64,000 bases of DNA from Trileptium ribeirensis (Eukaryota; Nematoda; Enoplea; Enoplida; Thoracostomopsidae). The notes beneath the pieces are model-generated. The model worked only from the letters and a program-made list of their open reading frames with translations, made no database searches and had not been told where the DNA came from. Each line of letters opens with the position of its first letter. The first letter of the stretch is position 1. The stretch covers positions 62,001 through 126,000 of the forward strand of contig JASANE010024733.1 of the NCBI GenBank assembly GCA_030248225.1, read 5' to 3'. Below are positions 1-64,000 of the stretch, piece after piece. A program made the position numbers and the translations under genes.

Positions 1-1967
1 TATGCTAAATTCCTGGAGCGAAGTTCAAAATATACTAGATTTACGCTCAAGGTGGGTGCGAGCCCCTGTTGGGTCGTCGGGTTTATGAACCCGATAAGAT
101 ATTAATGCATTTTGAAGCTGTGTTCAACAGTACGCTTCCCTATAAAGTATATGTTAAATTCCTGGAGTAAGTATTAAATTATGTCAAATTTTGGTTTTGA
201 GCGGGCTATGCCACTCTTAAGCTAACGAAATAATGAACTCTATTAAAGATCGATCAGGCGGATAGCTTAATTCAAAAACGCGTGTTTCTATCAATATCCT
301 AATAGCATTCCAACAAAATTCCTGCAAGCAATTTTGTCACAGAAAAGTTAATTTGCTTCGGGCTCCTAGCAATACATATACAAGGGTTGATTTGCGCAGA
401 CGTAAGCCCCGCATAAATAAAACCATGAATAAAATTGCGTGCTAAAACTCGATATAGAAAGATTTGGCCAAGGACTGTACGTTCGTTGCTTTTCATGTAT
501 GTCAAAAAGAGTTTTATTTATATTTAACCTCGGTCGGTTTATAGTTTAGGTTCCAACATCTACTTGACTCAGGTAATCATGTAAAATATTCTAGACGCGT
601 TTATTTTGTGCTTTAAGTCAATGACCGAGGGAGGTTCACATGACTTCGACTATGTAATTAACTAGTACGACTGCCAATCAAAGCTGTGGAATCGCTGGAC
701 AAGCTAGAACGGGCCAGGCTATCGTGTAAAAGGAAAGTATGAGTTTCTAAATGACAGATAGTCTCTAAATGTTAAACGCTAGCACCCGTGGACGCATCTT
801 TCTGTCGAACTAGAAATCAGTTATTCTTCGACCCTATCCTATCTAACATCAGTTACGCTAAACTACTTAAAAAGGCCTCCCTGTCCACACTTACATACTC
901 AGATCCATTCGTTCGACCACCCATCGCTTGTCCCTGAGCAAAGCCAAAAGCAAGAAAGCCAAGTAAAAGTTAAAACAACATGTGAGTGATGACCACTAAA
1001 ACTAGAGAGCAGCAGAACCGGTCTGTAAAACCGTTCGAACTCTGCTCTGCCGAAGTCAGATCGAACTTGTTAATTTTGTTGGGGCAGCTAACCTCGACTG
1101 CTTTTCTATCTTTTAACCAATAAGAAACAAACTAACAGAGACTGGAGTTTCTAAATTTATAGCTGAAATCCAATGAAATTTCGGTACTTGCGGTACTATT
1201 CCAAAAGAAACGCGGACGCTAATTCAAAAGATTTATAGCGTCGTTAAAGTTTAATAGCTCAGCTTGAAGACGCCCACTTTGGCGAGCTTTTAAGCTAAAA
1301 GTGCTTTTAGCTCACCAGCACTTTTACAATGAAATGCCATAGTTTCGAGGCTAAATTTAATTCGTAACCGTCGACTCCTCTTATCAGCAAAGTTTCAGGT
1401 ACCAAATTAATATAAACTTTATATGAAAAACCAATAATTTATACTAAATTTATATAATAAAGTTCATGTTGATCCAACCGATATAACAAGACGAATCTTT
1501 CCTACCACCCATAGCGCGTCCTTTAATAATATTCCATAGTTTCTGGAACTTTACGTTACGTACATATATAGAAACCCCATACTTTACATATAAATTATAT
1601 TAATTTATAATTTGAAATTTCTAACTTTCAAATAAAGTTTATATAAAACTTTATATGTAGCCTGTATTTGTTTAATCGATACAAGCTTCTCGTCTCTGCT
1701 GATAACAAACCTCAGCTAACAGCTTTATATAAATTCAATTTTAAGCTTATAGGAAGTGCGATCAAATTGGATTTTAGTTACTTAAGAAGCATACGCGTGG
1801 ACCATTTTGATATAACATTAATTTCGGCGTATAACTGTTGTATTAAATATATTAAGTTCGTCAAGCTTGATAAGGATAAACTTGTTTGCTTAAGAGACCT
1901 GCTAACTGCTTCACAACGATCAGCTAAATTCAGCTTTATATTAACTTTATATTATACAGGTATATGT
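1..1967. other. AT-rich non-coding stretch with a short direct repeat
   Basis: No gene is supported. A direct repeat of about 28 bp sharing TTAAATTCCTGGAG starts at 1 and again at 150. Open frames after about 1668 have no recognisable domain, and their right part lies inside the inverted-repeat element that begins at 1968. Confidence 0.5.
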
Positions 1968-2317
1968 CTGGGCTCTCCATTCGCGGAAAATTTTGCCAGG
2001 GGTCATTTTGCCAAGAGAAAAACGGTTAAAAATCGTGTCAGAAACAATGCCCAAACGCCTTTGATGGAGAGAAAAACGAGTTTAAAGCAAATTTTGATAA
2101 TATTTGAGAAATTTTTGGCTTCAGAATGGGATTTTAGTACAAATTTTGACCATTTTTTGTACTTTGGACCGATTGGAAACAAAAAATTTTCCAAGAGAAG
2201 ATGAACCTGAGGGAGCCCAAAATTTTGCCAGGGGGCATGAACAGGGGGGCACCTGTTCTGAACCAGGGGGTACCGAAAAATGCCAGGCCCCCCACCCCCC
2301 CAATTTGGAGAGCCCAG
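1968..2317. mobile_element. MITE-like element with CTGGGCTCTCCA inverted ends
   Basis: The left end CTGGGCTCTCCA is matched exactly by the inverted right end TGGAGAGCCCAG. Flanks are TATGT on the left and TATCT on the right, an imperfect 5-bp target duplication. The 350-bp interior is non-coding, with runs of AAAATTTT and GCCAGGGGG. A diverged same-orientation copy occupies 44847-45212, and an element with related ends lies at 24501-24886. Short size, terminal inverted repeats and no transposase make it a non-autonomous DNA transposon. I cannot assign its superfamily. Confidence 0.8.
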
Positions 2318-3480
2318 TATCTTAGGTTCACGATTATTTGTTCAACAGATATAAAGAAATGGACTTAATAATATGGCGGTGGTGGCGAATTATAAAAACA
2401 ACCATCAACTATGGATCCAAAGCTGAATTTTATATAAACTTCATTTCAGCTTACTATAAATTTTATACTGAAATGCTTGTGCTTGTTTTATACTATCCTA
2501 TATATATTTGGGATCGAGCAAAACGCTGCTAAATAAACAAGCGTATGGCAAAAGACAAAAGAAGGGTCCCATTCTCTCAGTTGGCTCCAGAGTGCCAGAC
2601 GGGCCTTGGAATCGGACTCGGTTCTCTCAGCCGAGTATTTCGATATACTCATTTTCTTCTCGTTTGTCAAGGGCTCACCAAACCAGATCTATCGTACCTA
2701 CAATAAATATATACCTAAAATGACTAATTTCACTCCGAAATCGACTCGATCACGAATGGTTGCGCATGAATATCAGGCAAATACATATGTACCAAGGATA
2801 CAGCAAATTACAACAATAATCGTAAGAACAGCGCTAAAAATACGACGAAATGGTATGTAATTATGTGCCTTTATGGCTATAACAACAACATGGATGCACA
2901 GAAATCAATACAAGCATGGTAACGCTATTATATATACACAATAGTACGACCATGGTAACTATGTGAATCAAATGCAATGGTCACTACAATAATGCTGTCA
3001 ATTTTATGCTAGAACGACGGCATGAATCAGGTATACGGCGATAAATACAGCCATGTTAATACAGTACAAGCTACATATAGCAGGGTGCCTTTATGGCAAA
3101 ATAGTTGGTATGATACGACAACCAATAATAATACGGTACTCATACGATAATCATACAGTGTCATATCCACACGTTTTGATTATGGAAAAGTTGGCGGTAC
3201 GGACCGAAGTGCTGAAAAATACCTAACTATATCGCGAGAATGTCGAGTATAGCTATTCATGGTTGGCAATTCGTAATGGTTGTATAACGATCTACGATCT
3301 AATAACCACCATAAATAAGGTGACAAGCGACCAGTTTCTACATACGGAGTCTACACAAATACAGCTAAAATCGCTGATTTTGCACTTCTAGACGCGTATC
3401 GGTGTGCGGAAATGGCTTAGATTTCCTTCAAAACCATTGTCTTCGAGGGTTTAGTTCAAACGACGGTTTAATGACCAAAA
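2318..3480. other. Non-coding stretch, nothing recognised
   Basis: No domain, RNA or clear repeat is visible. It may include eroded 5' parts of the LINE remnant that follows, but no motif can be read. Confidence 0.4.
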
Positions 3481-3529
3481 TTTCTAAATGTTTTCCATTA
3501 GGCTGTGGTCAGGATTAATCTAACTCGTA

Positions 3530-5000
3530 ACGATCCAGCGAGGATCTATTATACTTGCATGGCTATGAGAAGCATTACTGCTGCGAATGGTGTTCATACT
3601 ACACTGACGAATGTCGAACAATGATACTAAAAGAATGGTTTTAAAGTCAGTCCGGAAAAGTGCAGCATTGTGGACTTTATACTCTTCAATCTAGATCTTG
3701 TGCTTGTTGAGCAAGTCAAGTACTTAGGTATAATAGGTGTATCTGGAGTCTAACATTGCGTTTCAGACAACATTTTTAACTACCTGTTTAGTAAAAGAAC
3801 ATGTGCTATCATGGCTTGTAGAACTGCCATTTGCAAAACATGGGGCCTACGTCCAACCAGGATTATATGGCTGTACAATGCCAAAAATTTGCCAGTGATT
3901 GGTTTTGAAGCAATAGTTTGGTGGCATCGCACAAAGTACAATCAAATTTGCTTTGCCTGGTGTGCCACGAATTGATACATAATCATTGATAAGGCTATTC
4001 TGAGCTAAAACAAACTAATATTTGTGTGTTATGGACCACTGACACAAAGGTCACTTAAGAATAAAGCGAATGACTGAAGGTATAGCATTGCTCAGTGCGC
4101 CTAGTGACATAATGCTTATACAGAATCACTACTCATGCCTTGGACAACGTACATACCAGAGAGCGCAGATTGGCTACACTGAAGCGTGTTGTCTTCGTAT
4201 TCTATAAATTGTTATACGGACGGGGCACGTATTGGTCTACATGAACGTCAAGCTGGATTCTTTATTGAAGCATCCAAATCAATACATATCTTTAGGCTTC
4301 GTAACATCAGTCTTTCAGGATGAAATCTACGCTATACTACTTGCATGTGCTCAGTCACTTATAATATCAGGCTGCAGGAACGAATATTATATGCATCAAT
4401 TATTCTAATAGCAAGGCTGCACTGTCAGCACCAATAGTCAGTGCCACACTAATCTGTTCATGCGTTGAAACTATTAAGCAACTTTGTAATCTTCTTAACA
4501 ACGTAAGATCAAGATGAACGTGAGTACATTCTGGTTTCTACGGTAACGAGAGATCGAACGGACTGGCTAAGCTGGGCTCTCTTCTCCGTATTATAGGCGC
4601 TGAACTTCATGTTTCATTCTGGTAGATTCGCTAGATCTGAAATAATCAAATGGACATGTAGAGAACTTGCAATCAGGTGGGAATCCACACGTGTCTGCAG
4701 ACAGATGAAAGCCGTATATCCTGTGTGTAAATAATCTTGGCATACGTACCCAGGCAAAAGCAATAAACCTAGACTCAGATCGGCTGTTTAACTTCTTACT
4801 GGACATAATCTCCTGTATGCACATCTAATTAAGCTCATAAGGGCTTAGAGCAATCTATGTGAAACCTGTAATGTAGACGAAACCCCAAAACACGTTTCTC
4901 TCAGTTGTGATGCTACTGAACTTAGGAAACTAATATCTGAAAACATCTGTTTGTTTTTAGCGATATGTTTTTCAGCGGCAAGAGATTTTATAGTACATCC
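3530..5000 (+). pseudogene. LINE remnant: end of reverse transcriptase, RNase H, zinc knuckle
   Basis: Translated fragments in shifting + frames follow the order of a LINE ORF2 of the RNase H-bearing group (I/R1-like). About 3640-3760 reads SPEKCSIVDF and then VEQVKYLGI, the end of the palm. About 3800-3960 reads RTAICKTWGLRPTRIIWLYN and GFEAIVWWHRT, the region after the palm. From about 4200, CYTDGARIGLHERQAGFF is the first RNase H strand with its catalytic Asp. A later fragment, SGFYGNERSNGLAKLGS, matches the last RNase H motif with the His region damaged. At 4858-4908 CETCNVDETPKHVSLSC is a C-terminal C-x2-C...H...C knuckle. Many stops and frameshifts make it a dead copy. Confidence 0.75.
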
Positions 5001-5369
5001 GCTAATATTGTGTAGCCATTTGGCTGTGTGGCATGGGTGGTAGATCTGATGATCGACTGATGTTGATGTGGAAGTATAAGATGCGCATTTCAGTTGCTAA
5101 AATTTTGTAATCTCCATCAAAATGTGTCTTACCATCAATGATCAAAACCAAGCGGAAGTAGAAAAAAACGGTAAATCATCTGTTTATGTTTATAGCACGT
5201 TGTTTGTATTAAGACGGACGTCTACCAGGCGAAACATGAATTGGATATGTTGAAACGGTTTTCCCTAAAGTAAGATTCACAAACATGAGAAGTGTCATTT
5301 ATAATCTCAACAGCTAAACCAGCTCTAATCTATAAAACTCTAAACTCACTGGTACATTCAATGTTTTGA

Positions 5370-5890
5370 TTATTGTTTCAGGTTGGAACGTTTCGGAAAA
5401 TTTCTTCTATCGCAGTACTTTTATATGTTATCAGCGGAACAGGTACGAAGGCATGAAAGATTGGACGTTATATGTAGCATAAACTGATCGTGCTATTTTG
5501 AACTATTCCGTATGAGCTGTTGCTATTTATATGCTTGCAGAGGTCATGACATTACAATATTAAGTGAATTCTCAGTGTTTATGTAATTTAGAGAGACATA
5601 CTCAGCTATGTTGATCAGCAAATTACAAGATGAGCCGAATATCAGCCATATTGCTTGGATAGTTGAGGAAGTTCGTAATGACAGAGTATAGATTACTCTG
5701 CCGGGTGATACCAAACCACCCCTTATGACTTGAGTGGTTGCGGAGATATTGCCGTTTTCGTGTATTTTGGGTGTCATGGACAATTCAAAAACCAATTTTG
5801 ACACAACGCTGCAGCTCAAAAAATAGTGACAAAAGGAGCACGCTGTGTGCAGTTACACAGAGGATTAATCTCGTTACAAAAGATTATTGA
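5370..5890. repeat. Dispersed repeat, copy 1 (second copy near 20560-20940)
   Basis: Shared stretches with 20560-20940 include GTAATTTAGAGAGACRTAC, a CAGAGGATTAATCTCGTTACAAAAG-like block present once here and twice there, and a GTGTRTTTTGGGT/GTGTTTTCGGTAT stretch. The copy ends where the hAT element begins, so the hAT may have inserted into it. Function unknown. Confidence 0.55.
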
Positions 5891-6026
5891 GGAGTAAGGT
5901 TGCACCGGTAAGACCTTCTGGCCGGTAACCGATAACCGGTAACCGGCCGACAGTATACCGGCCGGTATCCGGTTACCGGCCGGTATTTTAATAGTACTCA
6001 AAATTTCATACTTTCAGTGATTTTTA

Positions 6027-7832
6027 ATGGCTCTTATTTGGAATTATTTCACGATTAACGATAAAAAGGATACTAAAGCTAAATGCAATACATGTGACGC
6101 ACTAGTTTCTCGCGGTGGCGACACTCCTAATAAATTTGGTGCATCTGGTCTAATTAGTCACATCAGGCTAAAATATCCAGATAAATTTACTGAGTATGAA
6201 CTCTCGAAGAAATTGAATGAACAAGGGACATCTTATGGCTTAGCCACTGAGCGAGAGCGACCATTACCGGCGGGACAGCAAACGCTGCAAGGATGTTTAG
6301 AAAGATCAAAGAAGTGGGAGATTGATTACGACAAAGCTCAACGTGTGCACAAATGTATCGTAGAGATGATTGCTGTAGACTGCCAGCCACTGTCGATCGT
6401 GAGCGATATTGGATTTACTCGCCTGGTAAATCTTTTGGAACCGCGATACCAGATACCGTCAAGGAATTACTTCACGGAGACAGTTCTACCCAACATTTTT
6501 GCCAAGACCTCGGAAAAGATCCTTGCTGATATACGTAGTGCAAATTCCTACAGTTTCACTACGGATTTGTGGACCAGTAGTTCAAATAACGACGCGTTCC
6601 TAAGCCTCACCGTACACTTCATCACTGCGGAGTTTCAGCGCTCACAATTCGTGCTGCAATCACAGCATTTCCCAGGCGGTCACACGGCAGTTGCGATTGC
6701 CAATTGTCTCGTCAAAATGTTAGAAGCCTGGAAAATAGAGCGTGATCAATGCCACCAAATCGTTCGAGACAATGGTCGGAATATTGTGAAAGCCATTACT
6801 GATTGTGGGTTTGCGGCGTGCCGTGTGCAGCTCATACGCTGCAACTTTGTATCCACAGTAGTCTTAACAGTCAAAGGGTAGTTAAAGACATATTAGCTAT
6901 TTGTCGCAAAATAGTCGGTCACTTCGCCCATTCACCAAGTGAAACCGAGAAGCTTCGAAAGCTGCAAATTGAACGCGACGAAGAGGGTACCAAGCTAATG
7001 CAGGAGGTGGTTACCGATGGAATTCTACGTTGCATATGCTGCAGTCTTTGTTGAGGGCAAAACGAGCATTAGTAATGTTCGCTGCTGATTCTGATCTACC
7101 GTAGCTAACTGGTCAGCAGTGGAATTTATTGGAAAAGATTGTCAGTATATTAGACTCATGTGAAAACTTTACCAAACTAATTTGTGATGACGCGGCTACA
7201 TTGTCTGTTGTCGGCCCGGCATCATTGGGCCTTATTAAGTGCCTGCAGTCTATTGACGATGACAGTGGCATTCAAACGATGAAGACTGAACTGACTGACG
7301 GAATTCGTAATCGATTTAGCCATATATCGAAAATGATAACCTAGCCTGTGCTACAGTGTTAGATCCACGGTACAAAACGGCCGGATTCAACGGACAGCGA
7401 ACCGAAGAGCTTAAAAACTTCATACTAGGTCTTTTAGACAATACAGCGAAGTCTCCAAATCCGGAACCAGCTCCGAAACGCCAGGCGTTCGTAATAATAG
7501 ATGGCTTTGAAGAAGTTGCGGGCACATCTGAATCGCACCAAAGTTCAGCTACGACTACAACATTGACCGAGCGAGAAATTTATCTGCGCGAATCACGTCC
7601 CACCAGCATTGATCCTCTTGTGTGGTGGCGTGCTAATAACACACGATTTCCACGTTTATCCGATTGCGCGCAGCGCTGGCTGTCAACCCCAGCTACTAGC
7701 GTTGCGAGCGAACGTTTATTCAGTATTTCCGGTATTATTTTATCAAACACTCGAAATCGATTAGGGCCAGTCAATGCGGAAATGCTTGTATTTTTACACG
7801 ATAATCTTCGTGTGATCAATTTTTACGATTGA
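6027..7832 (+). pseudogene. hAT transposase, frameshifted
   Basis: A cut-and-paste transposase of the hAT superfamily. The first piece, from ATG 6027 to a stop at 6881, opens with a BED zinc finger: WNYF, then CNTC about residue 20, then a HIRLKYP segment where a histidine is usually expected. The core carries the hAT signature TTDLWTSSS at about residue 178. A frameshift near 6800-6815 moves reading to CAAHTLQLCIHSSL. Another near 7020 gives RWNSTLHMLQ. An in-frame TAG sits at 7102-7104, and a further frameshift near 7335 leads to LDPRYKTAGF. The last piece (7356-7832) ends with the C-terminal dimerisation region: SVASERLFSISG, then NRLGPVNAEMLVFLHDNL. All parts are present in order, but at least three frameshifts and one stop make this copy inactive. 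Confidence 0.9.
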
Positions 7833-8016
7833 AAAGTCAAAAATTCACGGCGACGGCTTGCTAATACCATCTGCAAGAATCGGGAGTTGCGCCCCATGCC
7901 TCCGGAGCTTTGCCAAACCTAGTCCTAAGATGTGATCCGTGTCGAGAGAGTGCATGACAGCGGGATAAATGCACTGTCGTTAACGGACGACTAGATAACG
8001 GAATTACGACTAGATA

Positions 8017-8345
8017 CCGGATAACGTGCGTGCGTACCATAACAGCTGACTTTGTGATCGACGAAGAATGTCCGGCTGCTGCTGTTCTACCGCTTTCAGG
8101 TGCCGCGTGTTTGCAACTGCGTGCTTCAGTGGTTCTCGCTTCCGTCCGGTTTTGGCTTGTGGCATTCTTCATCTATATTCAAGTAAGTTGTACCAATATT
8201 TATCCATGTTGCATGGAATTGCTTGCATCAACTAACACTAACTAACCAAACAACTAACCGACAACCTAGCCAACAGCAGCCGGGCATTTTTCGTCGATCA
8301 CAAAGTCAGCTGTTTTGGTGCGCACGCACGTTATCCGTTATCTAC
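8017..8345. repeat. Long inverted repeat in the hAT 3' region
   Basis: About 8017-8085 and about 8271-8345 are inverted copies, roughly 70 bp each, around a loop of about 185 nt. Shared sequence includes GATAACGTGCGTGCG and AACAGCTGACTTTGTGATCG on one side and their complements on the other. Transcripts would fold into a long hairpin. It lies between the transposase stop and the right terminal repeats. It could be a small foldback element nested in the hAT or part of the hAT itself. Confidence 0.8.
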
Positions 8346-8512
8346 AGCAGTCAGTTATCTTTATTCTATTCCAATACTCGTACAAGAAGCCACTCTAGTT
8401 CTTGCAGGTGGTATAAGCAAAAACCGGCCGGTAAGCAAAAAAAACCGGCCGGTACAGGATTTGCCAAAATGTGGCCGGTAACCGGTACCGATAACCGGTT
8501 ACCGGTGCAACC

Positions 8513-8878
8513 GTAGTAATTAAATACTCGCACGGTACGCCAACCAGTCGGGGCGTGCTTGTTGCCCCCCCCGGGCAACTTTGAGTGAGCTTTTTTGCGA
8601 ATTATATGAGCAATCAATGCTGTAGAAACGTGTAAATCCCAGTCAGTGTTGCCCCAGTGGTCTACCATCAGGTGTCAAGTTAAATTATATGTCGGCTTCC
8701 TTGATAGGAAATTGCATCAGTTGGAATTCTGAAAACGGTCAAAGTTGCCCTAAGTGACTATACTTGCTTGCTGTCGAATTATCTAATGCACTAGTGGCTA
8801 GAGCCATTCACGCCGCAACACAAATATAAGGCATTGTACCGATCACGAGAAGTAAATACGCCTGCCGCTAGATCATCC
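8513..8878. other. Non-coding stretch
   Basis: No domain, RNA or repeat recognised between the hAT right end and the first copy of the large tandem repeat. Confidence 0.4.
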
Positions 8879-11665
8879 CACCGGCATACTACTGGCCACA
8901 CCTCGAACACTACATCTTTGGTGACGAATCCTGTCCCCATTTTAATATCGATAGCCGTCATAATACAAAAGTACCCAATCAGTCTTTTAAAAACAGTTGT
9001 CGGGGGTTCCATAGGACTAAGGGTCTAAAAATCTAAAAACTCTTTTGTTACTTAAAATTTTGGGTTTTCACTTTTTCACCTATTATGTCCCTCCCTCCCT
9101 TTTACGTCCTTATGCCAATTGTTTTGTTGTTTTTATTTTATTTAAAGATCATGCCCGATTTGCATAATCTTCATTAATTTCCTGTTCTAGTTAACATACA
9201 GTTAGCTTGTTTTTATTTTTGTTAATCAGTTTTGGTTTACGTTTTGTAGCGAATGCGACGGTTGTATATCTCTTCCGGTTTCTAGATTATTGATCGCTGG
9301 CATAGCAAAAAGAATTACGCTTAGGATTGGACGCTATTATTTTACGTAATAACTTGCATAAAAAATTTAACTAAAGGTTTGAAGTTTGTAGTTTATTAAA
9401 GTTTTATTAAATTATAAATTGACAACCTACGTACCTAGTGCGTATTATTAGCCTAGTCGAGCTGTTATAATTTGTGTTTTAAAACGCCGCTTTAAGATTT
9501 TCATGTTATTGGAGCACGACTCACAGTTTATTTAAGTGGTTTATTTAGGCACAGCGTAAAGAAATACGCATTGGATAGAAAGTTATTGCTGCACCGATAT
9601 GTTCAAGTTTTTATAATTAAAGAATTAATTTAAAATGGCTGAGCACTACACACCTAGGTATCATTAAAAGTACTTAGCCTTAACTTGTTTATATTTTCCC
9701 AATTAAAAACCTTATGGCTAAATATGTATTAGTATTGTTGATAGCGTATTATCTTATAATCAGTTAGTGATATTTACAAATTTGGCCCAAAAGCGTTGAA
9801 TGAGAACGACCAGGGTGAGCAGCTCAAGTGGGTCCGTGGTAGTAGCAATTCGTTGCTAACTGTGGCAAACAGTTTAGTCGGGAGCGACTTAACATGTCTT
9901 GTTATTCTTGAGTAGACCAGGTGACTAAGGGGTGAAGTTGCGGAAATCCCTCTAGCTACTTGAACCTTTCCTATTACCACTTTGGCCAGTCGTCCGGGGC
10001 CAAAGACTTTGAGAAAAGAAATGGATAGTAGCTTGCCATTACTACACAGTTTTTATAATAGCGTATCGTTTCAGCCATCCGGAGACAGGTATATTAACAC
10101 AACGGCTGTAGTAGTAATAATTCCAAGGAACTAGGTTCAGGTAATTGAATAACTCTGCAGTGGTCAGCCATCCGATGGTCTGCTGTATAAACTCACAAGA
10201 GCAGTAATTAAAATAGTAACTAATCTAACTCTTAATCGCTATCATCGAAGTTAACGCCATGGGCAGTCATCCGGGGACTGCGGTTTAAATAAGATGAGTA
10301 CTTAGCGTAATTCTAAGGACCTAAGTTGAGGTAATCAGATACTAGCATTTTCGTCAGTCGTCCGGGGGCGAATGGTATAAACCTCAGAAGAGGACTAATA
10401 GAATTAGCTATACCTAAACCTTAACCAAGAGGAAGTAGATAAATGAGAGCCAAAGGAACTGAATATTGAAATATTGAGTGGCTTAAACGGGATCAAATAT
10501 CAGAGCTAAAATCATTGGAAAGAGGACAGGGCGTGAGCTAAACTTCGGTACAAAAAGAACGTGCCTTATAAAAAGAACCTACGTATTTGTGTTTACTAAC
10601 TTTTTAAAACATTTTCCCTGCCGGCTTTCGTGGGCAATTGTCTTATTCAGGAGTTAGTAGAGGTAGTCTCGCGCACTGTTCATTGTTCGCAGTACTGTAA
10701 GGGATAAGCAAACGGTAAAAGAATGCGAGCCATAGAATTCCGCACCGGCATACTACTGGCCACACCTCGAACGCCACAACTTCTGGTGACGAATCCCGTC
10801 CCACTTTAAATACCGATAGCTGTCATAAAAAATCCCATCCAACCCATACCCCCTTGGGAACACGTGTGGAATATCTAAAATTGTCGGATGTCTACTAACT
10901 TACCCAAGGGTTCTTTGGTCCCAAACCCTTCCAAAAACCTCCCAAATCCCTTACCAAACCAAAAATTTTTTATTATTCATCCCCTCCCTTTTTGTTTTAC
11001 TTCTTAAAATTTCCTAGTCTGCCTAATTTGCATACTATCAAGTGGGGTGAAGTTGGCCAGTGTTGTGAAGTTGGCCGATTTTGTCCAAGGCTGTCAGTCG
11101 ATAATTTTTAGCCAGTATCTTGTATTAGCATTATGGGATGATATAGTTTTGGTGAACCGGGTCGGTTCTCTTCATTTCTGTTCACAAAAAAGACGTTTTG
11201 AGCCGCAGAAATGCGGCATAGCGACCTGTTACAAAATTTAGCGAAAAATTGTGCAAAAAGGGCGTCGAAAAAAAGGTTAGTTTTTTTATATAATTGGATT
11301 TTCTGTATGAGTAGATTGATAGTTTCTGAAAATACGCTTAACATTGTAAAATATGAGATATACATTAAGTATATAAGTGCACGACTGATATTCCGTACTC
11401 GCTGACCAACTTCACCCCCCGTGTTTTGCAACCAGCGGGGTGAAGTTGGCCACGTGGCCAACTTCACCTTTGACATTCCATCAACGAAAAAATGATTCTT
11501 TGGTACTGATACCCTATGTAAGATACCGAAAAACCGCATAAAACGAGAAATGGGCCCCGTATGCACATCGTAACCTGACAATTGTTCTTATAAGTATTGT
11601 ATTATTTTCTGTTTTACCACGCGTCGGACGTGTAAGTCGTGACAGGTCTTAGAACATGTAAAATA

Positions 11666-11804
11666 ATGCGGATTTATGTGGCTAACATGAAGAAGCGTCG
11701 ATTTTATCAGTATTCTTCCGAGGATCTCGCAAACGCTGTCGACGCGGTAAAAACTCAACGAATGAGCTCAAACAAAGCGGCGAAATTTTACGGAATCCCT
11801 CGCG
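11666..11804 (+). pseudogene. pogo-type transposase, exon 1 (pipsqueak-like helix-turn-helix)
   Basis: The reading frame from ATG 11666 (or in-frame ATG 11687) gives a helix-turn-helix of the pipsqueak/CENP-B N-terminal type: YSSEDLANAVDAV, then MSSNKAAKFYGIPR. It ends at CGCG followed by the donor GTTAGT at 11805. Joined in phase to 12494 it completes the usual GIPRGTLQNR segment, which is strong evidence for the intron. The domain binds the transposon ends. This exon is intact, but it belongs to a transposase broken in exon 2. Confidence 0.8.
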
Positions 11805-12493
11805 GTTAGTTTCTTTTTAAGCTTTTATGCCGTTTTGACCATGGTGGGCTAACAGCGACTGGGAATTTGCTGGCGCTTGGGTAAACGTGTGCTGATCAGA
11901 AATATTCTTATTTGTATATGTGGATTGGCGTCACTTCATCAGCTTAGACCGCGTTTTCAGCATTTTAGAGATATCAGAATCTTATTGATATTGTTGAATA
12001 GGACTTATACACGTACCTACCTAATTTGTGCATCCTGCGGGTTGGTTGGGTTATGGTTCTGCGGGTTGTCAGTGGTCGAGCGTTTCCTGGCAAAAACGCA
12101 TGTCGATCAAAAATATACTTATTTATTTCTTAATGCGAATTAGTGGGCCTTCAATTATATGCCGATTTTTCAGCTTAGGGAGAAATGTTATGCGGATCTT
12201 ATGCGGTACTATTTTTTGAGAAACCGGTGTATTTTAGAGTTGACACGGGTCGACAGTAAATCAGTACCTTGTAGCAATAACGTGCGTCAGTCAAAAGTGT
12301 TCTTATTTGTACTTAGATAAGTACTTATGGATTGGCGGGACAGTAATATGCTGAACCTCCGTTGTGTAGCGGATATACGCATATGATTGAAAGTGTTGCA
12401 TAATCATAAATCTTGAAAGTTCATGCTCGGCGCTTGTATTTTCTTTATTTTATGTACTCTGACTAAGTATATTATGTTTTTATACTATTCTAG
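11805..12493 (+). other. Intron of the pogo-type transposase with internal repeats
   Basis: The borders are GTTAGT at 11805 and a CTATTCTAG acceptor ending at 12493. Three diverged copies of an ACG-TG-ATC-A-AAATATTCTTATTTGT-like segment start near 11882, 12098 and 12280, so the intron contains a degenerate tandem repeat of about 200 bp. Confidence 0.65.
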
Positions 12494-14076
12494 GAACCCT
12501 GCAGAATCGCTGCAGCGACAAACACACCAAAATGCTGGGTGGCCAGACGGTGTTCACCCGCGAAGAAGAATTAGCATTGGTCGAAAATATCGCGACAGCG
12601 GCGGACTGGGGCTTTCCTCTCTCCCGGTACGACCTCATACTGTTGGCCAATTATTGTCTGGCGGACACCAACAAGAGTAAGACACGGTTCGCCAACAACA
12701 AGCCGTCGTATGAGTGGGTTCGTGGATTTCTAGCGAGACACAAGACTCTGTTGACACAACGTCTCGCTGTCAACAAAAGTGCGTCGCGGGCCAGGAATTC
12801 TCGTGAAGTTGTCGAGGAATTCTTCGAGAACTTCCAGGCGACCGTCGATGATTGCCCGTCGTCAAACATCTTCAACTATGATGAGACGGGTCTAACGGAT
12901 GACCCGGGCCGCCAAATGTTGATTTGCCGTCGTACTTGTCGCCATCCGGACAGAGTGATGCATAGTACTAAAACTAACACCAGCATTATGTGGTGTGGAG
13001 CCGCAGATGGTACTATCATTCCTCCGTATGTCGTTTATCGGGCGGAAGGCGACGTCAGGGCAGCATGGAAGGAGCGTGGACCAGCCAAAGGTGCGCTATG
13101 CAACGACCGCTGTTGCAAACATTGCTGCCAGTTCGGCAGCACAAAAAGTGGTTGGTTTGATATGGATCAATTCACCAACTGGTTCCGCTTAATCTTTCTT
13201 CCCCATGCTAAAGCCCTCCAGGGGCCAAAAGTGCTGGTGGGGGACAATTTATCGAGTCACTTTTCTCCGGATGTTCTGAAGCTCTGCGTCGAACATGACG
13301 TGAGGTTTGTTTGCTTACCACCAAATTCGACGAACATTTTACAGCGGTCTTCGGTCCCATGAAGCTCAAATGGAAGCAAATCGTCCGAGTTTCCGAGAAC
13401 CACGTCCATTGTGCCAGTGATATCAAACACACTGGTACAATATTTGCAGGGGCTGCGAAATCCTCAGAACAAACCGAGGGATTCTCGCGGCAAGTTTAAA
13501 AATGTGGTCCCCGGAGTTGCCATAGTTCCGGATACATTGAATGTTGACGGAGCTGAAGGCCCCCCTTCGAAAAGGCGGAAGGACAAGGAACCGTGTGCTT
13601 CTGCCGACGGCAACGATGATGGCGATTCGGACAACGAGGAAGAATCTGAAGATGGCGAACCCGACGACGATGACGAGGACGTCCGTTTGGAGTCGGACCA
13701 TCTCATCTATGTCCAGTGTCCCTCTGAGGTTGCGAACCGGAAGGACTACATCGTGGTCGCGTATGATGAAACACCGGGACATTTTCGGTGGTATATTGCG
13801 CAGTCGGAGGGTTTAACAAAGAATGGTGAGCTTCCAATAAGTTTCATGACACCGCCGGGTCCTGCGACGAAATTCTATTGGCCGCACAAAAAGGACGTCC
13901 TTAGAGATTGCGCTGTGTCTAAGATCCTGGGCAAACTCAAGGTGCCTCTGCGGTGGAAAGCGGACTCGATGACGGGCACCCGTCAAATGGGTTATTTTCA
14001 TATCACCGAAGAAGTGTCGGCTGCTCTGGAGGAAGAGTTGATCGAGTTTTTAATACGAAACAAGTTGTCGGTGTGA
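12494..14076 (+). pseudogene. pogo-type transposase, exon 2 (second HTH and DDE domain), frameshifted
   Basis: Exon 2 starts after the acceptor at 12493. A CENP-B/Tc5-type second DNA-binding region follows (from VFTREEELALVENI at about 12551 to YEWVRGFLARH). The catalytic domain shows FNYDETG (first Asp, about 12874) and VLVGDNLSSH (second Asp, about 13243), then LPPNSTNILQ. The segment expected to hold the third acidic residue is missing at about 13344, apparently a short deletion that shifts frame. A second frame change near 13375-13400 is needed to reach the C-terminal part. That part has an acidic Asp/Glu-rich stretch at about 13600-13690 and a C-terminal domain ending at TGA 14076. With the third catalytic residue lost and two frame breaks, this copy cannot make an active enzyme. 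Confidence 0.88.
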
Positions 14077-14103
14077 CAGGAACTGTGGTACAGTACGTTA
14101 TTT

Positions 14104-14593
14104 GTGTATCATTTATTTTGAAGCAGCTTCATGTGTATTAAATACGAGTAGGTTGATTGCATCACAGCCACAGCGAGGTCGTAGAAGTTGCGGTATGCCT
14201 AAGAATCTTTATTCTAGTTGTATAAGTAATCTATCCTCGATGCAGGTAAACTGGACTAGAATGCTAGATACTTACGCAGTGCTTTATATCTCAAGGCACG
14301 AAGCGTAAATTGTCGCATTTTAACGAACGCGACCTCTCAGTTTGGGGAGCATCCGTGTGTTTTAGAGCAGTATCATGCGTATACGAGCGGATTAATTGCA
14401 TCGAATCCTCACTGCGAGGTTTTTAGAAGCTGTGGCATGCCTAAGAATCTTTGTTCGATGTGTACTTGTAATCGTTCCTCAGGTGCAGTTAAAGTGGACT
14501 TGATTGCTAGGTAAGCTCGCTATAGACATCAAGGAGAATAAAGCGGAAGTTGTCGCTTTTTAACAAGTTTGACCTCTTTTAGTTTGGGGAGCA
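14104..14593. repeat. 242-bp tandem duplication in the pogo-type element
   Basis: Two diverged copies follow the transposase stop. CCTAAGAATCTT occurs at 14198 and 14440, 242 bp apart. Both copies end with a CGACCTCTCAGTTTGGGGAGCA-like segment (about 14350 and 14590). Confidence 0.8.
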
Positions 14594-15444
14594 ACCTAGA
14601 TTATTGGCCAAAATAAATGCTTGCAGCATTCTATGTTATCGTTGCCGGTTCCTACGTAGTAGGAATCTGTTTCTTCGTTTTTTTAAAAACCTCCGTGATG
14701 GCCAACATCGCCCCAATGATCTCGAAAGTTGGCCAAATCCTAAAATAAAACTAAATTTTACGCATTTCTCGACGGGTGGCCAACTTCCCCTGAATAGGGG
14801 GTGTAGTTGGCCACCCCACTATTTTTAAAAAATTGAGCGAATGTGATCAGTCGTCGAAAACTGACCACATAGGACTCATTGCCACAGTTTCTTTCCATGT
14901 TTTAGCGAAGACCGACTAGAATTTCGTTAAGTCGGAAAGAAATTATGATTATTCGAACTTCAAAACCTGGCCAACTTCACCCCACTTGATAGTATTCTTC
15001 AGCAATTTCTAAACTTAGCTAATTTAGTTTTATGTCAGTTTCAATTAGTTTTGATGAGTTATTACTGTTGTTCTCGCTTGGTCGGGTTGTCGACGCGTTC
15101 TGACGAAAAGAATTTCGCCGTTGTATTTATTATTATATTTATTAATTTTTTATGGATTTAGTGCTTACTTAGCTATTCAATAAGGTAGCCCGACTATTCA
15201 GCAACGTTCATGTTAGAATTATTGGCTCGGTTCACAAAAGGCATAAAATTGCACGAGCCTGGTATTTTATCGATTTTTTACTAGGATTACGGAGTTCAAA
15301 CAAGCTTTTGAGCGAATTGCTCAAAGAACTGCGTTGCTTTTAGAGAGTGTCAGAGTTTATATTTCATACGATTTGTCAGTATGGTGCACATTTAAAAGTG
15401 TAATCGACGAGCGTCGGGACACGACCATTGAGTATTAGTAATCT

Positions 15445-15900
15445 CGGTATTAATTATTGAGCGGAGCTCGGCGAAGCCGAGCGAAACGTTTTTATTTTCT
15501 GTCTGGGAGTAAAAAGGTCGATGTCCGTCCGTTCGTTCGGTCCGACGGATCTCAAAAACCATTGAATCGATTTTAAAAAACTTTTGTTTGAAAGCCTATC
15601 ATGTCAGAGTGTGCACCTGATATTTGGGATTAAAAAATTTTGAGTGGTTAATTAGTAATTAGCTAATTAGTTAATTTTATGCAGCTAAAATAGAGAATTT
15701 TGCAATATTTGTGTTATTTATTGAAATATAATCGTTTCGATCAAACCATTATAGGATTTTTTGGGGCGAAGAATTCAAATATAATATTTTTACCAATGAT
15801 AAAGCTCTATGCCCTATGCAATGTAGTTACAAGAACATAAAATTGAGTACATTCGTAATGCCACAGCCTAAGCTCCGCTCACAAATGTAGTTCCACTACC
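15445..15900. repeat. GAGCGGAGC-led dispersed repeat, copy 1
   Basis: It begins TTGAGCGGAGCTCGGCGAAGC with a small hairpin (GCTCGGCGAAGCCGAGC), followed by an AATTAGCTAATTAGTTAATT block at about 15655-15680. The same head and AT block recur at 30243-30800. It lies within the second unit of the large tandem repeat. Non-coding, origin unknown. Confidence 0.55.
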
Positions 15901-17119
15901 GACCAGTATTTAATAATGGCAACTTGGTTATAAAAACAATGTAGTGACACATAATGATGTTAGGAGTGGTGACATATTAGTTAATACTAATAGTAATATC
16001 TTAAAGCTTTCACCCAATGTGTCGAATGAGCATCAACCCGGGCAAGATATCAGGTGGGCTTGTGGTTAGTAGCGCGACTTGTTGGGTGCGCCAGCCATTC
16101 GGGCTGCTCAACAAGGTTTGTTATTCTTGAGAAGACCGGGCGAGTAAGGGGTGTGGATTCGACGATCCACCTCGAAACTCCTGCCTCATAACCAACCAGT
16201 TGGCCAGCCATTCGGGGGTATAGGGATTGAGCAAAATTCCAACTGAATAGTAGTCGACCGCTACGATACAGTTCTATATAACGTAGTCTGCCAGCCATTC
16301 GGGGGCGACTAGTTTAACATAACCGGCACGTAATAGCATAATTCTTGCAACCCTGTAGTTGAACATTCATTGGGGATCAACTGCATCAATTTATAAGAGC
16401 TTTAGTAAAGTAACAAAGTAACAGCTAATTTAAAGTTAATCTGTCCTCACTCAAACCTTAACACAGTTGTCAGCTATTCGCGGGGGCGGGGTGGCAATTG
16501 TGGTAAATAAAGACTGCATTAGTGTAAATTCAAGGACCTAGGTTAAGGTACTCGCTACTCGTACATCGTCAGCCATTCTGGGCGATTGCATCAACCTCAC
16601 AAGAGGAGTGATAAAACTAGTACGTAACCTAACGTTAACGCTAATAGAATTTGGGAACGGTTCAGTATAGAGCGCTAGTGGCCGCGTTAATGTTAGCAAC
16701 TGAATCAGCCAAAGGTCGATCATGTTTTTAAAAGAGTGGGCTGACCAACCGGTGATAAAAAAAGATATAGAGAGAAAGAGCTTACGGATTTAGTGTTCAA
16801 TAACAGTGCCTCAACATTTTATATTGTTCGTAATAAATATTGCTTGCTACGCGTTTGGTTCATATTTATCGAAACCAAGAGTGCTTCGGACGTAACTGTG
16901 CCACAACTCAAAATATAGGGCACAGGCACTGATCACAAAGGTAAAATACACGTGCCAATTGAGTATCCCCACCGGCATACTACTGGCCACACCTCAAACC
17001 ACACAATCTTCGGTGACGTCTTTTAATTTCCGATAGCCGTCACAAAAATAACTCCAACCCCGCCCCATTATTTCATGACAAAACAACAGAAATAATGGGA
17101 TACATTGTTGCGGACAATC

Positions 17120-18144
17120 TCATGCGTCATGTAACGCTTAATAACTGTCTTAAGGTGGCAACTAGGTTTTATTCGTAGGCGATCCGCAGTAGCTCAACTC
17201 GTAGATTGTTGAGTGGGTAACATAGGTAGTAAAATATGGCGATTATGTCGACTCGATATACTTTATTTACTAAAACCATTCGTTCGCGTGCCACACCGCC
17301 ACTTGCTCATCAAGCTTGAATCATTTTGTATTATTAGCAATATACTACGTTCAATACTCTTTTTTATTGAGCCTTCAGCAGGCAGTGGTAGTCAACGCTC
17401 ACCGCTCAAAATGGTGTGATGTCTAAAGTGGTGTTCCTCAGGGATACTGTGTTATGGCCGATTTATTTATTTTGTATTTTCAACGACGTTTATCACGGTG
17501 TTGCCTGCGCTTTGCGCAAATTCGCGGATGACTCAAAACTTTTAGGTAACAAATTTTGACGTGACTGAGTTACAGAGTGATATCGACGCATTGTCAGATG
17601 GGCAAAGGAATGGTGTATGACGTCGCTCGGACGGAGTATGTTTCTTGGTGTATCCGTCGATCTTTTCGGTTCCTAAACAAGCCAGTTTTGTCATGCTTTT
17701 TCGATACCTTGTACGATCCAATCTCGAGTACTCCTTCAGCTCATGGTGCCTCAACTACCAAAAGACATTAAGCTGATCGAACGCGTCGAACGTCATGTGA
17801 ATAAATTTATGCCAGGTCTTGCTGATGTGTCTTATGAAAATGAATTGCGCACCTTGCGATTGCAAGCTTTAGCGACTCGTCGTTTTCGACGCGAGGAACA
17901 AATTACAGCGAAGTTCGTTGTAATATCGACTTTCCCATCATTGATTGGTTCGAATTCGTCAACGATGACCGCCACGAATAAGCTGCGATGTCAGATGCGA
18001 CCGCAGTTGGACTGTGCTCGCTACTCCTTTGCATATCGGGTTGTGGTATCCTGGAATAACTTGTCTGCAACGGTCGTCGGAGCACCCACTGTTGTTGGTT
18101 TCAAGTCACATCTCTACGGCTCGGATTCCCTCCCGGAACTGTAG
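17120..18144 (+). pseudogene. LINE reverse transcriptase remnant (CR1/L2-like)
   Basis: Reverse-transcriptase motifs appear in order with broken frames. About 17280-17330 reads VPHRHLLIKLESF. About 17424 reads SGVPQG in another frame. About 17520 reads KFADD, with the paired catalytic Asp. About 17570 reads TELQSDIDALSD. The last open piece, 17743-18144, runs DIKLIERVERHVNKFMPGL, SYENELRTLRLQAL, RRFRREE and finally VVSWNNLSATVV, the typical C-terminal half after the palm. It ends at TAG 18144. No RNase H follows, which suits the CR1/L2 group rather than the I/R1 group. Frameshifts make it dead. Its 5' end is truncated and no endonuclease was seen. Confidence 0.85.
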
Positions 18145-19100
18145 TTCAAGTCGTTCAGTCAAATAGTTTCAAATTCTGAGTGCTGCGCAACTGCGGTAAA
18201 GTCATTGTGTTCACTCTGACGAAATAACCGTTATTCAATGTCACGGTTTCCCCAGGCGATGACGGTGACATCTTGCGATTAACCGATACCGATAGCGCCT
18301 GGTCAAAGGTGATTTTTCAAAACAGAGCTGAATAACAAAAGCTACGAAGAATTCAACTTCATTCGCAACAAAATATCGTTTACGAGCGTGCCTCCGCAGA
18401 AACAGCGACCGCGCGGCATTAATCAAGGACAAAAGCTGTCATCTTACGGCGTAACTTAACGGAATTTTTGCGGCCAACTGCTGCACTTTTCTGAAATAAC
18501 CTCCCAACAAAAATCACCGATGATGATGATGAGGATGGAATTCATGACAATGAAAATTTGTGACAATATGGTTCCCAACGTAAACAAAAAGTAATTTTAA
18601 TTATTATTTGCTAGGTTAACAACGTTCCCTTTCTGTTTATTTTGATGGCGGTTTTTGTGGTCACCTGCAGATACGCCTTTGTTGGATTGAAAGGGAGTTG
18701 TAATTTCATAATATACAAAAATGTATCTGCTAATTTTCAGGTAGATACTTGCCTAAATTTCATAAATTGCCTAAAATGCTAAAATGCTGTATTTACTGGC
18801 AGATACACCGTCTATTCACTCTACGTAGAGAGCAGACACACCGTTCTTGCGAAGTCACTCACTGAAAAGTGGCTCAGGAAAAGGTGCATCTGCAATATTT
18901 TTTAGAAAATACTGCTATTTAACTTTCTGGCCAAAATTTGGACGCTAAAAAGAATCTATATAACGCAAAAACCACATATGAAGCTACATGCGCACTCTCA
19001 GCGTTATACGTCGAGCAGTTATCGTATTATAAATGCGTAGACTTTAACATGCGATTTTGTCAAAACTCAAAAATTGCAGATACACCTTTCTTGTCACGTC
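18145..19100. other. Non-coding stretch with scattered GCAGATACACC motifs
   Basis: GCAGATACRCC occurs near 18669, 18800, 18832 (as GCAGACACACC) and 19077, unevenly spaced. No protein or RNA is recognised. This may be an old repeat. Confidence 0.35.
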
Positions 19101-19106
19101 AGCATA

Positions 19107-19500
19107 TTTTAAGCCTTTTCATGGGTTTAGGGTCAATGAACTCGATTTCCAGAATATAGTCTGTTTTTGTTACTTGATTACGTATTGCGTACAGGTCATC
19201 AAGCATTGCCTATAGGTTTTCCGGTATGTTGAATACGATTGTTTTGTAATCTAGATTCCATCACGAGTATCTTATGCCCTTTCAGGCGTCTTCATTAGGT
19301 TTAGGGTCAATGAACCCCATTACCAGATAATAGTACCTATGCAATCAGCAGTTTGGTACATGGCATAAAATAGATTATATATATATAGAGGTTTCTGGGT
19401 ATGCTGAATACAATGATTTGGTTAGCTGGGGCGACCAAAATTATGGGGTGGCATAAACGAGGGCACCTTCCCAAGAACCGTTGGAGGCCAAGTATGGAGG
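19107..19500. repeat. Satellite-like ~165-175-bp unit, locus 1
   Basis: Two diverged units share AGGGTCAATGAACYCSATT, then CAGAATATRGTC, a TTGATTACGTATTGCGT stretch, and TATGYTGAATACRATKRTTTKGT. The same unit occurs at 34086-34520 and 44470-44846, so it forms short tandem arrays at several sites. Confidence 0.65.
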
Positions 19501-19699
19501 CGTCCACCCTTCCCCCACCATGTAGAAGCCAGTATAGCATTAGGATTTTTTCATACCTCGTGCTGGTACCTTCTATTTTGCTTGCTAAATTTCGGTTTGA
19601 CCGATTCATTTATGATGTCTTCGAGCCGTTGGTAAATTTACGTAAGAAATTTGAGAAAACGTTTAGTATCCAGTTTCGCATTTGCAGGTATTTTTAAAC

Positions 19700-20144
19700 A
19701 TATATTGCGTATCAGTAGATTCAACTTAGTGATTTGTTACAATCAATAAATATGATCTTACCGAGAACCATATAAACCAGAAGGCATACTAAATCTTAGG
19801 GCAAAGTAAAGACACTGCCGTCTCGTTGTTTATTCGAAACACAATTTTGCGTCAGTGGTTCATTTTTAGATTAGTTTGTTGTGTTTTTTGTAAACAGTTT
19901 AGCATCGTAAGTGTGTTTTAATTTCGAACACGAATAAAAAGACACGCCGCTTACGGTTACTGTATATGAAGGCTGCATTTAGGACCAGATGCTTGCTTTT
20001 ATATAACCATAGTGTGTATGATGTTACAATTGTTCAAAAATATTTACTGTTTCAGGTGCTTTTACTTATAAGTAAGTAATACTGCTATTTAAAACCATAT
20101 CGTATTGTACGATTTATATATAGCACGCCATTACTTAATTTGAA
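19700..20144 (+). other. Region upstream of the ARPC2 start
   Basis: AT-rich sequence with no recognised coding content. It may hold the promoter or 5' leader of ARPC2, but no element can be named. Confidence 0.3.
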
Positions 20145-20218
20145 ATGATCATATTGGAGAGTAACAACCGGATTATCGAAGAGATTTTGAAATACAAGTT
20201 TAGCAACACGTTAGCAGG
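20145..20218 (+). CDS. ARPC2: ARPC2 exon 1: start of Arp2/3 complex subunit 2
   Basis: ARPC2 (p34-Arc) is a scaffold subunit of the Arp2/3 complex, which nucleates branched actin filaments in the cytoplasm. This exon begins ATG ATC ATA TTG and encodes MIILESNNRIIEEILKYKF followed by SNTLAG, the conserved N-terminus of animal ARPC2 at the expected length. It ends GG followed by the donor GTAAGAG, leaving two bases of a codon (phase 2). The next recognised exon starts with two bases of a codon, so a small exon of length 3n+2 must lie between them. In other animals that position is a short variable segment before FADFDG. Confidence 0.93.
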
Positions 20219-20559
20219 GTAAGAGAGAAATTTCAGTTTATCTGCATTAATGATACATATTTGGGTTATTTCATGCAATGACTTTTAACTTAGGTTTTAG
20301 TGAATCATATGAAGTAGTTAAACAGCAACCTGGAGTTCTTCAAATTTTAGTGATCCTTGTCACTGTCTTCTTAACTTCTGGATTTCCATCAGTTTTTATT
20401 TCATGTGTAATAGAAACTAGCTATCTGTATTTGTATACGTTCTGTATATTGATGGTTCAGCGATTTTATCACAAAACTGACACGAATTCACAACTTATTT
20501 TGGCCATTTCGCTTCCAGTGATATTTAAGTTGTGACACGCGCCGTGTCAAAATCCGCTT

Positions 20560-20940
20560 GTCGAGAGCTGTGACTTTGCTATACCAGTAGCGTTTCTCAT
20601 TGTTATGGATCAGCGTGATGAATTCTAATGGTTGGATAAGTAATTTAGAGAGACGTACACAGTTATATACAAGCGAGCCAATTATACGTCATGTTGCTTG
20701 AATAGCTGAGGACATATATACCCTTTACGTATTTAGGGCTCACTATGTGCATGTACATAGAGGATGAATTTCTCTGTAAAAATACTCTAGTAATTACGGA
20801 AGTATTGCTGTTTCCATGTGTTTTCGGTATTTAAGATCTATTTCGACTCAACCATACAGCGTAAGCATACTATGTGCAGCTTTATAAAGGATAAATTTTT
20901 CTACAAAAGGAGACCCAGTAAGGCTCATATAGCAGAAAAA
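20560..20940. repeat. Dispersed repeat, copy 2 (see 5370-5890)
   Basis: Shares GTAATTTAGAGAGACRTAC and a TGTGCA-AGAGGATGAATTTCT-type block with 5370-5890. The latter block appears twice here (about 20750 and 20875), suggesting an internal duplication. Confidence 0.55.
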
Positions 20941-21261
20941 AATTAATTTTTGGCCCAAGTAAGCACTAAAGTACTAAAAATTGCCTCTGGAGCCAACAGA
21001 GGTAGGTTGGTCACTGGTGTTTAACGCATTTCGCTTGCGGATTTACAGATTTGGTCCGGGATAGGTACCAAATTTTAAAAAACGAGAAAATTTAAGTGCC
21101 ATTTTCCCTTAGAAAAGGTTTAAAAAGGTAGCATATATGTATAAATAGTACATGTTCACATTTTGTAACAATTTAGAAAGTATTGCTCGGTATGAGCTGG
21201 CTTTTTTGCAGGAACAAAATTTCACCTTGGGGCTTTGAGTTTCCCACCACACAGCTCGAAC

Positions 21262-21286
21262 TTTTTTTTTTTTTTTGGGGGGGGGG
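21262..21286. repeat. T15G10 homopolymer junction
   Basis: Fifteen T are followed directly by ten G. It is not beside a recognisable retroposon tail. Length may be unstable or affected by sequencing. Confidence 0.9.
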
Positions 21287-24200
21287 TCGGAGTGGCGTCA
21301 CAGGAAATAACTGGCGGGATTTTCTACTAGTTTAGCTCGAGAAAACTGTTCCACCAGGCAATTGGGGTCACATTACATTTTGTCGCGTCTTTTTCAATTG
21401 TCACCTGGGGGTCATTTTTTACTTATTTACAACATGTAACTATTTGTTGCGATTTATTATTTACCTGCTGAAAATGAGTATTTCTGCGTTATTTAACTTA
21501 AGATTTTGCCACGAATACTATAAAATAAATATAAGCAGTAGTACTAAGTTTTGTTATAACGTTTTTGTTGGGACGATTATTTTTGATGTCACATCAATAC
21601 GCCTGGAGGTTTTTGCGGGATTGAACGGGTAGCTAAAATTTACTTGGGAGAATGGCCTAGAGGGATACCAAAATCCTGAGGCCTCTACCTATTGGTGGGG
21701 GTTGACCGTTGGTAGCAAAAATTTGCCTCACGAATTTACCTAACCTTGGTACAGTAGCTGCTGGTTCAACACCTTTTTAGATATGAGTTAAAATGCGATA
21801 GTATAATTTCATTTATAATCCCCCGTGTTTCATCTGCTGGAACACTATCATGGTGCTGTGGATTGAATATTTCTTGTTTGGAATTTGTAGACTTTCTTTA
21901 CCTCAACCTGGAATTCCAGTGACCGCGTCCTGGAAAATTCTGGAATTTAGAAAATATCGTGGAAAATCCTGCAATTTTGGATGACCATAAGGTAAAATAG
22001 GTTAAATCCTGAAAAATTGCGAAAGATTCTGGAACTTTACACGCACTGATACTATGTTTTCTTGCTTTCAGATGTTGCCTGCCGCAATATTGAACGATCC
22101 CTGTCCAACTACTGCATTATTTGTCAAATAATCTGAAACACTAATAGCTATTCAAAATGTATATATACAAAACATTGTAAATGATTTATACACACTTTCG
22201 TACGTTGCACCGGCTTTCATTGCTAAGCACTACAGTTTTCAAAAAAATTATGAAGTCCTTAGCGATTGTGAAAATCATAGTCGCTTGTCAGTTTACACTC
22301 GGAAAATCCTGGAAATTTTTTAACAAATCATGGAATTTCGTGACCGCACTCCCGCGGCCACCATGTAGTTCCGATATCAACTCAGCCTATCTGTACCGTT
22401 AGACTTCCAGTATTTAAACGTCATTTCTAAATTAAATCTAAAACAATACAAAAAGCGATTTAACTCGCACTGGCAATACGTAATCTGATCAGGTTATAGT
22501 ATTTAAATTACAGAAACAAGCCTGAATCAACTGACGTACGGTTTTCTGGTACGTTTAATTTTCCATGTTATTAATGAATTTTGTTTGTATAATGTAAAGA
22601 ATTAGGAGATTTGTTAAGACTAATTGAGCCGATTTTCCTCTTTTCAGTATAAAAAATGTTTTTGTATCATGCATATATATATATAAGCCATCACTGGATT
22701 GATAGATTTTAGCAGCTTTTTATGTGACACGCAATACCTTTGTGGTTGCTCTGTTCGAGTGATTTTGTGGTGAAATTTGCACGAGTTCAACGTAAATTGG
22801 AAATATTTTCCTTTATGCTGTTGTGACTAGCAAAATAACAATAATTTCATCCTCGAAAATATTTAATCATTAGAATTTTACGAAGAATATTTTCCATCAC
22901 CCAGCCACATGAGGCTAATAAATTCAACTTAGAAACTTTGTTACACTTTTTTATGGGTTTTGTTAAAATTTGTACTGCGGTTGCTGTATTTAGCTTCTAT
23001 TTCACATATCTACGATACCCACTAAACCGGTGTTGAAGCGTTATGTACAATTTAAAAACTTTTCCTAACACATTTTATCCCAGCACACACGTCGTATTTT
23101 GTGGAACGGGTACTCCTTGGCGTCAACATTGGTAATAAATATTTCATGACAATTCGACATTATTTCTGGGCCACAAAAATATATGAAGGAAGAAAACAGC
23201 ACTAGGTAGACAATGTTGTTCTGAGAAGGGAAATGCCTTTTGAGCCCAAATTTGGCGACGTGTAACGCAGTAAAAGAAAGCAGGGTTAATCTAACTAGAG
23301 GTGTATATATACCAATAATGAGATTTAGTGTTTAAACGGTTATTTTCATATCAAAGTGTAACTAACTTCATTATTAATGACATATATATATCTTTTAGTC
23401 AGCTGTATATTTAGTATTTTAATTTTGTTTTCTGGAATCATTCAATTTCCCCAGCACCACGGTATTAAAATAAGAAACTGATCTTGGTCTTTAAATAACA
23501 ACGTGTCAGAAAATACGTGAAGTTTATATGCACGTACATAAGTTGACATTTTAATTTTTATTTCCTTGCTTTGTTTTTATGGGCATTCGTTGATTAGAGA
23601 TTTTGTTATTGCTGCTATCTGTATAAGTCATGGTTGAGTTATGAGGTATGAGCTATAAGCTTAGGTACCCGTTGTGTCGTACCTGATTATATAATTTCAT
23701 TGGAAACCTAGCGGCAGAGGTATCGAAATTAGCTTCTGATTTGGGACAAAAATCTTTTTTTCTTTATCTTTTCGTCGTAAAACTCTTGAGAAAATTAGTG
23801 GATTTTCGCAAAATTTAAAAAATACCACTCACCCTTTAAAAAGTGAAATTTTCTAAGTTTATATATACAATGTAAGTATTTGCTTGTTGAGACTGAACGA
23901 TCGGATTATAGGGATATTTAGAGCATTTAACGTCTTGGTTTCATCGTTTTAACCCGCGATTAGGTGTTTATTCACCCTGGAGGACAGTGCTGGGAAAATT
24001 TGGTAAACTTTGGCACAAAAAATAGTGGCATCTTGCCACTTTTTCAATTTAGATGAATGAACATGTCATTTGAATGTGACTAAGTTTTTTGGGTTGGTGA
24101 ATACGATACAAAGCTATTTATGTCGTGTTATGCACCAAATGAAGCAAGTGTTTGATACAACAACGTAAACGTCGCTCTTGAATTTATAATGTTTCTTAAA

Positions 24201-24500
24201 ATTTCTGATTTATAAATTTCGTAATCTTTCGTCTTTTTGGTCTTTGGAGGAAGAAAAGTTTTCGATTTTAACACAATGATTAAAATGGTCGTAGCGCTGC
24301 CGATTGAAATATAGCCGATGTATAATTGATGTCGCTGGAGTTTAGAGTGCTCAGGTGAGCTGAATTGCGAACGACGAAATAGCCACTAACGCAGAGTGTT
24401 TCCGTTTTTCGTCGAATATGCTAGTCACTAGCAATAGCATATCTTTGATTCTGCAGTTGCGATGTCACACTCTTCGATTTCGGCAAATTAGACTATATTC

Positions 24501-24886
24501 CTGGCCTGTCCACAGCCCTCCGAAAAGTAGGGGGAAACTTCGGGGGGCCCCCATGTTCATTCTCGGAGGAAATTTCAAAGTGGGGGGATAAATTTTGCTT
24601 AAAAATACAAAATATTTCTATATTTTCATGCATTTTTACTACTGTGAACGTACTTTCAAGCTAAAAAACAATATTTTAGCATTATAAATAGTGGTAATTA
24701 ATGTTTAAAAAAACAATTTGCAAACAAAGAACATAAATTTTCAGACATAAAAAATTTTTGAATTAGTTGAACATGGGGGGTTTCGGCCGAGTGGGGGGGG
24801 ACGGACATGGGGGAAAAACTCACGAACATGAGGGGATTTGGAAAGTGGAGGGGGTCATCCCCACCCCCCCACTGTGGACAGGCCAG
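24501..24886. mobile_element. MITE-like element with CTGGCCTGTCCACAG inverted ends
   Basis: Left end CTGGCCTGTCCACAG and right end CTGTGGACAGGCCAG are perfect 15-bp inverted repeats. Both flanks are TATTC (24496-24500 and 24887-24891), an exact 5-bp target duplication. The 386-bp interior is non-coding, with G-rich blocks near both ends and an AT-rich middle. The ends resemble those at 1968-2317 (shared pattern CTGGSCTSTCCA), and all three copies in this window have TATNN-type duplications, so they belong to one superfamily. Confidence 0.9.
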
Positions 24887-25039
24887 TATTCTACGCAGAA
24901 ATATACCTTAAATACGCAGAAATGCATACATACATAAGGGTGTTAGACAGTTGTATCCCCCGTCCTGTTCAAATTTGCAGTTGACTCAGTAAAAAGTTTA
25001 CAGTCGAGCGATGGCATCATGCGCCACAACTCAGGCGCT

Positions 25040-25740
25040 AGTGAGATGGCATCGCCATGGTATCTAACAGTCATGGCGAAATGCAGGCTATGCTCGACCG
25101 GATAGAGTCGGCCTGATAATCAGCCGCGAAAAGGTAACAATCATGACCTGTACATGCAATACCAAAAACGTTTACTGCTACCTCATCATGCGCCATTGAG
25201 ATAGACTGCCGCATTGCCAAAGCCATTGTATGTTTCCAATGGTTTGAGACTATTCTGGCAATCTAGCGATGTGACACTGTCCATGAAACGATAAATTTCC
25301 AATGTCGCCGTCCGACTTGTATTACTATACGCAAGCGGTCCGTGGCTACTTAGAGCTGACGACCTCCACTACCTCAACATGTTTCAAAACTTTTGCCGTT
25401 GTAGAATCCTCGGCGCGTCGAAGGCTAATCACCTACAGAATTACGAACTTGCACGGCAACTGCACCACGCAACTCTGCTCAAATGCCTGCTACAACAAGA
25501 GAGAATGCTAGTACTATGCCATACGTTATGCAATGAGCAAGAGCGACTACCGTATAAACTTCGTAACGCAACTTGCCGACAACGTGGACCCGCACGAGGG
25601 GTCGCTCTGCTATAACACGGGAAGGACAATTTCTGAGCGACGTGAGCACACTTCCGGAGCATCCCGTACAGGCACTGGAGAAAGGTAGCCATACAGATCA
25701 TTGCTGAAAGAGAGAAATTTATAGAAGATGTACTGCAAAT
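25040..25740 (+). pseudogene. LINE reverse-transcriptase C-terminal remnant
   Basis: Mixed + frames read GLIISREKVT (about 25110), IDCRIAKAIVCFQW (about 25200), then LLRADDLHYLNMFQ, CRCRILGASKANHLQNYELA and LKCLLQQERML (about 25350-25510). This is the characteristic end-of-RT region of an RTE/CR1-like LINE, after the palm. Several stops and frameshifts are present. It ends before about 25740 with no RNase H. Confidence 0.65.
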
Positions 25741-25973
25741 GGAGGCGCCCCAGTTTGGTGGGGTTAGGTAGATCAGCTAAAATAATGAGATGCTCATAGA
25801 TGCTATTATCGAACCAGGGTCATGGTTGATCAAATAGTCATTGTTTAACCCCGCTATTCTGAAGGCACTTTAATAGACAGAGTTAATGTGAACAGGGGCG
25901 ATGCGTTCCGGTTCGCCCTTGAACGGACCGATTTCTGTCAAATGAAGCTGCATCACTACTAGGGACATGTACG

Positions 25974-26445
25974 GGTATAGGCATATGTACACACAAAGAT
26001 GCATGCGCACACACGTACGTAGAAACTTGCACCGGTAACAGAGATGATACACACATAAAGATACACACATCTACATAGACACATACACGGACTGATGAAG
26101 GCACAGAGTACCATACAAACTTGCGTACACAGACACATACGGAAGCGTACGGATAGAGGGATAATAGACACGTACATAGAGAGATAATAGGCACATACAT
26201 AGAGAGATAGATATGTAATTTACCCATAAACATACACACAGGTGTACAGACATACACTGAGACACACAGTAAAAGATAGACTCGCAGAAAAATACTTGCT
26301 CAGAGACGTACCCAGAGAGATATATACACAAACAGAATCATATAAGCATGCACACACAGAGTCAGACACATACGCACCATGCAGAGAAACATACAACAAA
26401 TATATAAAAAAACATATGAATGAACGAATGAATGAAAGCAGGAGG
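25974..26445. repeat. Degenerate ACAC/ATAC-rich array
   Basis: About 470 bp built from variants of ACACATAC, ATAGAGAGATA and GCACACAC with no fixed period. Similar arrays occur at 28325-28480 and 29105-29500. Long open frames across it on both strands come from the simple composition and are not genes. Confidence 0.75.
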
Positions 26446-26559
26446 GGTTAATGTAGTCTGGTTGGACCCTAGGTCCTTTCCAGCACCCCAATCTGTTTAA
26501 AGAATCTAAAATATTATCCTATTCCAGAAACCTATTAGTTGGGTCAATTTTAATTTAAG

Positions 26560-27440
26560 GCCTTGGGAGCTATCTAAAATTCCATGCCCAAAGAATTTCA
26601 ATCATAAATCTCTTAGTTTGCTGCATTCGAAAGTCAAATGTTTTGCAGTCTCCAAATCTTTACCACACCTTCAAGACTTGTCATTGTCTTCAATCTTAAG
26701 AATTTTCAAATGATTCATAAAATTGTCATGCCCAGTAAGAAACTGCACGGCAATTCTCATTCTATCTTTATTCAATTTCCATAAAAATATGAATTTTCTT
26801 TTATCTATTTCTTTAAAGAAACATCTAGTCTGCAACTTATCGTTTCTATCGCGCCACTTTGACTGATGGTCTCTATATGAACAATCTTCTAAGAAAGTCT
26901 TAACAATATTATTACTTATAATGAATATAAGGTTCGGGTCCCACAAACGCAGTGTCCGACCACTTCTTAGCTAGCCTATCAGCAATTTCATTCCCAAACA
27001 ATCCAGAATTTTCTTTAATCCAACCTAATTTCAACTTGTTCCTTTTACCAACTCTATTCAGATGCTTTATGCATTCTAGCACGCACCATGACCTGATTCG
27101 GGAATTATCTAATGCCTTAAGTGCAGCTTGACTACCGCTAAAAATAGCGATACTTCTGTTCCTAAATTTCTTTTCTTCTAGAATTTCTGCGCATCTGCAT
27201 ATAGCAGTAACCTCTGCCTGAAAAACAGTTGCATGTCTACCAAGTGGCATCGATAGTGATACTTTATTTGGAATGAAGACACCCCCCACCATAACTCCTT
27301 TAATTGCCCATGTTGATTGCCGATCCGTCCGTGTAACATACTGTTTCAGTACTTTCCACCGAGTCGTCGCTAAAGTCCTCATAAAACCAGAATGGGTTAT
27401 TCCTTGTTGCTACAACACTATCTGAAGGTATGCTCAGAAG
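26560..27440 (-). pseudogene. LINE RNase H domain and zinc knuckle, minus strand
   Basis: Minus-strand frames read CYTDGSA (about 27340, first catalytic Asp), then after a frameshift GGVFIPNKVSLSMPLG, VFQAEVTAICRCAEIL (catalytic Glu), IAIFSGSQAALKAL and NSGLFGNEIADRLAKK, followed by FVGPEP. In the third motif the usual Asp of the D-S-Q triplet is Gly, and the expected His before the last motif is absent. Beyond it come VQFLTGHDNFMNHL and, at about 26600-26680, a knuckle RCGKDLETAKHLTFEC preceded by TGA where a Cys codon is expected. It is an I/R1-type LINE C-terminus, inactive. The same family lies on the opposite strand at 28690-29090. Confidence 0.8.
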
Positions 27441-27479
27441 GGGCCATATTTGACAGCTTCCTCCGCTATCGTCGGCGGT

Positions 27480-28019
27480 TGCCCACGTCCTTTAATCACA
27501 TAATTACTCCAGAGACCCATACATTTGAGTCTGGCATCTCCAGATTGTCCATGTCCTTTTTGGATCCGGGTTTTCCGACACCATCGCTGCCTTGAATTGT
27601 TTCTTCTTCAGTTCAACGTTCTTCTTGACTTGCTAGTGGTCTTCCAGACGCCATCAGCACGATAATCACTTTCTGTCTCATCCCCCCTGCCGAAGCAGAT
27701 TCAGCAGGATGAGACAATCTATTTTCAGGGTCAGCTTTAGCCGCAACCCCCCCTGCCAAAGCAGGTACAGCAGGCTACGCCATTTCATTTTCATTTCCCG
27801 GATGGGCCCCCCTGCCTAGGCAGTACAGCAGGCACATCCACTAAGTTCATTTTTTGGAGTTCAGTTTCGAGGTTTGGCGGTCGCCGCAGCCGTGGGGGTG
27901 CTCGTCGTGGCCGTCGCTTCGACACCCTTTGGCCCGATCACTGAGCCGCCGGGTGGGGTCCCCGGAGATGCTGAGACCCCATTGCCGGGTGCCGGGGCAC
28001 TATTATTTTCGTTACTCAT
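27480..28019 (-). pseudogene. Possible LINE ORF1 N-terminal remnant with P/A/G-rich segments
   Basis: From ATG 28019 (minus) a short frame of 52 codons is rich in Ala, Pro, Gly, Thr and Ser (MSNENNSAPAPGNGVSASPG at its start) and stops at 27861. Further downstream on the same strand, other frames continue with similar composition. Its position just upstream of the RNase H remnant on the same strand suggests a LINE gag-like ORF1 joined to the 3' end by internal deletion. Three copies of a CCCCCCTGCC...GCAG...ACAGCAGG unit, about 60 bp apart, lie at 27681-27835 (+ strand reading). The assignment is inference. Confidence 0.35.
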
Positions 28020-28324
28020 ATAATGCTGAAAATAGAATAATAATAATAAAGAATACATACTTATATACTTAAACTGCATACTTAAATATATCCTATATGC
28101 ATAACATATATTTATAATATATAAGAGGAATCTTGGGGGAAGCAATGATGGCCTCAGCGGTGGAAAATTTGAGGCCATCATTGATTCCCCCTAAGGGCCA
28201 GATTGTGGACTCGATGGTTTGATGCCGCTTTGCAGTTTGACGGTTTATTAGCTGCGCAGCGTTGCCCGGGAGGGTACGACGAGGACGTAAACCACCAAGA
28301 TTTATCTATTGGACTTGGGATAAC

Positions 28325-28480
28325 CCATCCCCCATAAAAACACATATATGCTGTAATGCACACAGCTGTACAACTGCGAAACACACACGCACGTAGACCC
28401 ATACACGGAGACAACACAAATAGATCTACACTTAGACACACACACACTAGATAGAGATAGATAGATATTCCATGAGATAG
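28325..28480. repeat. ACAC/GATA-rich simple repeat
   Basis: A short array of CACACACA, ACACGGAGACA and (GATA)n variants, akin to the arrays at 25974 and 29105. Confidence 0.7.
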
Positions 28481-28689
28481 GGTTATGATGTTCTAGGTAG
28501 GTCTTACAAGAAAAAGACCCTTTCTAGCGCCCTATAGGCTCACCTAAGGGAACTATATGTTCCGAAAACTGCGTATAGAACCTAGAAAGTGAGATAGGTC
28601 CAGATAGGCAGTGCTAACAAGTCTTCAATTTTAAGTTCCTCTTTTCCTGTGTAGGTTCTCCTGTCTTCCTTAAGAGTCCTGGATCGTAG

Positions 28690-29090
28690 CATCAGGTGTT
28701 CAGCTGTTTACGTCATACAGTCTTAAACTGCGTGCAGAGCCTTAATAGACTAGGACGCCAGAACAGCCTCAGCATCGGCCCGATCAGAGGCCATGCTGGA
28801 CTTGAGGAAAACGAAATAGCAGATGAACTAGCACGAACTGGGTCCTGGACATCATTCATAGGACCAGAACCCTGTCTTCCTGTACGCAGCACATTCCTGA
28901 AGAATGTAATTAAAGGCAGAAGTAGACAGTTACACCGGAATGTGTGGACCTGTTGCAGACAGTCGAAGATGTGTACTCCCAAGATTGAGCCCAAACTATC
29001 TTAGTACCTGTGAAAAGTTAGCAAAGACCGCATGAGGGTAGCGAACCACTTTCTAACAGGACATGGACACTTTGGAAATCACATGAGAAA
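28690..29090 (+). pseudogene. LINE RNase H C-terminal remnant, plus strand
   Basis: Reads CVQSLNRLGRQNSLSIGPI, then GHAGLEENEIADELART (the last RNase H motif, with His) and SFIGPEPCLP, and after a frame change MRVANHFLTGHGHFGNHM at about 29030. The segments NRLG.RN, FIGPEP and FLTGH..F.NHM match the minus-strand copy at 26560-27440, so both come from one family in opposite orientation. Truncated at both ends. Confidence 0.8.
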
Positions 29091-29104
29091 GCAGGTGCAG
29101 ATAC

Positions 29105-29500
29105 TATAACTCCAATGACACACACACTATATATATATAGACACATATACACACGTGTATACATACGCAGGGACACTTGCACGGATTGAAATACGCACAC
29201 CTAGAGACATAAGCACAAAGATGTAATGGACGCATATACACTATGTTATAGTGATGCAAACATACACACATATTATGTATGAGAGAAACATACACCACAT
29301 TGAATATTATAGAGACACGTACAAACATATATTTAGGAATACATACACGAGTAAACATTTTCACACACAGACATGCACACGTAGACACAGACAGAAAAAC
29401 CGTACACAGCGCACGCAAAGAGAAGCACAAATTGTGCGCACAGAATCATGGACGCTCAATAACATGTAGTTACACATAGTGTACAAAGACAAAAATGTAC
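29105..29500. repeat. Degenerate AC/TA-rich array after the LINE remnant
   Basis: ACACAC, TATATATA and ACATAC variants over about 400 bp, directly after the LINE 3' remnant at 29090. It may have begun as the LINE's simple-repeat tail. Confidence 0.65.
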
Positions 29501-29727
29501 CGATTTGAACCACATACGTTTAAAAACAGACACACATTGTATCTAAGCAACACATAAAGATATGTAGTCCCAAGCAGCGATATGACGAATTTCCGTCCTA
29601 GTACCAAATGGTTTTGCGCTAGCATTATGTTATTTGTTTTGTTATGTTTTAATATCAAATTGTTTCTGCGTTGTATGTAAATGCACGTGCAGGTTAGAGG
29701 CTTGGTACTTGTAGAAATTAGTTTCAG

Positions 29728-29786
29728 ACTTCGATGGAGTCGTGTATCACTTGTCGAACTTGGATGGAGATAAATCTAAATTAATG
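29728..29786 (+). CDS. ARPC2: ARPC2 exon: DFDGVVYHLSNLDGDKSKLM
   Basis: After the acceptor TTTCAG (29722-29727) the exon starts with AC, the last two bases of an Asp codon. It reads FDGVVYHLSNLDGDKSKLM, the highly conserved ADFDGV-YH-SN-GDK-K segment of ARPC2. It ends at ATG followed by donor GTAAGA at 29787, phase 0. The last 16 bp of exon plus donor are duplicated just downstream (29797-29818), giving a second candidate donor. Confidence 0.95.
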
Positions 29787-31138
29787 GTAAGAAAAATCTA
29801 AATTAATGGTAAATCTGATTTAGCGTTGATCGCTTTGGCTTGATCGCTTTGGCTAATGTAACTTTTAGGGGCGTAACTGAGATGCATGTTGTGCCGTTCT
29901 CAGTTTGCTAAGCCTAGGTTAAGTCCTTATACGAGCATATAATACACCTAACATTATGTCGGGGGCTGCCGCCACAGAGCCCGCGCTCTAAACTGTTTAA
30001 GTTCGCGCTCTAAACTTTTTCTAGCGATATAACGACAGGCTCCTAAAGGTAACATGGGCTATCGCTTTTATAGTGTCCCTGACTTTTTGTTTCTTTATCG
30101 CGTAGATTGTTAGCTATCAAACTGAATAGATCGCAGGTGAAATTTAGCATTCTGAGTTTTGTCTACGTATTATAAAGATACAGTAAATACAAATTCTTGA
30201 ATTGGCAAAAATATTTTATGAACTGCTAGCGCCGATTAGGTAATATTACTTTAATGTCACTGAGCGGAGCGAAAATGACTCATTGAACATGTTAGTCTAC
30301 TTTTAGCATTTTCAAACAAAAATCGTTTATTTGTCAATGATTAATTAGGGTAAATTATTATTTTGATGCGTTTACTACATCTCGCCGTGCTGATTATGAA
30401 TCTGGAGTTTATTACCATTGGAGGGTGTTAAAACATGCTAATTAGTTAGTTAATTAGCTAATTACGAATTATTAATAAGCTAATTTTTGAAAATTTTTAA
30501 AGCGCTCAAGAATATAAAAAATAGCAGACGGTTCTTTTCTATGTCGATGATCACGAATATGACATTTTTGAAGCTCTAAAACATAGCCGTATATGCTACT
30601 TAATTAATTAGCTAACTAGTTAATTTTATGAACAATTTTAAATCACCACAGAATTGCTGATTTTTTGCGTCGGGTTTTTTTCAATGTCTCTGGTCATGAA
30701 TATATGGCTTTTGAAGCTCTATGAATTTATGTGTGCTAACTAGTTAATACTACTAATTAATTATCGAATTGTTTAGTTAGCTAGCTTTATGTATGGTGGA
30801 TTTGACATCAACTGTCTAAAACGTGATAGTGATAAATTAAATATTTAGTTGAAATATATGTTTACATAAATAAGATATAAAATAGTTTCCCGATTTTTCA
30901 GTAAACGCAATTTATTACGTTTACTACTTTTGTCTTGTTCCTATCGACAGTTAGGTTACGTATTTTTGTGCAGGAGTTGTCAGCACTCATTTGGTTTTGT
31001 TATTAATTAAAAATAAAATAATTTATATCTATTCTGTTGTAAGTTTACTTTTCGCATTGCTGTGTGTCATATTTTTAACAAAGTTTTATTTTTATATGGT
31101 GATAAAATGGTTCTTAATAATAATTTGTTTGCTTTCAG
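29787..31138 (+). other. ARPC2 intron
   Basis: GT...AG intron ending GCTTTCAG. It contains the duplicated donor segment and, at 30243-30800, copy 2 of the GAGCGGAGC-led repeat. Confidence 0.85.
30243..30800. repeat. GAGCGGAGC-led repeat, copy 2, with TTAATTAG blocks
   Basis: Starts TGAGCGGAGCGAAAATGACT like the copy at 15445. Three blocks of alternating TTAATTAGCTAATTAG-type sequence lie near 30435, 30600 and 30740, about 150 bp apart. At least two are preceded by TTTTGAAGCTCTA, so the interior is a degenerate tandem repeat of about 150 bp. Confidence 0.6.
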
Positions 31139-31192
31139 CTGAGCATCTCTTTGAAATTTTATCGAGATCTACAAGAACATGGTTCAGATGAG
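31139..31192 (+). CDS. ARPC2: ARPC2 exon: LSISLKFYRDLQEHGSDE
   Basis: Exactly 18 codons between acceptor TTTCAG (ending 31138) and donor GTTAGT (31193), phase 0 at both ends. SISLKFY-LQ-HG-DE is one of the most conserved stretches of ARPC2. Confidence 0.96.
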
Positions 31193-33169
31193 GTTAGTTA
31201 CTGATTTTCATGTTTTATATTTCTGCGGTATATCTGTGGCATAATATTTTATTGTGTAAATTGTCTGAACACACTTGTCTCTTGCTTTTTATACAAAATA
31301 CTGTTTTTTGTCATTTATGTAAAATTTCAACATTTTTACGATAATATCGTAGCGTACGAATTTCGCTTGCGTACTTTTGCCGAAACAAAATTTGTGATAT
31401 CCCATGTTGAAAGCGTTTGTAAAATTATTCGTTATTATTTTTGGTAGCTTTATAATAGAAATAGAGTCAAGCGAGTGGAGTTTCCACTTTCGGCGCTCTG
31501 GGAGGGTCGTGAAATTTGCCTTTGTGTCCGCAGTTATCACTCATCTTGCGGTTTATTATTTTTGATTGATGATGTGTATTTTAGTTGAATGCGAACAACT
31601 CCCACTCGATCATGCATTTCAAAATGGCAAACCGGGTATTTCAAGGTTCTATTGCCAAATCTCGGAATACTAGTACCCGTTTTTCGCAGCGCGTATGTTG
31701 CGACAAATGCTTTGCATAGGAAATGGAGTCACAGAATCTGCTCATGTACAAACTTCGTTGGACAACCCTTTTTTGCGGACTATTCCCTATGCCGCTGTGG
31801 GCCTTGGATATGATTTTTCACCATTGCTAGAATACCGATTTTTTTGTTTCAGAATGTTATTGCGTGTTTTTTTACATTACATTGACTGTCAATTTATCAA
31901 GCACGCTAAATAGGATGATTTTCTAAGTAGGGTGTTCCAGCAAAACTCGGGTTGTGGTTTCGGCTAATTTTTTTTTCGGGATCGATGTTCCGGTTTCGAC
32001 GCTTTTGGATATCTGCATGGATGAATTTGTAACAAAATTTTATATTTCCTAATCGAAATTAGCTTACAAATTAACTGCATTAGTGCAGAAATATTGTTTG
32101 TGCTATTTGTATAACATAAAAACAAAATATTTTATGCCTTTGTGTTTATTCTGTGGTACCTTTCAGTAGATGTTTATTGTGCTTTTATCAGTTAATTTTC
32201 ATGAACAACATGAAGCAACATAGAATATTCTATTTTGCGGAAAATTGTCCAACATAAGTAATTCGGCGGTGAGGGAAAACGAACGAACCTAGTTAATCTA
32301 TAGTTTAGTCGCCTAATGTGGCTTCTAAATTGAGTTTATGAGTACCAGGCAAAGGCACAGCCGGGAAAAAATACACCCATTGCAGTACATTACAAAATTA
32401 GTGACCTTGAAGCTATAACCTAAACGTGGAAAATGAGGAGCCAACTTGGTGAATGTTAGCATAGTGAAGTGACGAAAAAATTCCAAATTTTATGACGACT
32501 GGCAAATGTGTCTCATTTGTTTTAATTCTACTATGCACGATGCAATGTTTGATCCTGGTTTTTCATCAGCAGGTCAGAAATTTTGGACATAACTCATTTT
32601 TGTGTGTCGCGGTGTTAGTCGAAAAATTTTCGATTACTGCCTCTAGGATTTTCATTATAATCATGTAGGAATTGTTAGTCTTACCGTTGTTGAATTCTGA
32701 CTGTAGTGAGGGGAACGATCGCAGCGAGGAATTCTTACTGAACATAGTGGTAAATTTCGACTGTGTCCGTTTCTGTTTGTTGTGGCAAGCAGGCATAACT
32801 CAAATTGGCTGAACGGATTGATTCGCTTTTGAGACTGAGACATTCGCTGAGACGGATTTGAAAGCTTGAAATCTCTAGTTGTGCTCTTTAGATAGTAACG
32901 CGATTCCTGATTTCAAAATACTCTCCCGAAAATGGGCTAAAGAGGCTCGGTTGTGGTCCGGAAGAGACCCAAAAAATCACCTTACTTATTGTAAATCGAC
33001 AACCGCTGTAGATATCTGATTTAAGTTGTTCTCAATTAGTAGAGTTAATAAGCTTCTCTAAGACTGCATATAGTGCTTTGCTATGCGGCTCTCTTTGCTT
33101 CATCCTCTAAGTAACTTGAAAAAGTACTGTTATTGTCATTATTTGCGCTGCAGGGTGAATCACAAGGGT

Positions 33170-33540
33170 ATTCGATGGATCCATGGGACACCAAATTCAC
33201 GAAAATGGTAATATCTTCGCAACCACTCGAGCTGTATAGGTGTTTGGTATCATTTTGTAGAAAAAACATCTATGTAGCTGCAAAAGGTGCGCTGCTATTG
33301 CCATCACGTACACTACACGGTTGGGTCAAAAAGGGTTTTTTGATGGACCCGTATGACCCAAAATACACGAAAATGGTAATATCTCTTTAACCGCTCACGC
33401 TATCTTGGTGTTTATAATTTCATTTTGTAGAGCAGGTCTCATTTTTATAGTAATTCATCCTCTGTTTACTTGCAATATGCGAGTATAATAATCGGTATAA
33501 TCTTCTCAACTACTCAAGCAACTTGGCTGACGTTCGGTAG
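33170..33540. repeat. Degenerate tandem repeat of about 165 bp, three units
   Basis: ACGAAAATGGTAATATCT is present at 33202 and 33369, each followed by CG/AACCRCTCRHGCT and TCATTTTGTAGA. A third, weaker unit (CGGTATAATCTTCTCAACTACTCAAGC and TCATTTTGCA) follows near 33490-33550. Confidence 0.75.
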
Positions 33541-34085
33541 CTCATTTTGCAATTTAATGTTCAATATAGCTGTGCACATCTCTGTCAATTACAAATTCAA
33601 CACTCTGGATTCGCCACCTCGGGGATAAAATAAGCTACTTGTTTTTACTAAACGGTACGCGGAAGCATTGGAAGGTTATAAATTATAATACAGCTTACAA
33701 TTTACGGTTTAGGTCCTAGTGCTTACCGAATAATTGTAACATAGTTAGCTATCCCAAAAATCTCTAGAATCAATATAGCCTCCAGCACACAACAATTTGA
33801 AAAAATGCTAAAATTTCACAATTCTTTTGTTCAAGAAATTTAGCATTTATAGCCCCACCTAGCACGCGGAATGGTAACGACGTACCCAGTCTACTTTTAA
33901 AACAATGAAACCAACGTGTTTATCCCGTGTTAAATCACCCAAAATGTCCATTATTTACCTCCAACAAAATGCTCATCAATACTTCCATTTATATAATCTT
34001 ATAATATAAAACCAGGTTGCAGTTTCAGTTCCGGTTTCGGGTAATTTAGATTTCGGTTACTCACTGGATTTCAGGGATTTTGCGG

Positions 34086-34261
34086 TGTACTAACCCGATT
34101 TCTAAAATGTGATTTGTTTTTATTTGTTTAGCTGCATTGCGTGCAGGTTATCAAGAATGATTTGTGTTTTTCAGCACGCCGAATGCGAAGGTGTGGTTAT
34201 CTCAAGCCCAGCATAAATATATATATGTATATATGTCTATGTATATATATGTATATATGTC

Positions 34262-34300
<39 letters not shown>

Positions 34301-34520
34301 TGTTCTTCATAGATACCCAGTGGCTGTAGGGTCGATGAATCCGATTTCTAAAATATGGTCTGTCTTCGTTTATTTGGTTATATGTTGCGTTTATATAGTA
34401 TGTTGCTCGGCACGCTGAATGTGATAGTTTGGCTATCTAGAGCTCACCGCGATCATTTTTATTATTTTTCGGAACTCTTCAGTGTTTTAGGGTCGATGAA
34501 CTTGATTTCCGGCTTAATTA
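34086..34520. repeat. Satellite-like ~165-bp unit, locus 2, with TA/TATG expansion
   Basis: Units share GATTTCTAAAATRTG, TTGTTTAGCTGCATTGCGTGCAGG or its variant, and GCACGCYGAATGYGA. GATTTC starts at about 34098, 34343 and 34504. The larger first spacing is due to about 85 bp of TATATGTCTATGTATATA and (AT)n inserted at about 34215-34300. Same unit as at 19107 and 44470. Confidence 0.75.
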
Positions 34521-35488
34521 TTAACAATCCCGATTGACCAAAAAAAATTCGGCTATCGTCACTTATTTTTTATGCGTTGCTTTATGCTCTTTGGATAAGC
34601 TACTATAGATTTTCAGAAATGCATAATAGATGATGTGCGTTAGAATCTGTAAAATCTGCATTATACTACCGCTTCATTAGTTCCAGCAGTCTTGGGGTGA
34701 TGTACACATGAAATACAAAGCCTTCGGCAAGCGACTACACATAATGACAACTAACTAGTTATAAAATCAGAATCGCTCAGTTTTACCATCCGTTGCGAGA
34801 TTCTACTTGATGTATGCATAATAATGAAAATGCAGATTTTTATTGCATGTGTAATGGTGAGTTATAGGCGAAAGTTGTATGTTCGGGTTTTGGCCAGTAC
34901 CTTCGGATTTACTTTTATTCCCAACGGAGACCTTCATAAATTAGTCTTTACACGCATCAACTATTGTTATGTTGTTTATTTTCATGACCGTTGCAAACCG
35001 AATTGATATGTTGCATACATAGCAATATTGCCAATTCTTTCAGTGTCCATACGCGTGCTTGTTAAATCCGGATTTTTTATTTTATTTTTGGGCAGTAGGA
35101 CACGGTTTCCATATTCTTACACGAAATTTCAAGAATTCTTAAATTTAAATAAAGAGTTTAGAAATATTTATGTACTCTTAAATTTAAAAGTAATATTATA
35201 TAAAACTTTGAGTTGAAAGTCATAACCAGTGAATTTTAATTAAAGAGTATATCCTTCAGCGGATGAACGGAAAAATCCAATATAAATATTGGTAGCACTG
35301 CTGCATTCAAACAGGCGTTTACTGGTTATTTGATCAAAGGCTGACATGGTGGGATTTTGAATAGTTATAAATGCTTATGACATCATTTATATTGTGAATA
35401 TAATTGTCTGGGCTAAATAAGTTTCAATGTTACCCTTATGTGGCTTAATGTAATATCATCTTTGGATGTTTAATTTATTATACTTCAG

Positions 35489-35537
35489 CTATTAAAGGAG
35501 AAGTTTGGTAACTATTTGGCGAATGCACCAGAAAAAG
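35489..35537 (+). CDS. ARPC2: ARPC2 exon: LLKEKFGNYLANAPEK
   Basis: Sixteen codons plus one base between acceptor ACTTCAG (ending 35488) and donor GTATGT (35538). LLK-x-x-G-x-L matches the segment after the HG-DE block in ARPC2, and the trailing G completes a Gly codon with the next exon. Confidence 0.93.
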
Positions 35538-36147
35538 GTATGTTGCTTACAGTTCGATAGAACAGACCATCGTGTAAATATTACATTGAAGATTTGAGCA
35601 ATTTTCACTTAATTTTTAGTGCTCCGATAATTTATAGAAGTATGAATATTTCCCTTCGGCGTAGGAATTAGCCGCTTGTCAATGCTTTTGTTTGGTCAAA
35701 ACAATTATTATTAATTTGAAGGATTTCTTTTACCTCCTAATCGAATTTATACCAGCAGCATGTGTAAGTTCAGTCACATGAAAAACCCTTTTTATGTAAG
35801 TCGCTAGCCGGGTATCCATAACATTGATATTAATATCACACCAAGTTCAACAACTCTAACATGATATTTGCTTTTTTCTGTTTTTCACTAACAGAGGCGT
35901 TTTACAGATCACTGATCTGAGAGTTCAGTGGTAAGTAAAATTATTGACTCCTTTGTGCTGTGACAATATGTTACAATAACCTTTTATATTACTGCAGTTG
36001 ATGTTAAAATAGTAATTATAACATGAAGGATCATGGCGCATCATACAAATGTTGACCCGTTGTGCCGCATAAATTAGAATACATTGATTGTGTTAACTTA
36101 TTTTTGTACATATTTCAAACAAGTACATATTTGGGTATCTATTTTAG
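35538..36147 (+). other. ARPC2 intron
   Basis: About 0.6 kb, GTATGT...TATTTTAG. AT-rich; no repeat or gene recognised. Confidence 0.85.
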
Positions 36148-36334
36148 GATTCAATGTATCTCTGATGTTTGACATGAACAACCTTCCACAGGCATTTGAT
36201 CATCTTGTACATGAGGCTGCGCATTTGAAACGTCACTGTTTCGCCTCAGTCTTTGAACGCTACTTCGCATACCAGGAACAAGGAATCGAAAGCCCTAAAA
36301 CCGCTGTGATACATTATCGTGATGACGAAACGAT
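36148..36334 (+). CDS. ARPC2: ARPC2 exon: central region through RDDETM
   Basis: The acceptor ATTTTAG ends at 36147. The exon encodes [16 protein letters not shown], then [20 protein letters not shown] and [11 protein letters not shown], all hallmark ARPC2 segments. It ends ACGAT followed by donor GTACGA at 36335, and the AT joins the G of the next exon to form the Met codon. Reading past the donor gives a short frame to 36371, but it loses the family match immediately, which supports the splice here. Confidence 0.96.
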
Positions 36335-36877
36335 GTACGAAAATTACATCTTTACTAGAATTAAAGCTTAAAACATATTGTGGTTGCGCACAGGAATTAT
36401 GAAATTGGCTGTATGATGTGAAGTGTTCTTCATTCGCTTTTCGATAATCTTTAACAATCACAGTAGTTTTTTTGCTGCCGTTGTTGAATATCTCATTTTA
36501 GTGGAGGTAGTCAAGAGATTAATTGTAGTTAGAAAAAAATGCACTTCATTAATAAAAAATATAATATATTATTGGGTTATTATTACTCAATTTTATGACG
36601 TTGCTTAACTAGGGTCTATTGTTACGCAAACATAAAAATCCGGGACTACAGCGGGTTAATTGTTTTGTTTGCTGGCCATGGAGTATTAAGCAGTAATATA
36701 CATGTAATAGTTGAGAGTTACATTTACATGTTTGTCTGTTGTATAACTTTGACTATAATTACAGTAACTTATGTAGTTGAGTTTTTCACTGTCGTTGTGT
36801 GTTAGTTCGTCTAGCTAATTGAAAGTTTTTGCTTGGGTTTCGACTCAATATGCGTTGTTTAGTTGAACCGTATATAT

Positions 36878-38057
36878 ATTCCGGAATTCCGGTTCCGGTT
36901 GCGGTTCCGGCAGAGGGCAAAAACCATACCGATACCGGAATTCCGATTTAAAAAATTTTTGTGAGAAATTTTCCACATTTTTGCTTCATCTGTGGTCCAA
37001 AAATGTAATATGTACGCAATGACCAAGTTCCAATACAACCAAACAAAAGAAGAGATTAACTCAGCGATTTACAGTGTGAAACGTAAGTAGGACACATAAT
37101 TTCAGCAGGAATTTTTGTGTTAATCTGCAGGCGTTTGTTAACAAAACAAAACCCGGTCGAAGCTTGTAGCAGCTGTTTTACACATTCAGAAGTCTGCGGG
37201 GTATGTTAGGTTTAAACCGGTTCAACTCGGTAACAGAGTATAGATTATGTAGAAGTACTTAACTGTAAGCTTGGCTAACATAAATTGTGTCAAGCACAAG
37301 CCGGTGCGCTTGCAAACTTTGTAAATCAGTCCACATTGAAGTAACCTAGCGTTATCTGCAACGCAGCCAGAAACTGCGTCTTTGACAATGAACTGTATTC
37401 ATTGAAACTGTGCAAGCAGTATAACATTTGATCACATTTATAGCATTGTGGTTAGAAAGTTATCATCATTATCATCTAAACGCTAGCCAAAACAGTGTCT
37501 CTGACTACTGATCAGAAAATTATAGTGTATATACCTTCTATTATTTTATCTTAGAACCATGATACCAATAATGTCAAGTTTCATACAGAATAACATGTAA
37601 CAAACTTATGTGTAGTAAAGGGAGGCGACTGGAAACATAGCGAAAGTGTTTCGTCTCTAGAGCGAAAGTGTTTTTTCTACAGAGCGAAAGTGTTTCTTCT
37701 ACAGAGCGAAAGTGTTTATTCCACGCTCCATGCGTTATAAGCACATTTAATTTTGACGCAATTTACACAAGAGTGTATAGTGAAAGACATTTTTTGCTCT
37801 GGGGGTCCAAAACTGACATATTGATCGATAAATAAACATTATTTAGCTTCTTCAGTCTCTTTAAAGTCTCGGAAAGGCAATAATGCCATCACAATACATT
37901 AAGTTTAATGTAAAAGTTTTTTTAACACATTTTAAATCCACTGTACCTGCATTTTTTCCTTCATCTGTTTTATTATATATATGTCTCGAAGACCAGGTTC
38001 CGGTTCCGGATTCGGCTTAAATGGACGGTTCCGGTTGCTGGTTCCGGTTATTCCCTG
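36878..38057. mobile_element. CCGGTT-rich non-autonomous hAT-like repeat
   Basis: The right end GGTTCCGGTTATTCCCTG reads inverted as CAGGGAATAACCGGAACC, a hAT-style terminus with CCGGTT subterminal repeats. It is followed by ATATATATA, and TATATATAT precedes the left end. About 37840-38057 is present again, inverted, at 46414-46640, confirming a dispersed family. The left end is CCGGTT-rich but does not mirror the right end, so the left border is uncertain. Non-coding. Confidence 0.55.
37638..37725. repeat. 22-bp minisatellite, four copies
   Basis: AGAGCGAAAGTGTTTCTTCTAC variants are spaced exactly 22 bp apart (GCGAAAG at 37640, 37662, 37684 and 37706). It lies inside the CCGGTT-rich repeat. 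Confidence 0.95.
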
Positions 38058-38429
38058 ATATATATACATATGTTTAGGTGTTATACTATATGACTCGAAA
38101 ATCGTAGGGTCGTATTAGCGCAAGCTTCCACATTATATCATCAGTTACCGACAGTAGGCCAAACCTGTTTTTGAATATTATTTCATCTTTACCAATTTTA
38201 TTTATGTACATCGTACTTTTACGACATTGTCAACTTGTTATAATGAGAACGTAGTGAAGATTATGTGTTGCAGGGGTGAAATCTTTTAAATTCTGTGTGT
38301 GTGATCAACCATAACTCGGGAACGACCTAACTGATTTTCATGACCTTATGCTCATTCGAACCGGCATAGTTGATTTACCGCGTCCATCCACGATTTGGGG
38401 TCTGGTTCAGGGATCAAAATGTGGGTTTT

Positions 38430-39755
38430 TGCTCCGTTTTACCTTATTTTAGTACCCTTCACTAAAGCTAGGTTATCTTTATCTTAACTTTCGAATTTTT
38501 CTCTGGTTTTTTTATTTCATAGTAAAATGATAAATACTAAAGCCTCTTTTTTGTTTTTCGATTCAGACTCCGATTCAGGATTTATGGGGTTTGAAGTACG
38601 TTGGTATGGCGCCCCAGTGGTTCCTCGGTCCAAAATTTGTACATTTGTTTAGACGTGTTGGGCGACTGATAAGTTTCACTTGGGTTTTTCGGGCATGAGA
38701 TACTCATTTCCGGTGTTAGTTTTGCTCTGTGACCCATGGGTACGGGGGTATGCCGCCGCCAAGATTCGGGGTCAGAGAGCAAAATAAAGGGTTTCCCGCA
38801 TTTTAATGCCCTTCACGGAAACTAAATAATGTTTATCTTAACTTTCGAATTTTTCTCTGCTTGGTTTTATTTCATAGTAAAATGATAAATACCTCTTGCT
38901 CTTTTTTGTTTTTCGATTAAGGCTTCGGTTTTAGAGTTATGGGGTTTGAGCTATTTCACCCTAGTGGTTCATCGACCCAAAATTCGAAAATTTGTTCTGA
39001 CGTTCTGGGCTGCTTAAAAGTTTCGTTTGGGGGGTTTCAGGCATAGGAAGCTCATTGACATGGCTGGTTTTGCTCTGTGACCCATGGTTCAATGGGTACG
39101 GAGGTATGACGCCCCAATGTTCGGGGTCAGAGAGCAAACAAGGGTTTTCACTCCATTTTAGTACCTTCCATGGGAGCAGGGAATTTATTTCTTAACTTTC
39201 GATTTTTTCTCTGGTTGGTTTTATTTCATAGTAAAATGACAAATTCCGATGCCTCTTTTTTGTTTTTCGATTAAGGCCCCGGTTCATATTGAGACGTTTC
39301 GTCGCAGAATTGATAGTGGTTGGTTATATTTCGTTATTCATGAGGGTGTATATATTTTCTATTTACAGTAGTACTATCATACATTTCCTTATTAAGATAC
39401 CTTCGTTCCATCAACATTTTGTTTGTATTTTAAAAATTATATATATTTTCAATCAAGGGGTTTGCGGCATGGCAGCACCCTCGTTGTTCATCAACCCAAA
39501 ATTAAAAAATTTGTTCTGACGTCCTGGACGGCTGAAAAGTTTTACTTGGGGGTTTTCAGGCATAGGAAACTTATTGTCGGTGTAGATTTTGCTCTGCGAC
39601 CCTCGGTTCCATAGGTAAGGGGGTATGGCGCCCCAATGGTTCATCAACCCAAAATTCCCAATTTTATTGTGACCGTCCTGGGATGCTGATAGCCTGCACT
39701 GGGGGGTTTTCGGGCATGGGAAACTTATTGCCCGTGTTAGTTTTGTTCTAACGTG
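38430..39755. repeat. Tandem repeat of 354 bp, interrupted by a ~170-bp insertion
   Basis: TTAACTTTCGA starts at 38484, 38838 and 39192, two intervals of exactly 354 bp. Shared landmarks are CATAGTAAAATGA, CTCTTTTTTGTTTTTCGATT, ATGGGGTTTG, CCCCARTGGTTCATC, TTTTGCTCTGTGACCCATGG and GGGGTCAGAGAGCAAA. The third unit is split by foreign sequence at about 39287-39457, after which the unit resumes. A fourth, shorter unit follows, offset by about 153 bp. Non-coding. Confidence 0.92.
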
Positions 39756-42700
39756 TGCGGTTTTGTGTGATTCCACATATAGCATATCGACGTATTCTAT
39801 CGAGAGCTGATTGGCTGTGCACGCAAACGACGTCGGTGTACCTATGCTTCACTACGTTCTGCAATCTCGATGGAGTTATGTACATACTAGTAAATATTAT
39901 GCGTATATATAGCAGCATGAATGCAGCCTGCTACTCTAAGCTATGTTATTGTCAAACGTGTTTGACAAGTATCTTATTGTTTAAATAGAGCTAGCGGAGT
40001 TTCCTCAAATAGCACATAATTTTGGAAAAAAATTATTTTTGTTTGTCTGTTAGACGTACAAATCTTCACAAGGTTGATATAATTATTTTCTGCAATTTTT
40101 TATTCGACGCCGTGATTTAATTTAGCTATGCGCATAGCTTTGTGTTTACGTTGCTCCAATGCTTTCCTACCTAAATTCTCACAAAGCCGAAACCAGTTGT
40201 ATAATTTTTGATTTTGGTTATTTGTGGATACCCAACAGTACACGTTATAACTGTTGTCAAAGATATTGGATCGAAAAATAGAGCAGAACCTCGCCATAGA
40301 GATCTACAACATTATCAGAGCAGTTGACTTCGACCTATGAGTCAAGGTTTAATAATACCGTCAAAAAGTAAAATTATCAAAATTTTGATAGTTTTACTAT
40401 CAAGCTAAGTTACTTGCTCGTTGAATGTGAACGATGGGCTTATACTGTGATTCACCCCGTTAAACAAGTTGGTGCTAGAACCGATGTTTTGCAAATTTTT
40501 GGCACAAAATTAGTCAATTTTGGTACTTTTTCAATATAAGCTGGATGTATAGATGATTAGAATATAGCAATAAGTTTCGAAGTGGCTGAACCCGATCAAT
40601 GCGATCGTATTTGCGTGGTGTCCATCAAATATAGCAAGTGCTAGTAGCCTACAACTTGAAATCAATTTTGCAGTCCATGTCGCAATTATCACTTTCCAAA
40701 TTGTATCAGTCATCTATCTTTCCCAATTGTCACAATTGTCCCAACTGTCTTTATCTCCCAATTATCTCTCTTTCCCAATTGTCTCTAATTCTAATAATTG
40801 TCGCATTTGTCTCAAGTGTCTCTTCGTACTCAAAAGCTTATTTTTTCACCACAATGTCCTTGTACGGTACAATACTTCAAGCCCAACACACCATAGAACA
40901 CCGCAGTAAATAAAACAGTAGAGCATTTTCCCACTACAACGACCAAAGACATAACGACATGTCTCCAGTCCATTAATTAAATAAAAATACATTTATCAAA
41001 GCAAAAGCATTACCGTAACGCATTACATCGGTATTTCATTATTACTGTAAGCATTTTTCACCCACAATCCTGTTTCACATAGCCAATTAGCACACATTAC
41101 CTAACGTTATATTTATTCCAGTAACATTTTTCAGGGGTTTCTTCTTTCATGCTCGTAAGGAGTATTTTTCCCTACTGGTATAACATCAAAATGGTGTTCA
41201 CTCTAAATTAAACACTGTTTACTAAAATAGGCTTAGTGTATGTTACACAGCAAACATTGGTGCAAAAGACACCTTATCAAAAGAACAATGTTTGTTTATG
41301 CCTCAAGTACTTAATACATCATGAAATACACCTGTAATTGTGAATGCCAAAGTCTGGTATACAATTTTTAAATTTAAGTGAAACTTTGAAATTATTGAAT
41401 ATTGTTGTCCGTATCCCAATTATTCGATATATCCTACAATTTTACTTGGATCTCCGGACGTGGCAAGCCATGCCCGTGTACATCACTAGTACCGATGGCA
41501 TATTGTGATCGCGAATTCGAGGACTGTTGATTTCGTGATTTCGATAAAAGAATTACAATGGTGTGCTCACGTGAAAAACACTGACACATTACTGCATAAA
41601 AACAAACAGTACAAATATATATTCTCGTTGACTGTTTTGCGACAATGCAAACTTGTACTTCTAGAGCATGCAACTTATTGTTATGAAGAAAATTCGATCG
41701 TTCCAAAGTAGCATACTTTCTGGTTGGGATTTTTAGGCCTCTGAGGCTGGGTGTCAGAGATCCAGCAGGGACCAGGTCTGACCCCTGACAAGAGATGGGG
41801 TGAGGCCGAAACTAGAGTTAAGGCCGTGAATTTGTAGACATCGAAATTTTGACCAATAATTGAAGAAAATCAGCAAAAATTGGGGAATATTGTTTAAAAT
41901 TATGGAAATTATAAAAATATTGGGGAAATGGAAAAAAAATCAAAATTTGTAATTTTAGAAAATGAAAATTTTGGAAATCGGGGAGGGGTGTCTTTTAAGG
42001 ATCGCTTTTATTGATTGGGGGTCACGCATTTAAAAAGACGATGAGGGGTAAGCCCCAGGGTTTTTTCAAAAATTGTTCTGTTCAAAATTTGGTCATTTAT
42101 AATCTGAGTGTTCATTTTTAAGTATGACAACTAGCTATGACCGCTTAGATATGCGCTTATACGTAGTCAAACTGGCATATATTACATAGGTATATATATT
42201 TGGGTATTACGTAAGCTATATATACATACATAACATGTCTGGTGTACTGCTTTATATACATATATATATACATATAAAGAAAACTGGGTCAAATTAACAC
42301 ATCATGTATTGATATAATATGCAACGAACTATGATTATGGTGGGGTTAAATGCTCCTGTTCATTTATATGGTCTTTTTTAATTTGGTATTCATTTATAAG
42401 ACATTGTGTTCAAAAGAACATATTTTTGACCAAAAACCCTAGTCAGCCCCACACCCTTCCCTCCTATACAAAGCCCGTAGGCATAAATTAAAACAATGTA
42501 TTGAGAAAATGTACCCTGAATGACAAGCTGATTTAGTATCTTACTGCGTCTTGTACTTCGTTGGCGTTGAGTAACCGTGTACGTTAAAATTGTACAGTAA
42601 TTTTAAATGGCGTTACATCATAGCTGACGAAGCTCGACATTTAAAAAATTTTATGTTTGCAACTATGTACAATAACAATGTTTTGAAAAAAATTAAGCTA

Positions 42701-42811
42701 ATATTGTTTTATGTTATTTTTGTTTCATAGTCGTTGTATTGATTTTCAACAAATATTTGCGTGCTAGTTGCGAGATAATGATTATCAATTTAGTGCCCGA
42801 TAATGTTCTAG

Positions 42812-42905
42812 GTTCGTTGAAGCAAAGGCAGATCGCGTAACAGTTGTATTTAGTACCATTTTTAAAGATCCGGGCGATGTTGTAATTGGCAAAGTTTTCA
42901 TGCAA
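42812..42905 (+). CDS. ARPC2: ARPC2 exon: [19 protein letters not shown]
   Basis: The acceptor TTCTAG ends at 42811. The leading G completes the Met codon begun in the previous exon, and 31 codons follow through VVIGKVFMQ to the donor GTTAGT at 42906. The sequence matches the ARPC2 block between DDETM and the QEF/QEL segment. Confidence 0.96.
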
Positions 42906-43197
42906 GTTAGTACTTAAGCTTACTTTTGATATTTGATACCGATTTTTTTACAAAGAGAGCTTAGCTTTTCGTGTAGTAACGTTTTGTTATATGATTACGT
43001 GCAATGACGTATTAATTATGTAACAGTATGTAATAATAGTTGCATTCGTGCAGGTAACTTTGGCATCTGATAATCTTGTTCTTCACTCGTATTTGAACTG
43101 GTTACATCGTGTAATGATATAAACAAAAGCTCGCGCCGATATTAAACGAAGATAGAATATTTCGCCGCTTTTTACCATATAGAATTTGTCTGTTTAG
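42906..43197 (+). other. ARPC2 intron
   Basis: About 290 bp, GTTAGT...GTTTAG. No repeat recognised. Confidence 0.9.
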
Positions 43198-43324
43198 GAA
43201 TTCAAAGAGGGGCGAAAAGCATCACAAACTGCGCCTCAGGTTATCTATACGATGAATCATCCTCCAATGGAGCTCCAACATACCGAAGCTCGCACGGGCG
43301 ATAATGTGGGCTATATTACCTTTG
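43198..43324 (+). CDS. ARPC2: ARPC2 exon: [15 protein letters not shown] through GDNVGYITF
   Basis: Forty-two codons plus one base between acceptor GTTTAG and donor GTGAGT (43325). [22 protein letters not shown] and GDNVGYITF are diagnostic of ARPC2. The final G joins TT of the next exon to form the Val before LFPRHTN. Confidence 0.97.
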
Positions 43325-43821
43325 GTGAGTCTAGCATTAATTTCGAGCACGTTCATTATCTGAACTTTTTTCGAAAAACCAAGCTAAGTGGAATATCAAA
43401 TACATAGCTCTCTTGTTTCATATTCTTTTCGGTGAGGTTATTTTTCACGTCACCGTCTTATGTTGTTCTATGCATTTAAAACTTCTGTGACAGACATTAT
43501 TTTTTGCGGATACTGCTAATCGTTTTGTTTGTGTATCTGCATTTTATCTTTAACCTATCTATGTTGTGATGTTTCGTCCTGGTTGCACTTGTGTATAACG
43601 CCTCTCCTCAATGTTACCAATAATGGAATTCAATGTGTATCAATTTAAGTTAATCAAAAATTAAGGAAATTTTTGAGAACCGTACAGCATGACAGTCCAC
43701 CAGCTGTGCGCCAAAATGTGAGCTGGTTCGTAATTTCTAGGATTAACTTTTATCGCAACGGAAGTATCAGAGGTCTTAATGTGCTACTTATAGTAACTAA
43801 TAGAAATAACTGCATAAAATA

Positions 43822-44185
43822 CAAAGTGCTGTAAAATTGCAATGCACTTGTTAATAAGGTGTTGAAACGGAGCGAAGGAAGCAACCTTAGTTCCTACTGA
43901 GGGCACTAGGGAAGAAATCACGGAAATTTTTGTCAGTCTTGTGGATGCATTTTTACAAGTTTTTTGTTCGATACATAAAGTAATGACGATACGCCCTTTG
44001 CTTAAACGCTAACAGCTCCGACAATACAGAGTGCTGTGAAATCACAATGCACTTGTTAATAAGGTGTTGAAACGGAGCGAACGAAGCAACCTGAGTTCCT
44101 GGGTGGATGCATTTTTACAAATTTTTCTTCGATACATTAAGTGATGACGATTTATGCCCTTTAGTTAAACACGAACAGCTCCGAC
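43822..44185. repeat. 205-bp tandem duplication with an internal deletion in copy 2
   Basis: GTGCTGTRAAATYRCAATGC starts at 43826 and 44031. Both copies continue through TTGTTAATAAGGTGTTGAAA and GTGGATGCATTTTTACAA to an ACAGCTCCGAC tail. Copy 2 lacks about 45 bp between AGTTCCT and GTGGATGC. Confidence 0.9.
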
Positions 44186-44469
44186 CACATCTTGCGGGTC
44201 ATAATGGCAAAAATAGTTTTTATGGGTTTTTGGCAAAGCTGGTCAATACCGGCACCTGCGTTTCGCAGACCGTACCTACTGAGCCAGGTTTTTTCGCTTC
44301 GAAAAACGGAGATCCACCACAGAACTTCAGCTTATCGAGATCTACTACTTTGCTGAGCAATACTTTTTTGTGGGACCAATCACTGCACCGCTATGTGCCC
44401 GTATATAGTTTGTTTACTTTTTACTTGAAATATCGATTTTTCAAATTTCGATAAGTTTTTGTGTGTCCT

Positions 44470-44846
44470 ATTGTACAATGAGTGTCTATGAGGTTATTAA
44501 GCACGCTGGATACGATGGTTGTATAGTTTAGAGTCCAACCTGACTTTATTATTTCTTGTCAGAGGTTTTAAGGTTTTTACGATTGACGAACCCTATTTCC
44601 AAGATGTAGCCTGTTTCATTTGTTTGGTTATGTATTGCTTTCAGAGCATCAAGGGTTGTCTCCATATAGGTTTTTGGAGTATCGAATACGGAGATTTAGC
44701 AATCTAGAGCATAGCACGTTCCATGTTGTTTTCAGGTGTGTTCAATGTGTTTAGAATCGATACACCCTACTACCATATTAAAAATCAATCTTCATTATTG
44801 TTTTGGTTATATATTAATTGCTGGTTATCAAGAATGGTTTATATAG
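44470..44846. repeat. Satellite-like ~165-175-bp unit, locus 3
   Basis: Two units share CCTATTTCCAAGATGTAGCC-like and TTTGGTTATGTATTGCT segments plus RGTATCGAATACGG, as at 19107 and 34086. The second unit ends where the inverted-repeat element at 44847 is inserted (GCTGGTTATCAAGAATGGTT just before it matches unit sequence). Confidence 0.7.
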
Positions 44847-45212
44847 CTGAGCTTTCCATTCGCTGAAAATTTTGTCAAGGGGCATGAACCTGCGGCTCCC
44901 CTGATTCCGAACCGGAGGCGCTCGATTTTGTCAGGGGGCATCTTGCCAATATAAAAACGGTTAAAAATCGTGTTAGAAACACTGCTAAAACGCTTTTGAG
45001 AGAAAAAGCTATTTGAAGCAAAATTTGCGAAATTTTTGGCTTCAGAACGGAATTTTAATACAAATTTTTTGTTTTTGCACCAATTGGAAACTAAAAAATT
45101 TTCCCAGAGGCGGTGAACCGAGGAGAGCCAAAAATTTGGCCAAGGGGCATGAACCGCGAGCACATCTTTTGAACCAGGGGGCGCTTACCACCCTCCAATC
45201 TGGAGAGTGCGG
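44847..45212. mobile_element. MITE-like element, second copy of the 1968-2317 family
   Basis: The interior matches 1968-2317 over most of its length (AAAACGGTTAAAAATCGTGT, TTTTTGGCTTCAGAA, AAAAAATTTTCC and GGGGGC near the end). The ends are CTGAGCTTTCCA and TGGAGAGTGCGG, more diverged than in copy 1. Flanks are TATAG on both sides (44842-44846 and 45213-45217), a perfect 5-bp duplication. It is inserted in a satellite-like unit. Confidence 0.88.
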
Positions 45213-45880
45213 TATAGTTATTTTTTCGGTGCTTGGAATTGTAGCTTCTCGGAGAGAAGCCACGAACCCTGGTTCAAGGATTACTTAGAAGACATTGTAC
45301 CGTGATGTCAGTTCAATAATCTTTTTCGGAGGTGGTTTTCTGGCCCATAGTTTTCCGTGATGTGGTGTTGGACGTCTGATTTTGGTTGATGTGGTCATAC
45401 CTTGGACCAAGTAGTCGAACGGTTCAGTTACAATCAGAATTAATTTCTAAAAAATCTAACAAAGTTTCATCTGATTTCGATCGTTTTCGTTTAATCGAAA
45501 ATCGATTGTTTAAACGAAAATCGATTAACTTAACGAATCTTGATTGCTCTAAAATAAAAAATAAATTTAATAAAAATATTATTTCGCAGTTAATTTAATA
45601 GATTTCGTTTAAACACTGGTTGATCGATCGCGCTATTGTTCGATTTTGTGTGCGCTTAATTTTGATTGTAACTGTACATTTGACCGGCTTCGATCGCCGG
45701 GCACACCATATGGGTTTTTTTGGATATTGTTCTGGGTATTTCAGTCTTTCTGTCTTTTTCCATACAGCCATAACATATTAACCATTTCAGTTTAGCGTGC
45801 TAAAAAGGTGCCGTTGGACACGTCTCGAGAAGTGGAAACTTGACACATCTAAGATATTTTGACTGTCTCGATTTTTGTGG

Positions 45881-45931
45881 CTTCTCGGAGAAAAGCCTCG
45901 GACTGTTAGTTCGCCGAGGCTTTCCGAGAAG
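45881..45931. repeat. Near-perfect inverted repeat
   Basis: CTTCTCGGAGAAAAGCCTCGG (45881-45901) pairs with CCGAGGCTTTCCGAGAAG (45914-45931) with a 3-nt bulge. A related small palindrome, GCTTCTCGGAGAGAAGC, lies at about 45242-45260, so a foldback-type element may span the two. Confidence 0.8.
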
Positions 45932-46413
45932 ACACTATAATAGTCCTGTAGATCTCAAGAAGGTCTAGAAGCAGATTTTTGGGCCTAGTTACCCAGTAAG
46001 TATTTTACATGGGTGGTTTTGGTATCAATCTTAGCTGTCGTGGAAAGGAGTAAAAGGTGCCAGTAGTACCGGTTCCTGAGATACCGAAACCTGTTGATTT
46101 CAAAAATTAGTCACCAGATTTCGTTTTCTTCTTTGTTTACCGAGCACTAACATGCCAACGATATTGTCTGATGGTCTTAAATTGGGAAGTAATGAACGTG
46201 TCTTTGAGAAAGTAATCGCGCGAAAATATCTGAGATATCTTGCCTTTGTGTGGAGATATGGCCAAAACGGTCAAATTTGGCACGTTTTCGGCAAAAAAGT
46301 CGAGACATAGATTTTTTGGAGGTTCACAGTTTGAACAATTTTGATTTTTGAACATATTTTTGCTTGAACTAAAATTTTGTCAACCAAGCAAAATATTTTT
46401 GTTACCCGTATGG

Positions 46414-46645
46414 CAGGGAATAACCGGAACCGAAATTTACCAGAACCGGAACAGTCCATTTAAACCGGATCCGGAACTGGAGCCTGGTCCTTGAAATTTA
46501 TAATATAGTAAAACAGATGAAAAAAGAAATGAAGGTATAGTGCATTTAAAATGCATTAAAAATAACTTTTGCATTAAACTTAATGTATTGCGATGGCATT
46601 ATTTTCTTTATGAAACTTTAAAGAGACTGATGAAGCTAAATTTTT
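46414..46645. mobile_element. CCGGTT-rich hAT-like repeat, inverted partial copy
   Basis: Starts CAGGGAATAACCGGAACCG and follows the reverse complement of 37840-38057 (CTGGTC-TTGAAAT, AAACAGATGAA, TTAATGTATTGYGATGGCAT, AAAGAGACTGA). The other end is missing. A duplicated AATCGGGGCTAATAAT segment follows at about 46650-46700. Confidence 0.7.
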
Positions 46646-47164
46646 TTATCGGGGCTAATAATCTTTTATAATTAATCGGGGCTAATAATTTTTTATAATT
46701 ATTATTCACTTTGAGTGAATATATATCGCGACGCAGGGAAAAAAACAAAAGAATCCGATACGAGAAGTTTTACGTATTTGTCCGAAGAGCACGTTGAAAA
46801 TTTTACTACAAACATGGATATAATGCTTATGAAAAAGCGGTTTCTAATCACTAAAATATAAGAAAAAACAAGATGACCATAAACTTCTATCTGAATTTTC
46901 ACAGTCGTTAATTTTCAAGTGTTTGTGGCACCCCGTAGTGAGTGCTATTTTGGTCAAATACAATGTTGCAAAATCGAAAGTGTCTGCGAATTGTAAATAA
47001 AATTTTATGTCTAAATGCCGATAACAGCATTAAAAGGGGGTTCACCAACACTTAGTGTAAGTAACAAAACATTGTTGTTTGAACATGGCGGATTCAAACT
47101 TTCGGTCACGATCGGTTTTAATTAAGGAATGCACGCAGCAACGGACGATCCAGCATGAAACGAG

Positions 47165-47470
47165 AGCCAACTAAATTTGTTGCGATGTTTGGAATCGGCA
47201 ATCTTCAGGCCATCTGCCGAAGCGGTCGATCACCGTAAGAAGGAATGTAGTTTTAACTACCCGAAGGCGGTAACGGACCGACGATATCAACATTGATGTG
47301 AACAAAAGGTCTGCCCCGCTTGGCCAAATAAATCGATCCACCACTAGGCGTTGAGTTGCTCGAATCTTGGATAAGAGAGTGATTGCAGCGAATCGAAAGC
47401 GAGCCCTCGGAAGTTCTCTGGTAGGAAAGACCGGTGCACACAGGTTAAAACTTCGCAAAGAATCGGATGC
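47165..47470 (-). pseudogene. gypsy integrase remnant, truncated
   Basis: The minus strand reads RGRPFVHINVDIVGPLPPSG in one frame (first catalytic Asp context) and TFLLTVIDRFGRWPEDCRF in another. Sequence similarity ends at about 47165. The second Asp, the Glu and the C-terminal part are missing. Confidence 0.8.
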
Positions 47471-47639
47471 TCGGATACCGGAGTTCCGACGCTCTAAAGT
47501 GTCAACGTAGTATCTTTCTGTTTAGGAACGGAATCCTCGCTGGTTTAAGCTTCGGCCGGCTTGTGATAATTGATGTCGACAGTTCTACCGTTGATTCTGG
47601 AAAGGGCGTCAGCGGGTTAATTGTTTATGTCACTAACGT

Positions 47640-48080
47640 GCCGAATGTCATCTGTGAATTCCGTGACGAATGCAGATATCGAATTTCACGAGGAAACTGC
47701 TGCTCGGATCGTGTTCGTAGAACGAACGTGAGTGGCTTGTAGTCCGCCAGGATACGGAAGTTTCGGTCTTTAACACAATGGCGAAAATGTTGGATCGTGG
47801 TATAGATAGCCAACAACTCTCGATCAAATGTGCTGCAGCGGCTGTCGGCCGGGGTGAGCTTCTTTGAAAAGAAACCCAGCGGTTCCCACCGGCCATGGTT
47901 GTATTGTTGAAGCACGGCGTTGATCGCGTCGTTCGAGTCGTCAACCAGAACGTTCAGTGCGGTATTCCGCTTCGAATGTACAAGTAGAGTCGCTTGTGCC
48001 AGCGCCTCCTTTACACGAATGGAACGTGGTTGTGGTGTCATGCGTCCACTGAAGAACTTTGCGTCTTTTTTGTGTCGCAA
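47640..48080 (-). pseudogene. gypsy RNase H domain
   Basis: This is the longest clean piece of the element. It runs KEALAQATLLVH, LNVLVDDSNDAINAVLQQ (first Asp region), GFFSKKLTPADSRCSTFDRE (catalytic Glu), LLAIYTTIQHFRH and FRILADYKPLTF (Asp of the TDHK-like motif, with D-Y-K here). It breaks at about 47640 before the last motif. Confidence 0.85.
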
Positions 48081-48090
48081 ATGAGCTGTG

Positions 48091-48720
48091 TCAGCATCGT
48101 TGTGAGTTTGGCGCAGTGGTGAATAAGCCGATGACTGAAGTTGAGCATCTTAAGAAACTGTTGAGGTTTCTTTTTGGAGTCCGGAATTGGGAAATTGTTG
48201 ATGGCCTGCCCCTTTGAATCCAGCGGGTGGATGCCTTCAGCGCCGACGATATCGCCGAAGAATTCGAGGGATGTCGCTCCAAATTAGCATTTGTTGATAT
48301 TGATTGCGATCCCAATCTTGTCGAGGCGTTCGAACAACATGTTGAGGTGTCGTTAATATGTTCGTTAGTGTCAACACTAGCAACTATTACATCATACAGG
48401 TAGGTGTAGGCGAAATCGAGGCGGCGGATGACTCGTTCGATGAAGCGTTGGGAGGTTTGGCCTTCGTTCGCAACCCTAACGACATCCGAACGTATTCGTA
48501 GAGACGAAATGTTGTTGTAATGGCCGTTTTCGGAATGTCTTCCGGTGCGACTGGAATCTGGTAACCAGGATGAATTTGGAGAATATCGCCTTGCCGTCGA
48601 GGTGTGTTTGATATCCTCTATGTGAGGAATAGGACAATGGTCCGGCACAGTTAAATTGTTGGGAGCCCGGTATTCGCAACAAGGTAGCCAATCACGGTTT
48701 TATTTGGGACCATGTAAAGC
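48091..48720 (-). pseudogene. gypsy reverse transcriptase remnant
   Basis: Pieces in different minus frames include PIPHIEDI, AIFSKFILV and QRFIERVIRRLDFAY, followed by YLYDVIVAS at about 48376-48402. The catalytic Y-x-D-D box is YLYD, so the first of the paired Asp is Tyr. LERLDKIGIAIN-type and LEFFGDIVGAEGI segments follow. At least three frame changes. Confidence 0.8.
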
Positions 48721-49009
48721 CGCCACGAGAAATTGCTCTATGATCAATGGATGATGATGCTCGAACTCTCCCGTGACAGCCTTGATTTGTGTGACGGAAG
48801 GCGCCTCGGACGGCTGTGAACGGGAGTGCCTTTCGTGCGATTTGAAGAGAGCCGTGTCGAGCGTTTGTGACGAAAAGCGATGCGTTGGTGATTCGGGGAA
48901 CTGCTCGAGCAGTGCCATGAACTGTGGCTCGATGGTTGGTTGGGGTAAGGACCGATGTTTGCAGGGAACTGCCTTTTGGATTGATACCTATCAATATGCA
49001 ACTCCATCG

Positions 49010-49340
49010 CACAATAGGGACCGGTGGACGTCTCGGGCGATGTTGAAATCGGACAGTAGGTCAGCTCCGATGATCTAGTAGTTGACGTCCGCGACGACGA
49101 AGACCCATCGGATTGACCGCTTGATTCCAAGGTCGAAAATTAAAGATCGTTGTCCGAAGGTTTTGATTGTTGTGTTGTTGGCAGCTTGGAGGGCGGGTGT
49201 GACCTGAGCGTGGCATCGATCCGTGGCGAGGCTTGGAGAACATTGACCTGGACATCGGTGTCGATGAGGAACCGATGGCCCGAGTTGCGTTCCACGACAA
49301 AAAAGAGACGGTTGTTGACGCCAACTGGAACACTCGTCTT
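49010..49340 (-). pseudogene. gypsy protease remnant with altered active site
   Basis: The minus strand reads HRFLIDTDVQVNVLQAS near 49250-49290. The catalytic Asp-Thr-Gly of retroviral-type aspartic proteases appears as Asp-Thr-Asp. After a frameshift it continues LIFDLGIKRSIRWVFVVADV, then a stop, then IGADLLSDFNI, the end of the fold. Inactive. Confidence 0.75.
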
Positions 49341-49499
49341 GGCTAGTGTCCCCCGGCTGTTTCCCGCGATGCTGCATGCACTACGACACTTCGTCGACGC
49401 AGCACCGAACTACTTGTAATACCAGAATGGCCTGTCGCTGTCAGTTTAAGATCGATCAGGATCGGTTGAGCGGGTGCGATTTCGAATTCGCGGAAATCA

Positions 49500-50080
49500 C
49501 TTTAAACAGAACGATTGGATCGACGGCCACCCTGCGTGAATGTAAGAGAGGCCACCATCTTGAACTTCAGTACACAGGACCTCGTCGTTGAGTTAAGAAA
49601 CCGTCGGCCTCGGGCCCGCCACCTCCATGACCTTGCCCGCCAGCGTTGCCACAGCTTCGAGGAAGGGGTATTCCGACGTAGAGGCACCACCTGGAAATTA
49701 GTTGGGAGCCTTTGAAGGAAAAGTTGTCGGAGTAAGGTGTCGTCGAGGGCAGAGTGTTGGGAACCTAAAAGTTGTCGCATATAACGTGATTGCTGGCTGG
49801 GCTTGCTCAGTGTTGAGAAGCTGTTGCATCGTTTTAGTTCCGAGGCAGACAATCGCTTGACCAATTGCTCTTAAGGACGTCGTACGGATTGTCCCCTGGA
49901 GGATTGATCAATAAATCGCGGACTTCGATGGTATTCTCCGGGGCAAGGGAGCCGATTATGGCGCTGAACTTTGTTTGTTGAAAGACGATCCTTCGTGTGG
50001 CGAATTGGGCCTCGACTTGTGCGAGCCAGAGCTCGGGGTGCGCGGGCCAAAACGGTAATTTGATCGCGGAATGTCGTTTA
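49500..50080 (-). pseudogene. gypsy gag remnant
   Basis: Near 49880-50060 the minus strand reads PFWPAHPELWLAQVEAQFAT, SAIIGSLAPEN, EVRDLL and PPGDNPYDVLK, typical gag of invertebrate Ty3/gypsy elements. The next piece (49864-49502) contains KPSQQSRYMRQLLG and LLRQLFLQRLPTN. The region after it, where a nucleic-acid-binding part would be, is frame-shifted. Confidence 0.8.
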
Positions 50081-50664
50081 TCTCGTACTGAATTGCTTGT
50101 CCGTAGTTGAGCACCATCGTGTCGATGGTATGACTGAGCTCCTATCGAGATTGATTGATTTGGATGCCTTTTATTTCCGCGATCGTTGTTGATAGCATTG
50201 TACCACGTAAACTCGATTGAGGGTTTTGATCGTCAAAAGGCTTGTGGTTGTCACACATGAACCGGACGCGCCGTCGAGAATTGAGCGACGTTTGCTAAAC
50301 AACAATGAAAATCTCCCTCATAAGAGCCATTTGAATAGGAACGAAAAACCAAAGAAATCAATGCTAGTTATCTAACTTAACGTTGTAGAACCATCGCAGG
50401 CGAATGCAAACAAACGGCGAAGTAATGAATCATCGGACTAACCACTGTTGGACTGTGAGCTGGAGTGAAGTGATTTATTGCTGTAAATATACAGCATAGT
50501 CATTGGCATGACATAATAGCTAAAAAGTATGATGCAACAGTTTCATCATGATCATCATCATATCGGTCAGTTGGAAAGCGGCGGGCTTCAGGACGATCGG
50601 TACACTACACGATCAATATGAAAGCAGAATTCAGCAAGATCTATTCAAATGGGCTTTGAGAAGG

Positions 50665-50780
50665 TCGGTCGGACCCCCAGTTTTGAGGGGTCCATAGAAC
50701 CGGAACCTCAAAACTGGGGGCCCAAATGCCCCCTAAAACTGGTCAGTCCCAAAACGCCCGTGTCTTCAAACACGGGCTAA
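50665..50780. repeat. Hairpin cluster
   Basis: CCCCCAGTTTTGAGG (about 50672-50686) pairs perfectly with CCTCAAAACTGGGGG (about 50703-50717). A third diverged arm (CCCCCTAAAACTGG) follows, and then a small hairpin CCCGTGT...ACACGGG at about 50758-50777. Confidence 0.8.
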
Positions 50781-51161
50781 CATTACAGTGCAGCGAAATG
50801 TCATACTCTATAAGTAATACGCATTTTTGTATTATATTGTTGGTCTGTAGCTTGCATGTGAGCGAAAAACTACAATTCGAACGAAGCGGAATTTTAAAAC
50901 ACTGGTACCCGGCTTAAAATACATGGGCGTGGTTTTGTGCGCATGTCATGAAAGCAAATGTTCACACGTTTCGATGCCTTCCCGAGGACGTCATATTTAA
51001 TCAAGCATAATTTTGTTGTAGTCAATGTAGTTCTCCGTAGGAATTTCGCATTCTGTTGAGCATTTTTACGTTGGGCAGTTTACTAGAAAAATGCAGTATA
51101 TACATTACTCTTGAAAAAGATCAACAGAAAGGAAATTTTTTGTTTCATTACATTATTTCAG

Positions 51162-51262
51162 TTTTATTTCCGCGTCATACGAACAAGAAAGTGCGAAATA
51201 ACACAATTGACTTGATTCACATGTTTCGTGATTATCTTCATTATCACATTAAATGCTCAAAG
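51162..51262 (+). CDS. ARPC2: ARPC2 exon: [20 protein letters not shown] to HYHIKCSK
   Basis: The acceptor TATTTCAG ends at 51161. TT completes the Val codon, then 33 codons run through [13 protein letters not shown] to donor GTAACT at 51263, phase 0. This is the most conserved C-terminal block of ARPC2. The family continues for about 40 more residues, starting with a tyrosine- and arginine-containing helix. That last exon was not found in the rest of the window, so it probably lies past the Polinton, beyond 64000. Confidence 0.96.
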
Positions 51263-52425
51263 GTAACTTTAATTTGACAAGATGTTGCATTATCGATAAA
51301 ATTATATTCTGTCTAAACAGCAATGTTTGCCATTAACGTTTAATGAGGTTAATCGAAAAAAGTAGCCTAGTCAGCTTTCGACAAAATCCCCAAATCCTTG
51401 AGAAGAAAGTAGGCGATTCAACCGGAAAGGACCAATTATTTGCAGTGCTTAGCTCTAGTTAGTAGTAATAGGGTCTTTTTACAGATTTTTCTGAGACATT
51501 CATTTTTGACCATCAATCCCTTCGAAGTGTGATTTGGCGTCTAGGTTGTTTTTGTGTCCGCTAATGGTGTTTTATCATCTTAGATTCAATGTCCATCTCG
51601 CATGTGTTTACATTCGGATTTAATATTTTTTTAATTTCGTGAAGCTCCTGAAAGTTTGTGTGTTGGGAATGTTTGGCTTTATGTTGGAAGCCGACATATA
51701 AACGTGCAATGTATGCACGTTTATCCATGGGTAGGGCGATAAAATTTAGCCCCAGATGCCCTCCAAAAAAGCTTAATTAAGTGATGGATGAGGCAGCTAA
51801 CTCTCTAAATAGCAGAAATTTGACTTTAAATCGGCGAGTTAGCTGGGGAAATTTGATAAATAAGCAGATCACCGAGAAGACATATCCAAGCTTATTTCAA
51901 GTATTTTAAAAAGGGAAAAGATTTAAAATTTTGAAATTTGACGGGTGACCCAACCACTTTTGTAGAACAGTTGGGGTTTTAACAGTCGATTTAGGATTAA
52001 GTAATGAGCTTAAGTGATCTGAGTGATGATCTCCAGATATATTCTTGACATAACTTTTGGAGGTTACATCAGAATTTAAGCTGAAAACCGCGATGGTCAA
52101 CCTCCGAGGTATTCGGAGATTTCAGAATTTGATGTCGGCGATTTCAATTGAAGCCGACTCTCTCTAAAGGGGACCCAGGGTTTACGATAGCTGTCAAAAT
52201 CAGAATCTTGGGAGATTTTCGATTGGGCGCTCGGGTTTGACCTCAAAAAGTGGGCGTCAAAACAACGTCGCCGATTGGATGGCGACAAAATCGCCATGCG
52301 TCAACCCCGCAGAAAATTTTGAAGCGACGACTGCCGCGTCCGTCTCGACGAGATCAGTTTGAACTTCGGCAGCGCGGAGTTCGGTCGACTCTACTGACCG
52401 GCTCCGACGCTTGAGTTTTTAAGGT
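51263..52425 (+). other. ARPC2 intron, proximal part
   Basis: AT-rich up to about 52270. A palindrome near 51699-51725 (ATAAACGTGCA...TGCACGTTTAT) is the only structure seen. From about 52270 the sequence becomes markedly richer in GC and CpG. Confidence 0.6.
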
Positions 52426-53268
52426 ATGAGCTCATATCTTTTAACTTTCTCGTGTTTTCTGCTTTATTCGTTTGGAATGGGATTCGACAACGAGAGGACC
52501 CGCGTAGATGTCTTTCATCTCGCGGAAGGGGGACTAGCTATTGCTGTCCGGATCGAACGTTGTAAGTCAGGAAGCGCCGCAAGAGCATGGGGGTCTATTT
52601 TCCCCAGACATGAATAATTTCACCGCGTTTTCATCAATAGCTTCGTTTTCCATGTTTAAAATCCCTTCTCAATCGTTAGATTTATTTATTGATATGGAAT
52701 TATTTGCCGAAATGGTCTTCCGTCACCAACACTGTTATGGGACAACGTCGAGGACCAGTTGGACGCGGCTTTGAATCAAATGGATAAGACGCATCAATTC
52801 GCGGATCGCGTCTACGACCACATGGACGAATGCAACGATTTCAACGAGGATCGTTTCTGGAGCGTATTGACGACCATCTTATCGCTCGATATCCAGAAAG
52901 TGCGACAACCCGTCCGAGCAAGATTCAACGATCGACGGCAAGTCTGTGGCAACGCTGACAAGGTAATTCAGAAGCTGAAGCGGCAACATTACGATGAATG
53001 CGACGCTTGCTTCTAGGATCAAACAAGTCAAGCGGCTCATATGGCGTTTGGTAGATGCATGGAAGAGTCCATATTCAACCGATGTGACATTATTGATGCA
53101 TGTACAATGCTAAACATTGAATTTAATGAAAAAGTTTATACTGCTGTTATTGAATTTTTAATAAAACATTTCATCCTTGCCAAAGGAATCATCAGACGGG
53201 TTAGGGGTACCGTTATGCTTTTTTCATTTTTATTGATAAAATACAATTTTAAAATTTCACGATTATGA
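52426..53268 (+). pseudogene. Possible secreted Cys-containing protein, broken or multi-exon
   Basis: Not recognised. ATG 52426 opens with a hydrophobic signal-like N-terminus (MSSYLLTFSCFLLYSFGMG). At 52560 CGTT is followed by GTAAGT, a perfect donor. A candidate acceptor is TCGTTAG at 52682. A later frame reads LLWDNVEDQLDAALNQM, then an acidic helical stretch to a TAG at 53014-53016. The same frame then continues with AAHMAFGRCMEESIFNRCD and further Cys residues. Together this suggests a helical Cys-rich extracellular protein within the ARPC2 intron. One frame change and one stop argue that it is a pseudogene or that exon borders are wrong. It could also be unrelated open frames in a GC-rich patch. 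Confidence 0.3.
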
Positions 53269-53399
53269 ACAGCAAACAATACAGGGTATATAATACATGA
53301 CAATTTATACAATGTATAATCAAATGATTCTCCTTTTTTCGTTTCTTTGACAATATGATCAACCAATTTGATCCTTACCCGTCGTTGTTTTTGCAGATG

Positions 53400-53955
53400 C
53401 ATTAAATTTTCCTCTTGTTTTGAGCGACCGTCAATGTAATCGCCCGTTACTTGACACTGACGACGATACTCATCTACTTTTGCTTCCCAATATGTAATTT
53501 ATGCATGAAGATATATAACGTACATATAGATCCGTTATTGATAGGCTTCGCGAATACTCATTCCAATGTATTGCTGGCGAAGAACTTTATCCAGATCGTA
53601 GGCTACGAGATGTTTCATAAATCTCGTTCCCATATAATGGTTGGTGATAGTATATCCACGATAAATACCAACCTATCGTACCAGTATAAGTCTGTGTTGG
53701 TAAGATATCGATAACTTATTAAATAAATGGCCAAAAACATCAAATAAATAAACCATTTGTGCGCTCCAGTTAAGACCTTTCGGTGGTTTCAATCGAAGGT
53801 TAAAATGTAGATTTGAAGATGTTTTATTAATCCATCGAATATCGTAACCGTTTGAGGTGTTCCACTTTTCACTTGAACCGTTTGTCCAGTCTTCGAAACA
53901 TAGAGCTTTCGTACAATTTTCAGTAGCGGTACACTTTACACTTAATAACAATATA
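53400..53955 (-). CDS. Small unknown ORF(s) at the tail of the Polinton
   Basis: From 53951 the minus strand encodes 92 residues beginning MLLSVKCTATENCTKALCFE. The frame continues upstream into a hydrophobic stretch (YAVLLITIVGETVILLL), so it may be a short membrane or secreted protein rich in Cys and Trp (EDWTNGSSEKWN, RWINKTSSNLHF). It directly follows the capsid-like gene. No family recognised; it could be an element gene or chance. Confidence 0.3.
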
Positions 53956-53974
53956 ACCGTCTCACCAACAATTG

Positions 53975-55267
53975 TTATAAGTAATACAGCATATAATGTA
54001 ATAAAACGTTTTTATCCATGCTTGGCAGAAGTATAACTTTAGACCTTTTAAGACATTTTATTCCAAAACACTTCCCTGTTTGAGTCAATAGTAGTTCAGA
54101 AGTAAACTCTCGCATTGCAAATATTACAATTGCTTGTTTCAATTCCTCTACAAAATCTATCGATAGTCTTAGCTGTCTATCTGGTGGGTTTGAAATACAG
54201 TTACAGTCACTGCTGTGATTTTTACTTAAATCTATACAAAATATTTGATATCCTGCACCATATCTAAACCCAGCTTCAGTCAAACCTAAGTTTTCAGTTC
54301 TACCATTTAAAGCATATAATGCATTATAAAACAGTCTCATGTCATTCCCAGCTTTGCATGGTAGAGAGATATTGCATGGGTACCTGTCATCATTCATAAA
54401 TACTGTAAAGCTATTCATATCAGGTAAAGTTTAGTTTAAACAAATTTGACTTTGCTGCACCTGTATACGCTTCCTGCGTTATTCCCCAAATGTATATCGT
54501 TCGAGGTAACATACTATCAAAAATTGTCCAATCTACGTTTTGTAGACCTTTATTTTTACAGACAGTGTGTTTATTATATATCTTATTGCAGGAAGTATAA
54601 CTCCTCTGATTCTATCTTGAATTTCAAGAGCTTGTTTTGTTAGCCGTGCTTTAGGTATATATAGATTAAAATCATTAATTCGAATTTGAAATTTATTAGC
54701 TGGTTCATACAATAGTATTAGAGATGGTGTGCTACGTGTAAATTTGAATTCTAGCCTTGTTTTTGGTGGTAAGTATTTGGGAGTTTAGTGCATCAATAAT
54801 TAGTGGAAAATACATTTCACATTTTGTGATCCCATTAGTAGTGCATTTCGATAAACGAAACCTACATTATCTTTAAGATCGTCAAACATATATGTTTGAT
54901 CATGTTTATAGAGACATCCCGCTAAATAATGTTTCATTGTTTGTTCTTCACTCATATGCAACATGTATAATATATATGTCATGCAGGGGTATTGTTTTTG
55001 GTTGAAAGTTATTGGTTCCCCATTTATTTTCATCTAAACGGATGAAAACAGCGCATACCCAAACATATTGCATGGTGCAATTTTAAGAGCTACATCTTTA
55101 ATCTCTTTATTATCACCCTTCATTGTTTAAAATTCAATATAAACAAATATTTCAGATAAATCAATTAAACCAAAAGCGCTTTCACCAATTTTAAAGCGAA
55201 ATGAATCGTCAGTATCACTTCCGGGTAACGTTGTTTCACAAGAGACTTCGACCAAATGTGTTGACAT
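53975..55267 (-). pseudogene. Polinton major capsid-like protein, broken
   Basis: A structural protein of the virus-like element, probably the double jelly-roll major capsid protein, though the assignment rests on family recall. ATG 55267 (MSTHLVEVSCETTLPG) opens the frame. In-frame stops lie at 55127-55129 and just before 55033. The piece 55033-54800 has PITFNQKQYPCMTYILYML and MKHYLAGCLYKHD. A frame change near 54790 leads to FKFTRSTPSLILLYEP and FNLYIPKARLTKQALEIQ. The last piece (54418-53975) has MNSFTVFMNDDRYPCN, DMRLFYNAL and AGYQIFCIDLSKN. Order and total length (about 430 residues) suit the family. Immediately upstream (about 55320-55390) lies a Lys/Arg-rich segment. Confidence 0.7.
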
Positions 55268-55434
55268 GATTGATTCTTTAACTGGGTATTTATCACCCCG
55301 CCAGTTAAGTTTTTCGTTATACGTTTGACATTTTTCTTTTTCTTTGCTGGTTTACGATGCTTTTTAAGACTTTTCTTTTTAACAATTGGAAAAACGTTTA
55401 GAAGCTTTCTCGAATTAAAACATAGAGGTAACAT
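55165..55434 (-). CDS. Basic short ORF overlapping the capsid start
   Basis: The frame from 55434 (MLPLCFNSRKLLNVFPIVKK) is very Lys-rich over residues 18-45 (KKKSLKKHRKPAKKKKNVKR), then loses character where it overlaps the capsid-like frame. It could be a DNA-condensing core-type peptide of the element or part of a frame-shifted neighbour. No family recognised. Confidence 0.3.
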   Translation of the reverse strand: MLPLCFNSRKLLNVFPIVKKKSLKKHRKPAKKKKNVKRITKNLTGGVINTQLKNQSCQHIWSKSLVKQRYPEVILTIHFALKLVKALLV

Positions 55435-55645
55435 TTTTGAAACTGATATTTGCTAAAATGTATTCATCCTTTTTAAGAACTAAACCATAATCTTAACATC
55501 ATCTTTGCATTTGGAAAGAAGTCAACACTTTGAAATTCTGAATCAAGCACTTCAAATCGAAATACCTTTAACATACAGATGTTTAATTCTAGGTTCACTG
55601 CGTTTTTCACACTGATGAAATAACGTGTAGTAGTGATTTATATCT

Positions 55646-56092
55646 TCAATTAACTAATCGTTCTTTCACAAAGGAACTCATTATAAACGTGGAGTTATTA
55701 CGCATGATGTCAACACATTTGTTGCCAACGTGTTTACCGTTTTTCAGGTGTATAGCGTTGAATCCGAATAATTGTTGTATTTCCGGAAATATATTAATTT
55801 CTGCCTTACCTAAGATCTGCACACTGACACGATCACAAATGGGGTCAACTGTAAACTCAATGTCTTGACTAAATGTGTGTAGGTAAGATCACAAACTCTT
55901 GATATTATAGTAGCCTTTATCAATAGTAAACCGTTTCCAAGATTTATTTGTGAAATATTCAACAATACCACCGCCAATATTTTTGTACATGGTGGGAAGT
56001 TAAACATCCAGTACTTTAACTTTTGTAGCGCACAATGCTGTCAGAAACTCAACAACCGGTTCGCTCAGATTGCAAACAACCACAACTTCCAT
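55646..56092 (-). pseudogene. Polinton structural protein, probably minor capsid/penton-like
   Basis: One minus frame runs from ATG 56092 through a TAA near 56001, ATG 55990 and an internal TGA at 55889-55891, to TGA 55646. Recognised pieces are KRFTIDKGYYNIKSL, IEFTVDPICDRVSVQI, IFPEIQQLFGFNA and CVDIMRNNSTF. This is the pattern I associate with a conserved Maverick virion-type protein encoded next to the capsid gene (GYY...F..D.....V...L..LFGF...VDI). It lies between the TBP-like gene and the capsid-like gene. Confidence 0.55.
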
Positions 56093-56111
56093 GATTGTTG
56101 ATTACATTTTA

Positions 56112-56629
56112 TTAAAGTCTTTTAAGGATATTATATACAGTATTGCAAGACAAATAGAAATCATTTATACACTTACAACCAGTCATAACTACATTCCCAC
56201 TCCCATAAATCAAACCCACACCCTTCTGAATCCTAAGTTTCATACTATTATGCAGCTCGGTTTCATTCATTACGGTGTATTTGAATCTCAGACTTTCATA
56301 GACGAAAGGTAAATTTAAGTTAAAACCACATTTCAACATTCCAACAACATTTTTAAGTTGTACATCAAATTTTCGAATGCATGAATATCTGAACTCGTTT
56401 AATTTTTCGTAAACTATATATAAAATTAGTTTTGCTTCATCATTTTACCTCACCCCACCACTACTGGCTTTCCATTGGAAAACAGAAAAATCGTTCCGCT
56501 AGGTTTGAATTTCCATATTCCACCATTAAATCGTAAAATATCAAAGTCAAAATTATCAAGTACACAAGATAAATATAACAAATCAACGTTGCATCCAATG
56601 TCCGATGATACTGTTATATTTGTTATCAT
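56112..56629 (-). pseudogene. TATA-box-binding-protein-like protein in the Polinton
   Basis: TBP is the saddle-shaped DNA-binding core of transcription initiation, built of two related halves. From ATG 56629 the minus strand reads ITNITVSSDIGCNVDLLYLS, then RFNGGIWKFKPSGTIFLFSN and GKPVVVG. After a one-base frame change near 56445 it reads NDEAKLILYIVYEKLNEF, FDVQLKNVVGMLKCGFNLNL, ETELHNSMKLRI, GVGLIYGSGNVVMTGCK and NTVYNILKRL, ending at TAA 56112. Both halves show the TBP hallmarks: a Gly-Cys-x-x-Asp-Leu-like first strand in half 1, and I/L-F/Y-x-S/N-G-x-x-V-x-T/V-G in each half. The total of about 172 residues equals a TBP core. Its ATG overlaps the NADAR stop as ATGA. It would be expected to direct transcription of the element's own promoters. 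Only the single frameshift breaks it. Confidence 0.8.
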
Positions 56630-57159
56630 CTGTTTTCGTCCCAAATTTCCTTCCATAACCCACCCAACTTGTTTAGTCCATTCCACTCGCTCATGTGTCG
56701 ACTTTTTGCATCGTGTAACACGCTTTTTCCGATTCCTCAGTAGAAGTCCCATTCCGACGCTTCCGCTGTTATCGCATTTTCGGTTCCCATTACTGCAGCT
56801 CGTACGTGAGGTAACTGATGAAATTTCGCCTTCATCCCCACTTTCATAACGTTTGCAGCGCGATCGTCTGCTATCCATTCCGCAATATCGAAATTTGCGA
56901 CCTGTTGTCCAAGTCGCTTGTGTATATATGGTTTATCAGAGTTCATAATATGATGATATGTGATTTCATCGTTGAAGTAACGACCCTTTTCGCTTTGATA
57001 CCATTGTTCAACGCAGTTGTAGGTTACTCCATTAATAGTTATTTTAGCAATAGTAAAATTACTAAATAAACTCCATCCAGATCAGAATAAACAAGTGGTT
57101 TCCCATCAGTGCTAACGCAATACTATGTATGATCCATTTTCGGTAATGATGATATTCAT
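56626..57159 (-). pseudogene. NADAR-domain protein in the Polinton
   Basis: NADAR (YbiA/DUF1768-type) proteins are N-glycosidases acting on phosphoribosyl or ADP-ribosyl compounds; some remove ADP-ribose from modified guanine. From ATG 57159 (MNIIITENGSYIV), with frame changes near 57115 and 57080, the minus strand reads WSLFSNFTIAKITINGVTYN, CVEQWYQSEKGRYF (conserved Glu at 57007-57009), KPYIHKRLGQQV, IAEWIADDRAANVMKVGMKA, KFHQLPHVRAAVMGT and ITAEASEWDFY. Then TGA at 56737-56739 takes the place of the Trp expected in the W-G motif, and reading continues GIGKS...MSEWNGLNKLGGLW to TGA 56626. Motif order and size match the family. It lies between a small Maverick gene and the TBP-like gene. Confidence 0.8.
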
Positions 57160-57233
57160 GTTTGTGAACCTTTATATATTAGTAAATACCCCACAATAAA
57201 TAATATATAAATAAATAAATATGATTGGTTGGT

Positions 57234-57652
57234 TTACCCCCACAAAGTTCTCCGTTTAGTTTTCTGCTCAGCTGCTTTACCTTTTCTATCTCTTCCAAAA
57301 GCTGACAAACGAACTCCTCTAAGAAGTGATGCAAATTTATCGGAATCTAAAGGCCTTGGAGGTGAAAAGTTGACATCTCAGACAAAATACTTTATTAAAT
57401 CAAATATGTTGGAACCCACAGTCTTATCCGGATAAATTACGTTGTTATTATCATTTAGTTTTAAATCTTTAATATTGTTTAACATTAATTTAGCTTTAGA
57501 TTGTAAATTTTTAGGAAACGTCAGTGATAAATCTGGTTTTCTCTAGTTTCATAAACAGAAACTTCATTTCTTATTGGTTCTTTATCTTGTAATCCTCCAC
57601 TATTAATTATATCCAACCAACTAACCGTTACCACTGCCATCTTACGTGCCAT
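57234..57652 (-). pseudogene. Small conserved Maverick protein (second of two)
   Basis: ATG 57652 overlaps the end of the preceding gene by 11 bases. It reads MARKMAVVTVSWLDIINSGG; a frame change near 57540 leads to LTFPKNLQSKAKLMLNNI, VGSNIFDLIKYFV and a basic C-terminus (GRDRKGKAAEQKTKRRTLWG), with TAA at 57234. The pattern PKN-x-x-x-K-A-x-x-x-L...GS-x-I-x-D-L is one I associate with a Polinton core protein of unknown function. Confidence 0.55.
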
Positions 57653-57917
57653 AATGTTTATTAAAATAATTAATTAAATGCTTGACCACAATAGGTTTAA
57701 GTAAATTTTTCTTTTTAGAACTAGAAATACGTTTGCTTGCAATACTTTTAAGAACTTTCCTCTTGGTTTTGGTATTTTTGATGATATTATATGCAATTTC
57801 TGCAAATGTGTTAAGTAAAGACTGAGGTGCAACTTTAATTACAGCAGATATAACTTTAGCTGATGATCTCTCCAGAAACTGTAGTGCCGCTAGATTACGT
57901 TCAACCGTTCGAGACAT
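57642..57917 (-). CDS. Small conserved Maverick protein (first of two)
   Basis: An intact 91-residue frame from MSRTVERNLAALQFLERSSA to TAA 57642. The middle reads LLNTFAEIAYNIIKNT and the end is basic (KRKVLKSIASKRISSSKKKN). The helical, Lys-rich pattern with a conserved L-x-E-x-x-x-N-I-x-x-x segment is typical of a small ORF between ATPase and capsid genes in Mavericks. Function unknown. The in-frame ATG at 57974 is further upstream; 57917 is preferred because family similarity starts there. Confidence 0.55.
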   Translation of the reverse strand: MSRTVERNLAALQFLERSSAKVISAVIKVAPQSLLNTFAEIAYNIIKNTKTKRKVLKSIASKRISSSKKKNLLKPIVVKHLINYFNKHYGT

Positions 57918-57945
57918 GTTTAATAAATCTAAAATTAAACTTTTT

Positions 57946-58710
57946 TTAAGAATAAACAAACATCTGACTGTCATCAGGAAAAATACATTGTCTCATCCTG
58001 AGCACACTTTCTGTAGCTGGTTTCAGATCAAGAAATAGATAACCATATGGTTTCTTTGTTGCTTGCTCAAATGCGCTTGAGAGAAAGTCTGGTTTTGAAC
58101 GCCACATTTGCCTTCCCAGGGCATGTATCATGGACTGATCTCTAAAGTTGTGGAAGAGAACCATATACATGTATTTGCCTTCATGATACAAATTCTGTGT
58201 AACAAAAATTGTGCTTAACTTATCATGACGCATACGAGAAAATGCTGCTGCAAGCTTTTTATCTATTGATCTATTTATCTATTATCATATTTGAGGCCTC
58301 AATCATTAAATCAACCAATACACATAAAACGTGTCCTGTGCCTGCGGGAAATTCAGAGGGTATACCTTCATGTAATTCAAAGTTGTGTATTTCATTCAAC
58401 ATTTTAGCATATATATCTTGAAAAATACTGTAACAGTATAAAATTTTCTCCACCTTTTCATCAAACTACATGTGTTTAAGCAATTTGTGAATCCAAAATG
58501 TTTTTTCACTTCCAGTTTGACCACTTACAACACATGTGAACGGTAATTCCAAAGGTAAAAGTACTTTATCACAGCTTTCAAATGATGACATAGTTTGAGC
58601 TGTACAAATTTTCTTATGTCTTTGTAAATGTTGACGAGAAGTATAAGATCGTTCACACTGCTACATACATGCTTCATGATTAGCTTTCAACAAAGGTTAA
58701 GTCTTTTTAA
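57946..58710 (-). pseudogene. Polinton packaging ATPase with N-terminal zinc finger, broken
   Basis: A FtsK/HerA-type genome-packaging ATPase. Near 58640-58710 the minus strand reads CERSYTSRQHLQRHKKIC, a C2HC/C2H2-type finger, with TAG where a residue of its first Cys loop should be. The same frame continues MSSFESCDKVLLPLELPF to VVSGQTGSEKTFWIHKLL at about 58475-58535. In this Walker A the last Gly before Lys-Thr is Glu. Walker B is HVLCVLVDLMIEA (about 58300-58340). After stops near 58271 and a frame change, 58233-57946 reads LSTIFVTQNLYHEGKYM, HNFRDQSMIHALGRQMW and KPYGYLFLDLKP. All family parts are present but inactivated. Confidence 0.85.
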
Positions 58711-58751
58711 GAGTTTTATACGTTTACAATTACGTGTATCCTTTATATCCC

Positions 58752-58835
58752 TATATCCCTAAGGGTACAGCTTGTACCCCGTATGGGTACGGTCTGTACC
58801 CTTATGGGTACGGATTGTACCCTACAGCGGTTGTA
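58752..58835. repeat. Palindromic GGGTACRG...TGTACCC repeats between integrase and ATPase
   Basis: Three consecutive units of GGGTAC-GGTCT-GTACCC type begin at 58763, 58785 and 58806, about 21-22 bp apart. Each is a small inverted repeat. They fill the gap between the integrase end (58855) and the ATPase start (about 58710), where they could act as a terminator or regulatory element. Confidence 0.85.
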
Positions 58836-58854
58836 AATCCTTTTCATGTACCCA

Positions 58855-59891
58855 TTAATTCATTGATTTAGGGTATCCAAACCACTTTACAAGGTACTCT
58901 ACACGCCTTTTGGTCTTGCGTTTGCGTACAATTTTCTCAATTTTATATGAATCAACCACTACTTTAACGTTTTGCAACTCTTGCTTATAAAATCTTCCCA
59001 ATATAGTTTCATTATTTGCGACTTCCAGCTCATAAACTGGAGGATTGAATACTAGTTGTTTACTTATTGTAAACACTTCACGTGACCACAGCTGATTAAA
59101 TACACGTTCAAATGAAATTGTTCAATTGAAACACGTACAATATCGCCTAGTTGAAATTTATATCGAACATCCACATTTTGCGCTGGAAATAACTTTTCGC
59201 GAATTTCATCCTCATTATCAACTTTTGAAGGTGTAAAACCATAACTGTTTTCTGTATTGTTATAACTTTCTACAAGTGATTGAAGATTATCTATATATAT
59301 ACGGGTATAGTTTGCTGTTAAATATTTATAAATTTTTGATTTCAAAGTACGTATAAAACGTTCGGCAATACTTGCTTTTATTTCCTTATTCTTAGCAGTA
59401 TAAACGTTTATACCATTTTCCTTGCAATAATCATATAACAGGTTATTTACAGACTTTTTACCATTATCTGTTTGAAAATTTTGAGGTTTAACTTGCTCAA
59501 AGACAGATTTTAATGCATTTAGAATAGTCTAAGCTGTCTTGTTCTTAACAGGTATAACCTAAGAATATTTGGAAAAGCAGTCAATAACAACAAGTAAATA
59601 TTTTTTATTATCATTATATGATGACAAGTTACTCATATTAGCTAAATCGGCCTGAAATAAACCATTTAAACCTTTAACAACAGTACGTCTACGCTGAAAT
59701 CTTAATCTTCTAGGTTTATGTAAAGTATATGTTTCCTGACCACGTAACCAATCTTGTACTTCTTTAAACTTTACATTATAACCTCGTTGTTTAGCTTCTC
59801 TATAGAGTTTAGGCGCACTTGAAAAACCTGCAATGCTTGTAGGGTTGTAGCATATATCTTTAAGTTTAGAATCCATTCTTAACCTTAACAA
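58855..59891 (-). pseudogene. Polinton integrase (rve core plus chromodomain), broken
   Basis: A DDE integrase that inserts the element into host DNA. From about 59870 it reads YNPTSIAGFSSAPKLYREA, VQDWLRGQETYTLHKPRR (the N-terminal zinc/HTH region), GLFQADLANMSNL with the first Asp, and DCFSKYS. In-frame TAG codons lie at 59559-59561 and 59529-59531. The same frame continues FQTDNGKKSVNN (second Asp) and KEIKASIAERFIRTLKSKIY (Glu), to about 59100. A frame change then gives VFTISKQLVFNPPVYELE and the chromodomain KIVRKRKTKRRVEYLVKWFG ending YP at about 58860. The catalytic triad is intact; the nonsense codons and frameshift inactivate it. Confidence 0.9.
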
Positions 59892-59925
59892 TAAAACACG
59901 TTTGTTTTTAAGACTTTATTAAACA

Positions 59926-62830
59926 TCAATATCAATATGCATAAGCAAATCATCATCGTCATCATCACAATTATTACTATTAGACAGATCAAGTAACAAT
60001 TCAACAAAATCTTTATCGCTAACACCATACACTTTATAATGTCCATAAGCATAAGAACTGATTCCATCGTTCAATATATATCTCTTATCGTTATATATAG
60101 ATAAGGTCTTCTTATTAAGTGTCACAGTATTCAACACACGTTTGGCACTGCGTATCATATTCATTTTATGTTTCATGTTACTACCACTGAAAAAATGTTG
60201 TAATAGTCTCGGTGTGACGAATATCTTTCTTCACAACACCCTTCTTTACACCCTTTACACGCTTCTTCTCAACTCCACTACACTTTATACTATACATCTT
60301 CGACCGCAGTCCAACAAATTCCTCGATGGGTTTACGAGCAGGCTCGTCTTTCATTTTACCAAGCACCTTTTTGTTCGTAGTTGAGAAGAGGGTCTGGTTT
60401 GAGGGGTAGCCGGAGATATCGAAGAAGGTTGCGTTTTCACGCATATCTTCGTAAATGTCTTTGGTTTCTACAGAATAACACAATGAGTCAGTATCCATAA
60501 ATAGTAGTTTACATTTATCATCATACGTTGCTTTCATATTATTGTAATGGAAATTGTACATGAGGGATTTTGATAGTTCTAAAACTGTAAACCCGACATA
60601 AATGGGTTTACACAGATTGACAGTTTTGCGATGCATTTTAACCGCAATCAAATCTTCGTTGAATATTGAGGACATGGAGTATCGGGGGTTCGCCACTAGC
60701 TTTTCAAATTTATTGTCATTAGTTATAAGTTTAATGTCAACATAAGCTCGCACATTCTCCATGGTCGTGCCGAATACAGCGTTATTGAGGAGTTTACACC
60801 AGTGTTTCTCAAAGTCGCTATTTGCGTTTTTACGCATTTCAGTATTAAAGTTGATATAGGGTTCCATCCATTGATACTGGTGGAAGGAAACGACACGATG
60901 CACTTTTTTTAAGTTCCATCCTAAGTGCAAGGTACTGCTGAAAGTTCCCGATATGCACAATATATCGCTGTGTATCGTTTAAGTTGGGAACCAGTTTTTC
61001 AACTGGTGCGGAACGATCTTGTTTGATCGAACTGCAATATGCAGTCAACATTGTATCGCTTATTTTTAAACGTTCTGGAATCAATGGGTAATCATTGTGA
61101 AGGTCAGAAGGTGATATGGATAATTTAAGTCCACTTTCAATATGTATCCAACATCACCATTTGGGTTGATTGAAGACCAATCGATTAAACCGATTTGCGA
61201 TATGGAAAGCCACTTGAAATTGTCGCAGGGGAGTATCTGTACTATCGACCAACCACATAAATTGTTGGCATCGAGGTACATGATATATCTGATTGTTCCC
61301 GTCGGGTGGTAACCATCAACGTATGGGTTGTTTGCTTTCGCATATCGCTGGAGATTACGGAGACGCCACCTCGAATTCCATCTTCGAAGAATGCGTACAT
61401 GTTGAGGCCGGAGATGAGATCCAGCTTGACGCCTGTCTTGGTAAGACAAGCATCCCATGCGAAGCTTGGAAGGGTAATGTAGTGAGCGGGGTCTAGCCGG
61501 AATTTACCTAGACAAAATAATCTGAAATTTTCGAAGACATCGCGGAAATGCAAAATATCAGTTTTGAGATAAAGATCATGGTATTGTCCGAGATTTTCAA
61601 TGTTCATTTCTCGCCAAACAGTTTGAGCTTGTTGGTAATCTTCGTCACCAATACCACATTCCGTGAGACTAGAATAAAAGTCTCGTTGAGGGGGTAACGC
61701 TGTTTCGTTGAAGCGGTCAGCGGAGTCCATATATTCATAAGGGTATATACCCTTGGGAAGCATTAAATTCAATTTATCACCAAATACATGCTTCATAGCT
61801 TGAAATTGATTAACTCTAGTTTTTTAAGATTGTCGACTAGCGTTTGGAGAGATGATGGAAGAAATTGGATGGTATCGATAAAACGAATTTTCCATCTAAC
61901 TTCTTCTTCAGCGACATCATCGTTTCCCAATATGAAATCGATATCGTCAACGTTTTCGTTCCAGCACTCACCATCATCATCCAGATCATCTCCCGCTTCA
62001 TCCATTATAAACGGATTACTAGCCTTCTTTGATTTCCGTTTGATGGAAAATGTCATATAATCCTCCATGCCTTTCGCAATACATTCAATCTCCAACCCCT
62101 TTTTCTCACATATTACACCAAGTTCTTGCATGATTAGATGACGGTCGTATCTTCGAAAATTGTGGAACAGTACAGTCACATCCCGATTAAGCCGATAGCT
62201 AATATTTCATTGTATGTGAGCTGCACCTCTGTAGCGACCACAAAGGTGACAATGATCGCGCGCTTTATCATCAGCATCCACAGGTTTATTACATATATAA
62301 CATTTTGATGTGTCATCAAAATCACATTGTTCAGTATCAGACAAGTTGAGGGGTTTATGAGGTATATTTTATATTGTTCAGACAGTTGGATTACATTATT
62401 AAGGAAATGTTTAACACTATTGTCTCCTCGATATATTATTGGTGCGCCGATTAGAATTTTGTCGTTACAACAGCCGAAACAACCAACAAGTCCATATCCA
62501 CATGAAGTATGACGTTGATATGGGTTGACGTAAGAAGTGGATGTTGACGGTTCACAGGTGTGAACCTTTTCGAGAATACATTCGAAATCCGCATATATCA
62601 CGTAAGGGCATCGTTGCATACGGTGAATGTTTTCAAATTGAAGTGTCGAATTGGATGGAGGTGTTTGGATTCGGGATGATTGATCATGTCGACAGCATTG
62701 TAAATGTTCGTCTCGCTTAGCTGTGGTATAACATGGGATCAAACATTTTGGACAAAAATATTTCATTACTTTGTAACGACGTTGATCATATAATGAGTCG
62801 TTTCCATTAGTATATGCAGCATGACTTAGC
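59926..62830 (-). pseudogene. Polinton protein-primed DNA polymerase B, broken
   Basis: A family B polymerase that copies the element. From about 62830 it reads YDQRRYKVMKYFCPKCLIPC, then ENIHRMQRCPYVIYADFE at about 62585-62620 (exonuclease motif I). A frameshift near 62370 leads to a zinc-binding CYICNKPVDADDKARDHCHLCGR-type stretch, with a TGA near 62207 in place of a Cys codon. VLFHNFRRYDRHLIM (motif II) follows at about 62175. The next pieces, 61796-61242 and 61458-61081, hold YPYEYMDSADRF, LGQYHDLYLKTDILHF and YLDANNLCGW (motif A, about 61249-61278). Then 61084-60845 and 60960-60181 carry KLLNNAVFGTTMENVR (motif B), KPIYVGFTVLELSKSLMY and FMDTDSL (motif C, about 60478-60500). The C-terminus is at 60176-59926 (YNDKRYILNDGISSYAYGHY). 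At least five frame breaks. The N-terminus beyond 62830 is missing. Confidence 0.93.
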
Positions 62831-64000
62831 TATCTGCAAGGCGTAGACCGCCACGCTATCGAAAATATCCGCGAAGAAGCCAATCTAACTAATCCAGAAA
62901 TCCTAGCAGTCTAGCGAAACTGCTGGTTTTGCAACATGTCACAAAAAATATTGAAAAATGTAAACACGGCGACACAGACTCTTCCAGAATTTAGCTATAA
63001 TTGCTAAAAAAATTGCCGTTGCTATATGCACTATGGGTCCAGGCGCCTTTACTCGAGATTCACGAATATTAATTTTTTCTTTGAAATATGTAACGGTTTA
63101 GGATTAAGCAACCCTAGAAAGTGTTTGCAGTTGCTCCGCCAACATAACAATGCTTCAGTTTGTTTTAGCTTGATTATTCTAAATCCTTGACGAGTGTAAT
63201 TACCATTCGAACTATACCTTTTTATTCTATAGCGTTACGTTTCCAGAGGTAAATTTGGACGCATTTTACAAAAGATACAAGTCTATTTAAGTGGCTTGGC
63301 ATAGGCAGCTATACATACTTCATAGTTGTCGAAAGTCTGGTTACGACGCTAAGGGTTGGTAAGGGTTGGACCCCCTCAAGCGATATTAACCCTCCCCCTT
63401 TCGCACGAAAAATTATAGCAATAAATTGGGAAAATCTGCAATAATCGGGGTTAATTTGAAAAAAACTGGGCCAAAAGGTGGGGCCGTGGACGGTCTATCC
63501 TCTAAGACTTCATTGCCGACCGTCAATCCCCCTGCCTAAGCCAACGGACCTTCGACATATATGCTCATAGGGAGAATATCCCTCTGAGGCTCATATCCCA
63601 TAAGCAGAACATATCTCATGCTGAGAGGTAGCCAAAGCTTCTAAACCCCACTAAAGCGCTGCATCCACGCTTCCCCGCCCAGAGCCTGCAGAAACAGGCT
63701 ATTGTTGAAGTTTTATGGGATAATTGATAAAATTAAAAAATTTGAGCCTCAAAAATACCCCTACCTGACAACCACCCTGAGACTTCGGACCTTATGTATG
63801 TATATCTATACAGGCGACTCCTTTTGTAGCTGCTCAACAGAAGAACAACATTAACATGACAAAAAATTTATTGAATTTATACAGGAAACACAGAAACAAA
63901 CATATTCATGATTAGTGTACAAAACTATACTCGGCTCAAGTTCTAAAACCAGACCAGCCCTGAAAAGCCATATTCTCAATTTTACCCTGCGTTAAATTAT
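62831..64000. other. Sequence beyond the Polinton, nothing certain
   Basis: AT-rich non-coding sequence. Small hairpins occur near 63565-63610 (AGGGAGAATATCCCT). A short stretch near 63350-63520 has GGGTTGG and GGGGCCGTGGACGG blocks reminiscent of the inverted-repeat elements, but no matching ends were found. No ARPC2 exon, RNA gene or Polinton terminal repeat recognised. Confidence 0.4.

Follow-up and report, generated by a model that had tools for sequence, protein, structure and literature searches.

The locus raises the question whether a mobile DNA element, a Polinton/Maverick, carries its own TATA-binding protein (TBP), and whether such a protein could serve the promoters of the element itself. 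The earlier note had read both halves of a TBP core from the minus strand at 56112-56629 of the window, i.e., the whole stretch of 64,000 nucleotides analysed here. Profile searches bore this out. The N-terminal half (59 aa from the ATG at 56629; E 1.8e-6, 28.1 bits) and the C-terminal half (110 aa; E 9.4e-12, 45.1 bits) were scored separately against Pfam TBP PF00352, and each lies above its curated cut-off of 22.9 bits. For both halves the top PDB matches were TBPs (phmmer; best E 6.9e-8 for the N-half and 2.5e-8 for the C-half); a single-sequence protein search with the C-half gave no match. The halves lie in different frames and a stop codon ends the first piece, and the window copy hence is a pseudogene.

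The fold was modelled for two proteins, namely P0101, a metagenome relative, and the window C-half. P0101 yielded the two-repeat saddle that had been predicted, and its TBP matches aligned over 169-180 residues. The window C-half formed a half-saddle (pLDDT 90.9), and its first 44 Foldseek rows were TBP-bearing entries. The element protein shares with the TBP family (PF00352; human 1cdw, Arabidopsis 1qn7) the two repeats, the saddle, both stirrup motifs and a YEPEL-like TFIIB loop. It differs from the family in its low identity (22-27% in the P0101 fold matches), in changed intercalating residues and in being encoded by a mobile element whose TATA is non-canonical.

Had the gene been placed correctly? 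It was said to lie between structural genes with a start overlapping its neighbor. The overlap stands, as the TBP ATG and the stop of the preceding gene share an ATGA; this upstream neighbor, however, is not structural but encodes a NADAR protein, whereas the downstream neighbor is a presumed minor capsid gene (Table 1). The window NADAR start was set by comparison with L005. The names of the minor (mCP) and major capsid protein (MCP) genes are presumed from gene position, and the putative identity of DNA polymerase B (PolB) from position and from the motifs DANNLYGW and DTDSL, found in L043. The L043 PolB frame had no Pfam match at E 0.1 and no PDB sequence match. There was no convincing long pair of terminal inverted repeats in window 50000-64000, and an Rfam scan of the whole window at gathering thresholds gave no match. 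Outside the element, frames at 47171-49864 resemble a putative Ty3/gypsy-type polyprotein remnant.

Table 1. Genes and TATA-like motifs of the Polinton remnant in the window, in order of decreasing position
Feature	Position	Strand	Evidence or remark
Putative protein-primed DNA polymerase B remnant	60184..62829	-	Sequence motifs
Octamer CTTAAAAA	59905..59912	-	36 nt before integrase ATG (59876)
Retroviral-type integrase with chromodomain, remnant	58858..59915	-	L045 relative matches rve and Chromo
Octamer CTTAAAAA	58704..58711	-	Before ATPase remnant, start not fixed
Packaging ATPase remnant	57949..58660	-	L045 relative matches Pox_A32, E 1.9e-6
Octamer CTTAAAAA	57943..57950	-	33 nt before g1 ATG (57917)
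Octamer CTTAAAAG	57745..57752	-	100 nt before g2 ATG (57652)
Canonical TATA box TATATAAAG	57170..57178	-	41 nt before NADAR ATG
NADAR gene (broken), upstream partner of TBP	56740..57137; last piece 56629-56736	-	PF08719 E 1.6e-20 for 56740-57081
TBP N-terminal half (broken gene)	56453..56629	-	PF00352 and PDB TBPs; ATG overlaps NADAR stop
TBP C-terminal half, other frame	56115..56444	-	PF00352, PDB TBPs, model and Foldseek
Octamer CTTAAAAG	56119..56126	-	34 nt before mCP ATG (56092); inside TBP 3' end
mCP, presumed minor capsid remnant, after TBP	55649..56101	-	Name by position
Octamer CTTAAAAA	55470..55477	-	43 nt before g3 ATG (55434)
Octamer CTTAAAAA	55361..55368	-	Before MCP remnant, MCP start not fixed in window; homologous sites in relatives
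MCP, presumed major capsid remnant	53978..55351	-	Name by position; L045 relative without Pfam match

That the TBP belongs to the element, as had been proposed, is seen from its relatives in the 687-Mb assembly (20,229 contigs). With the window C-half as query, 565 first-look candidates were found, and all of the 150 scored were matches (worst E 3.0e-31); many of these had stop-to-stop frames of 267-272 or 333-339 aa, and others were short or held stops. We sampled 20 stretches of up to 7 kb each, chosen around TBP hits. TBP is present in all 20, as expected from the choice. A NADAR gene adjoins it in 19; 18 stretches show an MCP-like gene and 12 an integrase, the latter being cut off or lost elsewhere. 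The gene order is integrase, ATPase, g1, g2, NADAR, TBP, mCP, MCP. It is kept in the divergent L057, L058 and L060, whose matched genes have 31-59% identity to the references (TBP, NADAR and MCP 31-40%); mCP of these three and g1 of L058 were assigned by position only. Pfam recognized NADAR, TBP, an integrase with chromodomain and an A32-like ATPase in the relatives. The open TBP copies L045 and L058 each contain two PF00352 stretches, and both loci match rve, Chromo and, above cut-off in their ATPases, Pox_A32; the L045 NADAR matches PF08719 above cut-off (E 2.2e-36). A similarity of the MCP to Capsid_N was seen in L057 only (15.1 bits, under the cut-off of 24). The elements resemble known Polintons/Mavericks in their integrase with chromodomain, A32-like ATPase, and PolB-like and capsid-like genes, and differ from them by the addition of NADAR and TBP. 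Between ATPase and NADAR, g1 and g2 are small conserved genes (L042 1981-2647, L045 2198-2909 and homologs) with no Pfam match above cut-off in the relatives examined.

Searching from the capsid side gave the same neighborhood. Among 97 MCP places scored of 1649 first-look candidates, 75 have a same-strand TBP hit 782-1128 nt upstream among the TBP matches listed, five lie too near a contig start to judge and 17 are without TBP among the matches listed. Of four of these 17 that were read, two do have TBP (a complete match in one, a partial match in the other), and in the remaining two no TBP stands where it would be expected. Hence TBP is usual, perhaps not universal. The latter two places (G000:C15457 and C13086; L067 and L066), with an MCP and no recognizable TBP at the expected distance, possibly represent TBP-less elements.

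Polinton TBPs are often open and evolve under constraint. The median dN/dS was 0.27 (quartiles 0.17 and 0.43) for the 152 of 820 pairs with dS 0.05-1.5, where pairs are not independent and some copies are decaying. These pairs come from 41 loci whose frames span 165 aa or more; L032-L039 were excluded, being mostly repeats of later stretches.

Where do these proteins come from? A PF00352 search of the genome returned 975 candidates, of which 150 were scored. Contig C9496 bears a canonical TBP split by introns, presumably the host gene; one of its exons is the best of these scored rows (110.3 bits), and a second exon reached 61.6 bits among the matches listed (other rows, 53.5-63.0 bits). This host-type TBP stands beside nematode TBPs (SH-aLRT 96 in the quick tree, 84/74 in the careful tree), and it is this placement that suggests a nematode host. 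The Polinton TBP is a two-repeat TBP homolog apart from it. In the careful tree, a grouping of Polinton TBPs with nematode TBPs was rejected (p-AU 0.0026). A single Polinton TBP clade was not rejected (p-AU 0.23), and the free tree splits the two Polinton lineages (branch 90/78); the groups in these tests were defined once a first quick tree had been made.

Hundreds of candidate copies in one genome could also arise if a TBP-related family of the host had recently been captured, or amplified by chance, inside transposons. We consider this exceedingly unlikely in view of the rejected nematode grouping, the uninterrupted frames, the same place of the gene in elements at 31-40% identity (TBP, NADAR, MCP) and close relatives in metagenomes. 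Also, no host gene was nested in the Polinton TBP clade among the matches listed. The protein database held three such close relatives, all from ENA: P0001 (98 aa; 54% identity over 52% of the query), P0101 (192 aa, 56%, on a 10.5-kb contig) and P0102 (180 aa, 52%); from their sequences, P0101 and P0102 were assigned to lineage 2. When viral contigs were scanned with the TBP half, alignment A1, P0101, MCP and PolB, no relative was confirmed, and spread beyond this genome therefore rests on these three metagenome proteins. P0106, likewise from a metagenome, is a divergent TBP-family protein on a long branch with an ITNMTV start like that of Polinton TBPs.

If the element makes its own TBP, does it also have its own TATA box? 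Most element genes have, about 37 nt upstream of their ATG, a TATA-like motif that goes with the TBP lineage. In nine lineage-1 stretches, the coding strand carries 56 copies of the octamer CTTAAAA[A/G] and the other strand two. At 25-45 nt before the ATG it precedes 37 of 41 starts (taken by homology) of seven genes in nine lineage-1 elements including that of the window, compared with 25 of 1388 other same-strand ATGs and 1 of 933 opposite-strand ATGs; in 300 shuffles a mean of 0.28 starts had the octamer (maximum 3); range and genes were picked after the pattern had been seen, and these rates describe rather than test it. Four starts lack it in this range: those of the L044 integrase, of the L053 ATPase (no octamer; a canonical-type TATA 35 nt upstream), of the L041 MCP (octamer 71 nt upstream) and of L041 g4. 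In addition, seven of nine representatives have an octamer 100 nt before the g2 ATG. Four later-fetched stretches (L061-L064) serve as a check of the pattern. The lineage-1 stretches L061, L062 and L064 (the last assigned by its other genes) hold 4, 6 and 5 octamers, respectively, with one CATAAAAAG in L062 as well, and L063 of lineage 2 holds two CATGAAAAG and no octamer.

Lineage 2 has the motif CAT[A/G]AAAAG. In three loci, two of them near-copies, CATGAAAAG lies 15-65 nt before 17 of 26 starts, and none of the three contains CTTAAAAR. L057 has mostly CATAAAAAG, with 6 on one strand and 0 on the other. In effect, a single split, that between the two lineages, underlies the match of TBP and motif.

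Not all genes follow the pattern. The octamer was absent before NADAR in all of seven lineage-1 representatives, and before TBP it was absent in eight of nine and present once. Near-copies vary: in L052 an octamer lies 80 nt upstream of NADAR, and the L042 family bears one before TBP. L043, with TBP and no octamer, carries only usually octamer-less genes and the PolB end. Canonical TATATAAAG stands before NADAR in 7 of 14 loci and is missing in the other 7; it is also present in L061 and the window. Lineage-2 NADAR bears the lineage-2 motif. Furthermore, repeated GGGGTACA-type words occur on the coding strand of L043 and the lineage-1 stretches (GGGTACA 91 vs 9, nine loci).

In such tightly packed genes the octamer often overlaps the end of the previous gene, and it might act in RNA, either as translation start context or in end processing of the upstream gene, rather than as a promoter. 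This appears very unlikely to us, given that the distance is fixed to the downstream ATG (sd 3.8 nt) and not to the upstream stop (214 nt; 22 rows, one of them stretched by a broken MCP frame), and that the L045 octamer before the ATPase lies 270 nt past the integrase stop.

Alternatively, the motif could be a core promoter for host TBP or another host factor, with a minor or unrelated role of the element TBP. It does resemble a TATA variant, only two TBP lineages are available for comparison, and a canonical-type TATA does precede some element genes, such as NADAR in many loci and the L053 ATPase. Octamers, however, are sparse outside the element, which speaks against a general host signal. 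The window element holds 11 on the coding strand and 0 on the other in 10 kb, at least three of them inside genes (61828, 60913, 56357), besides one CATGAAAAG, while the remaining 52.9 kb of the window contain 4 and 5 per strand. We thus regard a promoter read by host factors as improbable.

The protein itself was compared at key residues in 14 rows, 12 from this genome plus P0101 and P0102, with the roles in intercalation and TFIIB contact taken from TBP. In the N-half the first Phe is kept in all 14, and the second place is Phe in 10 and Trp in 4 (lineage 2). The C-half of lineage 1 has lost its first Phe (His 7, Tyr 1, Asn 1, Gln 1), and the Pro after it is replaced by Asn in 10 of 10; lineage 2 keeps the Phe (4 of 4). 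At the second aromatic place of the C-half, 11 rows have Phe, two have Tyr and one has Thr; L048 lacks this aromatic as well. Loss of C-half intercalating residues could weaken DNA bending in lineage 1. On the TFIIB side, the glutamate taken as second contact is kept in 14 of 14 and the first contact in 12 of 14. In TBP-DNA complexes, the TATA box is covered in its 5' part by the C-terminal half. The altered 5' TATA part in lineage 1 would parallel its altered C-half stirrup, which is suggestive only.

Largely kept TFIIB contacts next to altered intercalating residues might also be expected if the protein mainly acts against the host, competing for TFIIB, TAFs or promoters and dampening host or antiviral transcription, with the motif read by another factor. 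The adjoining NADAR, a possible counter-defense gene, would fit. Yet the motif is TATA-like, sits roughly as far upstream as a TATA box and differs between the TBP lineages, and we hence judge a mainly anti-host role unlikely.

We instead consider it likely that the Polinton-encoded TBP is a core gene whose product recognizes a TATA variant private to the element and brings in host RNA polymerase II. The earlier suggestion that such a TBP would let the element control its own promoters gains support from the lineage-specific motif before most genes, and TBP and motif together suggest a private gene-expression switch. In this mechanism, the element TBP would bind and bend CTTAAAAR (lineage 1) or CATRAAAAG (lineage 2), and its C-terminal stirrup would contact host TFIIB. 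Host RNA polymerase II would thereby be brought to the integrase, ATPase and virion genes of the element. TATA boxes lie about 25-30 nt before the transcription start site, so that leaders would be very short with the motif 37 nt upstream of the ATG.

Going further, we lean slightly toward a self-contained switch in which a divergent TBP co-evolved with its private TATA variant, and in many elements host TBP starts the NADAR-TBP pair from a canonical TATA, after which the element TBP fires the integration and virion genes. In roughly half of the lineage-1 loci host TBP could start NADAR and TBP first, because NADAR has canonical TATATAAAG instead of the octamer; once made, the element TBP would switch on the remaining genes. 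Where a gene of this pair bears the element's own motif, namely TBP in the L042 family and NADAR in lineage 2, the system could sustain itself. A uniform early-late scheme was weakened by comparison of upstream motifs across loci.

By analogy, the nearest working parallel is KSHV ORF24 and its kin, with EBV BcRF1 and CMV UL87 as further herpesvirus TBP mimics. As proposed for the Polintons, a viral TBP-type protein goes with a modified TATA, there before late genes, and with host Pol II. In contrast to these mimics, the Polinton protein is a TBP sequence homolog by profile and its carrier is a Polinton; further pre-initiation-complex genes were not seen in the Polinton stretches read. TBP mimics of beta- and gammaherpesviruses (KSHV ORF24) and TATT late promoters are treated in excerpts of PMC12529657, PMC7498053 and PMC6541308.

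Giant viruses and mirusviruses carry viral TBP homologs as well. Rows taken as putative giant-virus TBPs (P0063, P0082 and kin) form a long branch separate from the Polinton proteins. Giant viruses often have their own RNA polymerase; no RNA polymerase gene of this kind was seen in the Polinton stretches read. Available text of PMC4602308 and PMC10132985 covers such viral homologs, the former including a phycodnavirus TBP, and that of PMC10675990 places TATA-binding proteins in mirusvirus-like elements. We found no Polinton TBP or NADAR among the open-licence papers searched, and an earlier mention elsewhere is possible; weevil Mavericks are treated in excerpts of PMC13419823, and the accessible part of PMC11071308 mentions neither TATA nor NADAR.

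A core-gene TBP with a matching non-canonical TATA would show how an element times its own expression. Many diverged TBP-promoter pairs in one genome would make the evolution of TBP specificity directly testable and, if the proposal is true, provide a natural series of TBP-DNA specificity swaps.

NADAR is a near-constant neighbor of TBP in these Polintons (window 56629-57137, relatives L041-L064). Excerpts of the literature describe NADAR enzymes as reversing guanine ADP-ribosylation; their presence in phages, several giant-virus clades and some RNA viruses is described in the available part of PMC9503650, which leaves Polintons/Mavericks unmentioned. Polinton NADAR may remove ADP-ribose from nucleic acid, and its constant place beside TBP suggests a part for ADP-ribose chemistry in the conflict of the element with its host.
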